Of a stretch of DNA of 64,000 nt, positions 1 through 64,000 are shown piece by piece. Position 1 is the first letter of the stretch. Each line of letters begins with the position of its first letter. The position numbers were made by a program, and so were the translations under genes. The notes beneath the pieces are model-generated. The model was not told the origin of the DNA. It did no database searches and saw only the letters and a program-made list of their open reading frames with translations. The DNA is taken from positions 3,906,001 through 3,970,000 of the forward strand of contig NZ_JACBZM010000001.1 in assembly GCF_013408525.1 (NCBI RefSeq), written 5' to 3'. Source of the DNA: Nocardioides aromaticivorans (GTDB taxonomy: Bacteria > Actinomycetota > Actinomycetes > Propionibacteriales > Nocardioidaceae).

Positions 1-358
1 CCTCGTTGCCTCCGGTGAGGGGGAGCGCCCCGAGGTGGTGGTTGAGGTCGGCGACCCGCGCTATCGGCGCCGGGAGCACGGTGCTGTCGAAGGACAGCGG
101 CAGCTCGTCGGCACGCTCGCGGATCGCCGCGATCGCCGCCTTCTGGCGGGTGATCCGCCGGTTGCCGAGGCGGGTGCGGCCGAGCAGCAGGAAGATCGAG
201 AACCCGATGATCGGCTCGATCATGATCAGCAGCAGCCAGGCCATTCCCGTCGAGGGCTTCCGGTTGCCCGGGATGATCCCGAGCGCGACGAAGCGCAGCA
301 CGATGTCGAGGCCGAGGACGATCCAGCCGAGCGTCGACGTCGGCACAGGGAAATTCAT
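1..358 (-). CDS. cls: Cardiolipin synthase, N-terminal part (3' end off the window)
   Basis: Minus-strand reading frame starting at ATG 358 and still open at base 1 (about 119 residues visible). It begins MNFPVPTSTLGW, followed by two hydrophobic helices (about residues 10-27 and 40-59) separated by a PGNRKPSTGMAW loop and followed by LLLGRTRLGNRR. That is the PLDc_N membrane anchor found at the start of actinobacterial cardiolipin synthases, membrane enzymes that make cardiolipin from phosphatidyl precursors. The HKD catalytic motifs would lie in the missing C-terminal part, so the enzyme assignment rests on the N-terminal anchor alone. Confidence 0.75.
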   Translation of the reverse strand, partial: MNFPVPTSTLGWIVLGLDIVLRFVALGIIPGNRKPSTGMAWLLLIMIEPIIGFSIFLLLGRTRLGNRRITRQKAAIAAIRERADELPLSFDSTVLPAPIARVADLNHHLGALPLTGGNE

Positions 359-393
359 GGATGAACAGTAGGGCGGGCGTTCGTCACAGGCGC

Positions 394-413
394 ACAACCG
401 ACGCGTCGGTTGT
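394..413. promoter_or_regulatory. 20-bp perfect palindrome, candidate operator
   Basis: ACAACCGACGCGTCGGTTGT is a perfect 20-bp palindrome in the divergent region between the cardiolipin synthase start (358, minus) and the SDR start (494, plus). Size and symmetry fit a TetR-type dimer site, but no regulator gene lies next to it. Function is inferred from position only. Confidence 0.45.
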
Positions 414-493
414 TGTCGCGTCGGGCCGGTCCGGACGGGGCGCCCGCGTCCCTACGGTGGCGCGACAGCTCGCACGCCACCCTGGAGGAAGCC

Positions 494-1252
494 ATGTCCG
501 CACCCGTCGCCATCGTCACCGGATCCGCGAAGGGCATCGGCCTGAGCACGGCCCGCGAGCTCGCCTCCCGGGGCTACCAGCTCGTGGTCTCCGACCTCGA
601 CGCCTCGGCCGCCGAGGTCGCGGCGAAGGAGATCGACGGCGCGATCGCCGTACCCTGCGACGTCCGTGACGAGGACCAGGTCCGGGCGCTGGTCGCGGCC
701 ACGACCGACCACCACGGGCGCCTCGACCTGATGGTCCCCAACGCCGGCATCGGCATCGTCGCGCCGATCCTCGACACCGACCTCGCCCAGTGGCGCGAGG
801 TCACGTCGGTCAACCTCGACGGCGTCTTCCTCAGCCTGCGCTGGGCGGCGCCCGCCATCATCGCCTCCGGCGGCGGCTCGATCGTCTCCATCGCCTCGGT
901 GAGCGGTACGACCGGCACGCCCCTCATCGCGTCGTACGCCGCTGCCAAGGCCGCGGTCATCAACCTCACCAAGACCGCGGCGATGGAGCTGCGCGACCAC
1001 GGCGTCCGGGTCAACGCCGTCGCACCGGGCTTCATCGGCACCGACCTGGTCAACGACGCGGCGCCCGAGTTCGAGCGCCTGCTCGGCCTTCCCGAGGGCG
1101 GCTTCGGTCCGGTGATCGAGGCCAAGCAGGGGCGCTTCGGCGACCCGGAGGACGTGGCGCGGGCGGTGGCCTTCCTCGCGGACGCGCAGCAGTCGTGGGT
1201 GACCGGGTCGATCCTCACCCTCGACGGCGGGATCACGTCGTCGCTGATCTGA
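494..1252 (+). CDS. SDR family NAD(P)-dependent oxidoreductase
   Basis: 252-residue classical short-chain dehydrogenase. Visible motifs: TGSAKGIG cofactor-binding loop (residues 9-16), NAG (83-85), catalytic Ser135, and Y148-x3-K152 in SYAAAKAA; the C-terminus ends in the usual LDGG. The ATG at 494 is chosen because GGAGGA lies five bases upstream and the Rossmann strand starts at once; the frame is open further upstream but has no comparable site. It stands just before the IclR/pca locus but points toward the convergent IclR gene, so it is not part of the pca operon. Substrate cannot be read from the sequence. Confidence 0.9.
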   Translation: MSAPVAIVTGSAKGIGLSTARELASRGYQLVVSDLDASAAEVAAKEIDGAIAVPCDVRDEDQVRALVAATTDHHGRLDLMVPNAGIGIVAPILDTDLAQWREVTSVNLDGVFLSLRWAAPAIIASGGGSIVSIASVSGTTGTPLIASYAAAKAAVINLTKTAAMELRDHGVRVNAVAPGFIGTDLVNDAAPEFERLLGLPEGGFGPVIEAKQGRFGDPEDVARAVAFLADAQQSWVTGSILTLDGGITSSLI

Positions 1253-1285
1253 TCGCGCCGACGGCTCCTCGACCAGCGGTGCGGG

Positions 1286-2032
1286 TCAGCCGACCGAGCG
1301 GCCGATGCCCTGCGCGGCGACCTGGAGCGCGGCGACGAGGCGGGTGCGGTCGCGCTTGAGCGAGGGCACCACGATGCCGAGGGCTCCGATGACCCGGTCG
1401 CCTGCGCTGATCGGCACCGCGACGGAGCAGGCGCCCAGCGTCATCTCCTCGACGGTGGTCGCGTAGCCGTCGTGGCGGATCCGCTCCAGCTGCTCACGCA
1501 TCCGCCCCGGCTGCGTGATCGTGTACGGCGTCACGCGGGCCAGCCGCGCGAGGGCGGCCTCGACGACGTCCTCCGGTGCGTGGGCCAGGAGCACCTTCCC
1601 GACACCGGTCGCGTGGAGGGGGAGCCGGGAGCCGACGGTGCTCACGACGGGCACCGACGCGCGACCGGACAACCGCTCCAGGTAGAGCACCTCGGTCCCC
1701 TCGCGGACGGCGAGGTGCACCGTAGCGCGGGTGGCGGCGTGCAGGTCGTTCATGAACGGCGCCGCGATCTCGCGCAGCCCCGTCTCGACGGGGGCGAGCA
1801 GGCCCGTCTGCCACAGGCGTCGCGCGACGACGTACTCGCCGGTGGGGCGGCGCACCAGCGCGCCGCCGGCCACCAGCTCGCCGACCAGGCGGTGCGCGGT
1901 GGGGACGGGCAGGTCGGCGCGCCGGGCGAGCTCGGAGAGGGTGAGCCGGCGGTGCGCGTCGTCGAACGCGAAGAGCAGCGCGAGCGCCCGGGAGACGACG
2001 GTCGCGCCGGGGACGGAGGTGTTGCCGGCCAT
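1286..2032 (-). CDS. IclR family transcriptional regulator, likely controlling the pca operon
   Basis: 248 residues: N-terminal winged helix (about 10-70, with LSELARRADLPVPTAHRLV as recognition region) and a C-terminal IclR effector domain (about 80-245, with LPLHATGVGKVLLA and the GACSVAVPI strand). It is divergent from pcaH with only 59 bp between start codons. In known actinobacterial and proteobacterial systems IclR-type PcaR/PcaU/PobR proteins control protocatechuate and 4-hydroxybenzoate genes, so that role is inferred from context. The intergenic region contains GAGTGGAATGACTC (2047-2060), a weak inverted repeat that might be its site. Confidence 0.88.
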   Translation of the reverse strand: MAGNTSVPGATVVSRALALLFAFDDAHRRLTLSELARRADLPVPTAHRLVGELVAGGALVRRPTGEYVVARRLWQTGLLAPVETGLREIAAPFMNDLHAATRATVHLAVREGTEVLYLERLSGRASVPVVSTVGSRLPLHATGVGKVLLAHAPEDVVEAALARLARVTPYTITQPGRMREQLERIRHDGYATTVEEMTLGACSVAVPISAGDRVIGALGIVVPSLKRDRTRLVAALQVAAQGIGRSVG

Positions 2033-2091
2033 GAGTACCTTTCGCTGAGTGGAATGACTCTATCGCCCGGGGCGCGGCGCGGGCCTAGCGT

Positions 2092-2898
2092 GTGACCGTG
2101 CTCACCACCACGTCCACCAGCACCGCCCCGGCCCTCGTGCCGCAGGAGCAGGTCACGGCCGAGATCACCGAGGCCCACGCCGCGACGCCGCCGGGTGCCG
2201 CGCAGCCGCGGATCGACTTCCCGCCGTACCGCAGCTCGGTCCTGCGCCATCCCACCAAGGACCTGCGCCACGCCGACCCGGAGGGCATCGAGCTGGTCGC
2301 GCCGGTCTTCGGCCACTCCGACGTCGACCCCGTCGAGGCGGACCTCACGATCCAGCACGGCGGCGACCCGATCGGCGAGCGGATGGTCGTGACCGGGCGC
2401 GTGCTCGACGGCGACGGGCGGCCGGTGCGCCACCAGCTCGTGGAGATCTGGCAGGCCAACGCGGGCGGGCGCTACATCCACAAGCGCGACCAGCACCCTG
2501 CTGCGATCGACCCGAACTTCACCGGCGTCGGCCGCTGCCTGACCGACGCCGACGGGAACTACCGGTTCACGACGATCAAGCCCGGCCCGTACCCGTGGCG
2601 CAACCACCACAACGCCTGGCGGCCCGCGCACATCCACTTCTCGCTGTTCGGCACGGAGTTCACGCAGCGGCTGGTGACGCAGATGTACTTCCCGGGCGAC
2701 CCGCTCTTCGCGCTCGACCCGATCTACCAGTCGATCACCGAGCAGTCCGCGCGCGACCGGCTCGTCGCGACCTACGACCACGACGTCACCACGCACGAGT
2801 GGGCGACCGGCTACCGCTGGGACATCGTCCTCACCGGCACGCACGCGACCCCGCTCGAGGCCACCTTCGACGACCAGGACGGGGAGGACCACCGATGA
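2092..2898 (+). CDS. pcaH: Protocatechuate 3,4-dioxygenase beta subunit
   Basis: 268 residues, intradiol dioxygenase. The iron ligands of the beta chain can be placed: Tyr in GGRYIHKRDQH, Tyr in GPYPWRNHH, and the two His of RPAHIHFSLFG. With PcaG it cleaves protocatechuate between the hydroxyls to 3-carboxy-cis,cis-muconate, the ring-opening step of the beta-ketoadipate pathway. Starts at GTG 2092; a second in-frame GTG at 2098 is possible. First gene of the operon; its TGA overlaps the pcaG ATG (ATGA). Confidence 0.95.
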   Translation: MTVLTTTSTSTAPALVPQEQVTAEITEAHAATPPGAAQPRIDFPPYRSSVLRHPTKDLRHADPEGIELVAPVFGHSDVDPVEADLTIQHGGDPIGERMVVTGRVLDGDGRPVRHQLVEIWQANAGGRYIHKRDQHPAAIDPNFTGVGRCLTDADGNYRFTTIKPGPYPWRNHHNAWRPAHIHFSLFGTEFTQRLVTQMYFPGDPLFALDPIYQSITEQSARDRLVATYDHDVTTHEWATGYRWDIVLTGTHATPLEATFDDQDGEDHR

Positions 2899-3443
2899 CC
2901 GCCACGCTGGAGCCGACGCCCGGCCAGACCGTCGGCCCGTTCTTCCACTACGCCCTGCCGTACGACGGCGGCGCGCACCTGGTCCCGCCCGGCACGCCGG
3001 GCGCGGTCCGCCTCCACGGCACCGTGTACGACGGCGCCGGGGTCCCGGTCCCCGACGCGCTCCTCGAGATCCGCCAGGCCGACGCCGCCGGCGCGACCCC
3101 GCGGGTCGAGGGCTCCCTCGCCCGCGACGGCCGGTTCACCGGCTGGGGGCGGGCGGCGACCGACGCCGGCGGGCGGTACGCCTTCACGACGGTCGCACCC
3201 GGGGGAGTGCGGGGCGGTGCCGCCTTCTTCGCGGTCACCGTCTTCGCCCGCGGCCTGCTCGACCGGCTCTTCACGCGCGCCTACCTGCCGGGGGAGAGCG
3301 ACGCCTTCCTCGCCGGGCTCGCCCCGGAGGACGCCGCCACGCTGCAGGTGGTCCGCGACGAGGCCGGCGACCTGCGCTTCGACGTCCACCTGCAGGGCGA
3401 GCGCGAGACGGTCTTCCTCGCCTACCCGCGGCACCGGGCCTGA
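2895..3443 (+). CDS. pcaG: Protocatechuate 3,4-dioxygenase alpha subunit
   Basis: 182 residues. Opens with TPGQTVGPFFHYAL, the alpha-subunit signature, and shares the dioxygenase C-domain fold with PcaH (VPVPDALLEIRQADAAG). It lacks the iron-binding Tyr/His set, as expected for the non-catalytic partner that shapes the active site. Overlaps pcaH by four bases and is followed after one base by pcaB, so translation is probably coupled to give equal subunits. Confidence 0.93.
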   Translation: MTATLEPTPGQTVGPFFHYALPYDGGAHLVPPGTPGAVRLHGTVYDGAGVPVPDALLEIRQADAAGATPRVEGSLARDGRFTGWGRAATDAGGRYAFTTVAPGGVRGGAAFFAVTVFARGLLDRLFTRAYLPGESDAFLAGLAPEDAATLQVVRDEAGDLRFDVHLQGERETVFLAYPRHRA

Positions 3444-3444
3444 C

Positions 3445-4608
3445 ATGGCCGGCGTGCTGCGCCCCGGCTCCCACCGGGCCACCGACGTCGCCGACGACGG
3501 GGCCGTCGTGGCGGCGATGCTGTGCGTCGAGGTCGCGTGGGCGAAGGCGCTCGTCGCGACCGGCGTCGCGACCGAGGCCGAGGCGGCGAAGGTCGCGGAG
3601 GCCGCGGCCGGGCTGGACGTCGACCTCGACGCGCTGGCGGTCGCCGCGGAGGCCGCGGGCAACCCGGTGGTGCCGCTGGTCGGCCTGCTGCGCGAGGCCG
3701 CCGGCGACGCGGCCGGTGCCGTGCATCGCGGCCTGACCAGCCAGGACGTCCTCGACAGTGCGCTCGTGCTGCTGGCGCGCGACGCCGTCGTACGGCTGCG
3801 GTCGCACCTGGTCGCGACCGGCGACGCGCTCGCGTCGCTCGCCCGGACCCACCGTGACGACGTCGCCGTCGCACGCACCCTCACGCAGTGGGCGGTGCCG
3901 ACGACCTTCGGCCTCCGGGCCGCGCAGTGGCTGGCCGGCGTCGACGACGCGGTCGCCCGCCTCGACGCGCTCTCCTTCCCGGTCCAGTACGGCGGCGCCG
4001 CGGGTACCCGCGCGCTGCTCGCCGAGCTCGCCGGACCCGGCGCGGACGCCGCGGCCCCGGCCCTCGCGGCCGCGCTCGGCCTGGCCGACGCGCTGCCCTG
4101 GCACACCCGCCGGGGAGCCGTGACGGCGATCGCCGATGCGCTGGTCGCCGCGACCGACGCGCTCGGTGTGCTCGCCGCCGACGTCCTCCTGCTCGGACGG
4201 CCCGAGGTCGCCGAGGTCCGCGAGAGCCTGGCCGAGGGGCGCGGTGGCTCGTCCACGATGCCGCACAAGCAGAACCCCGTCCTGTCCGTGCTCGTCAACG
4301 CCGCCGCCCAGCAGGCGCCGGGCCTCGCCGCCCAGCTCCACCTCGCCGCGGCCGGCGCCGTGGACGAGCGGCCGGACGGCGCCTGGCACGCCGAGTGGCC
4401 GGCGTTCGCGCGACTGCTCGAGCTCGCCGTCACCGCCGGCAGCCAGGCCGCCGAGCTGGTCGCCGGCCTGCAGGTCGACACCTCAGCCATGGCGGCGCGC
4501 GTCGCCGTCGCGACGGACGCCGGTGCCCTCGACGCCCGGGGCGCGACCGGCGAGGCCGGCCGGCTCGTCGACCTCGCGGTCGCGCGGTGGGAGGGCCGTC
4601 ATGCCTGA
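3445..4608 (+). CDS. pcaB: 3-carboxy-cis,cis-muconate cycloisomerase
   Basis: 387 residues of the fumarase/aspartase superfamily. The family signature GGSSTMPHKQNP is present near residues 269-280, with the N-terminal helical domain and VHRGLTSQDVLDSAL region also typical. The enzyme closes 3-carboxymuconate to 4-carboxymuconolactone. ATG 3445 lies one base after the pcaG stop. It is shorter than the roughly 450-residue proteobacterial PcaB, which is usual for actinobacterial forms. Its last eight bases overlap pcaD. Confidence 0.93.
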   Translation: MAGVLRPGSHRATDVADDGAVVAAMLCVEVAWAKALVATGVATEAEAAKVAEAAAGLDVDLDALAVAAEAAGNPVVPLVGLLREAAGDAAGAVHRGLTSQDVLDSALVLLARDAVVRLRSHLVATGDALASLARTHRDDVAVARTLTQWAVPTTFGLRAAQWLAGVDDAVARLDALSFPVQYGGAAGTRALLAELAGPGADAAAPALAAALGLADALPWHTRRGAVTAIADALVAATDALGVLAADVLLLGRPEVAEVRESLAEGRGGSSTMPHKQNPVLSVLVNAAAQQAPGLAAQLHLAAAGAVDERPDGAWHAEWPAFARLLELAVTAGSQAAELVAGLQVDTSAMAARVAVATDAGALDARGATGEAGRLVDLAVARWEGRHA

Positions 4609-5338
4609 GCTCGCCCTCACCCAGCTCGCCGGCGACGACGACGCTCCCCGCGTGCTCGTCGTCGGACCGTCGCTCGGCACCGGTGCCGCCGACCTCTGGC
4701 AGTCCTGCGCGGCGTCGCTGCCGGCTGACCTCCAGGTCGTCGGCTGGGACCTGCCCGGCCACGGTGCCTCCCGCCCGACGGCGGCGGCCTTCACGATCGA
4801 CGACCTCGCCTCCGCCGTGCGCGACGGCGCCTCCCGGGTGGCCGCCGGCCGCCCGGCCGCCTACGCCGGGGTGTCGCTCGGCGGCGCCGTCGGCTTCGCC
4901 CTCGCGGCCGACCCGGGCCCGTTCGGCGCCGTCGTCACCCTCGCCTCCGCACGCGTCATCGGTACGCCGGAAGGCTGGCACGACCGGGCCGCCTTCGTCC
5001 GCAAGGCCGGCACCTCCGCCATGGTGGCCGGCTCCTCGGAGCGCTGGTTCGCGCCCGGCTTCCTCGACCGCTCGCCGTCCGCCGGCGGTGCGCTGCTGAT
5101 GGCGCTGCGCGAGGTCGACGACGAGTCCTACGCGCTCGCCTGCGAGGCGCTGGCCCGGTACGACGCCCGCGACCGCGCATCCGTCGTACCCCTGCTCGTG
5201 GCGGGTGGGTCCGCCGACACCGTGGTCACGCCCGACCAGGTCGACGTCGTGCTCGACGGCGTCGGCCACCTGCCCCCGATCGAGGACCCGGCCGCGACGG
5301 CCGCGCTGGTCCTGAGCCACCTCGAGGAGAACCTGTGA
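4601..5338 (+). CDS. pcaD: 3-oxoadipate enol-lactonase
   Basis: 245-residue alpha/beta hydrolase. Nucleophile elbow GVSLGG, acid residue in the AGGSADTVVTPDQ strand-turn, and His in GVGHLPP are all present. It hydrolyses beta-ketoadipate enol-lactone to beta-ketoadipate. Here pcaD and pcaC are separate genes, unlike the fused PcaL of many actinobacteria. The stretch between TVVTPDQ and DGVGHLPP is about ten residues shorter than I expect for this family, where a helix normally sits; see findings. Overlaps pcaB by 8 bases and pcaC by 4. Confidence 0.9.
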   Translation: MPELALTQLAGDDDAPRVLVVGPSLGTGAADLWQSCAASLPADLQVVGWDLPGHGASRPTAAAFTIDDLASAVRDGASRVAAGRPAAYAGVSLGGAVGFALAADPGPFGAVVTLASARVIGTPEGWHDRAAFVRKAGTSAMVAGSSERWFAPGFLDRSPSAGGALLMALREVDDESYALACEALARYDARDRASVVPLLVAGGSADTVVTPDQVDVVLDGVGHLPPIEDPAATAALVLSHLEENL

Positions 5339-5736
5339 GCGACCCCTACGTCGACCCCCACGACGCCGGCATGCGGGTGCGCCGCGAGGTGCTCGGCGAC
5401 GCGCACGTCGACCGCGCCGAGGCGGCGAAGACCGCCTTCACCGAGGACTTCCAGGCGCTCATCACCCGCTTCGCGTGGGGGAGTGTGTGGACCCGTCCCG
5501 GCCTCGACCGCCGGTCGCGCTCGGTCGCCGTACTGACCGCGATGATCGCGCTCGGCCACTGGGACGAGTTCGCGATGCACGTGCGGGCCGCCCGCACCAA
5601 CGGGCTCACCGACGACGAGATCGCCGAGGTGATCCTGCAGGCCGGCATCTACTGCGGCGTCCCGGCCGCCAACCACGCCTTCGCCGTCGCGAAGCAGGTC
5701 CTCGAAGGACTCGACAGCACAGGGGAGCAGCAGTGA
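5335..5736 (+). CDS. pcaC: 4-carboxymuconolactone decarboxylase
   Basis: 133 residues, standard length for stand-alone PcaC. Features RREVLGDAHVDRA at the N-terminus, WTRPGLDRRSRSVAVL and the GHWDEFAMHVRAA helix that are characteristic of true PcaC rather than general AhpD-like proteins. It decarboxylates 4-carboxymuconolactone to the enol-lactone used by PcaD. GTG start overlaps the pcaD stop (GTGA); its own stop overlaps the pobA GTG. Confidence 0.95.
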   Translation: MSDPYVDPHDAGMRVRREVLGDAHVDRAEAAKTAFTEDFQALITRFAWGSVWTRPGLDRRSRSVAVLTAMIALGHWDEFAMHVRAARTNGLTDDEIAEVILQAGIYCGVPAANHAFAVAKQVLEGLDSTGEQQ

Positions 5737-6911
5737 ACCGCACGACCACCGAGGTCGCCATCGTCGGCGCCGGCCCCGCCGGCCTGATGCTCGCGCACCT
5801 GCTCCAGCGGGCCGGGATCGACTCGGTCGCGATCGACATCCGCACCCGCGAGGAGATCGAGAACACCCACCGCGCCGGGATCCTGGAGCAGGACAGCGTC
5901 CGGCTGCTCGTCGATTCGGGCGTCTCCGACCGCGTGCACCGCGACGGCTACCGCCACGACGGGATCGAGCTCGCCTTCGGCGGCGCCGGGCACCGGATCG
6001 ACTTCCAGGGACTGGTGGGCGCGAGCACCCAGCTCTACCCGCAGACCGACGTCTTCATCGACCTCGCCGACGCCCGGGTCAGGGACGGGGGAGACGTCCG
6101 CTTCGGCGTACGCGACGTCTCGGTCGCCGACCTCACCACCGACCGCCCGGTGATGAGGTTCACCGATGCGGAGGGCGTCGCGCACGAGGTCGCGGCGAAG
6201 GTCCTCGTCGGCTCGGACGGCTCGCGCAGCATCTGCCGCCATGAGTTCCCGGAGGCGCTGCGCCGGCAGTTCTTCCGCGAGTACCCCTTCGCCTGGTTCG
6301 GCATCCTCTGCGAGGCCCCGCCCAGCAGCGAGGAGCTGATCTACAGCCACTCCGACCGCGGGTTCGCGCTGATCAGCCAGCGCACCGAGTCGCTGCAGCG
6401 GATGTACTTCCAGTGCGACCCCCGCGAGGACGTCGCCGACTGGTCCGACGACCGGATCTGGGAGGAGCTGCAGTCCCGCGTCGGCGCGAACGGCTACGTG
6501 CTCAAGGAGGGCGCGATCACCTCGAGGACGGTGCTGCCCTTCCGCAGCTTCGTCCAGGAGCCGCTGCGCCACGGCAACCTCGTGCTCGCCGGCGACGCCG
6601 CGCACACCGTCCCGCCGACCGGCGCCAAGGGCCTCAACCTGGCGCTCGCCGACGTCCGGGTGCTGGCCGAGGAGCTCGAGCGCCACCTGCGCTCCGGCGC
6701 CGCGGACGCGCTGGACTCCTACGCCGAGCGGGCGCTGCAGCGGGTGTGGCGGGCCCAGCACTTCTCGTACTGGATGACCACGCTGCTGCACCGCCTGCCC
6801 GACGCCAGCGACTTCGACGTACGACGCCAGGTCGGCGAGCTCACGTCGATCGTCTCGTCCACGGCCGGCTCGACGTACCTCGCGGAGGGCTACACCGGCT
6901 GGCCGTCCTGA
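5733..6911 (+). CDS. pobA: 4-hydroxybenzoate 3-monooxygenase
   Basis: 392 residues, almost exactly the PobA length. FAD dinucleotide fold GAGPAG at residues 12-17, the second FAD motif GDAAHTVPPTGAKGLNLAL, and the NTHRAGILEQ and YPQTDVFIDL regions typical of PobA are visible. It hydroxylates 4-hydroxybenzoate to protocatechuate, feeding the upstream pca enzymes. GTG 5733 overlaps the pcaC stop. As the last gene of the operon it puts both the entry step and ring cleavage under one promoter; pcaIJ and pcaF for the final steps are not in this window. Confidence 0.95.
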   Translation: MNRTTTEVAIVGAGPAGLMLAHLLQRAGIDSVAIDIRTREEIENTHRAGILEQDSVRLLVDSGVSDRVHRDGYRHDGIELAFGGAGHRIDFQGLVGASTQLYPQTDVFIDLADARVRDGGDVRFGVRDVSVADLTTDRPVMRFTDAEGVAHEVAAKVLVGSDGSRSICRHEFPEALRRQFFREYPFAWFGILCEAPPSSEELIYSHSDRGFALISQRTESLQRMYFQCDPREDVADWSDDRIWEELQSRVGANGYVLKEGAITSRTVLPFRSFVQEPLRHGNLVLAGDAAHTVPPTGAKGLNLALADVRVLAEELERHLRSGAADALDSYAERALQRVWRAQHFSYWMTTLLHRLPDASDFDVRRQVGELTSIVSSTAGSTYLAEGYTGWPS

Positions 6912-7120
6912 CGTCGGGACGGGAACGCGCAGCCTGCGGGCACCCCGAGCCGTCGCAGCACGACCGCCGCCGGGCAGAAGCCGGTGAGACTCGACTGGAG
7001 GAGGTTCACGCCGACGAAGGCCGTCAGCAGCAGCCACCACGGGGAGACCAGGGCGGCGAGCGCCGCGCTGAGCAGCACCAGCGAGCCCGCGAGCGCGAGC
7101 ACCAAGCGGTCGACGTTCAT
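6890..7120 (-). CDS. DUF2892 (YgaP transmembrane-like) small membrane protein
   Basis: 76 residues beginning MNVDRLVLALAG, with two hydrophobic helices (about 4-24 and 28-46) and the SLTGFCPAAVVLRRLGV motif. This is the DUF2892 membrane domain that is fused to rhodanese in E. coli YgaP; the conserved Cys of the GFCP motif is present. ATG 7120 overlaps the stop of the upstream 46-residue gene (ATGA), which decides the start. The 3' end runs 22 bases into the convergent pobA. Probably last gene of the MMPL-AhpD unit; a link to sulfur-carrying chemistry is inference. Confidence 0.8.
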   Translation of the reverse strand: MNVDRLVLALAGSLVLLSAALAALVSPWWLLLTAFVGVNLLQSSLTGFCPAAVVLRRLGVPAGCAFPSRRQDGQPV

Positions 7121-7257
7121 CGCCACCACCGCTTCGGCTTCTCGTGGCCCGGGCACCACTGGTCCGCGGGCACCTGTGCCCTGACCGAGGCGATGTGCTG
7201 GCCGCATCCGGCCCAGGTCGTCTTGCTGCAGATCCTGCAGCGCACGGGACGGCACAT
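7117..7257 (-). CDS. 46-residue Cys-rich protein
   Basis: Short frame MCRPVRCRICSKTTWAGCGQ, then VPADQWCPGHEKPKRWW. Five Cys (positions 2, 7, 10, 18, 35) and two His; C7-x2-C10 followed later by C18 and C35-x2-H38 suggests a small zinc ribbon. It starts three bases after the AhpD-like gene stop and its TGA overlaps the DUF2892 ATG, so it is well placed in the operon despite its size. I recall very similar short proteins in other actinobacteria but cannot name a function. Confidence 0.75.
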   Translation of the reverse strand: MCRPVRCRICSKTTWAGCGQHIASVRAQVPADQWCPGHEKPKRWWR

Positions 7258-7260
7258 GGC

Positions 7261-7638
7261 TCAGGCCTCCTCGGTCTCGGCCAGCGCGTCGGCGAAGGAG
7301 CAGAAGGCGTCGTACGCACGGGCGCCGTGGATGGTCGCGGGTCCGCCGTGCATCAGGAAGGTGACGCCGATGGCCTCGGCGGCCTCCTGCTTGGTCGCAC
7401 CCGCGCGGGCCGCTGCCTGCGCGTGGGAGGCGATGCAGCCGTCGCAGCCCTCGACGACGCCGATGGCGAGGGCGATCAGCTCCTTGGTGCGCTTGTCGAG
7501 GGCGCCGTCGGCGAAGGCCGCATGGGAGAGTGCGCCGAAGCCGGAGTAGACGTCGGGGATGGCCCGGCGCAGCTGGCGGTGCAGGGGCGAGAGCTCGTCG
7601 AGCAGTGGCTTGCCGTGGGGCGAGGTGTGGTCGGTCAT
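7261..7638 (-). CDS. Carboxymuconolactone decarboxylase/AhpD-like family protein
   Basis: 125 residues with the AhpD-type redox motif C65-x2-C68-x3-H72 in EGCDGCIASHAQAAARAGAT, and the DKRTKELIALAIGVVEGC helix. Proteins of this type with CxxC are thiol peroxidases or disulfide reductants, not ring-lactone decarboxylases, so despite the nearby pcaC it probably is not part of aromatic breakdown. It lies 31 bases after the MMPL gene and 3 bases before the 46-residue gene on the same strand. Confidence 0.88.
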   Translation of the reverse strand: MTDHTSPHGKPLLDELSPLHRQLRRAIPDVYSGFGALSHAAFADGALDKRTKELIALAIGVVEGCDGCIASHAQAAARAGATKQEAAEAIGVTFLMHGGPATIHGARAYDAFCSFADALAETEEA

Positions 7639-7669
7639 GTCGGGTTTCCTCTCGGGTGCGTGGTGCGGT

Positions 7670-9826
7670 TCAGTCGTGGGCGAAGGTGATGGCGGGCAGG
7701 ATCCGGCGCAGCCACACCGGCGTCGCCCAGGCGGCGCGGCCGGAGACGCGCAGCAGGACGGGCAGCAGGACCAGGCGGACGAGGAAGGCGTCGAGCAGGA
7801 CGGCGACCCCGAGGATCACGCCCATCTCCTTGGGAGGCAGTGGGCCGGACAGGGCGAAGGTGAAGAACACCGCGACCATGACGCCGCCGGCGGCGAAGAT
7901 CACCCGGCCGGAGTGGGCCACGGCGCCGACCATGGCCTCGCGCGGGTCGCCCGACTTCTCCCAGTGCTCCTTCGCCGAGGCGAGCAGGAAGACCGTGTAG
8001 TCCATCGCGATGGCGAAGATCATCGCGAAGAAGAACACCGGCGCCCAGGCGTCGAGGAAGCCCTGTGACTCGAAGCCGAGCAGGCCCGCGCCGTGGCCCT
8101 CCTGGAAGACCAGGCGGGCGACACCGAAGGCGGCGGCGGTGGACAGCAGGCTCGCGAGCGTGCCGAGCAGGGAGATCAACGGTGCCTGCAGGGCGACGAG
8201 CAGCAGCAGGAAGCCGAGGAGCAGGACCACGCCGATGACCACCGGCGTCGAGCGGTGCAGTTGGTCGGTGAGGTCGATGTTCTCGACGGCGGCGCCGCCG
8301 ACCAGCGCCGAGTCGGGGAGCTCGGCCCGGAGCCGGTCGACCGTGTCCGGGAGCGCCGGGTCGGAGGGGTCCACCGTCGGCATCGCCTGGACGAGCACCC
8401 GGTCGGTGCCGTCGGTGGCCGGCATGGCGGGCAGCACGGCGGCGATGCCCGGGTCCGCGGCCAGGGCGGCGCTCGTGGCGTCGGCGTCGATACCGTCCGC
8501 GACGACCTGCAGCATGCCGGGCGCGCCCGGTCCGAAGGCGTCCTTGACCTGCTCGTAGCCGAGCCGGGCACTGGCGTCCTCGGGCAGCACCTTGATCGAG
8601 GGCATGCCCGTCTTCAGGCCGAGGACGGGAGCGGCCAGGACCAGGAGCACCAGGGTGGAGCCGATGCCCCACACCGCCGGCCGCCGCCACAGGTGCTCAC
8701 CCCACCGGGCGAACACGGGGGAGCGGTGCTCGCCCACCTTCACCCACGGCAGGGCCAGCCGGTTGATCCGCCCGTCGAGCTTGAACAGCACCAGCGGCAG
8801 CAGGGTGAGCGTCGCGGCCAGCACGAAGACGACCGAGATCATGATGCCGCCGGCCATCGAGCGGAACGACGGCGAGGGCACGAGCATCACGGCGGACAGT
8901 GACACCAGCACGGTGGCGCCGGACAGCAGGACCGCCTTGCCGGCCGTGTCCATGGTCTCGGCGATCGCCTGGCGTGGCGAGCCGTGCTGGCCGAGCCGGG
9001 CCGCCCGGTAGCGGACGACGAGGAAGAGTGCATAGTCGATGCCGAGTGCCAGGGCGAACATCATCGCGAAGTTCATCGCCCAGATGGAGACGGGCACGAC
9101 CTCGTTGATGAGGACCAGCGAGCCGGCGGAGGCCACCAGCCCGGCCAGGGTCAGCAGCAGCGGAAGCCCGGCTGCGACGAGGGCGCCGAAGGCGAGCACG
9201 AGGATCGCCAGGGTGACCGGCCAGGAGAACATCTCCGAGGTCAGCATCGCGTCGAGGTTCGCCTCGTTGAAGTCGGACCACAGCAGCGACGAGCCGGTGG
9301 GATTGACCTCGACGCCGCCGGTCGAGAGGCCCTGGAGCTCCTCCTTCAGGTCGGTGGCGACCCGGACCATCTCGTTGGTGTCGACGCCCGCACCCGCGAG
9401 CACGACGGCGGTGCGGCCGTCGGGGGAGAGGCTGGCGCCGGGCACGGGGGCGATGACCTCGGCCAGGCGCGGCTCGTCCTCGAGGATGCGCGTCACCTCG
9501 GCCACGACCCGGGCGCCGGTGCCGGACTCGAGCGATCCGTCGGTCGCGTGCACGACGACCTGGATCGCGTGGCTGGCGTCGCCGCCGAAGTGCTCCTGCG
9601 CGAGGTCGCGCACGGTCACGGACTCCGAGCCGTCGGCCTGCCAGCCGGCGCCGGAGAGGCTCTTCTCCACGGACGGGGCGAAGACGCCCAGCCCGATCAC
9701 GATCGCGATCCAGACGAGGCCGACGCCTCCCCGGTGCTCGGTCACCCAGACCCCGAGCCGCCCGAGGGGGCCGGGCCGCCAGGTGTGCGAGGCCGCCTCC
9801 GGTGCGGCCGATGTCGTCTGCGCCAC
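7670..9826 (-). CDS. MMPL family transporter (RND superfamily)
   Basis: 718 residues. Two repeated halves, each with one long periplasmic-side loop after the first membrane helix and a five-helix bundle; the proton-relay region DYALFLVVRYR (first half) and DYTVFLLASAKE (second half) is clear. Such proteins export lipids or hydrophobic compounds in actinobacteria. GTG 9826 is chosen because AAGGAGG lies 7 bases upstream and the C6G6 palindromes lie just beyond; the frame continues further upstream but through the divergent DUF302 gene. Divergent from DUF302/CsoR, so probably controlled by that repressor. Confidence 0.9.
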   Translation of the reverse strand: MAQTTSAAPEAASHTWRPGPLGRLGVWVTEHRGGVGLVWIAIVIGLGVFAPSVEKSLSGAGWQADGSESVTVRDLAQEHFGGDASHAIQVVVHATDGSLESGTGARVVAEVTRILEDEPRLAEVIAPVPGASLSPDGRTAVVLAGAGVDTNEMVRVATDLKEELQGLSTGGVEVNPTGSSLLWSDFNEANLDAMLTSEMFSWPVTLAILVLAFGALVAAGLPLLLTLAGLVASAGSLVLINEVVPVSIWAMNFAMMFALALGIDYALFLVVRYRAARLGQHGSPRQAIAETMDTAGKAVLLSGATVLVSLSAVMLVPSPSFRSMAGGIMISVVFVLAATLTLLPLVLFKLDGRINRLALPWVKVGEHRSPVFARWGEHLWRRPAVWGIGSTLVLLVLAAPVLGLKTGMPSIKVLPEDASARLGYEQVKDAFGPGAPGMLQVVADGIDADATSAALAADPGIAAVLPAMPATDGTDRVLVQAMPTVDPSDPALPDTVDRLRAELPDSALVGGAAVENIDLTDQLHRSTPVVIGVVLLLGFLLLLVALQAPLISLLGTLASLLSTAAAFGVARLVFQEGHGAGLLGFESQGFLDAWAPVFFFAMIFAIAMDYTVFLLASAKEHWEKSGDPREAMVGAVAHSGRVIFAAGGVMVAVFFTFALSGPLPPKEMGVILGVAVLLDAFLVRLVLLPVLLRVSGRAAWATPVWLRRILPAITFAHD

Positions 9827-9847
9827 GGTGGCGCCTCCTTTCGAGTT

Positions 9848-9898
9848 ATCCCCCCGGGGGGTTAGGATCAGGACAGTAGCAGATCCCCCCGGGGGGAT
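9848..9898. promoter_or_regulatory. Twin C6G6 palindromes, candidate CsoR/CstR-family operators
   Basis: Two copies of CCCCCCGGGGGG flanked by A/T: 9850-9861 (AT before, TTA after) and 9885-9896. The second is a perfect 16-bp palindrome ATCCCCCCGGGGGGAT (9883-9898). Centres are 35 bp apart. G/C-tract palindromes with AT flanks are the known operator type of CsoR-family repressors, and a member of that family is encoded 450 bases away. The pair lies between the divergent starts at 9826 and 9921, so one protein could control both units. Confidence 0.75.
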
Positions 9899-9920
9899 AG
9901 TGAATCGACAGGAGAACCCG

Positions 9921-10349
9921 ATGGACAGCACCGACTTCACGCTGGGAGCCACCCTCGATGCGTCGTACGACGAGACGGTGGCGCGCGTGCGCGCCCTGCT
10001 CGCCGACGCCGGCTTCGGCGTCCTGACGGAGATCGACATCCGCGCCACGCTCCAGGCCAAGCTCGGCGTGGAGGTGCCCGCACAGCTGATCCTCGGCGCC
10101 TGCCGGCCCGAGCTGGCCCACCGTGCCCTGCAGGTCGAGCCGCGCGTGGCGGCGCTGATGCCGTGCAATGTCGTCGTCGCCGACGCAGGGGAGGGGCGCA
10201 CCCGCGTCGATGTCATGGACCCTGCGCTGATCGCCTCACTGGCGCCGGACCCCCGGCTCGCCGAGGTGGCCGCCGAGGGTCGTGCCCGGCTGACCGGGAT
10301 GATGGAGGCACTGACCGCGACTGCAGCACCTGACGGGAGCAACCGATGA
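9921..10349 (+). CDS. DUF302 domain protein
   Basis: 142 residues. The DUF302 core runs from DASYDETVARVRALLADAGFGVLTEIDI to the LGACRPELAHRAL and LMPCNVVV strands; Cys residues occur in both of the last motifs. Function of the family is not established; members often sit near sulfur or metal stress genes. ATG 9921 follows AGGAGA. Its stop overlaps the ATG of the CsoR-family gene, so the two are co-translated from the operator region. Confidence 0.85.
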   Translation: MDSTDFTLGATLDASYDETVARVRALLADAGFGVLTEIDIRATLQAKLGVEVPAQLILGACRPELAHRALQVEPRVAALMPCNVVVADAGEGRTRVDVMDPALIASLAPDPRLAEVAAEGRARLTGMMEALTATAAPDGSNR

Positions 10350-10606
10350 AGCTGGAGCCTGAGGAGATCAAGGCGATCATCACCCGCCTCAAGCGGGCCA
10401 ACGGCCACCTGGCGTCGGTGATCCGGATGCTCGAGGAGGGCGCGGAGTGCGAGGACGCGCTGATGCAGCTCGCCGCCGTCAACAAGGCGGTCGGGCGCGG
10501 CGGCTACGCGCTGGTCGCCACCGGCCTGCAGAAGTGCCTGGTCGAGGGCGGCCCGGACAGCGTCGACGCGAAGAAGATGGAGAAGCTCTTCCTCGCGCTG
10601 GCCTGA
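10346..10606 (+). CDS. CsoR-family repressor of CstR-like (persulfide sensor) type
   Basis: 86-residue all-helical DUF156 protein. Alignment to the Cu(I) sensor CsoR (ligands C36, H61, C65) gives C35 and C64 here, but position 60 is Gly in ATGLQKC where CsoR has His. Absence of the His with both Cys kept is the pattern of CstR, which senses persulfides by forming Cys-Cys links instead of binding copper. The tail also lacks the long C-terminal extension of mycobacterial CsoR. Likely represses itself, DUF302 and the divergent MMPL unit through the C6G6 sites. Confidence 0.85.
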   Translation: MKLEPEEIKAIITRLKRANGHLASVIRMLEEGAECEDALMQLAAVNKAVGRGGYALVATGLQKCLVEGGPDSVDAKKMEKLFLALA

Positions 10607-10614
10607 TCTTCGCC

Positions 10615-10673
10615 GTTCACCTACCGAATTCGTCGTGGATCAGGCGATCTCACGACAATTTCGGTAGGTGAAC
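10615..10673. repeat. Long imperfect inverted repeat between convergent genes, possible bidirectional terminator
   Basis: Arms 10615-10637 and 10651-10673 (23 bases each, starting GTTCACCTACCGAA and ending TTCGGTAGGTGAAC) pair with three mismatches around a 13-base loop. It sits between the CsoR-family gene (ends 10606, plus) and the alpha/beta hydrolase gene (ends 10687, minus). Position suits a shared terminator, but the arms are longer than needed and there is no T tract, so a mobile palindromic repeat is also possible. Confidence 0.6.
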
Positions 10674-10686
10674 CGCACCACCCGGG

Positions 10687-11364
10687 TCAGGCGAGGACCT
10701 CGCGCACGGACGCGGTGGCCCAGGCGTTCCAGAGCGACGTGCGGCGCAGGAGGTAGTGCCCGACGGCGCCCATGTCGGTGAACTCCGCGTCGGCGACGGC
10801 GCTCGCCCGCTCGACGTACTTCCTCGTCGCGCGGGCGGAGGTGATCCGGTCCCGGCGGCCGTGGGCGGCGCGCAGGACCTTGCCGGCCAGTGGCTCGACC
10901 GGGTCGCTGGGCGGCAGCCACGGGGCGAGCGCGACGACGCCGCGCACGGACGGGTGGTCCGCGACGGCGACGCCGGTGCGGGCGCCCATCGAGTGGCCGA
11001 CGACCGCGACGGGCAGGCCGTGCTCGGCGGCGAGGGCATCCAGCGCCCACCGCGCGTCCGGGACGGGCGAGGGGAGTGCGCCGGCGGCGGCGTTCCAGCC
11101 CTTGACCCGGTAGCGCAGCAGCACCACGCCGATGCCGTCGCCGTTCAGCGGGCCGGCGAGGTGGCGGGCCAGCGCGCGGCCGCGGCGCCACGACAGGCTG
11201 CGGCCGTCGACCGGCATGGTGCCGTGCTCGGCACCGCCGTGCAGGACCAGCGCGATCGCGCGTGGCGAGGCGGGAAGGTGCTCGTCGGTGAACGTCGGGG
11301 AGGTGGTCACGGCATCCATCTCCCCGTCTTCGGAGCCGGCCGGGCGGCCGGATTGCTCAGCCAT
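10687..11364 (-). CDS. Alpha/beta hydrolase (dienelactone hydrolase-like)
   Basis: 225 residues. LVLHGGAEHG oxyanion-side strand, nucleophile elbow VGHSMGARTG, and a late acid/His region (TDMGAVGHYLLRR). Predicted cytosolic serine hydrolase, substrate unknown. Start taken at ATG 11364, which overlaps the photolyase stop by eight bases; an internal ATG at 11319 (MDAVTTSP) is possible and neither has a strong ribosome site. Co-directional with the photolyase gene. Confidence 0.75.
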   Translation of the reverse strand: MAEQSGRPAGSEDGEMDAVTTSPTFTDEHLPASPRAIALVLHGGAEHGTMPVDGRSLSWRRGRALARHLAGPLNGDGIGVVLLRYRVKGWNAAAGALPSPVPDARWALDALAAEHGLPVAVVGHSMGARTGVAVADHPSVRGVVALAPWLPPSDPVEPLAGKVLRAAHGRRDRITSARATRKYVERASAVADAEFTDMGAVGHYLLRRTSLWNAWATASVREVLA

Positions 11365-12667
11365 GCTGGCGCAGCAGGTGGTAGGCCTCGAGCGTCTCCG
11401 CGCGCTGCTCGGCGTGGTCGACGATCGGCTCCGGGTAGTCGCCCCGCGTCGGGTCCTCCAGCTCGGGGACCCACCGGCGCACGTACGCCCCGTCGGGGTC
11501 GAACTTCTTGGCCTGTGAGGTCGGGTTGAAGATCCGGAAGTACGGCGCCGCGTCGGTCCCGCACCCGGCGACCCACTGCCAGTTGTGCTGGTTGCTCGCG
11601 AGGTCCCCGTCGACGAGGTGGCGCATGAAGTGCCGCGCGCCGTGGGTCCACTCGACGTGGAGGTCCTTGACCAGGAAGGACGCCACGACCATCCGCACCC
11701 GGTTGTGCATCCAGCCCTCGGCGAGCAGCTGGCGCATCCCGGCGTCGACGATCGGGTAGCCGGTGCGGCCCTCCGCCCACGCGGCCAGCCGCTCCCGCAG
11801 CGCGCGGCCGGTCACGTAGGGCAGCCCCTTCAGCTCGGGCTTGAAGTACTCGCGCGCGGAGTCCGGCCACGCGTGCAGCACGTGCGCGTGGAACTCCCGC
11901 CACGCCAGCTCCTTGCGGAAGACCGCCTCGTGGTGGTTGCGGGCGTCGAGGTCCGCCAGCAGGGTGCGCGGGTGGATCGCGCCCCAGCGCAGGTAGGTGG
12001 ACAGGCGCGAGGTCTCGTCGAGGTCGGGGCGGTCGCGGACGTCGTCGTACGGCGTCCCGCGGAACTCCTCCCAGCGGGCGAGGGCGGCGGCCTCCCCGGC
12101 CTCGGGCAGCTGGACATCGCCCAGGTCGGGTGCCTCGGGCAGGCCGTCCGAGGGGGCTCCGACCCAGTCGACGGCGGCCGGGTCGGACTCCGCCGGCGCC
12201 CGCCAACGGTGGTCGACCCACGCCTTGTGGAAGGGCGTGAAGACCTTGTAGGGCTGGCCTGCTCCGGTGGAGAGGCGGCCCGGGGCGACCGCGTACGGCG
12301 ACCCGGTGCGCACGAGCGGCACGTCACCGAGGGCGTCCTCGATGCGGGCGTCCCGCGCGGCGCCGTACGGGCCGAAGTCGGCGCTCACGTGCACGGCCGC
12401 GGCGCCGGTCTCGGCGACCAGCGCGGACAGCACCTCCTCGGGCCGGCCGCTGCGCACCACCAGCCCCGGGCCGTGCGCACGCAGGTCGCGGTCGAGGGCC
12501 TCCAGCGACCGGGCGAGGAACGCCCGGCGCGCGGGGCCGGAGGGGGCCAGGAGCGCGTCGTCGAGGACGAAGACCGGCAGCACCGGGCCGTCGGCGGCCG
12601 CGGCGAGCAGGGCGGGGTGGTCGCCCAGACGCAGGTCCCGGCGGAACCACAGGATGCTCGGGGTCAC
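11357..12667 (-). CDS. phr: Deoxyribodipyrimidine photolyase
   Basis: 436 residues: N-terminal photolyase domain starting ILWFRRDLRLGDHPAL (antenna binding) and C-terminal FAD domain with the WMHNRVRMVVASFLVKDL and NWQWVAGCGTDAAPYFRIFNP blocks that contact FAD and the lesion. It repairs UV cyclobutane dimers using blue light. GTG start at 12667. Followed immediately by an overlapping alpha/beta hydrolase gene. Confidence 0.95.
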   Translation of the reverse strand: MTPSILWFRRDLRLGDHPALLAAAADGPVLPVFVLDDALLAPSGPARRAFLARSLEALDRDLRAHGPGLVVRSGRPEEVLSALVAETGAAAVHVSADFGPYGAARDARIEDALGDVPLVRTGSPYAVAPGRLSTGAGQPYKVFTPFHKAWVDHRWRAPAESDPAAVDWVGAPSDGLPEAPDLGDVQLPEAGEAAALARWEEFRGTPYDDVRDRPDLDETSRLSTYLRWGAIHPRTLLADLDARNHHEAVFRKELAWREFHAHVLHAWPDSAREYFKPELKGLPYVTGRALRERLAAWAEGRTGYPIVDAGMRQLLAEGWMHNRVRMVVASFLVKDLHVEWTHGARHFMRHLVDGDLASNQHNWQWVAGCGTDAAPYFRIFNPTSQAKKFDPDGAYVRRWVPELEDPTRGDYPEPIVDHAEQRAETLEAYHLLRQHG

Positions 12668-12704
12668 CCGGCCATGCTGGCAGACGGGCGGGAAAGCGGG
12701 TCTC

Positions 12705-12806
12705 GTGACGGTCGCTGCGCGACCTCCTCGACCACCGGGTCACGGTCGCTGCGCGACCTCCTCGACCACCGGGTGACGGTCGCTGCGCGACCTCCTCGAC
12801 CACCGG
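12705..12806. repeat. Three tandem 34-bp units of a dispersed hairpin repeat
   Basis: Three near-identical 34-bp units begin at 12705, 12739 and 12773. Each carries the hairpin GGTCGC-TGC-GCGACC followed by TCCTCGACCACCGG; units differ mainly at one base (GTGACGG or GTCACGG). A single diverged copy lies at 20226-20259. The array is between the photolyase start (12667) and the CrtI-like stop (12816), both minus strand. Likely a dispersed non-coding repeat family. Confidence 0.85.
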
Positions 12807-12815
12807 AGACCCCGG

Positions 12816-14228
12816 TCAGCGCAGCCCGAGGTCCTTCAACGCGAGCCGGGCCGCCCGGTAGCCGGCCATGCCGTGCGCGCCCGGTCCCGGCGGCGCCGCC
12901 GCCGAGCAGAGGTAGACCCCGCGGGCGCCGGTCCGGTAGGGGTTGCGGCCCGGCCGCGGTCCGAGCACCAGCGACGCCGGCGACTTGGCGCCGGTGAGGA
13001 TGTCGCCACCGACCCAGTTCTCGTTGACCGAGGCGAAGTCCGCCGGTCGGGTCACGTGGGTGCCCACGACCCGGTCGCGGAAGCCCGGCGCGAAGCGCTC
13101 GACCTGGGCGATGATCGCCTCGGTGGCGTCGCCGTCGTAGCCGGCCGGCACGTGGGCGTAGGCGTAGACCGGGTGCACGTCGCCACGTGAGCGGGATGGG
13201 TCGGCGACGTACTGCTGGCCGAGCAGGACGAACGGCCGCTCCGGCATCCGCCCGGTGGCGACGGCCTTCTCGCCGGCGATGATCTCGGCCGGTCCGCCCG
13301 CGAGGTGGAGCGTGCCGGCGCCGGCGAGCTCGGCGTCGCGCCACGGGATGCCCTGCGCGACGGCGAAGTCGACCTTGAAGGCGGCCGGTCCGTAGCGGTA
13401 GCGGCGGTAGGCGCGCCTGCTCCCGGAGGGCAGCTGGTCGTCGTACAGGCCCAGCGCGGCGGTCGGCGAGAGGTTCAGCAGGACGGCGTCGGCGGCCGGC
13501 AGCTGGCTCGCGGAGGTGACCCGGACGCCGGTCTCGATCTTGCCGCCGAGGTCGACGAGCGCCTTCGCCATCGCGTCCGTCAGCGCCTGGGTGCCGCCGA
13601 CCACGACCGGCCAGCCGTCGTGGTGGCCGGCCGTCAGGATGCCCATGCCGATGGCCGAGGAGAGCACCTCCGTGAGCGGGCGCATCGCGTGGGCCGTCGT
13701 ACCGAGGAAGAGGGCGCGGGCCTGCTCGGTGCGGAAGAAGCGGGCCAGCAGGGCTGCCGGGAGCAGGGTCGGCGTGCCGAAGCGGCCCATCAGCAGCGGG
13801 TGCCGGGGGAGGTGGACGACCGGCCCGAGGATGTCGCCGGCGAGCCTCTCCCAGGCTCGGGAGGGAGCGCCGAAGAGCATCCGCCAGCGGCGCGCGTCGG
13901 CCCCCAGGCCGGCCGCCGTCGCGTCCACGGAACGGCGCAGCAGCGCCGGCGCGGCGTCGTCGAGCGGGTGGGCCGCGTCGATCTCCGGCCAGGCCCACTG
14001 CAGGCCGTAGCGGTCCAGCCCGGCGAGCGCGGGCGACTGCACCGCCATCGGGTGGAAGGCGGCGCAGTGGTCGACGAGGATCCCCTCGCCGAACGGCTGC
14101 ACGGTCCGGGTGCCGCCGCCGATCTCGTCCCGCGCCTCGAGCACGGTGACCTGCACGCCGGCCTTCGCCAGGGTCAGCGCGGCCGCCAGGCCGTTGGGCC
14201 CGCTGCCGACCACGAGTGCGTCCGTCAT
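12816..14228 (-). CDS. FAD-dependent NAD(P)/FAD oxidoreductase, phytoene desaturase (CrtI)-like
   Basis: 470 residues. Starts MTDALVVGSGPNGLAAALTLAKAG with the FAD GxGxxG at 8-13, then TVLEARDEIGGGTRT; the C-terminal flavin motif lies around GVYLCSAAAPPGPGAHGMAGY. Length and layout match the phytoene dehydrogenase/amine oxidase family. No crtB, crtE or other carotenoid genes are adjacent, so carotenoid synthesis should not be assumed; many such actinobacterial proteins have unknown substrates. Confidence 0.85.
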   Translation of the reverse strand: MTDALVVGSGPNGLAAALTLAKAGVQVTVLEARDEIGGGTRTVQPFGEGILVDHCAAFHPMAVQSPALAGLDRYGLQWAWPEIDAAHPLDDAAPALLRRSVDATAAGLGADARRWRMLFGAPSRAWERLAGDILGPVVHLPRHPLLMGRFGTPTLLPAALLARFFRTEQARALFLGTTAHAMRPLTEVLSSAIGMGILTAGHHDGWPVVVGGTQALTDAMAKALVDLGGKIETGVRVTSASQLPAADAVLLNLSPTAALGLYDDQLPSGSRRAYRRYRYGPAAFKVDFAVAQGIPWRDAELAGAGTLHLAGGPAEIIAGEKAVATGRMPERPFVLLGQQYVADPSRSRGDVHPVYAYAHVPAGYDGDATEAIIAQVERFAPGFRDRVVGTHVTRPADFASVNENWVGGDILTGAKSPASLVLGPRPGRNPYRTGARGVYLCSAAAPPGPGAHGMAGYRAARLALKDLGLR

Positions 14229-14325
14229 GGGTACGACGGTAGGCCCAACAGCCGCGTCCCTCCCATGTCACGGCGTGCGGACTTGGCGCGCGGCCTTTGG
14301 TCTCCGCGCACAACACCGGAGATCG

Positions 14326-14359
14326 CCAGGTCCTCCCCGCGCCGGCGGGGAGGACCTGG
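14326..14359 (-). terminator. Rho-independent-type terminator of the PucR gene
   Basis: Perfect 15-bp stem: CCAGGTCCTCCCCGC (14326-14340), loop GCCG, and the complementary arm 14345-14359. It lies 24 bases beyond the PucR-type stop (14383, minus strand). No clear U tract follows, as is usual in high-GC actinobacteria. Confidence 0.8.
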
Positions 14360-14382
14360 TGGGGGGACCCGGGCTGCTGGTG

Positions 14383-15663
14383 TCAGTGCGTGGGGATCAG
14401 CAGGGCCCGGCCGAGCCAGTGGCACGCGGTGAGCGCGAGCTCGATCGCCTGTCGGTCGGAGCTGACCGGCCAGCCCATCGCCTTCTCGGCGGACGCGATC
14501 CGGTACTTCACCGAGTTCTTGTGCATCAACATCGCCTCGGCGGTGGCGGTGTAGCTGCTGTCGTGCTGGAAGAACAAGAGCAGCGTGTGCCGCAGTCGCT
14601 CGTGCTGCTCGTCGTCGAGGGCCAGGTCGCCGAGCGTCTCCTGCACCCAGGTGCGGGCGGTGTCGAGGTCGTTGGCCAGCAGGGCGGCGACCTTGAGGCC
14701 GGGCTCGTCGAAGGTCGTGACCGAGCGCTGCGGGTCGTCGCCGACCATCGCCACCTGCTGGGCGTGCAACGCCTCGCGGTGGGTACGACGGAAGCCCTCC
14801 ACCCCCGACGCGAGCCGGCCGAGCGCCAGGTTGGGCGCCGGCGGTCCACCGGCCTTGGCCAGGAGGGACTGGATCCCGCCGACATCGAGCTCGACCTCGT
14901 CGCGGACCGAGATCCAGATCCACGCCGACGCGCGGTCGCGCGGGATCACCAGCGGCGTACGCGACGAGCCGAGGAACTCCGCGATCGACGTCGCGGCACG
15001 GGTGAAGCGGGAGAGCTGGTCCTGCTGGGTGCCGGTCTCGTCGACCCACAGCACGCCACCGAGGTGCGGCACCCGCAGGCGGTAGCCCAGCGTGGTCTCG
15101 GCGGCGTCGATGTCGATCGGGGCGCCGGCGATGAGCTCCTCGACCCGGCCGACCCGGGCGCTGTTGCGCTCGGCCAGCCAGCGCTCGCGCTCGCCCTCGT
15201 AGACCGTGACCACGCCCTGCGAGATCCAGTCGATGTAGTCGAAGGTGACCTTCACGATCCGCTCGTAGGCCTCCGAGCGGACCTCGACCGGCGCCTCGAG
15301 CCGGTCGCACTCGGCGAAGGTCATCTCCAGCAGGTGCTGCTGGCCGAGCCGGTAGGCGCGCACCAGGGCGCTCATCGGCACCCCGCGCTGGGCGAGCCGC
15401 CGCGCGTACTCGTAGGCCGCCGACGGCGGCTCGATCTTGTCGAGCGTGATGTCGTGGCGCAGCGAGTAGAGGATGTTCTCGATGTTGCCCTCGATGCTGG
15501 CGTAGAGCAGCTCGAAGATCGCGCCGTCCTCGTCGAGCTCCTCGATGCGGTTCGAGAGGCGGTCGCGCATGCTGCTGGCCAGCTCGGTGATCCGGGCCTG
15601 GAGCGCCGTCGCGACGGTGGTCACCAGCACGTCGGCGGAGAGTGGAGGGGGAGCGTCTGCCAC
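14383..15663 (-). CDS. PucR family transcriptional regulator
   Basis: 426 residues. No DNA-binding domain at the N-terminus; a central GGDEF-like/sensory region, and a C-terminal PucR helix-turn-helix (about 365-415: DSSYTATAEAMLMHKNSVKYRIASAEKAMG). GTG 15663 is chosen as the first plausible start after the palindromes upstream; no strong ribosome site is seen. Located 107 bases after the acyl-CoA synthetase gene on the same strand, it probably regulates that lipid-linked unit. Two palindromes in the gap are candidate operators. Confidence 0.85.
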   Translation of the reverse strand: MADAPPPLSADVLVTTVATALQARITELASSMRDRLSNRIEELDEDGAIFELLYASIEGNIENILYSLRHDITLDKIEPPSAAYEYARRLAQRGVPMSALVRAYRLGQQHLLEMTFAECDRLEAPVEVRSEAYERIVKVTFDYIDWISQGVVTVYEGERERWLAERNSARVGRVEELIAGAPIDIDAAETTLGYRLRVPHLGGVLWVDETGTQQDQLSRFTRAATSIAEFLGSSRTPLVIPRDRASAWIWISVRDEVELDVGGIQSLLAKAGGPPAPNLALGRLASGVEGFRRTHREALHAQQVAMVGDDPQRSVTTFDEPGLKVAALLANDLDTARTWVQETLGDLALDDEQHERLRHTLLLFFQHDSSYTATAEAMLMHKNSVKYRIASAEKAMGWPVSSDRQAIELALTACHWLGRALLIPTH

Positions 15664-15687
15664 GTCTCGCAGTGTCCCAGACCGAGC

Positions 15688-15701
15688 GTGACGCGCGTCA
15701 C
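15688..15701. promoter_or_regulatory. GTGACGCGCGTCAC palindrome, CRP-type candidate site
   Basis: Perfect 14-bp palindrome 25 bases upstream of the PucR-type start. It fits the GTGA-N6-TCAC core of CRP/GlxR sites. A related GTGA-N6-TCA box lies upstream of the DUF3556 gene at 19153. No CRP-family gene is visible in the window. Confidence 0.4.
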
Positions 15702-15730
15702 TGTGCTCGCGCCACGACTGCGGGCCCGCG

Positions 15731-15751
15731 CTTTGGTCGCGGCGACCAAAG
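15731..15751. promoter_or_regulatory. CTTTGGTCGC-G-GCGACCAAAG inverted repeat, candidate operator
   Basis: Ten-base perfect arms with one central base, between the acyl-CoA synthetase stop (15771) and the PucR-type start (15663), both minus strand. Either the PucR protein's own site or a weak terminator of the upstream gene; the lack of a T tract and the AT-rich outer half-sites favour an operator. A half-site CTTTGGTC recurs at 14295, beyond the PucR-type gene. Confidence 0.45.
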
Positions 15752-15770
15752 GCCTGCTGCGGGGGACGGC

Positions 15771-17285
15771 TCACGCCGACACCTGCTCGCGCAGCAGGCC
15801 CTTCACCAGCTTGCCCACCGAGTTCTTCGGCAGCTCCGTGCGCACGTGCACCTCCTGGGGCACCTTGTAGCGCGCCAGCGTGGCCGCGCAGTGCTCGCGC
15901 AGCTCCTCCGGCGTCGCGACGCGACCGGGCCGGGTGGCGACGTACGCGACCGGGACCTCGCCGAGCACGGGGTCCGGCTTGCCGATGACGGCCGCCTCGA
16001 GGACCGCGGGGTGCAGGTAGAGGCACTCCTCGATCTCCTTGGGGTAGATGTTCTCCCCGCCGCGGATGATCATGTCCTTGATCCGGTCGACGATGCGCAG
16101 GTAGCCGTCCCGGTCGATGATCCCCACGTCGCCCGTGTGCAGCCACCCGTCGCGGAGCACCTGGGCCGTCTCCTGCGGCTTTCCGAGGTAGCCCCGCATC
16201 ACGTTGGCGCCGCGGATCACCACCTCCCCGCGCTGCCCGGCCGGCTGTGGGACGCCCTGGGCCGACACGACGGCGACCTCCTGGCCCGGGAGCGCGACGC
16301 CCACGGTGCCCGGCTTGCGCAGTCCGTCGACCGGGTTGATCGTCGACGCCACGCTGCCCTCCGAGAGCCCGTAGCCCTCGACGACGGGCACCCCGAAGCG
16401 CCGCTCGAAGCGGGTGATCAGCTCGGCCGGCATCGGCGCCGCGCCGCAGACCAGGAAGCGCAGCGAGGAGGTGTCGACCTTGCGCTCGGTCCGCGCCTCG
16501 AGCACGGCGTAGATGGTCGGCACCGCCGAGAAGTACGTCGGCCGGGCGGCCTCGACGTCGTCCCAGAAGGTGTCGGGGGAGAACCGCCGCGCGACGACGA
16601 CGTCGCCGCCGGCCCGCAACGGGGCGAGGGTGCCGGCGACCAGGCCGTTGCAGTGGAACAGCGGGAGGACCAGCAGGCTGCGGTCGTCGGCGGTCAACCC
16701 GAAGTGCTCGACGAGCGAGGCGCTCATCGCGTCGAGGTTGTCGTGGTCGAGCAGCACGCCCTTCGGCTTGCCGGTCGTGCCGCTGGTGTAGATCACGAGC
16801 GCGAAGTCGTCGCCGAGGGCGGACGGCTCCTCGACGCCGTCCTCGGCGCCGGCGGGTGCGGAGGACACGGGCGGGTCCCCGGGGGCGGGGAGGACGAGGT
16901 CAGCGTCCACCCACGCGATCCCCAGGGACTCCGCCAGTGCCCGGGCCCGCTGGTCGCCGACGATCACCGCGGACGCCGAGTCCTCGAGCTGGTAGCGCAC
17001 CTCGTCGTCGGTCAGCGCGGTGTTGACCGGGTTGAGGGCGGAGCCGCGGAACCACGCGGCGAACATCGTGGCGATGATCTCCGCGCAGTTCGGCAGCAGC
17101 ACGGCGACGGTGTCGCCGGGCGCCACGCCCAGCGCCGTGAAGCGCTGGGCGAGGCGTCGTACGGAGGTCGCGAAGCCGGCGTTGTCCCAGGCCCGGTCAC
17201 CGTCCTGCAGGCACGACCCGGTGGGGTCCTGCGCGGCCCGCTGGAACGGGATCGCCGCCAGCGGGCTGGTCGTGGTGACGCCCAT
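15771..17285 (-). CDS. Acyl-CoA synthetase (AMP-dependent, FadD-like)
   Basis: 504 residues of the ANL superfamily. P-loop-like YTSGTTGKPKGVLL, the VEGYGLSEGS motif, GWLHTGDVG, and the C-terminal catalytic lysine region NSVGKLVKGLLRE are all present. It activates a carboxylate as acyl-AMP and then acyl-CoA; a medium or long chain acid is likely, but the substrate is not readable. Three bases separate it from the DUF3556 gene upstream, so they are one operon. Confidence 0.92.
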   Translation of the reverse strand: MGVTTTSPLAAIPFQRAAQDPTGSCLQDGDRAWDNAGFATSVRRLAQRFTALGVAPGDTVAVLLPNCAEIIATMFAAWFRGSALNPVNTALTDDEVRYQLEDSASAVIVGDQRARALAESLGIAWVDADLVLPAPGDPPVSSAPAGAEDGVEEPSALGDDFALVIYTSGTTGKPKGVLLDHDNLDAMSASLVEHFGLTADDRSLLVLPLFHCNGLVAGTLAPLRAGGDVVVARRFSPDTFWDDVEAARPTYFSAVPTIYAVLEARTERKVDTSSLRFLVCGAAPMPAELITRFERRFGVPVVEGYGLSEGSVASTINPVDGLRKPGTVGVALPGQEVAVVSAQGVPQPAGQRGEVVIRGANVMRGYLGKPQETAQVLRDGWLHTGDVGIIDRDGYLRIVDRIKDMIIRGGENIYPKEIEECLYLHPAVLEAAVIGKPDPVLGEVPVAYVATRPGRVATPEELREHCAATLARYKVPQEVHVRTELPKNSVGKLVKGLLREQVSA

Positions 17286-17288
17286 GGG

Positions 17289-19091
17289 TCAGGCCGTCGC
17301 CGTCGGGCTGGCCGCGCCGAGGGCGTGCGCCGGGTGGTGCTGCGGGTGGCGCCAGGTGACGTCCGTCGGGACCGGGCCGTTCGGCAGCCAGGGCTGCTCC
17401 TTGACGCAGTCGGTGACCAGCCAGCTGCCGCGCTCGACGATGCCCAGGGCGGCGTCCATCACGAAGTACTCCTGCGTCGGCTTGTGGATGGGCTGCGACT
17501 CGACCCAGACCACGACGAACTCGCCGGGGGCGAAGCCGACCCGCTTCTGGATGGCCTCGATCAGCTGGTCGTCGTGCAGGTGGCCGTCCCCGAAGTTCCA
17601 CCCGATCACCTTGTTGCAGCAGAACTCGGCCTCGCGCAGCGAGTAGCCCTCGTACTCGTCGCCCAGGTAGTTCTGCAGCACCGAGAACAGGCCGCGACCC
17701 TGGCTGTGCATCGAGCGCCAGCTCAGCGTCATCTGCATCGTCATCTCGGCGGCCGCCGGGTCGAATCCCATGCCGTCGACCAGCTGGTCGATCTGGTTGA
17801 GCGCGCCGCCGGGGATCTGGTTGAGCTTCGCCTCCGCGCCCGGGGCGAAGGCCCAGGTGGCCGAGGCCCAGTTGCCGGCGTACTGCCGCATCGAGGGGAG
17901 GAAGGACACCAGGTCGGGACGCAGGTTGCCGAGCACCGGGAAGAAGACCAGCGCGGCCACGAAGGCCGGTAGCATCCAGCCCTCGCTGAAGTCGGTCACG
18001 GCGTAGCCGTCACCCGCGAAGTGCCCGGCGAACAGGAAGATCGTGATGAACGAGAAGTTGATATTCCACTCCAGCGGCACCGCCAGGGGGAACGTCTGGG
18101 TGATGAAGAGGTGGAAGAGGACCATCGAGCCCACGGCCAGCAGCGTGATCGTCCAGTTGGTGCTCAGCAGCAGGACCAGCGGTACGGCGAGCTCGGCGGT
18201 CGTGCCGAGCACGTGCGCCATGAACCAGGCGAGCCGCGACGGCAGCAGGTCCTCGGGCAGCGACCGGTAGTGCGCACGCTTGAGGGCCTTCGGCACGAAC
18301 GGGGCGTTCGACACCATCGGCGGGATCACGTTGAGGAAGTGGTGGTTCATCTTGGACACGGCCGCGCCGACCCAGATGGTGACGATGATCAGCTTGGCCG
18401 CGACGATGAAGTCGACGAACGTGAGCACCTCGCCGGCAAGCGCGGAGATCAGCAGGATCGGCAGGTACTGCTCGCCGCGCGAGGCGAGGAAGAGGATCTT
18501 GTCGCGCAGGCCGCAGAGCACGAGCAGGCCGGCGGAGAGCGCCATCAGCGCCGGGTCGACCATGTCGACGCCGAAGCCCTCGAGGGTCCTCCCGCCCGAC
18601 GACGCGGCGAGGAGGAAGCTCGCGAGGGTGGCGAGGTAGAGCGCCACGTCGAAGACGCTGCGGTTGTCGCCGGCGGTGAACGGGACCTTGCCCGGCCACG
18701 GGGGGAGCCGGATGGTGTTCGGTCGCGCCCAGTAGGCGATGCCACCGGTCATCGGCTTGAAGTGCGCCGCGAGCGGACCCCACGTGCCACCGATGCCGAA
18801 CAGCTCGAGAAAGAGCGTCCAGAGCACGAACTTCTGGTAGATGATCGGCTGGTCCCACCACTGGCTGACCTCGAGCGGGCCGCCCACGTCGGAGGTGAGG
18901 GTCGCCAGCGCGACGCCGCCGCCGATGTAGAGGACGAGCAGCTTCACGATGTAGATGGTGTGCACCATCTTCTGGGTGCCGAAGCCGTTCTCGGCCCAGA
19001 ACGTCGCCAGGAACCTGATCCGTTCCTGGCGGGGGCGGGTGAGGAACTCCGCAGGGTCGACCTGCGGCACGGTGGGGGTGAGGAAGGGCAT
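17289..19091 (-). CDS. DUF3556 multi-spanning membrane protein
   Basis: 600 residues. N-terminal soluble start FLTPTVPQVDPAEFLTRPRQERIRFLA, then about nine to ten hydrophobic segments (residues about 45-420), and a soluble C-terminal domain from NWASATWAF onwards containing WRSMHSQGRG and a CCNKVIGWNFGDGHLH motif. This is the DUF3556 architecture known from mycobacteria and relatives; no function is established. Several His and Asp clusters in the membrane part suggest an enzyme such as a lipid desaturase or oxidase rather than a transporter, which is speculation. First gene of the unit with the acyl-CoA synthetase. Confidence 0.8.
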   Translation of the reverse strand: MPFLTPTVPQVDPAEFLTRPRQERIRFLATFWAENGFGTQKMVHTIYIVKLLVLYIGGGVALATLTSDVGGPLEVSQWWDQPIIYQKFVLWTLFLELFGIGGTWGPLAAHFKPMTGGIAYWARPNTIRLPPWPGKVPFTAGDNRSVFDVALYLATLASFLLAASSGGRTLEGFGVDMVDPALMALSAGLLVLCGLRDKILFLASRGEQYLPILLISALAGEVLTFVDFIVAAKLIIVTIWVGAAVSKMNHHFLNVIPPMVSNAPFVPKALKRAHYRSLPEDLLPSRLAWFMAHVLGTTAELAVPLVLLLSTNWTITLLAVGSMVLFHLFITQTFPLAVPLEWNINFSFITIFLFAGHFAGDGYAVTDFSEGWMLPAFVAALVFFPVLGNLRPDLVSFLPSMRQYAGNWASATWAFAPGAEAKLNQIPGGALNQIDQLVDGMGFDPAAAEMTMQMTLSWRSMHSQGRGLFSVLQNYLGDEYEGYSLREAEFCCNKVIGWNFGDGHLHDDQLIEAIQKRVGFAPGEFVVVWVESQPIHKPTQEYFVMDAALGIVERGSWLVTDCVKEQPWLPNGPVPTDVTWRHPQHHPAHALGAASPTATA

Positions 19092-19151
19092 GGGTCTGGC
19101 TCCTTGGTGCGGGAAGGACCGCTCGGCGATCCGCCCCGAAGGTAGGCGCGA

Positions 19152-19166
19152 TGTGACCTGCGTCAT
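19152..19166. promoter_or_regulatory. TGTGA-N6-TCAT, CRP-like candidate site upstream of DUF3556
   Basis: TGTGACCTGCGTCAT lies 61 bases upstream of the DUF3556 start (19091, minus strand). It shares the GTGAC-N4-GTCA core with the palindrome at 15688 upstream of the PucR-type gene. Weak evidence alone; the pairing of two such boxes within one functional unit is the reason to list it. Confidence 0.3.
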
Positions 19167-19243
19167 CACGGCCGCGACGACCGAACTTGCCTCCCGTTCT
19201 TCGTCCCCGACGGCCAACGACCCGGGCCCGCTACGGTGGCGGC

Positions 19244-19642
19244 ATGCGGACCCCCGAGTACTCCGACGACCAGCTGGCGGCCGGTGTCGCCGCTGCTGCC
19301 GCCGCACTGGGCGAGCCGCTGACCGCTGCGGCGTACGACGCCTGGCAGCGCGACCAGGACGCGGCCTCCCCGGCGCTGCTGATCCGCCGGTTCGGGTCGT
19401 GGAACGAGGCCTGCGCCCGCGCCGGCGTGGCCACCAACAAGACCCGCTCGACCTCGCGGAGGTGGAGCGACGAGGACGTCGTCGCGATCGTGGCGGCGTA
19501 CCTGGGCTCACCGGGGGCGACGGGCTCGTTCGCCGACTACTCGGAGTGGGCGAAGGCGCAGGACGACGCCCCGAGCGGGGCGACCCTGCGGCAGCGCTTC
19601 CCGTGGGCCGAGGTCAAGAAGCGGGCAGCGGCCGGCACCTGA
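19244..19642 (+). CDS. Protein with two homing-endonuclease-associated repeats
   Basis: 132 residues. Two copies of a roughly 45-residue helical module: SPALLIRRFGSWNEACARAGV (near 48-68) and a second around SGATLRQRFPWAEVKKRA (near 110-127). This pattern matches the HNH/homing-endonuclease associated repeat, a small DNA-binding unit. No nuclease domain is attached. ATG 19244 is chosen since the first repeat begins soon after it; upstream codons are unlike a protein N-terminus. Stands alone between the divergent DUF3556 gene and the following GXWXG gene. Confidence 0.7.
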   Translation: MRTPEYSDDQLAAGVAAAAAALGEPLTAAAYDAWQRDQDAASPALLIRRFGSWNEACARAGVATNKTRSTSRRWSDEDVVAIVAAYLGSPGATGSFADYSEWAKAQDDAPSGATLRQRFPWAEVKKRAAAGT

Positions 19643-19657
19643 GCGGGCGTCCGTCAC

Positions 19658-19678
19658 AATGACAGCATGACTGTCATT
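19658..19678. promoter_or_regulatory. AATGACAG-N5-CTGTCATT inverted repeat over a start codon
   Basis: Eight-base perfect arms (19658-19665 and 19671-19678) around CATGA, which contains the ATG (19667) of the GXWXG/DUF4334 gene. An operator overlapping the start, or an RNA hairpin masking it, would both repress expression. TGACAG/CTGTCA half-sites also occur in the lipase promoter near 60180. Confidence 0.4.
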
Positions 19679-20203
19679 CCCGCGGACCGCCTCGCCGAGC
19701 TCGAGCCCGCCTGCGCGCTCGCGGACGCACTGGCGTTCTTCGACAGCCTCCCGGCCGTCCGTGCCGAGGAGGTCACCGGCCGCTGGCACGGGCGCGAGCT
19801 CGCCACCGGGCACCCGATGGACGGGCTGCTGGAGGCGTCCGGGTGGTACGGCAAGCAGTTCGACTCCGTGGACGAGGTGCACCCGCTGCTCTTCCGGACG
19901 CCGGCGGGGAAGATCGTGTCCGTCGACCCGCGACGGATCCCCTTCGGGATCGTCGACCGGATCCCCGAGGGTGTGGTCGCCCGCGGCCGCGCGGTCATGG
20001 GCGCGGCGCTCCCGGCGCTGCGCACGAAGAAGCCCCGGGCCCGGCTGCGCAACGTGGAGTACCGCGGCGTGGTCACCGCCGGGATGAGCTACGACCACCT
20101 GCCGATCATCGACCTCTTCCGCCGGGTCGACGCCGACACCCTGCTGGGCTGCATGGACCTGCGCGACGCCCCGCCGTACTTCTTCGTCCTGGTCCGGGAC
20201 TGA
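19667..20203 (+). CDS. GXWXG and DUF4334 domain protein
   Basis: 178 residues. The N-terminal GXWXG motif is seen as VTGRWHGRELATGHPMDGLL, and the C-terminal DUF4334 part as LRNVEYRGVVTAGMSYDHLPIIDLFRRVD ending PPYFFVLVRD. The two domains nearly always occur together; function is unknown. The short distance (24 bases) from the preceding gene would permit co-transcription, but the inverted repeat over the start suggests separate control. Confidence 0.8.
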   Translation: MTVIPADRLAELEPACALADALAFFDSLPAVRAEEVTGRWHGRELATGHPMDGLLEASGWYGKQFDSVDEVHPLLFRTPAGKIVSVDPRRIPFGIVDRIPEGVVARGRAVMGAALPALRTKKPRARLRNVEYRGVVTAGMSYDHLPIIDLFRRVDADTLLGCMDLRDAPPYFFVLVRD

Positions 20204-20225
20204 TCCGGCAGCCGCCGGTGGTCTC

Positions 20226-20259
20226 GTGACGGTTGCTGCGCAACCTCCTCGACCACCGG
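20226..20259. repeat. Single diverged copy of the 34-bp hairpin repeat
   Basis: GTGACGGTTGCTGCGCAACC followed by TCCTCGACCACCGG. Compared with the triple array at 12705, the stem is GGTTGC/GCAACC instead of GGTCGC/GCGACC: both sides changed so pairing is kept. Lies between the GXWXG gene (ends 20203) and the flavodoxin-like gene (ends 20279, minus), followed by a 13-bp tandem duplication CAGGTTCAGGCGG at 20261-20286. Confidence 0.8.
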
Positions 20260-20278
20260 GCAGGTTCAGGCGGCAGGT

Positions 20279-20908
20279 TCAGGCGGGCGGGTACGGCGCC
20301 GCCTTGAGCAGCGCCGCCAGGTGGGCCGCGTTGCCGGCGAGCGTCGCGGTGGTGGCCGCGGTCTTCTCGGGCTCGGGGTCGAGGTCCTGGTAGTCGGTCG
20401 ACTGCATCGCCTCGCCGACCCAGTAGGTCACGCCGTTCGCCGGGATCGTGAAGCCGACGTCCGAGAGCGCCTGGTAGACCTCGGCGCTGACGTGGTGGGC
20501 GCCGTCCTCGTTGCCGACGACCGCCACGGCCGCGACCTTGCCGGAGGTCAGCATCCGGCCCTCGTCGTCCTCCTCGCTGAGCTCGGCGTCGAGCCGCTCC
20601 AGCACCATCTTGCACACCGACGAGGGCTGGCCCATCCAGATCGGCGTGGCGATGACGAGGATGTCGGCGGCGAGCACCTGGCGGCGGATGTCCGGCCACG
20701 CGTCGCCGTCGCCCTCGTCGGTGCTGACCCCGAACGCGACCGGGTGGTCCACCACGCGCACCAGGTCGCCGTCGACCCCGTGCCCGCGCAGGGCCTCGAG
20801 CACGCGCCGCCCCAGCAGGTCGGAGCTGGACTCGGACGGTGACCTGCGCAGCGTGCAGCACAGGACGAGGGCACGCAGGGAATCTGTCGGTGGGGTGTCG
20901 TCGACCAT
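20279..20908 (-). CDS. Flavodoxin-like NAD(P)H-dependent oxidoreductase
   Basis: 209 residues. FMN-binding fold of the NADPH-dependent FMN reductase family: LVLCCTLRRSPSESSSDLL (phosphate loop), ADILVIATPIWMGQPSSVCK (second loop), and VAAVAVVGNEDGAHH (third loop). Predicted cytosolic flavin reductase or quinone reductase. ATG 20908 is used because the first beta strand begins soon after; the longer frame upstream is GC-rich spacer. Confidence 0.85.
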   Translation of the reverse strand: MVDDTPPTDSLRALVLCCTLRRSPSESSSDLLGRRVLEALRGHGVDGDLVRVVDHPVAFGVSTDEGDGDAWPDIRRQVLAADILVIATPIWMGQPSSVCKMVLERLDAELSEEDDEGRMLTSGKVAAVAVVGNEDGAHHVSAEVYQALSDVGFTIPANGVTYWVGEAMQSTDYQDLDPEPEKTAATTATLAGNAAHLAALLKAAPYPPA

Positions 20909-21075
20909 GCGCGGGGTGGTACCCGGCGGGAGGCCGGGCACCCGGGCGCCCGGGGCAGAGGTCCCGGGTCCGTGATCCGGATGGGTGTCGCATCGTGTCC
21001 GAGAGGCCGCTCCGCCGGGCCGTCCCGGCTGCCTACGCTCGCCGCGACGCGCACTGATCGGGGGAGGGAGCTCGG

Positions 21076-22542
21076 GTGGCGTACACACCGCGGGCCTGGA
21101 CCCGCACCGCGATCCCGTCGTCCGCGACGCTGCACTGCCTGCGCCGGTTCACCGCGGGCTACACGCCCGCGCTCCACCGCCAGGTCGTCGCCGCCGGCGG
21201 GTTCACGGCGTGGTTCGAGAAGCAGCTGACGTCGCAGTACGCCGACGCCTGGTACACCACCTCGGCGACGTGGTGGACCTCGATCAACGCCTCGGCGGAG
21301 ACGCTCTGGCAACGACAGGTCGACGGCATCGAGGAGCTGTGGCTGGCCGACGCCAACTACGAGCGCTGGGCGCTGGTGCGCCGCCTCGGCTCGCAGCGGC
21401 AGGTGCTCGAGACGATGGCGGAGCTCTGGGAGCACCACCTGCACGTGCCGGCGACGGGCGAGGTCGGGCCGTTCCGGACGTCGTACGGGAAGACGATCCG
21501 GAAGCACGCGCTCGGCCGCTTCGAGGACCTGCTGCAGGCGGCGATCGTGCACCCGGCGATGGCGGTCTACCTCGGCAACGCGAACTCCTCCAAGCGCGCC
21601 CCCAACGAGAACCTCGGCCGCGAGCTGCTGGAGCTGCACACCGTCGGTCGCGGCAACTACGACGAGGACGACGTCAAGGCATCCGCGCGGATCCTCACCG
21701 GCTACCGCGTCGACTCGTGGCGGACGTGGGCCTTCTCCTACGACCCGGCCCACCACTGGACCGGACCCGTGCAGGTCATGGGCTTCGCCCACGACAACGG
21801 CGCCGCCGACGGCCGGCCCGTCGTCCAGGCCTACCTGCGCTATCTCGCCCACCATCCCGCGACCGCGCGGCGGATCGCGCTCAAGCTGGCCCGGCGGTTC
21901 GTGTCCGACAGCCCGCCGGACGCACTGGTCGATCGCCTGGCGAAGGTCTACCTCGCCCATGACACCCAGATCCGCCCGGTGCTCCGCGCGCTGGTCGCCT
22001 CGACGGAGTTCAAGGCCGCGAGCTCGGTCGGCAAGAAGGTCCGTACGCCGACCGACGACGTCGTCGCGACCTGGCGGGCGCTGGGCGTCCAGATCTCCGC
22101 GCGACCGGCGGACAGCGAGTCCGAGGCCGGCGCCAACGCGATCCTGTGGCAGGCGTCGTCCGTCGGCATCAGGCCGTTCTCGTGGCAGCCGCCCGACGGA
22201 CGACCCGACACGGCAGCGGCGTGGTCGTCGACCTCGCGCTTCCTCAACTCCCTCGACGTGCACTACACGATGGCGGGCGGCTGGTGGCCGTCCATCGGCA
22301 CCCGCTACCGCACGCCGGCGTCGTGGCTGCCGGCCACGCAGATCCGCTTCGACCACCTCGTCGACCACCTCGCCCGGTCGATCCACGGACGCGGCTCGAC
22401 GTCGCTGCTGCTGCAGGCCGCGTGCGAGGCGACCGGCTGCAGTCCGGGCACGATCATCACCAGTACCCACGACCTGGTCCGCTGGGAGATGCCGCGCCTG
22501 CTGACCGTGTTCCTCGACTGCCCGACCCACATGACGAGGTGA
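21076..22542 (+). CDS. DUF1800 family protein
   Basis: 488 residues. Contains HCLRRFTAGYTPALHRQV at the start (usual HLLRRAGFG region in other members), LGRFEDLLQAAIVHPAMAVYL and NSSKRAPNENLGRELLELHTVG, the hallmark of DUF1800. Members are always found next to DUF1501 proteins, as here six bases downstream; no biochemical function is established, though an extracytoplasmic role is likely for the pair. GTG 21076 follows GGGGAGGGAG. A TACGCT box near 21036 may be its -10. Confidence 0.88.
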   Translation: MAYTPRAWTRTAIPSSATLHCLRRFTAGYTPALHRQVVAAGGFTAWFEKQLTSQYADAWYTTSATWWTSINASAETLWQRQVDGIEELWLADANYERWALVRRLGSQRQVLETMAELWEHHLHVPATGEVGPFRTSYGKTIRKHALGRFEDLLQAAIVHPAMAVYLGNANSSKRAPNENLGRELLELHTVGRGNYDEDDVKASARILTGYRVDSWRTWAFSYDPAHHWTGPVQVMGFAHDNGAADGRPVVQAYLRYLAHHPATARRIALKLARRFVSDSPPDALVDRLAKVYLAHDTQIRPVLRALVASTEFKAASSVGKKVRTPTDDVVATWRALGVQISARPADSESEAGANAILWQASSVGIRPFSWQPPDGRPDTAAAWSSTSRFLNSLDVHYTMAGGWWPSIGTRYRTPASWLPATQIRFDHLVDHLARSIHGRGSTSLLLQAACEATGCSPGTIITSTHDLVRWEMPRLLTVFLDCPTHMTR

Positions 22543-22547
22543 CGGCC

Positions 22548-23822
22548 ATGACCTCCCCGACCCCTGCCCCTCCCGCCGAGCCCTGCGGATGCCCCGAGTT
22601 CTCGCGGGTCTCACGCCGCGGTCTGCTCCGGGGCGCGCTCGCCGCCGGGGCCGGCCTGAGCACGGCCACCGCGTTCGGCACCGCCTTCGTCGAGACGTCG
22701 TACGCCGCCACGCGCTCCGCGCCCGCCGTGCTGGTCGTCCTGTCGATGCGCGGCGCGGTCGACGGGATGAGCCTCGTCGTCCCGCACGGCGACCCGGTCT
22801 ACGCGAGCGCGCGGCCCGGCATCGCCGTCCCGTCGGCGCAGCTGCTCGCGAAGGACGGCTTCTTCGGGCTGCACCCGAACCTGGCGCCCCTGCTGCCGCT
22901 GTGGAACGGCGGCCGCATGGCGGCCGTGCACGCGACCGGCCTGCCGGCGCCCAACCGCTCGCACTTCTCCGCGATGGAGGAGGTCGAGGACGCCGCGCCC
23001 GGCTCGACGACGCGCACCGGCTGGCTGAACCGGCTGATCGGCCGCGACACCTACACCAGCCCGCTGCAGGCGGTCCAGCTCGGCAGCGCCAACCCGCCGA
23101 CCTCCCTCAGCGGGCCGCAGCAGAGCGTCGCGATCGAGCGGATCGCGGACATGCGGCTCTCCGGAGCCGACAAGTGGGACCCCGAGGGGCGCCGGCCCCG
23201 GTCGATGCGGACCACCTGGGCGTCAGCCTCGGGACCGCTCGGAGCGGGAGCCCGCGCCGCGATGGCGGCCATCGCCGACTTCGCCCCGGTCAAGGCGACC
23301 TCGACGACACCGGCCAACGGGGCGTCGTACCCGGACGGGGACTTCGGGCGCGCGATGGCCGCGACGGCGCGCACCATCCGCGGCGACGTGGGTGCCGAGG
23401 TGATCACCGTCGACTTCGGGTCGTGGGACCACCACGTCGACCTCGGCACGCTCGAGTGGGGTGCGATGCAGCGGATGACGTCCGAGCTCGCCGACGTGCT
23501 GGCGGCGTTCTTCACCGACCTCGGTGCGCTCGCCGACAAGGTGACCGTCGTGGCGCTGTCCGAGTTCGGCCGACGGGTCAAGCAGAACGCCAACTACGGA
23601 CTCGACCACGGGTGGGGCAACGTGATGCTGTTGCTCGGCGCCGGCGTCAAGGGCGGCTACCACGGCACCTGGCCGGGTCTGGTCAACGACGTCAACGCCG
23701 ACCTCACGGTCACGACCGACTACCGCAGCGTCCTCGCCGAGGTCGTGGTGAAGCGGATGGCCGCCTCGTCGGCGACGGTGTTCCCGGGCTTCACTCCGGA
23801 GACCGTCGGCGTGATGGCCTAG
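22548..23822 (+). CDS. DUF1501 family protein with twin-arginine signal
   Basis: 424 residues. A Tat signal SRRGLLRG (22-28 region) followed by a hydrophobic stretch to about residue 48 marks export in folded form. The sulfatase-like core of DUF1501 is visible: VLVVLSMRGAVDGMSLVVPH, NRSHFSAMEEVE, DFGSWDHHVDLG, VTVVALSEFGRRVKQNANYGLDHGWG; conserved Asp/His could bind metal. Pairs with DUF1800 in one operon. Its stop overlaps by four bases the stop of the convergent DUF1304 gene. Confidence 0.88.
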   Translation: MTSPTPAPPAEPCGCPEFSRVSRRGLLRGALAAGAGLSTATAFGTAFVETSYAATRSAPAVLVVLSMRGAVDGMSLVVPHGDPVYASARPGIAVPSAQLLAKDGFFGLHPNLAPLLPLWNGGRMAAVHATGLPAPNRSHFSAMEEVEDAAPGSTTRTGWLNRLIGRDTYTSPLQAVQLGSANPPTSLSGPQQSVAIERIADMRLSGADKWDPEGRRPRSMRTTWASASGPLGAGARAAMAAIADFAPVKATSTTPANGASYPDGDFGRAMAATARTIRGDVGAEVITVDFGSWDHHVDLGTLEWGAMQRMTSELADVLAAFFTDLGALADKVTVVALSEFGRRVKQNANYGLDHGWGNVMLLLGAGVKGGYHGTWPGLVNDVNADLTVTTDYRSVLAEVVVKRMAASSATVFPGFTPETVGVMA

Positions 23823-24202
23823 GCGACGGCGATCGCGAGGAGCACGACCGCGATCGCGGGGAGGGTGAGCTGCGTGATCGCCGCACGAGCCTTGTCCGGC
23901 GACGAGAGCAGCAGCACCAGCCCGGCGGCCACCATCGACCCCGCGCCGGTGAAGACCAGCGTCGAGCCGACCGTCTCCTCGTCGGCGACGTGGGCGGCGA
24001 TGCCGCCGAAGGTCACCAGCGCGAGGAAGAGGTTGTAGAAGCCCTGGTTGTAGGCGAGCTCCTTGGTGGCCTCGGCCTCCTCGACCGACGTGCCGAACGT
24101 CGCCCGCGTCCGCGGACTCGTCCAGGTGAGCGACTCCATGACCCAGATGTAGACGTGGAGTGCGGCGGCGAGGCCCGCGAACGCGAGGGCGACGGTGGTC
24201 AT
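23819..24202 (-). CDS. DUF1304 membrane protein
   Basis: 127 residues with four hydrophobic helices. Motifs ALHVYIWVMESLTW and the ELAYNQGFYNLFLALVTFGG loop identify DUF1304, a small integral membrane family of unknown function. Convergent with DUF1501 (4-bp overlap). The region upstream of its ATG (24202) is the 22-bp repeat array. Confidence 0.85.
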   Translation of the reverse strand: MTTVALAFAGLAAALHVYIWVMESLTWTSPRTRATFGTSVEEAEATKELAYNQGFYNLFLALVTFGGIAAHVADEETVGSTLVFTGAGSMVAAGLVLLLSSPDKARAAITQLTLPAIAVVLLAIAVA

Positions 24203-24253
24203 GTCCAGCACCCTAAGGGGCGGCGGGACCTCTGGAGGGACCTCTGGCGGGCG

Positions 24254-24440
24254 CGAAGTGCGTGGGTTTCTCCGCCGAAGTGTGAGGTCTTCTCCGGCGA
24301 AGTGGCAGAGGTTCTCCCTCGAGACGTGAGGATTGCGGCGCCGGTGGCGGAGAAATCTGCCCACTTCGGTGGAGAAATCGGCCCACTTCGGTGGAGAAAT
24401 CGACCCACCTCGGCGGAGAAAACCTCACACTTCGCGCCCC
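24254..24440. repeat. Two facing arrays of 22-bp repeats in the DUF1304/SRPBCC divergent region
   Basis: Minus-orientation units carry CGAAGTG at 24254, 24276 and 24298 with a degenerate one at 24320, exactly 22 bp apart. Plus-orientation units carry CCACTTCGG or a variant at 24361, 24383, 24405 and 24427, again 22 bp apart, with a degenerate one before 24361. Plus consensus: CCACTTCGGTGGAGAAATCG plus two bases. The rest of 24203-24516 has no gene that I can support. Too short and too variable for CRISPR and no spacers. Confidence 0.85.
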
Positions 24441-24516
24441 ACCCGGGTTCGGCCGTTGTCGGCGGGTACCGCGAGGCGGAACCGACAACGAACCCCGACC
24501 GAGAGGAGCACGATCC

Positions 24517-25002
24517 ATGAGCACGATCGAGAAGACCATCGTCGTCGAGGTGCCGGTCCGTACGGCCTACGACCAGTGGACGCAGTTCGAGAGCTTCCCC
24601 AAGTTCATGCAGGGCGTCGAGCACGTGAAGCAGATCGACGACAAGCACCTGCACTGGAGCGCCGACATCGCCGGAGTGCACCGCGAGTGGGACGCCGAGA
24701 TCGTCCACCAGACGCCCGACGAGCGGATCACCTGGCGCGCCACCGACGGTACGACGAACGACGGCACCGTCTCCTTCGCCCCGGACCCCACCGGGCGCGG
24801 CACGCGGGTCACCCTGCAGATGGAGTTCGAGCCCGAGGGCATCGTCGAGAAGGTCGGCGACGCGCTGAAGATCGTCGACAAGCGCACCGAGGGCGACCTC
24901 GAGCGGTTCAAGGAGTTCATCGAGGCCCGTGGTGTGGAGACGGGCGGGTGGCGCGGGGCGGTGAGCCCGAGCGACGTGGACCCGCCGAATCCGGCGTTGT
25001 GA
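24517..25002 (+). CDS. SRPBCC family protein (polyketide cyclase/dehydrase-like)
   Basis: 161 residues with the START/Bet v1-like core: EKTIVVEVPVRTAYDQWTQFESFPKFMQGVEHVKQID, then DAEIVHQTPDERITWRA and the long C-terminal helix (VGDALKIVDKRTEGDLERFKEFIE). Small ligand-binding fold; members of this subfamily often accompany stress or membrane proteins. ATG 24517 follows GAGAGGAG. It is monocistronic between the 22-bp arrays and a 44-bp palindrome. Confidence 0.88.
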   Translation: MSTIEKTIVVEVPVRTAYDQWTQFESFPKFMQGVEHVKQIDDKHLHWSADIAGVHREWDAEIVHQTPDERITWRATDGTTNDGTVSFAPDPTGRGTRVTLQMEFEPEGIVEKVGDALKIVDKRTEGDLERFKEFIEARGVETGGWRGAVSPSDVDPPNPAL

Positions 25003-25053
25003 TCGGGGGAGTTTCACCGGCCGGCCGGTGAAACTCCCGCGCCTGGACGAAGA

Positions 25054-25097
25054 AACTCACGCCTGGACGACGAAGCTTCGTCGTCCAGGCGTGAGTT
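25054..25097. repeat. 44-bp perfect palindrome with flanking repeats, convergent gene junction
   Basis: Bases 25054-25075 and 25076-25097 are exact reverse complements with no loop, centred on AAGCTT; inner core ACGACGAAGCTTCGTCGT. Further copies of CCTGGACGA and GTCGTCCAGG flank it at 25042 and 25101. It lies between SRPBCC (ends 25002, plus) and the NTF2-like gene (ends 25120, minus), so it may act as a bidirectional terminator. Confidence 0.75.
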
Positions 25098-25119
25098 CTG
25101 TCGTCCAGGGTGCCGGGGC

Positions 25120-25509
25120 TCAGCCCTGGCCGGCCTGCTCCACGATCCGGTCGAAGCGCGCGCCCATCGCCTCGGCGAGCGCACTGGCGGCCTTGAGCGG
25201 GCGGACCATCACCATGAAGTCGGTGATCAGGCCGTCGTCGTCGAGGACGAGGAAGTCGCACCCGGTGATGTCGAGGCCGTCGACCTTCGCCTCGAAGACC
25301 AGCGCATGGCCCGCGTCGTCGCCGAGCTCGCGCACGTAGTGGAAGTCCTCGAAGACCTCGATCACGTTGGCCAGGATCGCCGCGGTGATGGGCTTGCCGG
25401 GGTACGGCTTGTGCGCGACCGGGCTGCGGAAGACGACGTCGTCGGCGAGGCACGCCCGCATGGCGTCGATGTCGCGCGCCTCGACGGCGGTGCGGAACGC
25501 CGCGCTCAC
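25120..25509 (-). CDS. SnoaL/NTF2-like protein
   Basis: 129 residues with the cone-shaped NTF2 fold: FRTAVEARDIDAMRACLADDVVFRSP at the start, EVFEDFHYVRELGDDAGHALVFEAKVDG in the sheet. Could be an isomerase, a hydratase or simply a ligand-binding protein. GTG 25509 overlaps the stop of the flavoenzyme gene (GTGA), tying it to that operon. Confidence 0.85.
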   Translation of the reverse strand: MSAAFRTAVEARDIDAMRACLADDVVFRSPVAHKPYPGKPITAAILANVIEVFEDFHYVRELGDDAGHALVFEAKVDGLDITGCDFLVLDDDGLITDFMVMVRPLKAASALAEAMGARFDRIVEQAGQG

Positions 25510-27509
25510 AGCGCCGCCGCCAGCTCGGTGCCCTGCTTGATGGCGCGCTTCGCGTCGAGCTCGGCGGCCACGTCGGCGCCCCCGATCAGGTGGACACGAC
25601 CGGCGAAGTCGGAGGCGAGCAGGTCGTCGTACAGGCTGCGGACCGACTCCTGGCCGGCGCAGACAACCACGTGGTCGACGTCGAGCACCTGCGGCGCTCC
25701 GTCGACGGTGATGTGCAGGCCCGCGTCGTCGACCTTGTCGTAGGAGACGCCGCTGAGCTGGTGGACGCCGAGGTCCTTGACGACGGCACGGTGCACCCAG
25801 CCCGAGGTCTTGCCCAGGCCCTTGCCCTGCGCGGACTCCTTGCGCTGCAGCAGCCACACCTCGCGCTTCGGGGTGCGCGGCGCCTTCTCCGTCACGCCAC
25901 CGCGTACGACGGCCGGGTCGGCCACGCCCCAGTGGGCCTTCCACTCCTCGACGGTCTCGTCGGTGTGGGCGAGCAGCTCGGTGACGTCGAAGCCGATCCC
26001 GCCGGCACCCATCACGGCGACCCGGCCGCCGACCGCGACGCGGCCGGTGATGGCGTCGGGGTAGGAGACGACCTTCGAGTGGTCGATCCCCGGGATCGAC
26101 GGGGTGCGCGGCTCGACGCCGGTCGCGACCACGACCTCGTCGTACCCGGCGAGCAGCTCGGGCGTCGCCCACGTCGACAGCTTCACGTTGACGCCGAGGA
26201 CCTCCATGCGGCGGCGGAAGTAGCGCAGCGTCTCGGCGAACTCCTCCTTGCCGGGGATCTGCATCGCCAGGCGGAACTGGCCACCGATCTCGTCGCTCGC
26301 CTCGAAGAGCGTGACGTCGTGGCCGCGCTCGGCGGCGCTGACGGCGGTCGCGAGGCCGGCGGGGCCACCACCGACGACGGCGACCCGCTTGGCGGAGCGC
26401 GTCGGGCCGAGCACGAGCGTGGTCTCGTGGCAGGCGCGCGGGTTGACCAGGCAGGAGGCCCGCTTGGCCTGGAAGGTGTGGTCGAGGCAGGCCTGGTTGC
26501 AGCCGATGCAGGTGTTGATCTCGTCGGCGCGGCCGTCGCGGGCCTTGTTGACGAGCTCGGAGTCGGCGAGGAACGGGCGGGCCATCGAGACCAGGTCGAT
26601 GCCCTGCTCGAGGATCGACTCCGCGACGTCCGGGGTGTTGATCCGGTTGCTCGCGCAGACCGGGATCGACACGACCTCCTTGAGGCGCAGGGTGCTGTCG
26701 ACCCACGCGCCGCGCGGCACGCTGGTGACGATCGTGGGGACCCGCGCCTCGTGCCAGCCGATGCCGGTGTTGATGACGCTCGCGCCGGCCGCCTCGATCC
26801 GGTGCGCCAGCTCGACGGTCTCCTCCCACGTCTGGCCGTCGGGGACGAGGTCGAGCAGCGACATCCGGTACATCACGAAGAAGTCCGGCAGCTCCTGCCG
26901 GATCCGGCGCACGATCTCGACGGGGAAGCGCATCCGGTTCTCGGCGGAGCCGCCCCACTTGTCGGTACGACGGTTGGTGCGCGCCGCGAGGAACTGGTTG
27001 ATCAGGTAGCCCTCGGAGCCCATGATCTCGATGCCGTCGTACCCGGCCTTGCGCGCGAGCCTCGCCGATGCGACGAAGTCGTCGACGGTCCGCTCGACCG
27101 CCCGCGTCGACAGCGCGGACGCCTTGAACGGGGTGATCGGCGACTTGGTCGCGCTCGCCGAGACGCTGAACGGCGTGTAGCCGTAGCGGCCGGCGTGGAG
27201 GATCTGCAGCGCGATCCTCCCGCCGTTCTCGTGGACCGCGTCGGTCACCCGCTGGTGGCGGTGCGCGTTCATCCGCGTGGTCATCTGCGAGCCGAACGGC
27301 AGCAGCCAGCCGCGCACGTTCGGCGCGTAGCCGCCGGTCACGATGAGGCCGACACCGCCGGCGGCCCGCTCGGCGAAGTACGCCGCCATCTCGTCGACGT
27401 GCCACGGCCGGTCCTCGAGGCCGGTGTGCATCGAGCCCATGACCGCGCGGGACTGGAGCTCCAGCCCGCCGACGACGGCCTTCGAGGTGAGCAGGGGATA
27501 GCTGGTCAT
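25506..27509 (-). CDS. 2,4-dienoyl-CoA reductase-like FMN/FAD/Fe-S oxidoreductase
   Basis: 667 residues. N-terminal old-yellow-enzyme TIM barrel (about 1-340, QILHAGRYGY and NQFLAARTNRRTDKWGGS), a 4Fe-4S motif C-x2-C-x3-C-x11-C in CIGCNQACLDHTF and following, then FAD (VAVVGGGPAGLATAVSAAERG) and NAD(P)H-binding (VAVMGAGGIGFDVTELL) domains. This is the FadH layout: NADPH electrons pass through FAD and Fe-S to FMN to reduce an unsaturated acyl-CoA. Related enzymes act on steroids or trimethylamine, so the substrate stays open. Overlaps PadR gene upstream and the NTF2-like gene downstream by four bases each. Confidence 0.93.
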   Translation of the reverse strand: MTSYPLLTSKAVVGGLELQSRAVMGSMHTGLEDRPWHVDEMAAYFAERAAGGVGLIVTGGYAPNVRGWLLPFGSQMTTRMNAHRHQRVTDAVHENGGRIALQILHAGRYGYTPFSVSASATKSPITPFKASALSTRAVERTVDDFVASARLARKAGYDGIEIMGSEGYLINQFLAARTNRRTDKWGGSAENRMRFPVEIVRRIRQELPDFFVMYRMSLLDLVPDGQTWEETVELAHRIEAAGASVINTGIGWHEARVPTIVTSVPRGAWVDSTLRLKEVVSIPVCASNRINTPDVAESILEQGIDLVSMARPFLADSELVNKARDGRADEINTCIGCNQACLDHTFQAKRASCLVNPRACHETTLVLGPTRSAKRVAVVGGGPAGLATAVSAAERGHDVTLFEASDEIGGQFRLAMQIPGKEEFAETLRYFRRRMEVLGVNVKLSTWATPELLAGYDEVVVATGVEPRTPSIPGIDHSKVVSYPDAITGRVAVGGRVAVMGAGGIGFDVTELLAHTDETVEEWKAHWGVADPAVVRGGVTEKAPRTPKREVWLLQRKESAQGKGLGKTSGWVHRAVVKDLGVHQLSGVSYDKVDDAGLHITVDGAPQVLDVDHVVVCAGQESVRSLYDDLLASDFAGRVHLIGGADVAAELDAKRAIKQGTELAAAL

Positions 27510-28075
27510 CGGTTCTCCTCGGTGTCTCCAGCGGTGGTGCTGGCGGTGGTGTGGGCGTCGATGTACTCGGTCAGCCAGCGGATCCAGAACTCCTCCATGA
27601 GGAGGCCGCCGCGCAGCACGAGGTGGATGTCGAGCTCGGCGCCGGTCAGCGCGCCGGGGTCCGGGAAGTCCCGGGCGGCCATGAACTCGTACAGCGAGAG
27701 CCGCTTGGTGTGCTCGTCGAGCTGGCGGCGCAGGTCGTCGAGCAGCGCCGCCCGGTCGCCGTACGACGCCCCGCGCATCTTGATGCCGACGCTGCTTCGC
27801 ATGGCGTCGGGCGTGGTGGGCTCGCCGATCCAGCGGGCGAGCTCGGCCCGCCCTGCGTCGGTGACGGCGTAGACCTTCTTGGTCGGCCGGTCGGCCTGGG
27901 GGACCGCCTCGGCGCTCACCCAGCCGTCGCCCTCCATCCGGCCGAGCACGCGGTAGATCTGCTGGTGCGTCGCGGACCAGAAGAAGCCGATCGACGCGTC
28001 GAAGCGGCGCACCAGGTCTGAGCCGGACGCGGCGCGCTCGCTCAGCGACACGAGGATCGCGTGCTCGAGGGCCAT
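27506..28075 (-). CDS. PadR family transcriptional regulator
   Basis: 189 residues. Winged helix at 1-80 (LEHAILVSLSERAASGSDLVRRFD, with QQIYRVLGRMEGDGWV) and the C-terminal dimerising helices (PadR_C/Vir_act_alpha). First gene of the PadR-reductase-NTF2 operon, so it is likely an autorepressor of that unit. A 20-bp palindrome lies 33 bases upstream of its ATG. Confidence 0.9.
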   Translation of the reverse strand: MALEHAILVSLSERAASGSDLVRRFDASIGFFWSATHQQIYRVLGRMEGDGWVSAEAVPQADRPTKKVYAVTDAGRAELARWIGEPTTPDAMRSSVGIKMRGASYGDRAALLDDLRRQLDEHTKRLSLYEFMAARDFPDPGALTGAELDIHLVLRGGLLMEEFWIRWLTEYIDAHTTASTTAGDTEENR

Positions 28076-28108
28076 GGCACGAGGATGCCCCAGTCGGAGC
28101 GGCTATGC

Positions 28109-28128
28109 AACTAGTTGCGCAACTAGTT
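28109..28128. promoter_or_regulatory. AACTAGTT-GCGC-AACTAGTT palindrome, likely PadR operator
   Basis: Perfect 20-bp palindrome made of two AACTAGTT 8-mers separated by GCGC, 33 bases upstream of the PadR-type ATG (28075, minus). It is markedly AT-rich against the surrounding sequence, which fits an operator/promoter overlap. Confidence 0.6.
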
Positions 28129-28161
28129 TCAGGTGGTCTGGGTCACGGGCGTGCGGGGGAT

Positions 28162-28193
28162 GCAGGAATCCCCGGCTGGCCGGGGATTCCTGC
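28162..28193 (-). terminator. Terminator hairpin of the dehydrogenase-NTF2 gene
   Basis: Perfect 15-bp stem (28162-28176 with 28179-28193, arm GCAGGAATCCCCGGC) and only TG between the arms. It is 42 bases past the stop of the minus-strand gene ending at 28235. A two-base loop means the inner pairs must open. Confidence 0.7.
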
Positions 28194-28234
28194 GCATGCT
28201 GACGGCTGCAACCGTCACCAACCGCGAGAAGGCG

Positions 28235-29404
28235 TCATCCGGAGCGGCGGTGGTAGGCCTTGTTCGCGATCCGCCACGCGCCGTCGACCCGCAGGAGCAC
28301 GAACACGTCGGTGAAGGTGTCCGCGCCATGCTGCAGCGTCAGCACCGCCGTCCCGGTGCTCCCGGACGTGCTCAGGTGCTCGATCCGCCGCCACCGCTCC
28401 GCCTCGTCGTCGGCGGGCTTGCCGGTGAAGAGCGCGCAGAACTCGTCGAGCGTCCACGAGACGAAGGCGCCGTCGCGCAGACCCTCGACGTGGGCGGTCG
28501 GCAGGAACGCCGCCCGGTGGTACGACGCCTCGCCGGTCGCGTGCCCCGCCACATAGGCCAGCAGCGGCTCCAGCACCTCGGGTGGCGCGGTGGCGCCGGG
28601 CGCGAGGGTGAGCCCGTGCCGCGGCGCGGCCAGGCCCGCGATGTCGTCCTCGGGTGCGAGCGGGACTCGCTCCGTCTCGGCCAGCAGGCCGGCGGCGGAG
28701 GGGGCGTGGCCGGCGAGGAGCCGGACGTCCTTGGCGAGGGCGCCGGCGGTGAAGTCGGCGCCGGCGAGGTCGCCCGCGTCCAGGCGCTGGCGCTTGGCGC
28801 GGACCAGCCCACCGACCGAGGTCCGCTCGAGGACGTGCCAGGTCAGGGCGGCGTCGAGGCCGAGCTCGCGGGCGCGGGTGCGGCTGTCGCGGAGGGTCAG
28901 CAGCGCGCCGGCCAGCACGCCGTTGGCGACCAGCTTGGCGGCGGCGGCCCGGGCGGGGGAGCCGCACGGGACGACGTCGCCGAGGTCGGCGAGCACCCCT
29001 GCGGCGGGCCCGGCCAGCGAGGGGACGCCCGCGAGCAGGGTGAGGTCGCCGGCGGCGACGGCCGGGGTCGAGCCCATCACCGGGGCGTGCAGGTAGGCCG
29101 GCCCGAGCGCGGCCGCCAGGTCCGCGGCCTCGTCCGGACCGACGGTGGCGGTGTTCACGACCACGGCGTCGTGGGGGAGCGCGCCGCTGAGGGAGTCCAG
29201 CACGGAGCGGCAGGCGGCGGCGTCGTACAGGCAGAGCAGGACGAGGTCGGCGCCGGCGACCGCCTCGGCCGCGGTCGGGGCGGAGGCCAGTCCCGGCAGG
29301 GTCCGGCCGGATCGGGTCCAGGTGGTGACGGTGTGGTCGCGGTCGGCGAGGCGGGCGGCCATGGCGGCGCCCATCCGGCCGAGGCCGAGGACGGTGACGT
29401 GCAT
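28235..29404 (-). CDS. NAD-binding 6PGDH/HIBADH-like dehydrogenase fused to an NTF2-like domain
   Basis: 389 residues. N-terminal Rossmann domain starts MHVTVLGLGRMGAAMAARLAD (GLGRMG at about 7-12), followed by the all-helical 3-hydroxyisobutyrate dehydrogenase type domain up to about residue 275 (AAAAKLVANGVLAG contains the usual catalytic-Lys helix). From about 280 on, a SnoaL/lumazine-binding-type NTF2 domain follows (WTLDEFCALFTGKPADDEAERW, ending WRIANKAYHRRSG). The ATG at 29404 gives the Rossmann strand directly. Probably a reductase of an imine or hydroxyacid; the fusion is unusual. Confidence 0.8.
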   Translation of the reverse strand: MHVTVLGLGRMGAAMAARLADRDHTVTTWTRSGRTLPGLASAPTAAEAVAGADLVLLCLYDAAACRSVLDSLSGALPHDAVVVNTATVGPDEAADLAAALGPAYLHAPVMGSTPAVAAGDLTLLAGVPSLAGPAAGVLADLGDVVPCGSPARAAAAKLVANGVLAGALLTLRDSRTRARELGLDAALTWHVLERTSVGGLVRAKRQRLDAGDLAGADFTAGALAKDVRLLAGHAPSAAGLLAETERVPLAPEDDIAGLAAPRHGLTLAPGATAPPEVLEPLLAYVAGHATGEASYHRAAFLPTAHVEGLRDGAFVSWTLDEFCALFTGKPADDEAERWRRIEHLSTSGSTGTAVLTLQHGADTFTDVFVLLRVDGAWRIANKAYHRRSG

Positions 29405-29487
29405 GGGTCCATGCTGGACGAGCGCTGTCCCTGCGACTAGCGCAGATCTGGCAGTGCTGCCATGCGCGGACCGCATACCATGAGGGA

Positions 29488-30390
29488 GTGGACCCGGTCA
29501 CCTGGCGCACCTTCCTCGCGGTCTGCCGCCTCGGCTCGCTCTCGGCGGCCGCGCTGGAGCTGGGCTACACGCAGTCCGCCATCTCCCGGCAGGTCGCCGC
29601 GCTGGAGCGGGAGGTCGGGGTGGCCCTGGTCGAGCGCCGCCCGCGCGGCGTCGTACCCACGCTGGCGGGGGAGGCCTTCGGCCGCCACGCGCAGGTCGTG
29701 GTGGCGGCCGCCGACCGCGCGGTGCGCGCGGCGCGGGAGGCGGCGCAGGGACGTCGCCTCGTGACGGTCGGGGCGACGCCGTCGGCCGCGGCCGGGCTCG
29801 TCCCGGCGGCGCTGCGCGGGCTGGACGCCGCGTGGTCGCTGACCGTCGCGCTCACCGGCGAGCTGGAGGAGCAGGTCGCGATCGGCGCGCTCGACCTCGC
29901 CGTCGTCACCGATGCGCCGCCGGGCCTGACAGCGGATCCGCGCCTGGAGCGGCGCCGGCTCGGTGACGACGTCATGCGCGTCGTCGTCGCTGCCGGCCAT
30001 CCGGCGGCCACCCGCCGCCGGGGGCGCCGCCGGCCCCGGCTCGCCGACTTCGCCGAGGACACCTGGGTCGAGGACAACGAGGGCTCGGCCGCGCTGCTCC
30101 GCGCGGCGGCCGCGACGGCGGGCTTTGCGCCGCGGATCGACCTCACGGCCGCCGACCTCGCCGGCAAGACCGCCCTCGTCGCCGCAGGCCACGCGGTCGC
30201 GCTCGTGCCGGGCCTGCTGGTCCCGGCGCTGCGGCGCGACGTCGTCGCCGTGGCCGTCGCGGACGCCCCGACACGGGGGATCTACGTGACCGAGCGGGCG
30301 GGGAGTGCCCCGGACGGACCGGCCGCGGTGCTGCGCAGCAGGCTCAGGACGGCGCTCGCCGCAGGGTCCGGAACTCCTTCATCCGGCTGA
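29488..30390 (+). CDS. LysR family transcriptional regulator
   Basis: 300 residues. Winged helix at 3-62 (RLGSLSAAALELGYTQSAISRQVAALEREVG) and a periplasmic-binding-type effector domain from about 90 onward. Divergent from the dehydrogenase-NTF2 gene with 83 bases between starts, so that gene is its likely target. GTG start. Its 3' end overlaps the convergent SDR gene by 47 bases. Confidence 0.9.
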   Translation: MDPVTWRTFLAVCRLGSLSAAALELGYTQSAISRQVAALEREVGVALVERRPRGVVPTLAGEAFGRHAQVVVAAADRAVRAAREAAQGRRLVTVGATPSAAAGLVPAALRGLDAAWSLTVALTGELEEQVAIGALDLAVVTDAPPGLTADPRLERRRLGDDVMRVVVAAGHPAATRRRGRRRPRLADFAEDTWVEDNEGSAALLRAAAATAGFAPRIDLTAADLAGKTALVAAGHAVALVPGLLVPALRRDVVAVAVADAPTRGIYVTERAGSAPDGPAAVLRSRLRTALAAGSGTPSSG

Positions 30391-31210
30391 CATAGCGCCC
30401 CACGCGCCGCGCCGGCACCGGCCGTGGCCAGTCGGTCGCGCGGAACCATGCGTCCGAGCCGCCGTCGACGAAGACCACGCTGCCGCAGAGGAAGTCGGCC
30501 GCGTCGGAGAGCATGAAGACCACCCAGGCCGCGAGCTGGCCCGCGTCGCCGAAGCCGCCGATCGGCACCGGGAACGCCCGGATCCGCCTGGCCTCGGCCA
30601 GCGTCGCGAGCTGCTGCTCCAACAGCGGGGTCATGATCGCGCCCGGGGCCAGCGCGTTGAGCCGGATGCCCGCGCCCGCCCACTCGCGGGTGACTGCCTG
30701 GCGTCGTACCCAGTGGGAGACGGCGACCTTGCTCGCGGCGTACGCGAAGGTCGGCGCCGCCCTGCCGAGCAGCCGCAGCGTGCCGAGCGCCCTCTCGACG
30801 TCGCCCTCGAGCAGCGCCCGGACGACCCGCTTCGGCACCATCGGCACCGTCGTCGTGGAGTTGCTGGAGAAGACCACGACCTTGGCGCGGTCGGCCTTCG
30901 CGAGCGCCGGCCGCCAGGCGTCGAGCAGCTCGACGACGCCGAGCACGTTGACCTCGGCGATCAGCCGCGCGCGGTCACGGCCGGGCGCGGGTCCGAGCCC
31001 GGCGGCCAGCACCGCCCCGTCGAGTACGCCGCCCGCCAGCTCGAGCACGGCCGCCGAGGCAGCGCGTCGGCCGGCCGGCGTGGAGAGGTCGGCCGTGACG
31101 TCGGCCTGCTTGATGTCAACCCCGATGACGCGGTGGCCGTCGGCGAGGAGCCGCTCGACGACGGCGGCGCCCATGCCGGAGGCGGACCCGGTGACTGCGT
31201 AGGTACCCAC
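30344..31210 (-). CDS. SDR family oxidoreductase, hydroxysteroid dehydrogenase-like
   Basis: 288 residues. TGSASGMG cofactor loop near residues 7-14, SSNSTT with catalytic Ser, and YAASK (Tyr/Lys) present. The short spacing after strand 3 and the VFVDGGSDAWFRATDWP tail recall 3-alpha/20-beta-hydroxysteroid dehydrogenases. GTG 31210; a KstR-like box TAGAACAGGTTCTA is centred 17 bases upstream, which supports a steroid or lipid role but does not prove it. 47-bp convergent overlap with the LysR gene. Confidence 0.85.
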   Translation of the reverse strand: MGTYAVTGSASGMGAAVVERLLADGHRVIGVDIKQADVTADLSTPAGRRAASAAVLELAGGVLDGAVLAAGLGPAPGRDRARLIAEVNVLGVVELLDAWRPALAKADRAKVVVFSSNSTTTVPMVPKRVVRALLEGDVERALGTLRLLGRAAPTFAYAASKVAVSHWVRRQAVTREWAGAGIRLNALAPGAIMTPLLEQQLATLAEARRIRAFPVPIGGFGDAGQLAAWVVFMLSDAADFLCGSVVFVDGGSDAWFRATDWPRPVPARRVGRYVSRMKEFRTLRRAPS

Positions 31211-31220
31211 GCAGCGACTC

Positions 31221-31234
31221 TAGAACAGGTTCTA
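31221..31234. promoter_or_regulatory. KstR-like operator TAGAACAGGTTCTA
   Basis: Matches TNNAACNNGTTNNA, the described KstR consensus, with full dyad symmetry TAGAAC-N2-GTTCTA. It lies 11 bases upstream of the SDR GTG (31210, minus) and covers the stop codon of the HxlR gene. A second site with the same arms is at 61702. Confidence 0.65.
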
Positions 31235-31984
31235 CTTGGCGGGTACCTGGTCCTCCCGCTCCGACTGCGCCGACTGGTCCGCCCGGTCCACCCGGTCCGC
31301 CCGGTCCGCCCGCTCGCGGGTGACGGCGGCCCACGGGCTCCACAGGAACCACCGCGGCAGCGCCCGGACCAGGCGCGGCGGGCCGGCGACCTCGAGCCGG
31401 CCGGCGTCGACCGCCTCGCCCCACGAGCAGTAGCCCTGGAAGACGTCGGCCAGCGCCGGCGTCGTACCGGCCACCTCGACGTCCACCTCGAAGCCCGGGT
31501 GCTGCAGGCAGACCGACACCTCGCTCTGCGCCATGACCAGCCAGATCGAGACGGGGTCGGGCGCGGTGTGCCGGAACTCCACCACGGTCCGGCCCGGCGG
31601 CAGCCGCTCGTGGTCGACCCGGCGGTGCATCCACCACATCAGCGTCGTGGGCGCCACGTCGTGCGGCCGCAGCTCCTCGAAGAGCCACTCGATCGCCCAG
31701 CGACCGAGGCTGTCGATGACCCGCTCGAGGTCGCGCCCGGCCGGCGTGAGGTGGTACTCGCTGCCGCGCCCGGTCGGCGCCGGCCACATCTCCAGCACGC
31801 CGCGCTTCTCCAGGTGCCGCAGCCGCTGCACCAGCAGCGAGCGCGAGATGCCGGGCAGGGCGCGGGCGATGTCGTTGAAGCGCGTGTTGCCGAGCACCAG
31901 CTCGCGGATGATGAGCGGCGTCCAACGGTCCGCGACCACCTCGGACGCCATCGAGACGGGGCAGTAGTTGCCGTAGTCGGGCAT
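31232..31984 (-). CDS. HxlR family regulator with C-terminal SCP2-like domain
   Basis: 250 residues. HxlR winged helix at about 8-95 (Cys8 and RWTPLIIRELVLGNTRFNDIARALPGISRSLLVQRL) followed by a 140-residue alpha/beta domain of the sort fused to HxlR in actinobacteria. The last 20 residues are low complexity (RADRADRVDRADQ), coded by 9-bp tandem repeats near 31275-31310 that have grown the C-terminus. Divergent from the acyl-CoA dehydrogenase gene, which is its likely target. Confidence 0.85.
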   Translation of the reverse strand: MPDYGNYCPVSMASEVVADRWTPLIIRELVLGNTRFNDIARALPGISRSLLVQRLRHLEKRGVLEMWPAPTGRGSEYHLTPAGRDLERVIDSLGRWAIEWLFEELRPHDVAPTTLMWWMHRRVDHERLPPGRTVVEFRHTAPDPVSIWLVMAQSEVSVCLQHPGFEVDVEVAGTTPALADVFQGYCSWGEAVDAGRLEVAGPPRLVRALPRWFLWSPWAAVTRERADRADRVDRADQSAQSEREDQVPAK

Positions 31985-32076
31985 GCGCCCATGGTCCTCC
32001 GGCGCGGCGGCCGCCGCCAGCGAATGGATCTTCTGGTCGCGCCTGGTCGCGAGGTCGCGAATACGAACCGGCGGGG

Positions 32077-32088
32077 TCACAATTGTGG
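32077..32088. promoter_or_regulatory. CACAATTGTG core palindrome between HxlR and acyl-CoA dehydrogenase genes
   Basis: TCACAATTGTGG, with a 10-bp perfect core at 32078-32087, lies 38 bases upstream of the dehydrogenase ATG. AT-rich dyads of this kind are common HxlR-type sites. Short, so evidence is modest. Confidence 0.4.
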
Positions 32089-32125
32089 ACTGGTCGCGCC
32101 GTCGCGGTCGGCGGACATTGGACGC

Positions 32126-33289
32126 ATGACGATCACCGACACCACCCAGACGGCCGGACAGCCCACCAGCAGCACGGCCACCACCGCGACCCCGCTCGAG
32201 CGCGCCCGCGAGATCGGGCCCCGCATCGCCGCCCACGCCGCCCGCCACGACGCCGAGGGCAGCTTCGTGTCCGAGGCGTACGACGAGCTGCGCGCCGCCG
32301 GCCTGCTCCAAGCCGCCGTCCCCGTCGAGCTCGGCGGCGACGGCGCCACGGTCCGCGAGCTGACTGCGCTCCAGCGCGAGCTCGGCCACCACTGCGGCTC
32401 GACCGCCCTGGCCAGCGCCATGCACCAGCACGTCGTGGCGTTCACGGCGTGGCGCTACCGCCGCGGCCTGCCGGGCGCCGAGGCGACGCTGCGCCGCGTG
32501 GCGGAGGAGCAGATCCTCCTGGTCTCCACCGGCGGCGGCGACTACACGCACCCGCACGGCGATGCCGTGAAGGTCGACGGCGGCTACCGCGTCACCGGCC
32601 GCAAGCGCTTCGCCAGCCAGTCCGAGCAGGGTGCGGTGATGTCGACGATGTTCTGCTTCGACGACCCCGAGCAGGGGCGCCGCGTGCTCAACATGGCCGT
32701 CCCGTTCGCGTCCGAGGGCGTCACCGTCGCCGACAACTGGGACACCCTCGGCATGCGCGGCACCGCCAGCAACGACATCGACCTCGTCGACGTGTTCGTG
32801 CCGGAGGAGAAGGTCCTGGCCAACCGGCCGTGGGGCGTCCTCGACCCGCCGCTGCAGGTCATCTCGAGCATCGCATTCCCCATCGTGACCGGCGCCTACC
32901 TCGGCGTCGCCGAGGCCGCGTACGACGCCGCGGTGGCCGCTGCCTCGCGCCGCGCCTCGGACCCCAGCGCGCAGCGCCAGGTCGGCGTGATGCGCTCGCG
33001 GCTCCAGGTCGCCGGCTGGGCCCTCGACGGTGCGCTCGCACTCGTCGGCGACGACCCGACGCCGTCGTACGACACCGTGCTCGCCGTGATGGCCGCCAAG
33101 GCCGAGGTCGCCCGAGCGGGGCTCGAGGTCTGCGACCTCGCCATGGAGGTCGCCGGCGGCCCCGCCTTCTTCAAGGGCTCGGTCATCGAGCGGGCCTACC
33201 GCGACATCCGCGCGGTGAAGTTCCACCCGTTCACCCCGGAGGACACCCTCCTCGCGCTCGGCCGCGACGCCCTCGGCGCGGAGGCCTGA
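32126..33289 (+). CDS. Acyl-CoA dehydrogenase family protein
   Basis: 387 residues. N-terminal helical domain, middle beta domain with YRVTGRKRFASQSEQGAVMSTMFCF and DNWDTLGMRGTASNDIDLVDVFVP, and the C-terminal four-helix domain containing AMEVAGGPAFFKGSVIERAYRDIRAVKFHP. Length and the ending match the acyl-CoA dehydrogenase type-2/flavin-dependent family (also DszC or HsaA-like oxygenases). An active-site Glu cannot be placed with confidence, so oxygenase and dehydrogenase roles both stay open. Followed by a 190-bp repeat region with no gene. Confidence 0.85.
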   Translation: MTITDTTQTAGQPTSSTATTATPLERAREIGPRIAAHAARHDAEGSFVSEAYDELRAAGLLQAAVPVELGGDGATVRELTALQRELGHHCGSTALASAMHQHVVAFTAWRYRRGLPGAEATLRRVAEEQILLVSTGGGDYTHPHGDAVKVDGGYRVTGRKRFASQSEQGAVMSTMFCFDDPEQGRRVLNMAVPFASEGVTVADNWDTLGMRGTASNDIDLVDVFVPEEKVLANRPWGVLDPPLQVISSIAFPIVTGAYLGVAEAAYDAAVAAASRRASDPSAQRQVGVMRSRLQVAGWALDGALALVGDDPTPSYDTVLAVMAAKAEVARAGLEVCDLAMEVAGGPAFFKGSVIERAYRDIRAVKFHPFTPEDTLLALGRDALGAEA

Positions 33290-33373
33290 GCACCCGGAGC
33301 ACCGGGAGTACCGAGAGCACCGGGAGCACCGGCCGGGCCGCCGCGACGTGGGGTAGCGGCGGCCCGGCCCGCC

Positions 33374-33478
33374 CGCCGACTTGGCGCTTCCGTCCGCCGA
33401 GTTGGCGGTTTCGCGCGTCGAGTTGGCGGTTTCGCCCGCCGAGTTGGCGGTTCCGCCCGTCGAGTCGGCGGCTCGTGG
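33374..33478. repeat. Five tandem 21-bp repeats at a convergent junction
   Basis: Units begin at 33374, 33395, 33416, 33437 and 33458, exactly 21 bp apart, with consensus CGCCGAGTTGGCGGTTTCGCC and C/T swaps in the second base pair. Just before it, 33297-33345 holds shorter GAGCACCGG-type repeats. The complement core TTTCGCCCGCCGA resembles TTTCTCCGCCGAA of the 22-bp arrays near 24.3 kb. No gene is supported in 33290-33479. Confidence 0.85.
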
Positions 33479-33479
33479 C

Positions 33480-34037
33480 CTAGCGGCCGCCGAGGACCCC
33501 GGCGTCGAACGCCTTGAGCACCGACGCCTTGTCGGCGGCGGTCAGGTCACCGTCGTCGACCGCCTGGTCCAGGCGGTCGGAGAGCTCGGTGCGGTGCTCC
33601 GCCCTGGCGGCCGCGCGCAGGGTCTCCAGCGCGTCGGACACCTTGTCCTCGTCGATGCCGAGCTCCTCGGCCAGCGCGGTCACGAACGCCGCCTCCCGCT
33701 CGGCGCGCTCCTCGTCGGTCGGCGGTGTCGGCTGCTCGCCGTCGGCGGGCCTGCTGTCGGCGTCCGGCCTCAGCTCGTCGCGGACGGCGTCGAGGGCGTC
33801 GGACACCTTGTCCTCGCTGACGCCGAGGGCCTTCGCGAGGGCCGCGGCGTCCACGGGACCGCCGCGTCCGGGGCCACCGGGGCCGCCGGGACCGGGCTCG
33901 CCCGCGGTGGCGCTGGACGAGTCGGAGGTGGTGCCCGTGTCGTCCGCGGCGTGGGCGGACAGGCTGGCGGCGGTCACGCCGCCGGCGACGGCGCCGGCGG
34001 CGAGCAGGGCTGCGGCGCGGGTGCGGTACGTGGTCAT
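33480..34037 (-). CDS. Secreted protein with a duplicated helical module
   Basis: 185 residues. Signal peptide MTTYRTRAAALLAAGAVAGG to about residue 30 (SAHAADD cleavage region), a Gly/Pro-rich linker GEPGPGGPGGPGRGGP, then two related helical units: ALAKALGVSEDKVSDALDAV (near 66) and ALAEELGIDEDKVSDALETL (near 120), followed by DDGDLTAADKASVLKAFDAG. The pattern is seen in several secreted actinobacterial proteins of unknown function. Divergent from the ArsR-type gene. Confidence 0.75.
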   Translation of the reverse strand: MTTYRTRAAALLAAGAVAGGVTAASLSAHAADDTGTTSDSSSATAGEPGPGGPGGPGRGGPVDAAALAKALGVSEDKVSDALDAVRDELRPDADSRPADGEQPTPPTDEERAEREAAFVTALAEELGIDEDKVSDALETLRAAARAEHRTELSDRLDQAVDDGDLTAADKASVLKAFDAGVLGGR

Positions 34038-34163
34038 CTCGGTCTCCTTGTCTCTGTCCCGCCTCGCTGGGGGACCTGCCTCGACGGTGCCGACGGCGGC
34101 TGGGGGAGCGCTGCGCCACGGCTGGGCGGAGCCTGTGAGTGCCCACAGAACGCGTCAGTGTTG

Positions 34164-34190
34164 ACTAACGCGTTAGTGCTGACTAACGTG
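34164..34190. promoter_or_regulatory. ArsR-type operator repeats overlapping the start
   Basis: ACTAACGCGTTAGT (34164-34177) is a 14-bp perfect palindrome followed by a further GACTAACG (34181-34188) half-site that runs into the GTG start of the ArsR-type gene; ACGCGTCAGT at 34150 is another near copy. Three spaced half-sites over the start fit autorepression by the adjacent ArsR-type protein. Confidence 0.6.
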
Positions 34191-34568
34191 TACGAGGTGA
34201 CCGACCCCCTCAGTGCCGCAGCGGAGCCCAACCGGCGCCGCCTCCTGCAGCTGCTGGCGAGCGGTCCGCAGAGCGTCACCGAGCTGGCCGGGCAGTTCCC
34301 GGTGACCCGCTCGGCGATCAGCCAGCACCTGCTCGTCCTCGCCGAGGCCGGGCTGGTCGCCGCCGAGAAGTCCGGCCGGCAGCGCTTCTACCGGGTCGTG
34401 CCCGATGGGCTGCGCCGGCTCCAGGCCGAGATCGACCGGTTCTGGACCGCCGAGCTCGACCTGCTGGTCGCCGACGCCGACGAGCTCCACCGCGCCGGTG
34501 CGCACCCGCCCCCCGGTGACCCCGACAGCCACGACCCCGACAGCCACGACCCCCACAGCCAGGAGTGA
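34188..34568 (+). CDS. ArsR family transcriptional regulator
   Basis: 126 residues. Winged helix over nearly the whole length: DPLSAAAEPNRRRLLQLLAS, then SVTELAGQFPVTRSAISQHLLVLAEAGLV. The C-terminal tail is low complexity (DPDSHDPDSHDPHSQ), caused by a short tandem DNA repeat. GTG 34188 is used because the usual VYEVTDPL start follows; a leaderless transcript is likely as there is no ribosome site. Regulators of this subgroup usually pair with an SRPBCC gene, as here four bases downstream. Confidence 0.82.
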   Translation: MYEVTDPLSAAAEPNRRRLLQLLASGPQSVTELAGQFPVTRSAISQHLLVLAEAGLVAAEKSGRQRFYRVVPDGLRRLQAEIDRFWTAELDLLVADADELHRAGAHPPPGDPDSHDPDSHDPHSQE

Positions 34569-34572
34569 AGCC

Positions 34573-35550
34573 ATGACCTACGCGAAGACCGTGTCCCTGC
34601 CCGTCCCTGCCGACGAGGCCTTCGCCCTCGTCACCCAGCCCGAGCGCCTGCGGCGCTGGATGGCCGTCACCGCACGGCTCGAGCTGCGCGCCGGTGGGGC
34701 CTGGCGCTGGACCGTCACCCCGGGCAATGTCGCCGGCGGCACCGTCCGTGAGGTCGAGCCCGGCCGCCGGGTCGTCCTGGACTGGGGCTGGGACCTGATG
34801 CCGGGTGCTGAGGGCTCGCTCGGGACCGTCACGGTGACCGTCGAGCCCGCCGGTGACGGCTCCACGGTCACGCTCGTGCACGAGGGCCTCGACGTGGAGC
34901 AGGAGGCCAGCCACGCGGAGGGCTGGGACCACTTCCTCGGCCGGCTCGAGGTCGCCGCGGCCGAGGGAGACGCGGGCCCCGACGACTGGGCTGCCGCGCC
35001 CGACCCGATCGACGAGCTGGTCGCCGCCGAGGCGGCCCTCGCCGTGCTCCAGCACGTGCTGCGCCAGGTCGGTCCCGGCGACGGCGACCGGGCGACCCCG
35101 TGCTCGGAGTTCACCGTCGACGAGCTGACCGAGCACCTGCTCGACACCCTCGTCGACCTCGGTGCGATGGCCGAGGCCGAGCTCACCCGGCCCGAGGGCG
35201 CCGACGCGGAGGACCGCGTCGCGGTCCTTGCCGCCGAGGTGGTCGAGGCCTGGCGCCGCCGCGGCCTCGACGGCATGGCGCGCAGCCCGTTCGGGGAGGC
35301 CCCCGCGCCTGTCCTCGCCGGGATCGTGGCCCTCGAGCTGCTGGTCCACGCGTGGGACTTCGCACAGGCGACCGGCGCCGTCATCACGGTCAGCGACGAG
35401 CTCGTCACCTACGTCGCAGGCCTCGCCGAGCGGGTCGTCCCCGGTGCCCGGGGCCGTGCCTTCGCCGAGGAGTCGCCCGCTCCGGTGGACGCCGATGCCC
35501 TCACGCGGCTGGCGGCGTACACGGGTCGTACGCCGCTGGCGCTGGTCTGA
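34573..35550 (+). CDS. SRPBCC domain fused to a mycothiol-dependent isomerase-like (MDMPI) domain
   Basis: 325 residues. N-terminal AHSA1/SRPBCC part (1-140: LPVPADEAFALVTQPERLRRWM, GTVTVTVEPAGDGSTVTLVHEGL) and C-terminal TIGR03086/MDMPI-like bundle (150-325: DRATPCSEFTVDELTEHLLD and ELLVHAWDFAQATG). The helical domain's conserved His-x3-Asp in HAWD is present. Mycothiol is the actinobacterial thiol, and such domains often bind it or act in metal sites; substrate unknown. Co-transcribed with the ArsR-type gene. Confidence 0.85.
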   Translation: MTYAKTVSLPVPADEAFALVTQPERLRRWMAVTARLELRAGGAWRWTVTPGNVAGGTVREVEPGRRVVLDWGWDLMPGAEGSLGTVTVTVEPAGDGSTVTLVHEGLDVEQEASHAEGWDHFLGRLEVAAAEGDAGPDDWAAAPDPIDELVAAEAALAVLQHVLRQVGPGDGDRATPCSEFTVDELTEHLLDTLVDLGAMAEAELTRPEGADAEDRVAVLAAEVVEAWRRRGLDGMARSPFGEAPAPVLAGIVALELLVHAWDFAQATGAVITVSDELVTYVAGLAERVVPGARGRAFAEESPAPVDADALTRLAAYTGRTPLALV

Positions 35551-35556
35551 ATCCCC

Positions 35557-35592
35557 GGGGGTGGTCGCCGCGATGTGCGCGGCGTCACCCCC
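35557..35592 (+). terminator. Terminator hairpin after the ArsR-SRPBCC unit
   Basis: GGGGGTG-GT-CGCCGCG pairs with CGCGGCG-T-CACCCCC around ATGTG; two seven-bp stems with a small internal bulge. It starts 7 bases beyond the stop at 35550. Confidence 0.7.
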
Positions 35593-35755
35593 GCGGGAGG
35601 CCGTGCGCTACTCTGGGTGCACCACCGGACGCCGTCGTACGACGGGCACCCGGTGACGTTCACCCGGTCGGCGCCCTCCCGCAGCAGCGCGAGCCGTCGT
35701 CGACCGACCTTGCGATGAAGACCTCGCGGCGCTGTTCGCGATGGGAAGGACACCT

Positions 35756-37909
35756 GTGGCTCGAGGAGGCCAGCGGGGAGCGACGCAGCAGCGACGCAAC
35801 AACCCGCAGGCGGCGCGGACGCGTCGCAACGAGGAGGGCATCATCCCGCAGCTCGCGCGCGCCGTGCGCGAGGTCGAGGCGGCCGTCGCGCGCCGATCGG
35901 CGATGCCGGAGGTGCGCGCGAAGTTCCAGGTCGTGGCCCTGCTCGCCCGCGAGGAGCGGGCGCGGGTGAAGAACGACCCGGACCTCTCCGACAGCCGCCG
36001 CGGCGAGGAGCTCAAGCGCCTCGACGGCATCGCGACGATCCTCGCCCAGACCGCGGCCCGCGACAGCACGCTCTTCACGCTGCTCGACGAGAACGCCGAG
36101 ATGTCGGAGTCGGCGAAGGCCATGCGCCGCGAGCTGCTCCGCAAGGCCGGTGTCGACGAGCCCGAGCCCGAGCCGGTGCCCGTGACGGTCGACCCCGAGA
36201 CGGCGGCCCTGCTCGAGAAGCGGGTCATCCCGCAGTCGGTGCAGGCGCGCCAGCTCGCCAACCCCTTCCTCGCCCCCGACTTCGAGCACGCACGGGCCAA
36301 GGTCCGCCCGCGCCGGCTGGCCGGCTGGGAGCTGCTGGAGCCGCTCTTCCGGTCCTTCGAGCGCGCGGCGCCCGACGCCCCGGCGTGCATGCCGCTGCCC
36401 GACGCCGACCAGCTCACCAACCTCACCGGGCTGCACGGCCCGGTCGGGCGCGAGCTGATGCACCACCAGGCGCAGCTCATCGGCTCGGCAGCGCTGGGCC
36501 ACCGCACCTACCTGCTCGCCGACGAGCCCGGCCTCGGCAAGACCGCCCAGGCGCTGCTGGCCGCCGAGGCGGCGGGCGCGTTCCCGCTGCTCGCCGTCGT
36601 CCCCAACGTCGTCAAGACCAACTGGGCGCGCGAGGTCGAGATCTGGACGCCGCACCGCAAGGCGACGGTGCTCCACGGCGACGGTGACGACGCGGACGGC
36701 TTCGCCGACGTGTTCGTCGTCAACTACGAGATCCTCGACCGCCACGTCGGCTGGCTCGGCACCCACGGCTTCCGCGGGATGATCGTCGACGAGGCGCACT
36801 ACATCAAGAACAAGACCTCCCAGCGCTCGCAGAACGTCCTGGAGATCTCCAACCGGATCCGCGCCCGCGTCGCCCGGCCGCTGATGATGGCGCTGACCGG
36901 CACCCCGCTGATCAACGACATCGAGGACTTCCGCGCGATCTGGCAGTTCCTCGGCTGGATCGACGACGTCGTCCCGCAGGGCAGCCTGATGGAGGCGCTG
37001 GAGGAGACCGGGCTGACCCCGGCCGACCCGGCCTTCTACCCCGCGGCCCGACGCGCCGTCATCGACGAGGGCATCGTGCGCCGCCGCAAGATCGACGTCG
37101 CCGCCGACATCCCCGCCCGCCGCGTCGCCGACATGCCCGTCGAGCTGGAGGGCGAGGCCGGCCGCTCGATCCGCAAGGCCGAGCAGGAGCTCGCCCGCCG
37201 CATGGTCGAGAGGTACGACGCCGCACTGTCCACGCGTCGAGCCGGAGCCGTCGTCGAGGGCATCGACCGCCACCTGGTCCGCCAGGTCGCGGGCTGGGAG
37301 CGCGAGGACAACTCGACCAAGACCGGCGAGAACGTCTTCATGATGATGCGCCGGATCGGTCAGGCGAAGGCCGGTCTCGCGGCCGACTACACCGCCCAGC
37401 TGGCCCGCAACGTCGGCAAGGTCGTCTTCTTCGCCAAGCACATCGACGTGATGGACCAGGCGGAGAGGACCTTCACCGAGCGCGGCATCAAGTTCACCTC
37501 GATCCGCGGCGACCAGTCCTCGACCGCGCGCCAGAAGGCGATCGACGCGTTCGTGAACGACCCGGAGGTGCAGATCGCGGTCTGCTCGCTGACCGCCGCC
37601 GGCGTCGGCCTCAACCTGCAGGTCGCCTCCAACCTGGTGCTCGCGGAGCTGTCGTGGACCGACGCCGAGCAGACCCAGGCCATCGACCGGGTCCACCGCA
37701 TCGGCCAGGCCGAGCCGGTCACCGCCTGGCGCGTGATCGCGACCCAGACCCTCGACACCCGCATCGCCGAGCTCATCGACAAGAAGGCCGGGCTCGCCGC
37801 CCGCGCCCTCGACGGTGCCGGCGAGGAGGTCGAGGGCGGTGCGATCGACCTGCAGACCGAGGCGCTGGCGGCGCTGCTGACCGCGGCGCTGGAGGCGCGC
37901 GGGGACTGA
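35756..37909 (+). CDS. SNF2-family DEAD/DEAH helicase-like ATPase
   Basis: 717 residues. An N-terminal basic and helical region (1-200, RNEEGIIPQLARAVREVEAAV) precedes the SNF2 motor: Walker A LADEPGLGKTAQ, Walker B IVDEAHYIKN, motif III LTGTPLIND, and helicase C motifs GVGLNLQVASNLVLAE and QAIDRVHRIGQ. Likely moves on duplex DNA in repair or chromatin-like remodelling. No restriction or defence gene is adjacent. GTG 35756 is chosen because GGAAGGA sits six bases upstream; ATG 35741 has no site. The leader 35593-35755 has TACTCT (35609) as a possible -10 and about 130 untranslated bases. Confidence 0.88.
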   Translation: MARGGQRGATQQRRNNPQAARTRRNEEGIIPQLARAVREVEAAVARRSAMPEVRAKFQVVALLAREERARVKNDPDLSDSRRGEELKRLDGIATILAQTAARDSTLFTLLDENAEMSESAKAMRRELLRKAGVDEPEPEPVPVTVDPETAALLEKRVIPQSVQARQLANPFLAPDFEHARAKVRPRRLAGWELLEPLFRSFERAAPDAPACMPLPDADQLTNLTGLHGPVGRELMHHQAQLIGSAALGHRTYLLADEPGLGKTAQALLAAEAAGAFPLLAVVPNVVKTNWAREVEIWTPHRKATVLHGDGDDADGFADVFVVNYEILDRHVGWLGTHGFRGMIVDEAHYIKNKTSQRSQNVLEISNRIRARVARPLMMALTGTPLINDIEDFRAIWQFLGWIDDVVPQGSLMEALEETGLTPADPAFYPAARRAVIDEGIVRRRKIDVAADIPARRVADMPVELEGEAGRSIRKAEQELARRMVERYDAALSTRRAGAVVEGIDRHLVRQVAGWEREDNSTKTGENVFMMMRRIGQAKAGLAADYTAQLARNVGKVVFFAKHIDVMDQAERTFTERGIKFTSIRGDQSSTARQKAIDAFVNDPEVQIAVCSLTAAGVGLNLQVASNLVLAELSWTDAEQTQAIDRVHRIGQAEPVTAWRVIATQTLDTRIAELIDKKAGLAARALDGAGEEVEGGAIDLQTEALAALLTAALEARGD

Positions 37910-37921
37910 CGGTCCGGGCGA

Positions 37922-37948
37922 TGTCACACTTCCCGCCGCTGTCCCGTC
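37922..37948 (+). promoter_or_regulatory. ECF41-type promoter (TGTCACA-N16-CGTC)
   Basis: TGTCACA at 37922-37928, a 16-base spacer, then CGTC at 37945-37948. This equals the published ECF41 sigma factor promoter motif. The ATG of the NmrA-like gene follows nine bases later and the ECF41 sigma gene itself is the second gene, so the operon should be autoregulated with a very short or absent leader. Confidence 0.85.
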
Positions 37949-37956
37949 CACCTGTC

Positions 37957-38700
37957 ATGAGCACACGCATCGCAGTGGCAGGTGGGACGGGACTGGTCGG
38001 CCGGCTGGTCGTCGACGAGGTACGACGGGCCGGCGCGACCCCGGTCGTCGTCGCCCGGTCCGCGGGCGTCGACCTGACGACGGGCGCCGGCCTCGACGAG
38101 GCCCTGGCGGGCGTCGACGCGGTCGTCGACGCCAGCAACGTCGAGACCATGAGCGGCAAGGTGTCGGTCGCCTTCTTCGAGGCCGCGACCCGGCACCTGG
38201 TGCAGGCCGGGGAGCGGGCGGGGGTGCGCCACCACGTCGCGCTCTCGATCGTCGGCTGCGACGTCGTCGACCTGCCCTACTACCTCGGCAAGAGACGCCA
38301 GGAGGAGCTGGTCACGGCCGGCCCGGTGCCGTGGACGATCGTGCGCGCGACGCAGTTCCACGAGTTCGCCGGCCAGCTCGTCGACCGCAGTCCCGGCCCG
38401 TTCGCGCTGGCCCCGCGGATGCTGAGCCAGCCGGTCGCGGCCGCGGAGGTGGCCGCCCTGCTGGTCGCGGCCGCCCTCGGTGAGCCGCAGCACGCCACGC
38501 GCGAGCTCGGCGGCCCGCGGCCGGAGCGGATGGACCGGCTGGTGCGCGCGGAGCTGCGCCGGCGCGGGGAGCGGCGCGTCGTCGTACCGCTCCCGATGGC
38601 GGGGGCTGTCGGCCGCCAGGTCAAGGGCGGCGGACTGCTGCCGGGGCCGGGCGCGACGCTCGGCCGGCAGACCTTCGAGGAGTGGGCGACGGGTGCCTGA
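37957..38700 (+). CDS. NmrA-like NAD(P)-binding epimerase/dehydratase family protein
   Basis: 247 residues. Rossmann start TRIAVAGGTGLVGRLVVDEVR (GGTGLVG near 9-15); atypical SDR with VDAVVDASNVETM and TIVRATQFHEF motifs. ECF41 sigma factors characteristically sit beside a carboxymuconolactone decarboxylase, oxidoreductase or epimerase (COE) gene, and this is the partner here. It is expressed from the ECF41-type promoter and overlaps the sigma gene by eight bases. Substrate unknown. Confidence 0.88.
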   Translation: MSTRIAVAGGTGLVGRLVVDEVRRAGATPVVVARSAGVDLTTGAGLDEALAGVDAVVDASNVETMSGKVSVAFFEAATRHLVQAGERAGVRHHVALSIVGCDVVDLPYYLGKRRQEELVTAGPVPWTIVRATQFHEFAGQLVDRSPGPFALAPRMLSQPVAAAEVAALLVAAALGEPQHATRELGGPRPERMDRLVRAELRRRGERRVVVPLPMAGAVGRQVKGGGLLPGPGATLGRQTFEEWATGA

Positions 38701-39586
38701 GCGCAGCGACGAGCTCGCCACCGAATACGACGCCCTGCGGCCCCGCATGGTGCGCGTCGCCTACGCGATCCTCGGCTCGCGCGCCGAGGCGGAGGACGTC
38801 GTCGCCGACTGCTGGACCCGGCTCGTCGACGCCGACGCCCGTGAGCCGGTCCGCGACGTCACGGCATGGCTGACGGTCGCGGTCGCGCGGGCCGCCACCG
38901 ACGTGCTCCGCTCCGCGCGGGTGCGGCGGGAGGCCTACGTGGGTCCGTGGCTCCCGGAGCCCTTCGTGGTCACGGCTGCCGAGACCGCCGACCCGGTCGA
39001 CCGGGTCACCCTCGACGAGACCGTCGGGTACGCGCTGCTGGTCGTCCTGGAGGCGCTCTCGCCGGCGGAGCGGACCACGTTCGTGCTGCACGACGTCTTC
39101 GGCATGGGCTTCCCCGAGATCGCCACGGTGGTCGGCCGGACGCCGGCGGCCGTGCGCCAGCTCGCGTCCCGGGCGCGCGCCCACCTCGCCGCGCAGCGAC
39201 CGCGCTTCGAGGTGGACCGGACGGCCCACGAGGAGGTCCTCGGACGCTTCCTCGCGGCGGCGGCCGGTGGCGACCTCCAGGCGCTCGTGGCGACCCTCGA
39301 CCCCGACGTCGTCGTCACCTCGGACGGTGGCGGCGTCGTCAGCGCGGCCCGTCGTCCGGTGCTCGGCGCCGACCGTGCGGCGCGCTACGTCCTCGGCATC
39401 GTCGCGAAGTACGTCGACCAGCAGGCCGAGGTCGACCTGCTCCTCGCCAACGGGCTGCCCGCCATCGGGATCCGCCAGGGCGGCGTGCTCACCTCGCTGG
39501 TGGTGCTGACCGCCCGGGCCGGGCGGGTGGCGCGGGTCGACATCGTGCGCGCGCCGGCCAAGCTCGCGGCCGCCGACCGGCGATGA
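38693..39586 (+). CDS. ECF41 (SigJ-like) sigma factor with fused SnoaL-like regulatory domain
   Basis: 297 residues. Sigma region 2 (10-75), region 4 (115-165, FGMGFPEIATVVGRTPAAVRQLASRAR), then a C-terminal NTF2-like extension. ECF41 marks are visible: WLPEP in the linker (86-90) and DGGG (211-214), though the following residue is Val, not the usual Lys; also NGLPAIGI. In this family the extension replaces an anti-sigma factor and tunes activity. GTG 38693 overlaps the NmrA-like stop by eight bases. No anti-sigma gene is present, as expected. Confidence 0.93.
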   Translation: MPERSDELATEYDALRPRMVRVAYAILGSRAEAEDVVADCWTRLVDADAREPVRDVTAWLTVAVARAATDVLRSARVRREAYVGPWLPEPFVVTAAETADPVDRVTLDETVGYALLVVLEALSPAERTTFVLHDVFGMGFPEIATVVGRTPAAVRQLASRARAHLAAQRPRFEVDRTAHEEVLGRFLAAAAGGDLQALVATLDPDVVVTSDGGGVVSAARRPVLGADRAARYVLGIVAKYVDQQAEVDLLLANGLPAIGIRQGGVLTSLVVLTARAGRVARVDIVRAPAKLAAADRR

Positions 39587-39589
39587 GCC

Positions 39590-40237
39590 TCAGCCGGTGG
39601 TCGCCGGCTGGGTCGTGAGCTGCCGGTCGGCGTACCGGAAGCCGGCGATGAGCACGCTGAACAGCACGGTGATGCCGAGGCAGACGACGGCGACGTGCGC
39701 CCAGCCCTCGGCGCGGAAGTCGAGGAACGGGTAGGGGACCCACCGGGTCGCGCCGGCGACGGCGAGGGTGACGGCCAGCCAGGCGATCGGCCACGCGAAG
39801 GCCACGGCGACCGCCCGGCCGTCGACGCGCGGGCGCGGGCCGAACGCGAACCAGCCCACGACGGCCAGCACCGGGACGACCATGTGCAACAGCTTGTCGG
39901 CGGCCCAGTCGGCGCCGGTGAGGTCGAGCAGCGGGCGGAGCAGGAAGAAGTGCACCAGCCCGGTGACCGTGATGCCGACGGTGGCGGCGAGGCGCAGCGC
40001 CCGGAAGGCGGCGCCGTCGCGGTCGGGGGAGAGCGCGAGCAGGGTGGTGGCGACCGCGACCAGGATGTTGCTCTGGATCGTGAAGTAGGCGATGAAGCGG
40101 GCCAGCCGGAGGCCGAGGCCCGGGGGCTCGACCTCGTCGAGCACCCGCCCGCCCTGCACGACGAGGACCAGCTGGAGGACCACGGCCGCCACGGTGACCG
40201 CGGCCGTGAGCACGTGCCAGCCGCGCGCGCCGCGCAT
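39590..40237 (-). CDS. Pr6Pr family membrane protein
   Basis: 215 residues with six hydrophobic helices and the motifs FIAYFTIQSNILVAV and LLHMVVPVLAVVGW that define the Pr6Pr/FAR-17a-like family. Function is unknown. It ends three bases before the sigma gene end (convergent) and begins at the stop of the TetR-type gene, sharing one base, so the two form a unit. Confidence 0.85.
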   Translation of the reverse strand: MRGARGWHVLTAAVTVAAVVLQLVLVVQGGRVLDEVEPPGLGLRLARFIAYFTIQSNILVAVATTLLALSPDRDGAAFRALRLAATVGITVTGLVHFFLLRPLLDLTGADWAADKLLHMVVPVLAVVGWFAFGPRPRVDGRAVAVAFAWPIAWLAVTLAVAGATRWVPYPFLDFRAEGWAHVAVVCLGITVLFSVLIAGFRYADRQLTTQPATTG

Positions 40238-40845
40238 CAGGGTCCCTCGGCGTCGGGGGTGAGCAGGTGCTGGATCGCGTCGCCATACAGCGCGACGACA
40301 CGGTCGGTGTCGGCGGCCGTGACGAGGGGGTCCTCCTGCCGGAAGACCAGGTTGAGCAGGCCGCCGAGCTGGGCGACCGCCAGCGCGACCCGCAGCTCAC
40401 GGTCGGGGCCGGTCAGCCGGGGCGCGAGCGCGGCGACATAGGTCTCGGCGGTGTGGCGGTTCATCTCCTCGCGGACCTGGTCGAGGTGGGCGGCCTGGGC
40501 GAGGGCGAGGTAGCGCTGGCGGAGCAGCGGACGGCCGGGCTCGAGGAAGTAGGCGACCAGTCGACGCCCGACCGTCTCCAGCGGTCCGTCGAGGACCGTC
40601 CCGATGCCGGTGGAGGTGTCGACGCAGCGCAGGAAGAGCGCCTCCTTCGACCCGAAGTGCCGGATGACCAGGGCGGGATCGACGCCCGCCTCGTGGGCGA
40701 TCGCCCGGACCGACGCGTCGAACCCGCGCTCCGCGAACAGCCGCCGGGCGGCCTCCTCGATCGCGGCCCGCGTGGCCCGCCCCGCCGGCCGCAGCTGGCG
40801 CTCGTCCGGCGGGACCGGACGGTCGGGGGAGGAGGTCTTGGTCAC
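40237..40845 (-). CDS. TetR family transcriptional regulator
   Basis: 202 residues from GTG 40845 (an ATG at 40863 would add six residues). TetR helix-turn-helix at about 20-65 (ATRAAIEEAARRLFAERGFDASVRAIAHEAGVDPALVIRHFGSKEALF) and a TetR_C_17-like ligand domain. GTG is preferred because TACGGT just upstream looks like a -10, which would make the transcript leaderless. Divergent from an MFS exporter with paired operators between, the classic drug-exporter repressor arrangement. Confidence 0.88.
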   Translation of the reverse strand: MTKTSSPDRPVPPDERQLRPAGRATRAAIEEAARRLFAERGFDASVRAIAHEAGVDPALVIRHFGSKEALFLRCVDTSTGIGTVLDGPLETVGRRLVAYFLEPGRPLLRQRYLALAQAAHLDQVREEMNRHTAETYVAALAPRLTGPDRELRVALAVAQLGGLLNLVFRQEDPLVTAADTDRVVALYGDAIQHLLTPDAEGP

Positions 40846-40874
40846 ACCGCAACCGTAGGGCATCGACCGGGCCG

Positions 40875-40913
40875 GTCAACGGTGTTGACAGCCCTTCGGT
40901 CAACGCCGTTGAC
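40875..40913. promoter_or_regulatory. Pair of GTCAAC-N3-GTTGAC operators for the TetR/MFS divergon
   Basis: GTCAACGGTGTTGAC (40875-40889) and GTCAACGCCGTTGAC (40899-40913), arms identical, centres 24 bp apart. They fill the gap between TetR (start 40845, minus) and MFS (start 40923, plus); the second site comes within ten bases of the MFS start. A third half-site GTTGAC occurs at 40916-40921. Confidence 0.8.
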
Positions 40914-40922
40914 TGGTTGACC

Positions 40923-42347
40923 GTGACAACTACTGCGCCTGCGGCGAGTGCCGCGACCGGTGGCCGCACCGGGTCGCCCCTGCTGACCGTCGCCGTCCTG
41001 TGCCTCGGCGGGCTGGTCGTGTCGCTGACCCAGACGATGGTCATCCCGATCCAGGGCCAGCTCGGGATGCTGCTGCGCACGAGCGAGGCCAACGCGTCGT
41101 GGGTGGTCACCGCGACCCTCGTCGCCGGCGCCGTCTCGATGCCGATCTCCGGGCGCCTCGGCGACCTGTTCGGCAAGCAGCGCGTGCTCGTGGTCAGCTC
41201 CTCGCTGCTCGTGCTCGGCTCGCTCGTCTGCGCCCTGAGCAGCTCGCTCGCCCCGATGCTGGCCGGCCGCATGCTGCAGGGCCTCGCGATGGGCTTCATC
41301 CCCGTCGGCATCGCGCTGATGCGCGAGGTCGTGCCGCCGCAGTTCGCGGCGACCGGCATGGCCGCGATGAGCGCCACGCTCGGCGTCGGTGGTGCGATCG
41401 GCCTGCCGCTGTCGGCGTGGATCGTGCAGGACTTCAGCTGGCACACCCTGTTCTGGGTCTCGACCGGCCTCGCGGCGCTCGTCGCCGCGGCCGTCGTGCT
41501 GCTCGTGCCGCACGTGCGCGACGCCGTGCCCGGCCGCTTCGACGCCGTCGGCGCGGTGGGCCTGGCGGTCGGCCTGGTCGCGCTGCTCGTCGCGGTGTCG
41601 AAGGGCAACGACTGGGGCTGGGCCCACGGGCGCACCCTCGGCCTCGTCGCCGCTGCCGTCGTCGTCCTCGTCGCCTGGGGCAGCTACGAGCTGCGCGTCG
41701 CCGACCCGCTGTGCGACCTGCGGGTCACCGCCCGCCGCCCGGTGCTGCTCACGAACGTCGCCGCGATCGCGATCGGCTTCGGGATGATGGCCCAGGCGAT
41801 CGTCGTACCCCGGCTCCTGCAGTCGCCGGAGGCCACCGGCTACGGCCTGGGGCAGAGCCTGCTCGAGACGGGCCTCTGGCTCGCGCCCGGTGGCCTGGTG
41901 ATGATGGCCTTCTCGCCCGTGTCGGGTCGGCTGATCCGCCTGGTCGGCGCCCGCCGGACGCTGATGGTGGGCGCCACGGTGCTCGGCCTGGGCTACGTGT
42001 TCGCGATCTTCCTGACCGACGCCCCGTGGCAGCTCCTGGTGTCCAACTGCATCACCTCGGCCGGCATCGGGATCGGGTACGCCGCCATGCCGACCCTCAT
42101 CCTCGAGTCCGTCCCGCTGAGCGAGGCCGGCTCGGGCGTGGGCATCAACGGCCTGATGCGCTCCATCGGCACGAGTGTCTCCTCCGCCGTGATGGCGGCC
42201 ATCCTGACGTCCTCGACGACCAGCCTCGGCGGCTACGAGATCCCCGATGAGAGCGCCTTCCGGATCTGCTTCGTCGTGGGCGCCGCGGCCGCCTTCGCCG
42301 GGGTCCTCCTGGCCGCCCTGGTGCCCGCCCGCCGAACGGACAGGTGA
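40923..42347 (+). CDS. MFS transporter, DHA2 (14-TMS) drug exporter type
   Basis: 474 residues. About 14 hydrophobic helices; motif A-like GRLGDLFGKQRVLV between helices 2 and 3 and motif C-like LGVGGAIGLPLSAWI in helix 5. Proton-driven export of toxic compounds is the usual role, regulated by the adjacent TetR protein. Start taken at GTG 40923; an in-frame TTG at 40917 would add two residues and overlaps the third half-site. Confidence 0.9.
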   Translation: MTTTAPAASAATGGRTGSPLLTVAVLCLGGLVVSLTQTMVIPIQGQLGMLLRTSEANASWVVTATLVAGAVSMPISGRLGDLFGKQRVLVVSSSLLVLGSLVCALSSSLAPMLAGRMLQGLAMGFIPVGIALMREVVPPQFAATGMAAMSATLGVGGAIGLPLSAWIVQDFSWHTLFWVSTGLAALVAAAVVLLVPHVRDAVPGRFDAVGAVGLAVGLVALLVAVSKGNDWGWAHGRTLGLVAAAVVVLVAWGSYELRVADPLCDLRVTARRPVLLTNVAAIAIGFGMMAQAIVVPRLLQSPEATGYGLGQSLLETGLWLAPGGLVMMAFSPVSGRLIRLVGARRTLMVGATVLGLGYVFAIFLTDAPWQLLVSNCITSAGIGIGYAAMPTLILESVPLSEAGSGVGINGLMRSIGTSVSSAVMAAILTSSTTSLGGYEIPDESAFRICFVVGAAAAFAGVLLAALVPARRTDR

Positions 42348-42394
42348 CCAGTCTCAGATCCGGTCACATGTCCGTGACAAGACATCACGGGTAC

Positions 42395-42502
42395 CCGGAA
42401 CCTCGCCGTTCCCCGGTCGTTGATCGGAGTGCGTGGCTGCGGTGACTGGGGGGTTTCGCGACACGCGAAGGGGCGGCTCCGGCCCGAGACCGGAGCCGCC
42501 CC
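42395..42502 (+). other. Three consecutive hairpins, last one a terminator, before DUF445
   Basis: After the MFS stop: CCGGAAC/GTTCCCCGG hairpin (42395-42415), TTCGCG-ACA-CGCGAA (42455-42469), then a 13-bp GGGGCGGCTCCGG stem (42470-42482 with 42490-42502, seven-base loop). The last is a good intrinsic terminator for the MFS gene. The series could also be a small structured RNA or a leader for DUF445; I recognise no riboswitch class. Confidence 0.6.
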
Positions 42503-42530
42503 GCTTCCGTTCATGCGCAAGGATGGCCGC

Positions 42531-43793
42531 GTGTCCGCCGGCCCGCTGATCCCGTCCGACCCGTCTGCCGACGAGGTCCGCCGATCGGCCCTGCGCCGGA
42601 TGCGTACCGTCGCCGTCTCGCTGCTGCTCCTCGCCGCCGCCGTGTACGCCGCCACACTCGGCCGCGACGGTGCGTGGGGCTTCGTCAACGCGGGTGCCGA
42701 GGCGTCGATGGTCGGCGCGATCGCGGACTGGTTCGCGGTCACCGCGCTGTTCAAGCACCCGCTCGGGCTGCCGATCCCGCACACCGCGCTGATCCCCAAG
42801 CGCAAGGACGACCTCGGCAAGGGTCTCGAGCAGTTCGTCGGGGAGAACTTCCTGCAGGCCGACATCATCCGCGAGCGGGTGCTCGGCGTGCAGATCGCGC
42901 AGCGGGTGGCGGACTGGCTCGCGGTGCCGGCCAACGCCGAGCGGGTGGTCACCGAGGTCGCGGAGGTCGCTGCGGTCGCGCTCGGCAAGGTCCGCGACGA
43001 CCACATCGAGGCGCTCGTCAACGAGGCCCTGGTGCCGCGCTTCCGGGAGGAGCCGATCGCCCCGCTCCTCGGCGGGCTGCTCGCCGAGGCGCTCGAGGAC
43101 AACCTCCACCACGGCGTCGTCGACCTGATGCTGGAGGAGATGCACGACTGGCTGGTCGCCAACCCCGACACGGTGCACGAGGTGCTGGGGGAGCGGGCGC
43201 CCTGGTGGGCGCCGGAGAGCGTCAACACCTATGTCATCAACCGCGCCCACCTCGAGATGGTGCGCTGGATGGCCGAGATCCGCGACACCCCCGACCACCG
43301 GGCCCGGCGCGCGCTCGACTCGATGCTCGAGCGGCTCTCGGACGACCTGCTGGAGAACCCGGACACCCAGGCGCGGGCCGACCGGCTCAAGGAGCGCGTG
43401 CTCGAGCACCCCGCGGTGATCGGCACGGCCGTCACGCTGTGGAAGGCGCTCCGCAAGGCGCTGCTGACCTCGCTCGACGACCCGCAGGGCGCCGTACGAC
43501 GTCGGCTGCTCGTCGAGGTCGAGGCGGCCTCGGCGCGGCTGCGCTCCGACGCCCCGCTGCGCGAGCGGCTGGACCGGATGGCCGCCGACGCCGCGGTCTT
43601 CGCCGTCGAGCGCTACGGCACGGAGCTGACCGCGGTCATCACGCACACGATCGAGCGCTGGGACGGCAAGGAGGCGGCGCAGCGCATCGAGCTGCACGTC
43701 GGCCGCGACCTGCAGTTCATCCGGATCAACGGCACGATCGTCGGCGGCCTGGTGGGCCTGCTGATCCACGCGATCTCCGTCTGGATCCACTGA
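42531..43793 (+). CDS. DUF445 membrane-anchored protein
   Basis: 420 residues. A hydrophobic helix near the N-terminus (AVSLLLLAAAVYAATL), the DUF445 signature GAEASMVGAIADWFAVTALFKHPLGLPIPHTALIP, a long helical middle, and a C-terminal hydrophobic segment NGTIVGGLVGLLIHAISVWI. Function unknown. GTG 42531 is preferred over ATG 42513, which lies just after the terminator stem; neither has a strong ribosome site. Confidence 0.85.
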   Translation: MSAGPLIPSDPSADEVRRSALRRMRTVAVSLLLLAAAVYAATLGRDGAWGFVNAGAEASMVGAIADWFAVTALFKHPLGLPIPHTALIPKRKDDLGKGLEQFVGENFLQADIIRERVLGVQIAQRVADWLAVPANAERVVTEVAEVAAVALGKVRDDHIEALVNEALVPRFREEPIAPLLGGLLAEALEDNLHHGVVDLMLEEMHDWLVANPDTVHEVLGERAPWWAPESVNTYVINRAHLEMVRWMAEIRDTPDHRARRALDSMLERLSDDLLENPDTQARADRLKERVLEHPAVIGTAVTLWKALRKALLTSLDDPQGAVRRRLLVEVEAASARLRSDAPLRERLDRMAADAAVFAVERYGTELTAVITHTIERWDGKEAAQRIELHVGRDLQFIRINGTIVGGLVGLLIHAISVWIH

Positions 43794-43798
43794 ATTCC

Positions 43799-43836
43799 GC
43801 GAGCGGAGCGCCCCAATGTGGGCACGCTCCGCTCGC
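43799..43836 (+). terminator. Terminator hairpin after DUF445
   Basis: GCGAGCGGAGCG (43799-43810) pairs with 43825-43836; the 14-base loop holds a further CCC/GGG pairing. Starts six bases past the DUF445 stop. Confidence 0.75.
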
Positions 43837-43873
43837 CGCGAATCAGTCGATCCAGACGGGTGCTGGTTCACTG

Positions 43874-44170
43874 ATGGCCATGTTCGGCCGCAAGCGCAAG
43901 GACCCCGACCCCATCGAGCCCGCGGGCCCGGTGCCCGTCGACGTCGCGATCCGCGACGAGGTGATCCGGCTGGGTCAGTTCCTCAAGCTCGCCAACCTGG
44001 TCGAGTCGGGTGCCGACGCGAAGCCGGTCATCGCCGACGGGCTGGTCCAGGTCAACGGCGAGGTCGAGACCCGTCGCGGGCGCCAGCTGCGCGTGGGCGA
44101 CGTGGTGGTGCTGCAGGGGCAGGCTGCCCGGGTCGCCGACGGCGACGCCCCGGACAACCTGCCCTGGTGA
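43874..44170 (+). CDS. S4 domain RNA-binding protein
   Basis: 98 residues. Typical small S4 protein (YaaA/RlbA or Hsp15-like): IRLGQFLKLANLVESGADAKPVIADGLVQVNGEVETRRGRQLRVGDVVVL. It likely binds structured RNA or ribosomal particles. ATG 43874 or 43880 can start it; the first is used. The C-terminus is convergent with FKBP, six bases apart. Confidence 0.88.
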   Translation: MAMFGRKRKDPDPIEPAGPVPVDVAIRDEVIRLGQFLKLANLVESGADAKPVIADGLVQVNGEVETRRGRQLRVGDVVVLQGQAARVADGDAPDNLPW

Positions 44171-44176
44171 GACGGG

Positions 44177-44548
44177 TCAGCGAACAGCCAGCAGGTCCAC
44201 GACGAAGATCAGCGTCTCGCCCGGCTTGATCACGCCGCCGGCGCCACGGTCGCCGTAGCCCAGGTGCGGCGGGATCACGAGCTGGCGGCGGCCGCCGACC
44301 TTCATGCCCTGCACGCCGGTGTCCCAGCCCTGGATGACCTGGCCGATGCCGAGGCGGAAGTCCAACGGGGTGCCGCGGTTGTACGACGCGTCGAACTCCT
44401 CGCCGGTGGACAGGGCGACGCCGACGTAGTGCACCGACACGGTGCTGCCGGAGGGCGCCTCGGCGCCGTCGCCGACGGTGAGGTCGGTGATGACGAGGTC
44501 GGTGGGCGGGGTGGGGTCGACGAAGTCGATCTCGGGCTTCTGGCTCAT
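44177..44548 (-). CDS. FKBP-type peptidyl-prolyl isomerase
   Basis: 123 residues with an FKBP core: VSVHYVGVALSTGEEFDASYNRGTPLDF, the LGIGQVIQGWDTGVQGMKVGGRR active-site loop and IPPHLGYGDRGAGGVIKPGETLIFVVDLL. No signal peptide, so cytosolic folding help. Monocistronic, divergent from the kinase/surface-protein operon. Confidence 0.93.
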   Translation of the reverse strand: MSQKPEIDFVDPTPPTDLVITDLTVGDGAEAPSGSTVSVHYVGVALSTGEEFDASYNRGTPLDFRLGIGQVIQGWDTGVQGMKVGGRRQLVIPPHLGYGDRGAGGVIKPGETLIFVVDLLAVR

Positions 44549-44725
44549 CCCGCAAGCCTACGGCGTGCCCGACGCCGCCCCGCGGCGTGGCCCGCGCCAC
44601 CCGGTGGCGTGCCCGGATCTGGCGCCATTGCCGCCCGGAGGCGGCCGGGTCCGCGATACGCTGCGGGCCAGCGTCCCCACTTCTGGATGGGAGGGGTGGG
44701 GCAGGGGTCGTTCTCGGGGGTAGTG

Positions 44726-45541
44726 GTGCGGGTCAACACGACGGGCGTCGAGTCGTGGCCTGTCCCCGGTGGCTCGACCCGGCTCGTCTACTCCGCCGGC
44801 AGCCACCCGGGCCGGATCCGGACCGTCAACGAGGACTCCTCGCTGGTCGCCCCGCCCGTCTTCCTGGTCGCCGACGGCATGGGCGGCTACGCCCGCGGCG
44901 ACGTCGCCAGCCGGCTGGTCGTCGAGGCGTTCGAGCCGCTGTCCGCCCGCGCGCGCGTCGAGCCCGGTGACGTCGAGGCGGCGATCGCCGCGGCGCAGGT
45001 GCGCGTCTCCGCGCTGGCCGCCGAGTTCACCACCGCGCCCGGGTCCACGCTCGTGGCGGCGGCGTACGTCCTCCAGGACGGGCACGGCTACTGGCTGGTC
45101 GCCAACCTCGGTGACTCCCGCGCCTACTCCTACGCCCACGGCGTGCTCGAGCAGATCTCCAAGGACCACTCGGTCGTGCAGGAGCTCATCGACGCCGGCC
45201 GGATCACCCGCGAGGAGGCGATCGGCCACCCCGAGCGGCACGTGATCACCCGTGCGATCGGCGCGCTCACCGACGCCGAGCCGGACTTCTCCCTGGTCCC
45301 CGCCGGGCCCGGGTCGCGGCTGCTGCTGTGCTCCGACGGACTGACCTCGGAGCTGTCCGACACCGCACTCGTGCACATCCTCACCGGCCAGCTGCCGCCC
45401 GACGAGGTGGTGGCCACGCTGGTCGACGCCGCGGTCGCCGCGGGCGGGCACGACAACGTCACCGTGGTGGTCGTCGACGTCGAGGGCGGCGACGAGCACG
45501 CGACCGAGCGCACCCAGCCCTTCCCGGCGGTGCAGCCGTGA
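44726..45541 (+). CDS. PP2C family protein serine/threonine phosphatase
   Basis: 271 residues. Metal-binding motifs VNEDSSL (Asp near 36), FLVADGMGGYARGDVAS, LVANLGDSRAY, LLLCSDGLTSELSD and GGHDNVTVVVV are all present, so it should be active. It probably reverses phosphorylation by the kinase two genes on, the role of PrpC in the bifidobacterial PFNA cluster. GTG 44726 follows CGGGGG; an ATG at 44687 is possible. First gene of the seven-gene operon; its stop overlaps the FHA gene start. Confidence 0.9.
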   Translation: MRVNTTGVESWPVPGGSTRLVYSAGSHPGRIRTVNEDSSLVAPPVFLVADGMGGYARGDVASRLVVEAFEPLSARARVEPGDVEAAIAAAQVRVSALAAEFTTAPGSTLVAAAYVLQDGHGYWLVANLGDSRAYSYAHGVLEQISKDHSVVQELIDAGRITREEAIGHPERHVITRAIGALTDAEPDFSLVPAGPGSRLLLCSDGLTSELSDTALVHILTGQLPPDEVVATLVDAAVAAGGHDNVTVVVVDVEGGDEHATERTQPFPAVQP

Positions 45542-46746
45542 GCGCGTCCTACGCCGTCGGCGAGCTCGCCACCCTCGTCACCCCGCAGGGCATCGTCCTC
45601 GCGGCGGCCGACCGTCTCGCCGACCTCGTCCCGCTCGCCGGCGCCGACCTCGACCCGCTGAAGGTCGTCGAGGCGCTCTCGCGGGGCGCGCTCGGCGACC
45701 TGCCCGACTTCGCGGTCGTGCGTGTCGACGGCAGCGAGGCGCGGGTCCTGGTCCGCGGCGGGTTCGCCGTGCGGATCGCCGGCTTCGCCGTCGAGGGGCG
45801 CGACGCCGCCACCTGGACCGAGGCCACCGCCGCCCTCACGCCCGGCGACACGGTGGAGGTCGCCCCGGTCGGTACGCCGCTCGCCGGTGCCACCCTCCCG
45901 ATCACCGCCGGCGTCGTGCGCAGCGCCGGGCTGGCCTGGGTCCCCGTGCCCGCTGCGGAGGCCGAGGACCCGGCGCCTGCCGCGGTCCGGATCCCGGCGC
46001 CCGCCGCCGCTCCCGAGCCCGTCGAGGCCGCGCCTGTCGAGCCCGCGCCCGTCGAGCCCGCCCCGCAGGAGCACTCCCCGGCCGCCGAGCACACCGTGCT
46101 GCGCACCCCCGCCTCCGCCGCCGCCCCGGTCGTGCCGCCCCCGGCGCCGCCCGCGCCGCCGGCCCCGCCCGTCGCCGCACCGGCGGGCGGCTGGCCCGCC
46201 GCGCCGGTCGCGGACCCCGACCACGACGGCCGGACCATCACGCCCGCCCAGCTGCAGGCGCTGCGCGCGGGCCAGGCCGGCGTGCCCGTCGTACCCACCT
46301 CGCCGCCGGGGCCGCCGGCGCCGCCGGTGCCGCCTGCCCCACCCGGCCCGCCAGCCCCGCCCGCTCCGCCCACGAGCCACCAGCCGCCCCCGCCGCCCGT
46401 GCGCGCCCTTGTCGCGCTCCAGCTCTCCAGCGGCCGGGTCGTCACGATCCGGCGCCGGGTGCTCATCGGGCGCAGCCCGCGGGTCCAGCAGGTCGGCGGC
46501 AGCGCCAACCTCCCGGCGCTGGTCACGGTCGACGACCCCTATGTCTCCAGCACCCACCTCGAGGTGGCCTGCGACGGCATCCGCGTCACGGTCACCGACA
46601 CCTCCACCAACGGCACGCTGCTGGCGCGGCAGGGCCGGACGCCCGTCGCGCTCGACCACGGCGTGGCCACCGAGGTCGCGGTCGGCGACGTCCTGACCCT
46701 GTCCAAGGGGCTGACCGCGACGGTCATCCCCTCGCCGGAGCGCTGA
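45538..46746 (+). CDS. FHA domain protein with long Pro/Ala linker
   Basis: 402 residues. An unassigned N-terminal domain (1-140), a disordered Pro/Ala/Glu-rich linker (about 140-295 with runs such as PAPPAPPAPP), and a C-terminal FHA domain (about 305-395) with the phosphothreonine-binding signature GRS, SSTH and NGT residues. It should dock on phosphorylated kinase or substrate. Sits between phosphatase and kinase, GTG start overlapping the phosphatase stop. Confidence 0.88.
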   Translation: MSASYAVGELATLVTPQGIVLAAADRLADLVPLAGADLDPLKVVEALSRGALGDLPDFAVVRVDGSEARVLVRGGFAVRIAGFAVEGRDAATWTEATAALTPGDTVEVAPVGTPLAGATLPITAGVVRSAGLAWVPVPAAEAEDPAPAAVRIPAPAAAPEPVEAAPVEPAPVEPAPQEHSPAAEHTVLRTPASAAAPVVPPPAPPAPPAPPVAAPAGGWPAAPVADPDHDGRTITPAQLQALRAGQAGVPVVPTSPPGPPAPPVPPAPPGPPAPPAPPTSHQPPPPPVRALVALQLSSGRVVTIRRRVLIGRSPRVQQVGGSANLPALVTVDDPYVSSTHLEVACDGIRVTVTDTSTNGTLLARQGRTPVALDHGVATEVAVGDVLTLSKGLTATVIPSPER

Positions 46747-46748
46747 GC

Positions 46749-48221
46749 ATGCAGCCGCCACGGATCCCCGGGTTCGTCTTCGTCGACCTCGTCGGCGAGG
46801 GCGGCTTCGCCGACGTCTACCGCTACCAGCAGGAGCTGCCGACGCGGCAGGTCGCGATCAAGGTCCTGCGCAGTGGCGGCGACGCCGCCGCCCTGGAGCT
46901 GTTCCGCGCCGAGGCCAACGTGATGGCGCAGCTGTCCAACCACCCCTCGATCGTGCCGATCTACCAGGCCGGTGTGAGCTCGGACGGCCGGCCCTTCCTC
47001 GTCATGGAGTACTGCCCGCCGCCGCACGTCGCGCAGCGCTACCGCGCCCAGCCGCTGGCGGTCGCCGAGGTGCTCGACATCGGGGTGAAGATCGCCAGCG
47101 CCGTCGAGACCGCCCACCGGGCCGGGATCCTGCACCGCGACATCAAGCCCCACAACATCCTGACCAGCACCTTCGGCGTCCCGCTGCTCACCGACTTCGG
47201 CATCGCGTCGGTCGTGGGGGAGGGCGGCGCGTCCGGCCAGGGGCTCTCGATCCCGTGGTCGCCGCCGGAGGCGCTCCTCGCCGACAGCTCCGACGTGCGC
47301 AGCGACGTCTACTCCCTCGCCGCCACGCTCTACTCCCTGCTCATCGGCCACCCGCCGGTCGAGCGCCGCGACGCCCCCAACGACAACGCCAGCCTGATGC
47401 AGCGCATCGAGCGCGGCCAGCTCAGCCCGCTGCGCCGGCCGGAGGTGCCCGCCTCCCTGGTGTCGGTCCTGCGCCGGGCGATGTCGGTCGAGATCGACAA
47501 GCGGCCCGTCTCCGCGATGGTCCTGGGCCGGCAGCTCCAGGACGTGCAGATCGAGATGCGGCAGTCGCCGACCCGGCTCGAGGTCATGGACGCCTCGCCG
47601 TCGGCCCTCGTGCAGGAGCACCCCAACGACGCGCGCACCCTGATCCGCCCGGTCTCGGTGATCATCCCGGCCGCCGTCAGCGTGCGCCCCGCGCCCGACC
47701 AGGCGGCCGTCGACGAGCAGACCCGGGTCCCGGGAGCACCCTCCGCGACCGGCGGCTCCTCCCACAGCGGTACGCCGCCGCGTCGCGACGACACCCCCCG
47801 ACGCGGACCGGCGGGGCGGATCCTCGCGGGCGTGCTGGCGCTGGCGGTGGCCGGCGGCATCGGCTGGGCCCTGCTCGCCGGTGGCGAGGAGGAGGACCCG
47901 GACCGGCCCACGATCCGCGGCGAGGACCCCGCCGACGCCGTACCCGGTGACGAGGCTCCGCCGGCGCCGAAGGTGTGGACGACGGGCAAGGGCACCCGGT
48001 GGACCTTCCGCTGGTCCCTGGAGGAGCCGCGGCCGGACGACCAGTTCAAGGTGCTGTTCACCGGTGACGGGGCCAGCCAGGACGGCGCGGACTACACCGA
48101 GGAGACGAGCAGGGTGGTCACGGTCCCGGTCGGCTCGACGGTCTGCGTCGAGGTCGGCGTCACCCGCGAGGGCGCTGCGCCGTCCCCGCTCTCCAAGCCG
48201 GTCTGCGCGGTGGGCCAGTGA
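46749..48221 (+). CDS. Transmembrane serine/threonine protein kinase
   Basis: 490 residues. Hanks-type kinase: GEGGFADV loop (16-23), catalytic Lys38 in VAIKVL, HRD at 129-131 with IKPHN, DFG at 149-151. One membrane helix (about 357-380) follows a disordered region; about 100 extracellular residues with a fibronectin-like strand pattern and paired Cys (near residues 465 and 486) complete it. In the PFNA cluster the corresponding kinase is Pkb2. The stop overlaps the giant gene start (GTGA), so it is translationally coupled to the surface protein. Confidence 0.93.
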   Translation: MQPPRIPGFVFVDLVGEGGFADVYRYQQELPTRQVAIKVLRSGGDAAALELFRAEANVMAQLSNHPSIVPIYQAGVSSDGRPFLVMEYCPPPHVAQRYRAQPLAVAEVLDIGVKIASAVETAHRAGILHRDIKPHNILTSTFGVPLLTDFGIASVVGEGGASGQGLSIPWSPPEALLADSSDVRSDVYSLAATLYSLLIGHPPVERRDAPNDNASLMQRIERGQLSPLRRPEVPASLVSVLRRAMSVEIDKRPVSAMVLGRQLQDVQIEMRQSPTRLEVMDASPSALVQEHPNDARTLIRPVSVIIPAAVSVRPAPDQAAVDEQTRVPGAPSATGGSSHSGTPPRRDDTPRRGPAGRILAGVLALAVAGGIGWALLAGGEEEDPDRPTIRGEDPADAVPGDEAPPAPKVWTTGKGTRWTFRWSLEEPRPDDQFKVLFTGDGASQDGADYTEETSRVVTVPVGSTVCVEVGVTREGAAPSPLSKPVCAVGQ

Positions 48222-51200
48222 CCCGCCGCTGGCGCCGGACCGCTTCCGGCACGGCCCTCGCCCTCCTGCTGGGCGTGCTCGTCGTCCTCGCCTACCGCTA
48301 CGACGGCAAGCCGTTCACCGAGGTGGAGCTCAACGACGGCGGGGTGTGGGTGACCAACGAGTCCCTCGGCCTGACCGCCCGGCTCAACCCGCAGATCGAG
48401 GAGCTCGACCTCGGCGTCGACGCCGTGACCCGGGACTTCGACGTCTTCCAGCAGGCGACCGAGGTCTACCTCGAGGACCTGACCACGGACCGCTCCGTGA
48501 AGGCGGTCGACGTCTCGCGCGCGACCGCGGGCGACGCCACCGACCTGCCGCCCGGGTCCGTGGTGACCTATGGCGGCGACACCTTCGCGATGGTCGACTT
48601 CGCCCACGGCAAGGCCTGGGTGCAGCCCGCCGCCCGGATGGCCGGCTTCTCCCACAAGACGGCGACGCCGGTCCTGGCCGACGCGGTCACCGCGACGGTG
48701 GCCCCCGACGGCGAGGCCTGGGTGCTGCGCCGCGACGGCAGGGCCACCTCGTTCGCGGTCGAGGGCGGGGAGGTCGTGGAGGGCGACACGGTCGACCTCG
48801 GCGACGACGTGGGCACGAATCCCGACATGCTGGCGTTCACGGTCGTCGGCGGCACCCCCGTCCTCTACAACCGCACCCGGCTGGAGCTCGCTCGTCCCGA
48901 TGCCGACCCGGTGGTCGTGGAGACGTCGGACCCGACGCAGGTCGAGCTCCAGGCGGCGGCGACCGACGGCGACGAGGTCTACGTCGCGACCCGCGAGGGC
49001 CTCTACGTCACCCCGCTCGGCGGTGGCGACCTGGACAAGGTGAGCGAGGACGAGACCGCCGGTGCGCCCGCGCCGCCCGTCGTGCTCCCGAGCACGGGCT
49101 GCGTCTACGCGGCCTGGGGGTCCCACGACGCGCCCAACTACCTGCGCGACTGCCCCGACGACGAGGACGACGACACCGACCCGGTCCCGGACATGCAGGA
49201 CGGCGCCGAGCTGAGGTTCCGCGTCAACCGCGACGTGATCGTCCTCAACGACGTCCGCACGGGCGACGCCTGGCTGGTCCAGCAGCCCGGCAAGGCGAAG
49301 ATCGACAACTGGCCGCAGGTCGACCCGCAGAACGAGAACCGGTCGAAGATCAAGAAGACGACCGACGAGGTCCCCGACCAGGAGAACCGGCCGCCGGAGC
49401 CCGGCGACGACGACCTCGGCGCCCGTCCGGGCCGCTCCACCGTGCTGCCCGTCGTCGCGCTCAACGACCACGACCCCGACGGCGACATCATCCGGATCGT
49501 CAAGACCGTCCACGTGCGCGGTCCCGAGGTCGAGGTCAAGATCGTCGGCGGCGGCACCCAGCTCCAGGTGATGGTCCAGGGCGATCAGACCGGGACGTCG
49601 GTCTTCAAGTACTACGTGACCGACGGCCGGGTGGTCCAGCAGATCCCGGCCGAGGTCCGCCTGCAGATCCGCTCCAACGACCAGCACGAGGCTCCCCAGC
49701 CGATGCCGGACCGGAAGCAGCCGAAGCTGACGGTGACCCGCGGCGCGACCTCGAGCTACTACCTCCTCGCCGACTTCTACGACCTGGACGGCGACGACCT
49801 CACCCTGACCGAGGCCACCGGTCGCGGGGTCGGGGTCGAGTTCCGTCCCGACGGCACGCTCACCTTCACCGACCCGGGCACCGGCGGCACCAAGGGCGAG
49901 ATCAGCTACGTCATCGAGGACGGGATCGACAAGTACGAGGCCACGATCCCGGTCGAGGTCGTCGGCGAGTCCGCCCCTCCGGAGCTGGTCGCCGACCTCG
50001 CCTCCGGCGTGGCAGGCACGCGGGTCGTCGTACAGCCGCTCACCAACGACCGCAACCCCGAGGGCGGCGAGCTCACCCTCAAGGACGTGAAGGTCGTCGG
50101 CGACGACGCCGGGACGACGATCACCGAGGACCTCGAGACAGGGACCTTCACCTTCGAGGCCGCGAAGGCGAAGCCGTACTACCTGCAGTACTCCGCCTAC
50201 AACTCCTCCGCCACGCGGTCGGCCTTCATCCGGCTCGACGTGGAGTCGCCGCCGAAGGACAACCGCCCCCCGGTCGCGGTGCGCGACAAGGTCACGATCA
50301 CCCCGGGCGGCACCGCCCAGGTCGACCTCCTGCTCAACGACCTCGACCCCGACGGTGACGTCCTGGTCGTCAAGCGGATCAACCGGCCGTCGGTGCCGGG
50401 GGTGAAGGTCTCCGTCGTCGACAAGCGCCTGGCCGTCGTCAGCTCCGTGGCCGACCTCGTCGGCAAGCCGGTGACGGTCGAGTACGTCGTCTCCGACGGC
50501 CGCAGCTCCGCGAGCGGCTCGCTCGTGATCGCCCAGCGATCGTCGAGCCAGGCCAACCGGCAGCCGATCGCCAACCACGACCAGGTGACCGTCCGCGCTG
50601 GCTCGGTCACCTCGGTCCCCGTGCTGGCCAACGACTCCGACCCCGACGGGCCGAAGCCGCGGCTCTTCCAGTCCGACCTCCAGAACGAGCAGGACCTCGA
50701 CGTGTGGGTCGCCGGCGACACGCTGCGACTGCGCGCTCCCGAGGAGCCGGGCACCTACTCCGTGATCTACGGGGTCCGCGACACCGACGGGCGCAGTGCG
50801 TCGGCCGAGGTGAGCATCTTCGTCATCGCCGACTCGGCGAAGAACAACCACGCGCCCGTCCCGCAGCCCATCATCGACCGGGTCATCAGCGGCCGCCCGA
50901 AGGTGATCTCGGTCGACCTCGTCGGCGCCGACCCCGACGGTGACGCCGCCTCCTTCCGCAGCATCGCCACCGCGCCCTCGCTCGGTCGGATCGTCGACAC
51001 CGGTGTCGACTGGATCCGCTACGAGGCGTTCGAGGGCAAGCGGGGCACCGACTTCTTCCAGATCGTGCTCCAGGACAAGTACGGCGAGACGGGCGTCGCC
51101 GAGGTCCGGGTCGGCGTCGTACCGGAGGAGTCGGAGAACCAGCCACCCGTGGCGCTCGACGACAGCGTGCTCGTCCAGCCGAACCGGACGATCTCCTACA

Positions 51201-54200
51201 ACGTGCTGACCAACGACACGGACCCCGACGACGACGCCCTGCGCGTCGAGTCCCTCAACAAGAGCACGCCGGCGAAGCACGACAACGGGTTCATCGAGGT
51301 CGAGGTCGGCGACGCCCCCGACTCCGGGTCCGCGCAGACCAACGTCGGCTACACCATCGAGGACGCCGCCGCGGCGACGGACAGCGCCGTGCTGAAGGTC
51401 TCGGCCAGCAAGCAGGCGCCGTTCTACGCGCCGATCGCCCGCGACGACGTGGCCGAGCTCGGCGACATCATCGGCAAGGACCCGGGCGACACCGTCGAGG
51501 TCCCGGTGCTCGACAACGACCTCGACTTCGACGGTGCGAAGGCGGACCTGCACGTCACCGACTGCGACGCCGGCAGCGGCGGCGACTGCGAGGTCGTCGA
51601 CGGCGACACGACCGTCCGGGTCGAGCTCAAGGCCGACGACCAGGTCGTGCTCTACCGCCTCGACGACGCCGACGACGAGTCGACCTTCACCTACGGCGTG
51701 GTGTTCGTGACCGGCACGGCCAACGTGCCGCCGCAGCTGACGACCGACGAGGACCGGGTGCCGGTCAAGGCGGTCGCCAACGAGACGACCGTGTTCGACC
51801 TGAAGGACCTCGTCGTCACCCGTGCCGGTCGCGAGCCGCACATCGTCCCCAGCTCGTCGCCGACGGCCGTCAACGGCAGCATCACGCCCGTCGAGGGCCG
51901 GTCGACGTCGCTGTCGTTCGTCCCCAACCGCGACTACGTCGGTGGCGCGTCGGTCACCGTCGAGGTGAGCGACGGTACGACGGCGGGGGAGGACACCGCC
52001 CTCAGCTCCCTGCTGACGATCCCGATCGACGTCGCGCCGGCGGGCAACGTCGCGCCGGAGATGCGCGACGCGACGGTCGACGTCACCGAGGACGGCGACG
52101 CGGCCACCGTCGACCTGAAGGGGTTGACCCGCGACGCCAACGAGGGCGACCTGGACACGATGGCCTGGTCGGTGAAGTCCGCGTCGAAGGGGATCTCCGC
52201 CGAGATCGAGGGCGACGACGGCATCCTCTCCGTCGAGGCCGCCGGTGCGGGCACGAGCGACGACCTCGCCGTCGAGGTGGTGGCCGACGACGGGCACGGC
52301 GGCCAGGCGACCGCGACCGTGACGGTCCGGGTCGTCGGCAGCAACCTGCCGCTGCTGCAGATCCCGGTCATCACGGTCAACGCCGAGGAGGGCGAGGAGA
52401 CCTCCGTCGACATCGCCGACTCCGCGGTCAACCCCTACCCGGACGAGCCGATCGAGGCGAGCAACCCGCGGGTCGAGGGCGACGGCAAGCTGCGGGGGCT
52501 GCGGGCCGAGGGGTCCTCGGTGTGGTTCACGCCGGCGTCCTCCGGGTCCTCCCAGATCAAGGTGACGGTGTCCGACGCCTCCGGTGACGCCGCCCGCGAC
52601 GTCGTGGCGCGGATCAACGTCACCGTCATCTCCGAGCCCGATGCTCCCGAGCGGCCCGTCCTGTCGTCGGTCGAGGCGTCGTCGGCCGTGCTGTCGTGGC
52701 GCGAGCCCGAGTCCAACGGCGCCGCGATCGAGGAGTACGAGGTCCGCGGCTCGCACGGCTTCAGCCAGAAGTGCCCGGCGACCACCTGCCGCCTCAACGA
52801 CCTCACCCCGGGCGACACCTACACGTTCACGGTCCGGGCGCGCAACAGCGAGGGCTGGGGCAAGGACAGCCCCGAGTCCGAGGACATCACGCCCAACACG
52901 GCGCCCGACCTGATGGCCCCGCCGACGGTCGTCATCGAGCCCTCGCCGACCGGCGACAGGATGGACCGGCAGCTCACCGTGCGGTGGACCCCGCCGCACA
53001 ACGAGGGCTCCGAGATCACGTCGTACGAGATCAAGGAGGCCGGCGGCCCGAGCACGTGGACCGCGTCGGGCAACGAGACCTCGCGGGTGATCCCCGGCCT
53101 GACCAACGGCACGCCCTACGCGTTCGAGATCAGGGCCATCAACGCGGTGGATCCCAAGCGCGAGTTCTCCGCGGCCTCCAAGGCGGTCAAGCCGTTCGGC
53201 GTCCCGGCGCCCTCGGGCCAGAAGCCGAGCCTGACGGCCAGCGAGGACTCGCCCTACAGCAGCGACCCGTGGGTCCGTATCGAGTGGTCGGGCTGGTCGG
53301 ACACGCAGAGCAACGGCAACCCGGTCTCCGAGTACGTCGTGTACTGCTCCGGCTGCAAGGCGTCGAGCTACCGCTTCCCGGCCTCGACCACCTCGCGCAC
53401 CTTCAACGCCGCCGACGGCATCCGCAAGGGCCAGGACGTCACGTTCTCGGTCGCCGCCAAGAACGACGCGGGCATCAGCGAGAAGAGCCCGGGGGCGACC
53501 GGGCGGCCGTACACCAAGGCCGGTCCGGTCCGGGGCCTGCAGGAGGTCGCGCCGTCGCCGGCCGACCAGACGGCGCGGATCGGGTGGGACCCGCCTGCCG
53601 ACGACGGCGGCCTGCCGATCGACTACTACATCGTCGAGGACGGCACCGGGGCGCGCGACATCGTGTCGTCGGCGCCGGGCCCGGGTGGGACCGACATCAA
53701 GTTCGACGGCAACGGCCGCCACTCGATCCGAGTCTGGGCGGTCACCCGCAACGGCGACCGCGCCGTCCAGGGCGAGGACGCCTCGCTCGGGAGCATCGAC
53801 ACCTGGGGCAAGCCGGACCCGCCGCCGGTGACGGCGCCGGTCAGCAGCGACTACTACTACGTCGACATCCGGATCAGTCCCGGCAGCGAGAACGGCAAGT
53901 CGATCGACGGCGTGCAGTACAGCCTCGACGGCGGCGCGAACTGGGTGGACGACGACCGGTTGAACGGCTCCGACGGCAACGCCGCCCAGGTCCGGCAGGG
54001 CGGGGACGGGAAGACCATCCTCGCGCGCACCGTCTCCTCCGCCGCCGCCGGCGACCCGCGCAAGTACAGCGACGCGGTGCCGATCACCGGGTACTCCCGG
54101 ATGCGGTGGATCGAGATCACCTGGCAGACGGTGTGCCTCGGCGGCTGCGAGGCGCGGGTCAAGGGGGAGGGCTTCCCCAACGACGGCCCGGTGCCCGTCA

Positions 54201-54367
54201 ACACCGACCACGGCTCGCTCAACCTCAACGGCACCTGCGACTTCAACCAGTCCGTCGACAAGTCGTTCCCCAACAACTACAACGCCGGCGGCCGCGACTG
54301 CGCGTTCACCGGCAACGGCACGCTCACCGTCTCCGCGTCCGGCGTCTCGGACACGATCAGCCGCTAG
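48218..54367 (+). CDS. Giant membrane-anchored Ig-like/fibronectin type III surface protein
   Basis: 2049 residues. Signal-anchor helix at about 10-28, then an N-terminal beta-propeller-like region (30-300). A series of cadherin/VCBS-type Ig modules is marked by NDxDPDGD motifs near residues 415, 703, 805, 998 and 1098; at least three or four FnIII domains follow near 1475, 1567, 1685 and 1769 (for example SVEASSAVLSWREPESNGAA). A Cys-containing C-terminal domain completes it, with no sorting signal. Acidic Ca2+-type loops suggest a rigid, calcium-stabilised rod on the cell surface. Corresponds to fn3 of the PFNA cluster. Its role in adhesion or signalling is inference. Confidence 0.92.
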   Translation: MTRRWRRTASGTALALLLGVLVVLAYRYDGKPFTEVELNDGGVWVTNESLGLTARLNPQIEELDLGVDAVTRDFDVFQQATEVYLEDLTTDRSVKAVDVSRATAGDATDLPPGSVVTYGGDTFAMVDFAHGKAWVQPAARMAGFSHKTATPVLADAVTATVAPDGEAWVLRRDGRATSFAVEGGEVVEGDTVDLGDDVGTNPDMLAFTVVGGTPVLYNRTRLELARPDADPVVVETSDPTQVELQAAATDGDEVYVATREGLYVTPLGGGDLDKVSEDETAGAPAPPVVLPSTGCVYAAWGSHDAPNYLRDCPDDEDDDTDPVPDMQDGAELRFRVNRDVIVLNDVRTGDAWLVQQPGKAKIDNWPQVDPQNENRSKIKKTTDEVPDQENRPPEPGDDDLGARPGRSTVLPVVALNDHDPDGDIIRIVKTVHVRGPEVEVKIVGGGTQLQVMVQGDQTGTSVFKYYVTDGRVVQQIPAEVRLQIRSNDQHEAPQPMPDRKQPKLTVTRGATSSYYLLADFYDLDGDDLTLTEATGRGVGVEFRPDGTLTFTDPGTGGTKGEISYVIEDGIDKYEATIPVEVVGESAPPELVADLASGVAGTRVVVQPLTNDRNPEGGELTLKDVKVVGDDAGTTITEDLETGTFTFEAAKAKPYYLQYSAYNSSATRSAFIRLDVESPPKDNRPPVAVRDKVTITPGGTAQVDLLLNDLDPDGDVLVVKRINRPSVPGVKVSVVDKRLAVVSSVADLVGKPVTVEYVVSDGRSSASGSLVIAQRSSSQANRQPIANHDQVTVRAGSVTSVPVLANDSDPDGPKPRLFQSDLQNEQDLDVWVAGDTLRLRAPEEPGTYSVIYGVRDTDGRSASAEVSIFVIADSAKNNHAPVPQPIIDRVISGRPKVISVDLVGADPDGDAASFRSIATAPSLGRIVDTGVDWIRYEAFEGKRGTDFFQIVLQDKYGETGVAEVRVGVVPEESENQPPVALDDSVLVQPNRTISYNVLTNDTDPDDDALRVESLNKSTPAKHDNGFIEVEVGDAPDSGSAQTNVGYTIEDAAAATDSAVLKVSASKQAPFYAPIARDDVAELGDIIGKDPGDTVEVPVLDNDLDFDGAKADLHVTDCDAGSGGDCEVVDGDTTVRVELKADDQVVLYRLDDADDESTFTYGVVFVTGTANVPPQLTTDEDRVPVKAVANETTVFDLKDLVVTRAGREPHIVPSSSPTAVNGSITPVEGRSTSLSFVPNRDYVGGASVTVEVSDGTTAGEDTALSSLLTIPIDVAPAGNVAPEMRDATVDVTEDGDAATVDLKGLTRDANEGDLDTMAWSVKSASKGISAEIEGDDGILSVEAAGAGTSDDLAVEVVADDGHGGQATATVTVRVVGSNLPLLQIPVITVNAEEGEETSVDIADSAVNPYPDEPIEASNPRVEGDGKLRGLRAEGSSVWFTPASSGSSQIKVTVSDASGDAARDVVARINVTVISEPDAPERPVLSSVEASSAVLSWREPESNGAAIEEYEVRGSHGFSQKCPATTCRLNDLTPGDTYTFTVRARNSEGWGKDSPESEDITPNTAPDLMAPPTVVIEPSPTGDRMDRQLTVRWTPPHNEGSEITSYEIKEAGGPSTWTASGNETSRVIPGLTNGTPYAFEIRAINAVDPKREFSAASKAVKPFGVPAPSGQKPSLTASEDSPYSSDPWVRIEWSGWSDTQSNGNPVSEYVVYCSGCKASSYRFPASTTSRTFNAADGIRKGQDVTFSVAAKNDAGISEKSPGATGRPYTKAGPVRGLQEVAPSPADQTARIGWDPPADDGGLPIDYYIVEDGTGARDIVSSAPGPGGTDIKFDGNGRHSIRVWAVTRNGDRAVQGEDASLGSIDTWGKPDPPPVTAPVSSDYYYVDIRISPGSENGKSIDGVQYSLDGGANWVDDDRLNGSDGNAAQVRQGGDGKTILARTVSSAAAGDPRKYSDAVPITGYSRMRWIEITWQTVCLGGCEARVKGEGFPNDGPVPVNTDHGSLNLNGTCDFNQSVDKSFPNNYNAGGRDCAFTGNGTLTVSASGVSDTISR

Positions 54368-54384
54368 GTCCAGAAAGGACATCC

Positions 54385-55356
54385 ATGTCGCTCAGCACCG
54401 AACAGACCGAGTGGTTCTCGCAGACCTTCGCCCAGCTCGTCGCCAACGTCGAGCAGGCCATCGTCGGCAAGACCGAGGTCGTCCGGCTCGCTTTCGTCAC
54501 CCTGCTCGCCGAGGGCCACCTGCTCCTCGAGGACTACCCCGGCACCGGCAAGACGTCATTGGCGCGGGCGATCGCCCAGACGATCCAGGGCGACCACCAC
54601 CGGATCCAGTTCACCCCCGACCTGCTGCCCAGCGACGTGACCGGCGTGACCATCTTCGACCAGCGCTCGCAGCAGTTCGAGTTCCACAAGGGCCCGATCT
54701 TCTCCAACGTGGTGCTGGCGGACGAGATCAACCGCGCCTCGCCGAAGACGCAGTCGGCGCTGCTGGAGGTCATGGAGGAGAGCCAGGTGACCGTCGACGG
54801 CGTCACCCACCCGGTGGGCCAGCCGTTCATGGTCATCGCGACGCAGAACCCCATCGAGCAGGCCGGCACCTACCGGCTGCCGGAGGCGCAGCTCGACCGC
54901 TTCCTCATCAAGACCTCGCTCGGCTACCCCGACCACCAGAGCACGGTGCAGATCCTCACCCACGCGCCGAAGGGCAAGGCAGCGACGGTCCTCAACCCGA
55001 TCATCAGCGGCGACAACGTGCTGCACCTGATCCGGCTGGCGCAGGAGGTCCACGTCGAGCCGGCCGTCCTGGAGTACGTCTCCGCCATCACGGAGGGCAC
55101 CCGCGAGGCCCCCGAGGTGGTCCTCGGCACCAGCGTCCGCGCCGCGCAGGCCCTGGTCCGTGCGGCCCGCGCGTGGGCGGTGTCCTACGGCCGCAACTAT
55201 GTCGTCCCCGACGACGTGAAGACGCTCGCCGTCCCCGTGCTCGCGCACCGCATGGTGCTCGACCCCGAGGAGGACTTCCGGGGTACGACGACCGAGGACG
55301 TCGTGCGCCGGGTGCTCGAGCGCGTGTCCGTCCCGCTGGAGCCCGCGGGTCGCTGA
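54385..55356 (+). CDS. MoxR-type AAA+ ATPase
   Basis: 323 residues. Walker A near 52-58 in EDYPGTGKTSLA, Walker B VVLADEINRASPKTQSALL, sensor motif ATQNPIEQAGTYRLPEAQLDRF. MoxR proteins work with DUF58/VWA partners as metal-dependent chaperones in assembly of enzymes or surface structures. Preceded by AGAAAGGA and located 17 bases after the giant gene; five bases before DUF58. Confidence 0.93.
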   Translation: MSLSTEQTEWFSQTFAQLVANVEQAIVGKTEVVRLAFVTLLAEGHLLLEDYPGTGKTSLARAIAQTIQGDHHRIQFTPDLLPSDVTGVTIFDQRSQQFEFHKGPIFSNVVLADEINRASPKTQSALLEVMEESQVTVDGVTHPVGQPFMVIATQNPIEQAGTYRLPEAQLDRFLIKTSLGYPDHQSTVQILTHAPKGKAATVLNPIISGDNVLHLIRLAQEVHVEPAVLEYVSAITEGTREAPEVVLGTSVRAAQALVRAARAWAVSYGRNYVVPDDVKTLAVPVLAHRMVLDPEEDFRGTTTEDVVRRVLERVSVPLEPAGR

Positions 55357-55360
55357 GCAC

Positions 55361-56644
55361 ATGAGCCCCCGCACCTGGGCGAGCGGCATCCGTCGTACGC
55401 TCACCGCCGCCAACCGGCGCCGCCAGGCGGTCGTCGGCGGCTGGCGCGACGGCATCGCCGAGCGGACCGGTCGCGTCCGCGCGGTGCTGCGTCCGGTCAC
55501 GGACACCGTCACCGAGGCGGGCTGGGTGGTCGGCGTGCTGGCCGTCGCGCTGCTCGTCGCGGGCCCGCTCCTGCACTGGCCCGAGCTGCTCGTCGCCGGA
55601 CTCTTCCTGGCGCTGCTGCTGCTCATCGCTGTGGCCTTCGTGGTGGGCCGGCAGCCGTTGGCCGCGCGGCTCGACCTGGCCCGCGACCGCGTGATCGTGG
55701 GGGAGCGCGCCAACGGCTACCTCACCCTGACCAACCCGAGCTCGCGGCGTTCGCGCCCCCTCGTGGTGGAGTTCCCGGTGGGAGCCGGCCGGGCTGCCTT
55801 CGAGCTGCCCGCGCTGGCTCCGGGCGCGGTCCACGAGGAGCTGTTCGCGATCCCGACCGAGCACCGCGCGGTCCTCGACGTCGGCCCGGTGACCGCCGTC
55901 CGCGCCGACCCGCTGGGCCTGCTGCGCCGTGAGGCCCACCTCAGCCAGATGGACACGCTCTACGTGCACCCCAAGACCCTGCGGGTGGAGGGCTCGGCCG
56001 CCGGCCTGGTGCGCGACCTCGAGGGCCGCACCGTGCCGAAGGTGTCCGACAACGACGTGTCCTTCCACGCGCTGCGCGGCTACGTCGCCGGCGACGACCG
56101 CCGCCACATCCACTGGAAGTCCAGCGCGAAGACCGGCACCCTCATGGTCCGCCAGTTCGAGGAGACCCGGCGCTCGCACCTGCTGACGATGGTCAGCTCG
56201 CGGCTGGAGGACTACGCCAGCGACGACGAGTTCGAGATGGCGATCTCGGTCGCCGGCTCGCTGGGCACGCAGGCGCTCGCCGACGGCCAGCAGCTGAGCG
56301 CCGTCGCCTCCCACGCCTCGCTGCCGTCGGCCGGCGCCCAGCGCTTCCTCGACGGTCTCTCCGGGCTGACCTACGACTGGAAGGCGAAGCACCTCGTCGA
56401 CGTCGCCCGCTACCTCAGCCTCGACGAGCTGGCGGCCAGCGTGATCGTGCTGTGCGTCGGGTCCGGCGTCAGCATCACCGAGCTGCGCCGGGCACGGCAG
56501 TACCTGCCCGTGGACACCCGGGTGATCGCGATGCGCTGCCTGGTCGGGCAGGAGCCGTCGGTGCGCTGGTTGGGCGATCTCGCCGTGTCCACCGTCGGCC
56601 GGCTCGAGGAGCTCGGTGTCGCCGTACGACGGGTGTCCGCATGA
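55361..56644 (+). CDS. DUF58 domain membrane protein
   Basis: 427 residues. Two adjacent hydrophobic helices (about 47-88), then a beta domain and the DUF58 signature near 230-260: VSFHALRGYVAGDDRRHIHWKSSAKTGTLMVRQFEE. Always found with MoxR; probably a membrane partner of the ATPase. Overlaps the transglutaminase-fold gene by four bases. Confidence 0.92.
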   Translation: MSPRTWASGIRRTLTAANRRRQAVVGGWRDGIAERTGRVRAVLRPVTDTVTEAGWVVGVLAVALLVAGPLLHWPELLVAGLFLALLLLIAVAFVVGRQPLAARLDLARDRVIVGERANGYLTLTNPSSRRSRPLVVEFPVGAGRAAFELPALAPGAVHEELFAIPTEHRAVLDVGPVTAVRADPLGLLRREAHLSQMDTLYVHPKTLRVEGSAAGLVRDLEGRTVPKVSDNDVSFHALRGYVAGDDRRHIHWKSSAKTGTLMVRQFEETRRSHLLTMVSSRLEDYASDDEFEMAISVAGSLGTQALADGQQLSAVASHASLPSAGAQRFLDGLSGLTYDWKAKHLVDVARYLSLDELAASVIVLCVGSGVSITELRRARQYLPVDTRVIAMRCLVGQEPSVRWLGDLAVSTVGRLEELGVAVRRVSA

Positions 56645-59139
56645 CCGCGCTCAGGCCGCCGCCCGGCCCGCCCGGCCCGCCGCCGGGACCCCCGCCCGTC
56701 GGCCCGCCGGTGCGCTCGGCCAGCACCAGCACCAGCGGCCCGGTGGTGGTCGTGCCGCAGCGCCGCGGCCGGCCGGGCACCCTGCCCTCGTGGTGGCTGG
56801 TGCTCGTCGACGCCGTGCTCGTCGTCGGACTCGGCGTGCTCTGCGCGTGGCCGCTCGGCGAGGCCTACCTGGGTCACCGCTGGCTGGTGGCCCTCGTCGC
56901 GGGGCTGGGCCTGGGCGTCCTCGTCGCCTGTGTCAGCGCACGGCTGCGCTGGGGGGCGTGGCTCACGGTGCTCGTCGCCGTGGCCGGCTACCTCGCGGTC
57001 GGCTCCGCCGTCGTCGTCCCCGATCGCACGAGGGGCGGGGTGCTGCCGACGGCCGACTCGCTGCGCGACCTCGTCACCGGGGCGACCCGCACCTGGCGGG
57101 AGTCGCTGACCCTGCCGGTGCCCCTCGCCGAGACCGGCACCGTGCTGATCGTGCCGTTGCTGACCGGTCTGGCCGGCGGGCTGGCGGCCGCCGTGCTGCT
57201 GTGGCGCACCCGCCGGGCCGGGCTCGCGGGACCGGTGCTCGGACTGGTCCTCGTCGTCGGCTGCGCGTTCGGCGACATCACCGCGGAGGCCACCTTGCTG
57301 CGTGGCCTCGCGGTGGCGGCCGTCGCCGTCGTGTGGCTGCGGTGGCGCGAGCAGCGGCACGTGCGCGCCCGCTGGGGACGCCGCGTCGTGGCGACCCTCG
57401 CGGTCGTCGCGCTCGCCGGCGGTGCCGCGCTGGGCGTCGCCGCGATGGCCGGGACCGGCGACCAGCGCGCGGTGCTGCGCGACCACGTCGACCCGCCCTT
57501 CGACCCCCGGGACTACCCGAGCCCGCTCGCGAAGTTCCGCGCCTACAAGAAGAAGGAGGCGCTGCGCGACACCACCCTCTTCACCGTCGACGGTCTCGAC
57601 AGCGGCACCCGCGTCCGGTTCGCGGTCATGGACTACTACGACGGCATCGTGTGGAACGTGTCCGGCGGCCCCGGCTCGGTGCACGACTCCGGCACCTTCC
57701 GGCGCCTGCGCAACGACCCGGAGGCCAACCTCGAGGCGACCACCCGCGGGACCATCACGATCGGCGCCTACACCGGCGTGTGGGTCCCCAGCGTGGGCAC
57801 CACGCTGTCGATGACCCCGCTGACCAACGGCGAGGTCGACGGCGAGGCCGCGGGTGAGCTGGTCATCAACCGCGAGACGGAGACCGTCGCGCAGATCGGT
57901 GGGGTCAAGCAGGGCACCACCTTCGAGATCGAGGCCGAGGTCGCCCCCGAGCTCGCCGACGAGGAGGTCAGGGAGCTGCGCGCCGCGTCCGTCGCGCTGC
58001 CGCGGCCGAAGATGGTGCCCGAGGAGCTCGTCGAGCGGGTCCAGCGCTGGCAGGTGGAGGCGGGGTTCGACCGCGGCACCGACGGCGAGGTCGCGCTGTT
58101 CCTGCGCGACGCGTTCCGCGAGCACGGCTACTACTCCGACGGGGTCGACGACTTCACGCCCTCCGGCCACGGCTTCAGCCGGCTCGCGGTGCTGATGAAG
58201 ACGGCCACGCCGGTCGGCAACGCCGAGCAGTACGCCGCCGCGATGGCGCTGGCCGGGCAGCAGATGAACCTGCCGATCCGGGTCGTCATCGGCTTCAAGG
58301 TGCCGCCGGGCGGCGGCGAGGTGCGGGGCGAGGACGTCACGGCCTGGACCGAGGTGAAGTTCGACGGCGCGGGCTGGGTCGCCTTCGACCCGACGCCCGA
58401 GGAGGACAAGAAGCTCCGCAAGCCGAACGACGAGCCCAACGAGGAGCCGCAGCCGCAGGTGCTGCAGCCGCCGCGGGTGCCCGGCGAGCCCAAGGAGGCG
58501 AGCGACAACCTCCAGCAGGGTGACGGCGAGCGAAGCGACATCGACATCCTCGAGGTGCTCGGCACGATCCTCGGCATCCTCCTCGACGTCGCGAAGATCG
58601 CCCTGCTGACGCTGCCGCTGTGGGGCGTCCTGCTCTACAAGTTCCTGCGCCGCCGCCGGCGCCGCAGGGCCGGCGACGCGACGGTGCGGCTGACCGGTGC
58701 CTGGCGCGAGCTCGCCGACCGGATGCGCGACCTCGGCGTCCGGCCGGCGCCGGGGGCCACCCGCCGCGAGAGCGCCTACGCCGCCGCGGACCGCTACGAC
58801 GTCGTACCGGTCGTGACGCTGGCGCACACCGCCGACCGGCACGTCTACGGCGCGGACGAGCCGACGCCCGACGAGGCCAGCGCCTACTGGGCGGACGTCG
58901 ACACGGCGCTGAAGCGGATCCGCAAGGCGACGCCGTGGTGGCGGCGCCTGCTCGCCCGGTTCTCGCTCGCCTCGGTGCCCTGGCGCGCAGCCCTGGCCCG
59001 GGCGCGGGCCCGCCTGCGCCGGATCGGTGCAGCCGTCGGGCGCCGGGTGCTGGCGTTCTGGCCGGTGGCGCGGGTCCGGGCCGGCGTGCGGCGGCTCGCA
59101 CGGCGCGAGGGCACTGGTAGTTTCCGGCGCAAGCGTTGA
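56641..59139 (+). CDS. Transglutaminase-fold multi-spanning protein, catalytic residues lost
   Basis: 832 residues. Proline-rich cytosolic N-terminus (1-30), about seven membrane helices (48-285), an external domain with transglutaminase core (about 490-590), one more helix (about 640-665), and a basic C-terminal tail. The order matches TgpA/DUF3488 proteins. In active members the core reads G-x-C-x-x-F-A and S-D-A-H-A-W; here it reads GNAEQYA (Ala528) and EDVTAW (Thr567), so both Cys and His are gone, and only Asp583 of FDPTP remains. Likely a pseudo-enzyme with a structural role in the complex. Last gene of the operon. Confidence 0.9.
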   Translation: MTALRPPPGPPGPPPGPPPVGPPVRSASTSTSGPVVVVPQRRGRPGTLPSWWLVLVDAVLVVGLGVLCAWPLGEAYLGHRWLVALVAGLGLGVLVACVSARLRWGAWLTVLVAVAGYLAVGSAVVVPDRTRGGVLPTADSLRDLVTGATRTWRESLTLPVPLAETGTVLIVPLLTGLAGGLAAAVLLWRTRRAGLAGPVLGLVLVVGCAFGDITAEATLLRGLAVAAVAVVWLRWREQRHVRARWGRRVVATLAVVALAGGAALGVAAMAGTGDQRAVLRDHVDPPFDPRDYPSPLAKFRAYKKKEALRDTTLFTVDGLDSGTRVRFAVMDYYDGIVWNVSGGPGSVHDSGTFRRLRNDPEANLEATTRGTITIGAYTGVWVPSVGTTLSMTPLTNGEVDGEAAGELVINRETETVAQIGGVKQGTTFEIEAEVAPELADEEVRELRAASVALPRPKMVPEELVERVQRWQVEAGFDRGTDGEVALFLRDAFREHGYYSDGVDDFTPSGHGFSRLAVLMKTATPVGNAEQYAAAMALAGQQMNLPIRVVIGFKVPPGGGEVRGEDVTAWTEVKFDGAGWVAFDPTPEEDKKLRKPNDEPNEEPQPQVLQPPRVPGEPKEASDNLQQGDGERSDIDILEVLGTILGILLDVAKIALLTLPLWGVLLYKFLRRRRRRRAGDATVRLTGAWRELADRMRDLGVRPAPGATRRESAYAAADRYDVVPVVTLAHTADRHVYGADEPTPDEASAYWADVDTALKRIRKATPWWRRLLARFSLASVPWRAALARARARLRRIGAAVGRRVLAFWPVARVRAGVRRLARREGTGSFRRKR

Positions 59140-59183
59140 TCGTCGCCGGCCGTCGCGGCCGGCTGTCCCGGGGGAGCACTGCC

Positions 59184-60146
59184 ATGTCCATTCGCCGTTG
59201 GGCGGGCGCTGTCACGGTGCTGGTGCTGGGCGTCACCACCGGGCTCGCCGCGCCACCGGCGGCGCACGCCGCGGTCGGTTCCGCCGTGCTCGGCTCGTGG
59301 GACTACGTCTCGGTCCCCTCGGGCTGCGCCAACGCCCTGAACGGCACGGAGCCCGGTGACGTCACCGTGAAGGCGGACGGCGCCTGGCGCACGGTTCGGC
59401 TGCGGAGGTCCGGCACGCTGAGCAGCAGCGCCGTGTCCGGGGCGACCACGGTGACCGGCCGGATCGCCACCGACAGCCGTGGCTCGACGAAGGTCGGGAT
59501 CAAGGTGTCAGCCTCGGCCACCGCCAAGCCGCGCAGCCCGTCGATCTGCGCGGTCGACAACTACGCGGTCGACGCGACCGTCTCCGCCCGCCAGGCCGTC
59601 ACCCCGGCGCGGTCCTGGCTGGTCGTCCGCAGCAGCGGGAGCACGCGCGGGAGCTCGCAGACCGGCTTCGGGTCGCCCGACGTCACCGGCGGGTTCGTGG
59701 CCCTCGGCCGCTCGCTCACCAAGCTCGTCCCCGCCGGCACCTACACCCTGGGCGGGGGCGTGGACGCCTCGGTCAACGTGCCGGCGAACTCCACGACCGC
59801 GCGCTCGGCCGCGGCGAGCGCGACCGCCACCGTCGCCCTCTTCCCGATCGGGACCCTGCGGGCGCGTTCCGGTGACGGCCTGGGCTACGTCAAGGCCGGT
59901 CACCGCGACTGCACCCACAACCGAGTGAAGGCCTACTTCAGCGATGCGGCCCGCACCACCGTCCGCTCGGCCACCTTCTCGGTCGAGGGCGACCGGAGGT
60001 TCACGCTGACCGGCAGCCAGCTCCAGCGCGACGCCGTCTTCGTCTCCTCCGTCCCACGGGCTTCGAGCGGCGCGATCCGGGTGGACATCGTGCTGAGGTC
60101 GGGAGCCCGCCGGACGTCGTACGCGACGTCCTGGCCCTGCGCCTGA
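59184..60146 (+). CDS. Secreted hypothetical protein
   Basis: 320 residues. Signal peptide MSIRRWAGAVTVLVLGVTTG with an Ala-rich cleavage site near 30 (AAHAAVG). The mature part is Ser/Thr/Ala-rich and looks all-beta, with Cys at about 49, 128, 247 and 319 that could form two disulfides. No recognised domain. ATG 59184 follows GGGGGAG. It lies 44 bases after the transglutaminase-fold gene, so read-through from the operon is possible. Confidence 0.7.
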   Translation: MSIRRWAGAVTVLVLGVTTGLAAPPAAHAAVGSAVLGSWDYVSVPSGCANALNGTEPGDVTVKADGAWRTVRLRRSGTLSSSAVSGATTVTGRIATDSRGSTKVGIKVSASATAKPRSPSICAVDNYAVDATVSARQAVTPARSWLVVRSSGSTRGSSQTGFGSPDVTGGFVALGRSLTKLVPAGTYTLGGGVDASVNVPANSTTARSAAASATATVALFPIGTLRARSGDGLGYVKAGHRDCTHNRVKAYFSDAARTTVRSATFSVEGDRRFTLTGSQLQRDAVFVSSVPRASSGAIRVDIVLRSGARRTSYATSWPCA

Positions 60147-60170
60147 GCGTCCGCCCGGTCGCGGCGACCG

Positions 60171-60199
60171 TTGACAAGTGACAGGACTGTCACTAATCA
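60171..60199 (+). promoter_or_regulatory. Sigma70-type promoter with an internal operator palindrome
   Basis: TTGACA (60171-60176), 17-base spacer, TAATCA (60194-60199): close to the main sigma factor consensus. The spacer holds GTGACAGGACTGTCAC (60178-60193), a 16-bp inverted repeat with seven-base arms. A repressor bound there would block the polymerase directly. It drives the lipase gene at 60246. Confidence 0.75.
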
Positions 60200-60245
60200 T
60201 GGCCAGCGGTTCGTGACGACGGTCACGGGGAGGGTTGGTCGGTTC

Positions 60246-61604
60246 ATGGGGTCCTGCACGTCCCGCCGTGCTCGGTTCGCGGCGTCCTTGCTCGCGATCG
60301 CCGTCGCGTTCGGCGCATCGCTCACTTCGGTCGCGCCGGGCGCCCAGGCTGCTCCGGCAGCTGCTCCGGCTGTCCGGGGTGCCGCCGCGACGCCGGACCC
60401 GTTCTTCACCTACACGGGCACCAAGCCGCTGGCGGACTACGCGCCCGGCACGGTGCTGAGGACGCGGACGGTGCCCTACAGCGTGGCGGGCCTCGACCTG
60501 CCGCTCACCGTCGTGCAGGTCCTCTTCCGCACGACCGACGCCCGCGGCCGGGCGGTCGCCGGGGTGACCTCGGTGATCAAGCCGCCGACCGGTACGGCGA
60601 CCCGCGTGGTCTCCTACCAGTCGTTCTACGACTCCCTCGACCCCGAGCACGGGCCCTCGCGCGCCTTCACCGGTGCGCGGACGCTGGGCGCGATGCCCGC
60701 GCACGTCGAGACGCTGCTGGTGTCGTCCTTCCTGCTGCAGGGCTACGCGATCGTCATGGCGGACACGCAGGGGCCGACGGCCGACTTCGCCGCCGGTCCC
60801 GAGTACGGCTATGTCACCCTCGACTCGATCCGCGCGGTCCTCCGGGCGAGCGGCACCGGCATCGCCCCCACCGCCAAGGTCGGCCTGCTCGGCTACTCCG
60901 GCGGCGCGATCGCCACCAACTGGGCGTCCACGCTCGCGCCGTCGTACGCGCCCGACGTCAACCGCCGGCTGGTCGGCGCCGCCGAGGGCGGCGTGCTGGT
61001 GCGGCCCTCGGCCAATCTCGGGTACGTCGACGGCTCGATGGTCTGGGCCGGCGTGATGCCGATGGCCGTCGTCGGGGTGGCCCGGGCCTACGGGATCGAC
61101 CTGACGCCGTACCTCAGCGACTACGGCAAGCAGGTCTACGCCAAGCTCCAGAAGGCCTCGATCAGCCAGGTGCTCGGCGCCTACCCGGGCCTGACCTGGA
61201 AGCAGCTCACCAAGCCGGCGTACGCCGACCCGGCCGACATCCCGGTCTTCGTGACGACGGTCAACAAGCTCAACCTGGGCAGCCGGCCGAGCCCGACGGT
61301 GCCGATGTTCATCGGCCAGGGCACCGGCGGCGAGCTCGAGGGCACGCCGGGCACCAAGGCCGGGCTCGGCCGGGGCGACGGCGTGATGGTGGCCGGCGAC
61401 GTGCGCACCCTCGCGCGGCAGTACTGCGCCGACGGCACCCGCGTGGTCCACCGCGAGTACCCGCTGAGCCACTTCACGTCGGTGCCGCTGTGGCTGCCCG
61501 AGGCGATCGGCTGGCTGGGCGCGCGCTTCGCCGGCACGCCCGCGCCGAGCAACTGCGCGACGATCCGGCCGGGCAACCCGCTCACGCCGCTCGCCGCCTC
61601 CTGA
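60246..61604 (+). CDS. Secreted lipase (LIP family alpha/beta hydrolase)
   Basis: 452 residues. Signal peptide MGSCTSRRARFAASLLAIAV to about residue 35 (PGAQAAPA cleavage). LIP-family secreted lipase features: YQSFYDSLDPEHGPSRAF, QGYAIVMADTQGPTADFAAG, nucleophile elbow LLGYSGGAIATNWAS and a late VPMFIGQGTGGEL with a His in YPLSHFT. Acts on extracellular triglycerides or esters. ATG 60246 follows GGGGAGGG; 47 bases after the -10 of a strong promoter. Confidence 0.88.
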   Translation: MGSCTSRRARFAASLLAIAVAFGASLTSVAPGAQAAPAAAPAVRGAAATPDPFFTYTGTKPLADYAPGTVLRTRTVPYSVAGLDLPLTVVQVLFRTTDARGRAVAGVTSVIKPPTGTATRVVSYQSFYDSLDPEHGPSRAFTGARTLGAMPAHVETLLVSSFLLQGYAIVMADTQGPTADFAAGPEYGYVTLDSIRAVLRASGTGIAPTAKVGLLGYSGGAIATNWASTLAPSYAPDVNRRLVGAAEGGVLVRPSANLGYVDGSMVWAGVMPMAVVGVARAYGIDLTPYLSDYGKQVYAKLQKASISQVLGAYPGLTWKQLTKPAYADPADIPVFVTTVNKLNLGSRPSPTVPMFIGQGTGGELEGTPGTKAGLGRGDGVMVAGDVRTLARQYCADGTRVVHREYPLSHFTSVPLWLPEAIGWLGARFAGTPAPSNCATIRPGNPLTPLAAS

Positions 61605-61701
61605 GCGGGGCCGGCGCGCGCCGAGGCGCGGGCGCGTGGGTGTGATCTGTGACCCTCGCGCTTGCCGTCGTCGCAGGTCAGCGGCCATACTCCCAGAGAA
61701 C

Positions 61702-61715
61702 TAGAACACGTTCTA
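61702..61715. promoter_or_regulatory. KstR-like operator TAGAACACGTTCTA
   Basis: Full dyad TAGAAC-N2-GTTCTA that satisfies TNNAACNNGTTNNA, one base before the ATG of the alpha/beta hydrolase gene (61717). A CATACT box at 61686 may be the -10. With the site at 31221 it is one of two such boxes in the window. Confidence 0.7.
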
Positions 61716-61716
61716 C

Positions 61717-62535
61717 ATGGGGGCAAGGGTGTACGACTTCGAAGGCGAGCACGGAGGTGCTCCGGGAGGCGGGGCACCTGCGCGTGCCCTGATGCTCCTG
61801 GAGCTGCCGCGCTGGACGGTCGAGTACGGCGCCTCGCGCCTGCTCGACCTGGCCGCCGTGGCCCTGCCCGATCGCGACCTCGGCGCGGGCCGGCCGGTGC
61901 TGGTGCTGCCCGGGTTCTCGGCGCACGACCGGCTGACCGGACGCCTCCGCGGACACCTCGCGCAGCGCGGGTGGCAGGTGCACGGCTGGGAGCTCGGCAG
62001 CAACCACGGGCTGACCGAGAGGATCGTCACCGGCCTGCCGCAGCGCCTCGCCGAGGTCGCCGACCGGTACGACGAGCCGGTGGCCGTCGTGGGCTGGAGC
62101 TTCGGCGGCCTGCTGGCCCGCTGGCTCGCCCACGAGCACCCCGACCGGGTCCGGCAGGTCGTCTGCCTCGGCTCGCCGTGGCGCGCCGAGGGGGAGCGGA
62201 CCCGTGCCACCGGGATGTTCGAGAAGTCGCGCGAGAAGCACGGGATCGTCGAGAACGCCCGTGAGATCGTCGACCTGCTGCGCGGGCCGGTTCCGGTGCC
62301 GCTCACCGCGGTGTGGTCGAGGACCGACGGGATCGTGCCCTGGCGCGGCTGCACCGTGGACGAGCAGGTCGAGCCTCCCGCCGAGAATGTGGAAGTCGTG
62401 AGCAGCCATGTCGGGATGGTCGCCAACCCGCTGGTGCTCTCCGTCGTCGTCGACCGGCTCCGGCAGGACCCGGCCGCGTGGGAGCCCTTCGCCTGGCGCA
62501 ACGTCCTGCCCGGGCTCCCCGGAGCAGCGTCGTGA
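61717..62535 (+). CDS. Alpha/beta hydrolase (lipase/PHA-synthase-like fold)
   Basis: 272 residues. PVLVLPGFSAHDRLTGRLRGHL (oxyanion strand), HGWELGSNHG, nucleophile GWSFGGLLARWLA, and a late Asp/His pair (WSRTDGIVPW, SSHVGMVANP). No signal peptide. ATG 61717 directly abuts the KstR-like site; a GTG at 61729 with GGGGG upstream is an alternative start. First gene of a three-gene lipid unit, overlapping the acyltransferase by four bases. Confidence 0.85.
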   Translation: MGARVYDFEGEHGGAPGGGAPARALMLLELPRWTVEYGASRLLDLAAVALPDRDLGAGRPVLVLPGFSAHDRLTGRLRGHLAQRGWQVHGWELGSNHGLTERIVTGLPQRLAEVADRYDEPVAVVGWSFGGLLARWLAHEHPDRVRQVVCLGSPWRAEGERTRATGMFEKSREKHGIVENAREIVDLLRGPVPVPLTAVWSRTDGIVPWRGCTVDEQVEPPAENVEVVSSHVGMVANPLVLSVVVDRLRQDPAAWEPFAWRNVLPGLPGAAS

Positions 62536-63314
62536 GCGCGCTGGAGCGACGCGACCCGACGTACGTCGCCAGCGCGCTGCCGCTGCTCAAGCTGGCCATG
62601 AAGGCCTACTTCCGCTCGAGCGTGTCCGGCATGGACAAGGTCCCCGACGGCGGAGCCCTCATCGTCGGCAACCACTCCGGCGGGCTGATGCCGATGGACG
62701 TGCCGATCATCGCGGTCTCCTTCGCCGAGACCTTCGGCGCCGACCGGCCGCTCTACTGCCTGGCGCACGACATGCTGTTCACCGGAGCCGCCGGCCCGGT
62801 GATGCGCAAGTTCGGGTTCGTCAACGCCACCCGGGAGGCCGCGCACGAGATCCTCACCGCCGGCGGTGTCACGATCGTCTTCCCCGGCGGCGACTACGAC
62901 ACCTTCCGGCCGACCCTCAAGGCCAATGTCGTCGACTTCAACGGGCGCACCGGCTACCTCCGCACGGCGTTGCGGGCGGGCGTGCCGATCGTGCCCGTCG
63001 TGTCGATCGGCGGCCAGGAGTCGCAGCTCTTCCTGACCCGCGGGGAGTGGCTGGGCAGGTACTCCCCGCTGCGCAGGCTGATGCGGACCGACCTCTTCCC
63101 GATCGGCTTCGGCTTCCCGTTCGGCCTGGTGCCCGCACCGCTGAACTTCCCGCTGCCGACCAAGATCACCACGCAGGTGCTGGACCCGATCAACATCGAG
63201 GCGGAGTTCGGGCCGGAGCCGGACCTCGCCGAGGTCGACGAGGTCGTGCGCGGGCGGATGCAGGACGCGCTGACGGAGATGTCTCGACAGCGACGCTTCC
63301 CGGTGCTGGGGTGA
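62532..63314 (+). CDS. PlsC-like acyltransferase (DAGAT-related)
   Basis: 260 residues from GTG 62532. GALIVGNHSGGLMPMDVPI holds the conserved acceptor His in a NHSGG form seen in diacylglycerol acyltransferase-like members rather than H-x4-D; FPGGDYDTFRP, NGRTGYLRTALRAGVPIVPVVSIGG also match. Probably transfers acyl chains to a lipid acceptor, perhaps in wax or triglyceride metabolism. Coupled to the hydrolase (GTGA overlap) and the following synthetase. Confidence 0.85.
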   Translation: MSALERRDPTYVASALPLLKLAMKAYFRSSVSGMDKVPDGGALIVGNHSGGLMPMDVPIIAVSFAETFGADRPLYCLAHDMLFTGAAGPVMRKFGFVNATREAAHEILTAGGVTIVFPGGDYDTFRPTLKANVVDFNGRTGYLRTALRAGVPIVPVVSIGGQESQLFLTRGEWLGRYSPLRRLMRTDLFPIGFGFPFGLVPAPLNFPLPTKITTQVLDPINIEAEFGPEPDLAEVDEVVRGRMQDALTEMSRQRRFPVLG

Positions 63315-64000
63315 TGGTCGTGCTCCACCGGATCCGCACGCAGCTGTGGGTGTTCAAGGTCCTCGTCGCGACGCGGATGCTGGTGCTGATGAGCCCGGCG
63401 AAGTACGTCCGCCTGGTGCGGATCCTGCGCGAGCAGGGGACCAACGCCACGACGAGCTTCGCCCTCGCCGCCGTACGACGCCCGCACGGCACCGGCCTCG
63501 TGGACGAGCGCGGCGCGCTGACCTGGCAGGAGCTGCAGGACCGCTCCGCGGCGCTGGCCGCCGGGCTCCTCGCGACAACCGGTGCTGACGACGCGCGCAT
63601 CGAAACCGTGGCGATCCTGTGCCGCAACCACCGTGGCTTCGTCGACGCGCTGCTCGCCAACTCGCGGCTCGGCGGCAGCGCGCTGCTGCTGAACACCGGC
63701 TTCTCCGGACCGCAGCTGGCCGACGTGATGGAGCGCGAGGGCGCCCGCGTCATCCTGTACGACGAGGAGTTCGCCGGCGTCGTCGCGGACGCCCGGTCCC
63801 GCATCGACGGACTGGTCGAGGTCCTCGGCTGGACCGACTCACCCGTCCCCACCGGGGTCCTGAGCATCGAGGGCCTGATCGAGGCACACGCCGGACAGGC
63901 GCCGCCGAAGCCGGCCACCCGCGGCCGGGTCGTGCTGCTCACCTCCGGCACGACCGGCACGCCGAAGGGCGCCCGCCGCAGCGGGGGCGGCGCGGACGAG
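63314..64000 (+). CDS. AMP-binding acyl-CoA synthetase, N-terminal part (runs off the window)
   Basis: 229 residues visible, still open at base 64000. ANL superfamily: GLVDERGALTWQELQDRSAALAAGL near 65-90, ALLLNTGFSGPQL, and the nucleotide loop VLLTSGTTGTPKGARR near the end. ATG 63314 overlaps the acyltransferase stop; GTG 63311 is an alternative. With the KstR-like site upstream it may be a steroid side-chain or fatty acid CoA ligase (FadD type). Confidence 0.88.
   Translation, partial: MVVLHRIRTQLWVFKVLVATRMLVLMSPAKYVRLVRILREQGTNATTSFALAAVRRPHGTGLVDERGALTWQELQDRSAALAAGLLATTGADDARIETVAILCRNHRGFVDALLANSRLGGSALLLNTGFSGPQLADVMEREGARVILYDEEFAGVVADARSRIDGLVEVLGWTDSPVPTGVLSIEGLIEAHAGQAPPKPATRGRVVLLTSGTTGTPKGARRSGGGADE

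Follow-up and report, generated by a model that had tools for sequence, protein, structure and literature searches.

The window, a 64,000-nucleotide stretch of the Nocardioides aromaticivorans genome (contig NZ_JACBZM010000001.1, positions 3,906,001 to 3,970,000), carries two divergent operons that, with a probability of roughly 80% for the regulatory statement, form a self-contained locus responding to sulfane sulfur (persulfide or polysulfide) under a CsoR-family repressor of the CstR/ScCsoR kind, judging by sequence and by analogy with characterised sensors. Directly observed are the residues of the repressor, the operator sites, the neighbourhoods shared with relatives and the mutual exclusion of persulfide dioxygenase (PDO) and AhpD-like (CMD) genes. 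The preliminary description of this DNA had proposed a persulfide-type, non-copper regulator, and this reading is supported by the residues, by relatives with PDO, rhodanese and TauE genes, by a demonstrated circuit in Streptomyces and by the presence in the same genome of another CsoR, one that does contain the His, next to copZ; the genes it assigned to the two operons all lie where it placed them.

Repressor class

The repressor gene (10,346..10,606, plus strand; PF02583, E 2.3e-18, 66.8 bits against a cut-off of 22.8) encodes a CstR/ScCsoR-type protein of the His21 operator subclass in which C35, G60 and C64 were read directly, the two cysteines being the equivalents of Cys37 and Cys66 of ScCsoR and Gly60 replacing the copper ligand His. 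This pattern, already noted in the preliminary description, held in an alignment of 59 sequences, window included (59 of 61 loci; L045 and L088 were missed by the gene caller and left out), with C35 and C64 present in 59/59 and position 60 occupied by Gly in 58, by Ser in one and by His in none. In a second set of 48 repressors from named genomes, four of them identical and all drawn from the best 80 of at least 543 relatives of the small protein p46 described below, both cysteines were likewise invariant (48/48), and position 60 was Gly (26), Ala (19), Ser (2) or Thr (1), never His.

A profile of 21 repressor sequences gave 7mq3 and 7mq1 as top solved matches (E 7.9e-15 and 1.1e-14), with 6ahx close behind (2.7e-14) and the copper CsoRs 4m1p and 2hh7 lower. 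Chains 7mq1 to 7mq3 are presumably CstR of Enterococcus faecalis, and the printed alignments give 7mq1 an Asn at the position where 6ahx, 4m1p and 2hh7 have His. A search with the window repressor as a single sequence returned 6ahx, a His-containing CsoR-type chain, as the top solved match, not CstR; single-sequence similarity alone does not place the protein with CstR.

A copper sensor of the CsoR/RicR kind was rejected: in the Cys-His-Cys Cu(I) site the His stands four residues ahead of the second Cys, a place held here by Gly60, and the other CsoR of the same genome, which has the His, adjoins a copZ-like gene. Neither a copper exporter, as the preliminary description had also noted for the window, nor copZ occurs in the window module or among the partners conserved in at least four of the 61 loci. 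FrmR, RcnR and InrS use N-terminal and His ligands (Pro2 in FrmR; His60/61), and a FrmR-type formaldehyde sensor was rejected since residue 2 of the window repressor is Lys, not Pro, and residue 60 is Gly, not His; its NCBIfam scores are 38.1 of 133 bits for FrmR and 21.3 of 138 for RcnR. A sensor of copper or another metal, of the CsoR/RcnR/InrS kind with its ligand relocated, would suit the Pfam family name and the annotation (metal-sensitive repressor), the fold and G/C-tract operators common to CsoR-family metal sensors, and the P-type ATPase found, together with an ArsR-type regulator of its own, a few kb from the module on Tsukamurella plasmid 27. The His ligand, however, is missing from all sequences of both sets (0/59 and 0/48), none of the partners conserved in at least four loci is a transport gene for copper, nickel or cobalt, and a His-containing CsoR stands with copZ elsewhere in the genome, leaving metal sensing extremely improbable. 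The window repressor is a warning against the automatic label 'metal-sensitive regulator'.

Operators

Twin C6G6 palindromes had been reported between the divergent starts, and both are there. Pattern search placed candidate operator 1 (ATCCCCCCGGGGGGTT, one mismatch to a perfect palindrome) at 9,848..9,863 and candidate operator 2 (ATCCCCCCGGGGGGAT, a perfect palindrome) at 9,883..9,898, 35 bp apart from start to start, with 21 and 22 bp between the outer edges of the pair and the start codons on either side; the predicted operators are palindromic G/C-tract sites in front of the repressor's own operon. The chance expectation for the palindrome in the window is 0.03, two sites arose in 0/100 shuffles, and strict and relaxed patterns without mismatches found these two sites and no others in the 5.26-Mb genome (reversed-pattern control, 0). 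With a scoring matrix built after sight of the window sites and of the published ScCsoR consensus, at least one predicted operator was found in 55/61 loci and a tandem pair, 27-37 bp apart, in 42/61 (score at least 24; background, 0 sites in 831,625 bp). Six of the 61 loci had no operator at this cut, and a laxer cut of 19 gave scattered single matches elsewhere in the loci. In relatives a site pair stands at the equivalent position, so the palindromes of the window are not a product of chance.

Residue 21 of the repressor (Gln or His) co-varies with operator base 3 in 99/99 loci (10 of 109 rows, without an operator class, were left out) and in a further 14/14 held out, a covariation that represents one evolutionary change. 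Three of eight Cys-less paralogs carry weak TAACCCC-type sites together with Gln21, so the rule does not reach them. Residue 21 is a candidate specificity switch for CsoR-family repressors.

Conserved neighbourhoods

Relatives were drawn from 82 repressor matches, one of them the window; 80 of the other 81 were taken (60 + 20, G090 being left out), and the extra 20 comprised six loci without a readable match (L106, L111-L115), eight of the Cys-less subfamily and six with two cysteines. Genes were called by a custom script, which missed DUF302 and p46 of the window, both recovered by tblastn. Gene clusters of the 61 loci include MBL-rhodanese (25), TauE (20), rhodanese (18) and thioredoxin (9); a zinc alcohol dehydrogenase gene lies near the repressor in six loci and is not a core partner. 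Among the best 65 of the 82 matches, 27 loci have a PDO gene within 8 kb of the repressor. PDO-rhodanese, rhodanese and the TauE sulfite exporter stand in relatives within the same operons and under the same predicted operators, and two Streptomyces plasmid loci join csoR with rhodanese, TauE, MBL and operator sites. The preliminary description had named a His kept at position 60 of homologues, or the lack of a conserved neighbourhood, as findings that would speak against it; the relatives do not keep the His, and the neighbourhood is conserved. Persulfide sensing is indicated because many relatives carry PDO-like MBL-rhodanese, rhodanese, TauE/SafE or thioredoxin in the same operons.

The same cysteines could instead make a general dithiol sensor of redox state or electrophiles, answering disulfide stress, quinones, HOCl or nitroxyl, with the AhpD-like protein and thioredoxins as peroxide and disulfide defence and the sulfur genes as one branch. 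These partners are indeed generic thiol-redox proteins, and 23 loci (best 65 of 82) have neither PDO nor CMD, but the presence of PDO-rhodanese, rhodanese and TauE in the same operons under the same operators makes this unlikely. Also against it, excerpts of PMC9918477 describe a reporter for YrkD, a CstR homologue of B. licheniformis, that is induced by elemental sulfur and polysulfide and not by NaHS, GSSG or H2O2.

The repressor operon opens with a DUF302 protein (9,921..10,349, plus strand; PF03625, E 3e-21), whose gene starts at 9,921 and overlaps csoR by ATGA. The cysteines of its LGAC and PCNV motifs are kept in 36/36 copies, window included.

The divergent operon

First in the divergent operon is a gene for an MMPL-family RND transporter of 718 aa (7,670..9,826, minus strand; PF03176, E 4.9e-63), with a GTG start and AGGAGG ahead of it; MMPL genes occur in 30/61 repressor loci and in the Tsukamurella and Rhodococcus plasmid modules. 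A YgaP-like_TM/DUF2892 protein of 76 aa (6,890..7,120, minus strand; PF11127, E 3.1e-11), whose gene overlaps that of p46 by four bases (ATGA) and lies almost wholly outside the interval first described (7,117-10,606), keeps two Cys motifs in 13/13 copies of more than 50% identity. On the Rhodococcus plasmid a site pair, each site with one changed end base, lies between DUF2892 and MMPL, 2.4 kb from csoR, so that each of the two appears to belong to the regulon independently, to judge by operon and operator placement.

Lipids or drugs are the usual cargo of MMPL exporters. With MMPL at the head of the divergent operon and no proven sulfur enzyme in the window module, the locus could have been re-purposed, PDO, rhodanese and TauE having been lost and the repressor now controlling the export of an antibiotic or a toxic lipid by MMPL, with sulfur no longer its ligand. 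Such a history is very unlikely: MMPL genes of 75-81% identity, with the same operators, also stand within PDO-containing operons of relatives, C35 and C64 are unchanged in the CMD branch, and p46 and DUF302 are found in both branches.

The AhpD-like (CMD) protein (7,261..7,638, minus strand; PF02627, E 1.1e-22; TIGR00778) has the motif E-x11-C-x2-C-x3-H, kept in 15/15 copies, window included. Its closest solved structure is 5dik, annotated AhpD (E 1.7e-23), with which it has the motif and the AhpD core domain in common; it nevertheless falls far below the TIGR00777 AhpD cut-off (21 vs 192 bits) and, unlike AhpD, sits with a persulfide-type repressor. PDO and CMD never occurred at one locus, neither among the best 65 of 82 repressor matches (0/65; 27 PDO, 15 CMD, 23 neither) nor in the second set, the best 80 of at least 543 (0/80; 17 PDO, 14 CMD, 49 neither), with Fisher p values of 1.5e-4 and 0.033 when related genomes are treated as independent. 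A poorly resolved tree requires only about five PDO/CMD changes. A PDO-like gene is present elsewhere in seven of the 15 genomes of CMD type, and the swap may therefore be local. PDO, rhodanese and TauE are absent from the window locus; the whole genome yielded no PDO-rhodanese at E 1e-40 and, in a search without positive control, no relative of TauE. The window represents a new variant in which the AhpD-like CxxC protein is present and the dioxygenase absent, and therefore holds no enzyme of proven sulfur chemistry. That AhpD-like genes replace PDO under one and the same repressor offers concrete chemistry to test for the large AhpD/CMD family.

The remaining gene (7,117..7,257, minus strand) encodes p46, a Cys/His protein of 46 aa with no Pfam match and no credible family in Pfam or NCBIfam. 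Its motif MC-x4-C-x2-C-x4-W-x-GCG-x-H is kept in 43/44 copies, window included, which marks the reading frame as a real gene, and M1, C2, C7, C10, W15, G17, C18, G19, H21, P30 and C35 are invariant in an alignment of 26 sequences. A chance reading frame was also rejected on the strength of an even sample of the phylum, in which 18/39 copies, from 16 genomes, have a CsoR-like gene no more than 8 kb away. One genome collection holds at least 543 relatives; among the best 80 of these, the named loci, 26 have a predicted operator within 160 bp upstream of p46, and since some of the stretches end at contig ends, absent neighbours there are no proof of absence. In the window p46 lies inside the operon and not directly behind an operator. 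p46 is a new, unnamed family often linked to a CstR-like repressor and, as a small Cys protein frequent beside a sulfur-type regulator, a new target for testing. A structure model of the 46 residues reached a mean pLDDT of 81 and a pTM of 0.48; a fold search with it returned 19 rows, none with E below 2.6, of which the first five were zinc-finger or CW domains, and a zinc site in p46 is our guess from the model.

Known systems and a proposed mechanism

As described in excerpts of PMC7533328, the sulfane-sulfur circuit demonstrated in Streptomyces coelicolor (sco0620 region) keeps PDO, rhodanese and TauE genes under repression by ScCsoR, which is persulfidated at Cys37, requires both cysteines and has the operator ATACCn6GGTAT, two copies of which precede Scpdo. 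Circuit and window are alike in their two-Cys CsoR-family repressor, in its self-regulation (predicted for the window), in palindromic operators and in neighbouring operons, and the modules of the window's relatives still include PDO, rhodanese and TauE; the window itself has MMPL, AhpD-like, p46, YgaP-TM and DUF302 genes instead, and operators of the form ATCCCCCCGGGGGGAT. Three Streptomyces plasmid homologues, standing in for the ScCsoR sequence, have Gly60 and Gln21, whereas the window has His21. CstR of the cst operons of Staphylococcus aureus and Enterococcus faecalis is, in the parts of its literature covered, a two-Cys CsoR-family persulfide sensor, as the window protein probably is, 7mq1 also being without the His, although its partner genes differ and its similarity to the window protein is low (31 bits, single-sequence search). 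CstR forms Cys-Cys polysulfide bridges and ScCsoR a Cys37 persulfide, and the window protein may follow either.

Antarctic Arthrobacter plasmids (pA40H2 and others) carry SUL modules, which according to excerpts of PMC6305408 comprise a CsoR regulator, a small hypothetical protein, a sulfur dioxygenase, two rhodaneses, TauE, an MFS carrier and DUF302. The Arthrobacter locus in our set shares with the window CsoR, DUF302 and, adjoining csoR, a p46 gene (60% over 35 residues) whose product is presumably the small hypothetical protein of that paper; unlike the window it has, within the 14 kb examined, no match to MMPL or to the AhpD-like protein and belongs to the Gln21/ATACCC operator class. The supposition that the module's composition is undescribed thus stands in part: a core circuit with DUF302 is in print, and the MMPL/AhpD/46-aa set appeared in no paper in the portions of the open-licence literature searched. 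That literature, judged by titles and the beginnings of abstracts, also gave no relevant paper on MMPL and sulfane sulfur, and no demonstrated persulfide activity of AhpD, DUF302 or MMPL proteins was found in it.

By analogy with ScCsoR and CstR, the reduced repressor would sit on the two tandem operators and silence both operons, including its own, until persulfide, acting on C35 in a step that requires C64, releases it and switches on DUF302-csoR and MMPL-AhpD-like-p46-YgaP-TM. Where the locus is without the oxidative set (PDO-rhodanese, rhodanese, TauE) and has the dithiol AhpD-like protein, disposal could proceed by thiol chemistry, low-molecular-weight persulfides or disulfides being reduced and not oxidised to sulfite. 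Such reductive disposal by the AhpD-like protein, reminiscent of the CoA-persulfide reductase CoAPR encoded in the E. faecalis CstR operon (PMC9405070, in excerpt), is a tentative proposal. With their invariant cysteines, p46 and DUF302 may handle or relay sulfur or metal, and MMPL with the YgaP-like membrane domain may transport a thiol or lipid modified by sulfur from one side of the membrane to the other. Drawn together, and equally speculative, one persulfide repressor might in actinobacteria command two interchangeable disposal kits, PDO-rhodanese-TauE leading to exported sulfite and the AhpD-like protein to reduction or thiol exchange, around a shared core of DUF302, p46, MMPL and the YgaP-like protein, in which p46 carries or buffers sulfane sulfur or displaced zinc and Gln21 or His21 sets the operator read. 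If so, p46 would be the founding member of an unrecognised small Cys/His family handling sulfane sulfur or zinc, and for MMPL exporters this would be the first link to sulfane sulfur.

Transcription signals

A promoter scan found no sigma-70-like site. An inverted repeat of 26 nt, 88% complementary (10,612..10,676), separates csoR from the alpha/beta-hydrolase gene convergent with it and is possibly a two-way terminator; the terminator scan, which did not list this repeat, gave one terminator-like match, inside MMPL.

Locus layout and candidate operators

The window locus is a real, conserved, sulfur-type regulon arranged as two divergent operons. Rightward (+ strand) run a DUF302 gene (9921-10349) and the CsoR-family repressor gene (10346-10606), which share an ATGA overlap. 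Leftward (- strand) run an MMPL transporter gene with a GTG start and a strong ribosome site (9826-7670), the gene for an AhpD-like protein (CMD, 7638-7261), that for a 46-residue Cys protein (p46, 7257-7117) and that for a YgaP-like membrane domain of 76 residues (YgaP-TM, DUF2892; 7120-6890), the last two again overlapping by ATGA. Between the divergent start codons at 9826 and 9921 lie two candidate operator palindromes 35 bp apart, ATCCCCCCGGGGGGTT at 9848 and ATCCCCCCGGGGGGAT at 9883, which are the only mismatch-free occurrences of the relaxed palindrome pattern across the 5,257,158 bases of the genome; a strict pattern likewise finds these two alone. In the gap between csoR and the alpha/beta-hydrolase gene that converges on it, an inverted repeat of 26 nt with 88% complementarity occupies 10612-10676; the genome has a single other half-site like it, at C1:1761161.

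Repressor residues and operator classes

The preliminary description had read C35, G60 and C64 in the window repressor, and all three were borne out: among 59 aligned repressors (window included) both Cys residues never vary, and at position 60 all have Gly except for one with Ser (58 and 1). At this position 48 actinobacterial repressors near p46 genes carry Gly (26), Ala (19), Ser (2) or Thr (1). The best solved chains for a 21-sequence repressor profile were 7mq3 (E 7.9e-15) and 7mq1 (E 1.1e-14), with the His-containing 6ahx close behind (E 2.7e-14) and itself the top solved match in a single-sequence search. We take 7mq1-7mq3 to be Enterococcus CstR, a persulfide sensor; their PDB label reads csoR. 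The second CsoR of the window genome keeps the His and adjoins a copZ-like gene.

Candidate operators split into two classes, ATACCCC versus A(T/A)CCCCC, and across 99 loci drawn from the window and L036-L205 repressor residue 21 follows operator base 3 (A/C) without exception, being Gln in 52/52 ATACCCC loci and His in 47/47 of the other class. The rule also held in 14/14 held-out two-Cys loci (3 His, 11 Gln). Residue 13 tracks operator class nearly as well, and the class switches once on the repressor tree, so the co-variation amounts to one evolutionary event. The rule fails in Cys-less CsoR-family paralogs (8-kb stretches L101, L103, L105, L107-L110 and L116). These have Leu/Val at 35, Asp/Glu at 60 and no Cys at 64, with weak TAACCCC-like sites near 3 of the 8.

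Conserved neighbourhood and the p46 family

Neighbourhoods were compared at 61 loci, the window and 60 further repressor matches, from a search of 96 genomes (59 from one genus, window included, and 37 from the same order), with partners counted as clusters of our own gene calls. DUF302 occurred in 31/61, MMPL in 30, an MBL-rhodanese of ~463 aa in 25, p46 in 23 (tblastn yielded 44 copies), TauE/SafE in 20, rhodanese in 18, CMD in 15, YgaP-TM in 10 and thioredoxin in 9. The fullest arrangement places YgaP-TM, p46, MMPL, TauE, a persulfide-dioxygenase-like MBL-rhodanese (PDO) and rhodanese on one strand, diverging from (thioredoxin), DUF302 and csoR. The module extends beyond the window's order: Tsukamurella plasmid 23 carries csoR-DUF302 facing CMD-p46, and plasmid 27 carries csoR-DUF302 facing MMPL-DUF2892-DsbA and an oxidoreductase. 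On a Rhodococcus plasmid a site pair lies between MMPL (63% identical) and DUF2892 (46%), an indication that the two genes are part of the response.

The p46 family, for which no credible family was found in Pfam or NCBIfam, has 11 positions invariant across 26 members, including C2, C7, C10, C18, H21 and C35. Its predicted structure is a small hairpin plus helix (fair confidence), to which a fold search returned no structural match. Among the 96 genomes, 63 hold 76 copies, of which 44 are no more than 8 kb from a repressor, a further 9 are near a PDO and 1 is near a weaker repressor match; an even phylum sample of 296 genomes gave 39 copies in 36 genomes, and 18 of these copies (in 16 genomes) have a repressor-like gene at most 8 kb away. 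At the best 80 of at least 543 p46 loci, a candidate operator stands <=160 bp upstream of p46 in 26, including 9 with no repressor in the fetched stretch, against a background of 5 candidate operators in 652,553 bp and 0/1600 shuffled upstream windows; on these sequence grounds p46 itself very likely belongs to the regulon. A repressor without a near site was found at 31/80 loci, often because p46 is internal to an operon, and neither at 23/80, so the link between p46 and repressor is strong, not universal. The window-clade p46 ends in KPKRWWR, without the (L/F)xRLFGR-like tail of most relatives, and starts with GTG in Pimelobacter simplex 3E (L121) and Nocardioides sp. SLBN-35 (L191). Four loci (L145, L146, L150, L151), from records of Microbacterium (plasmid), Thermocrispum, Cellulosimicrobium and Microlunatus, share one repressor sequence and the same placement of p46 and operator, reflecting recent transfer or contamination.

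Probable exchange of the dioxygenase for the AhpD-like gene

In Streptomyces coelicolor, the CsoR-family repressor ScCsoR controls PDO, rhodanese and TauE genes, and polysulfide persulfidates its Cys37, releasing it (PMC7533328); genes of these three types recur in the loci of many relatives, and two Streptomyces plasmid loci have a similar gene set. The published Arthrobacter plasmid SUL module, which includes DUF302 (PMC6305408), has in our analysis a p46 gene adjoining csoR. By analogy with ScCsoR and CstR, the window repressor would silence both divergent operons and persulfide would free it from DNA.

PDO and the AhpD-like gene exclude each other at the loci sampled. Within 8 kb of the repressor (best 65 of 82 matches), 27 loci have PDO, 15 the AhpD-like gene, none both and 23 neither (Fisher p 1.5e-4); at the 80 p46 loci, some on stretches ending at contig ends, the counts are 17, 14, 0 and 49 (p 0.033), both p-values being too small because the genomes are related. 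On the weakly resolved repressor tree, neither-type loci left out, the label switches 5 times. The window repressor falls in a clade of 21 rows (19 CMD, 2 neither; support 84) near a PDO clade of 22 (17 PDO, 5 neither; support 93); it is identical to that of L191 across 86 residues and at path length 0 from that of L121. No PDO-rhodanese was found in the window genome at E 1e-40, nor a relative of the TauE protein in a search run without a positive control; 9 rhodanese-domain matches lie elsewhere in it. Simple replacement of PDO by CMD is made less likely by the 7/15 CMD-type genomes that keep a PDO-like gene elsewhere. A sulfane-sulfur response whose disposal chemistry has changed in the window variant is likely, and this probable change and the p46 family are the new parts of the regulon. 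The AhpD-like protein might, more tentatively than repression and release, dispose by thiol chemistry. The nearest precedent comes from Enterococcus faecalis: a CoA-persulfide reductase yielding H2S is under CstR control there, and the main text of that study does not use the term "persulfide dioxygenase" (PMC9405070).

Elsewhere in the window, a 34-nt unit stands in three tandem copies (12705-12806) between a photolyase gene and the next gene, and L191 also holds several stretches matching these repeats.
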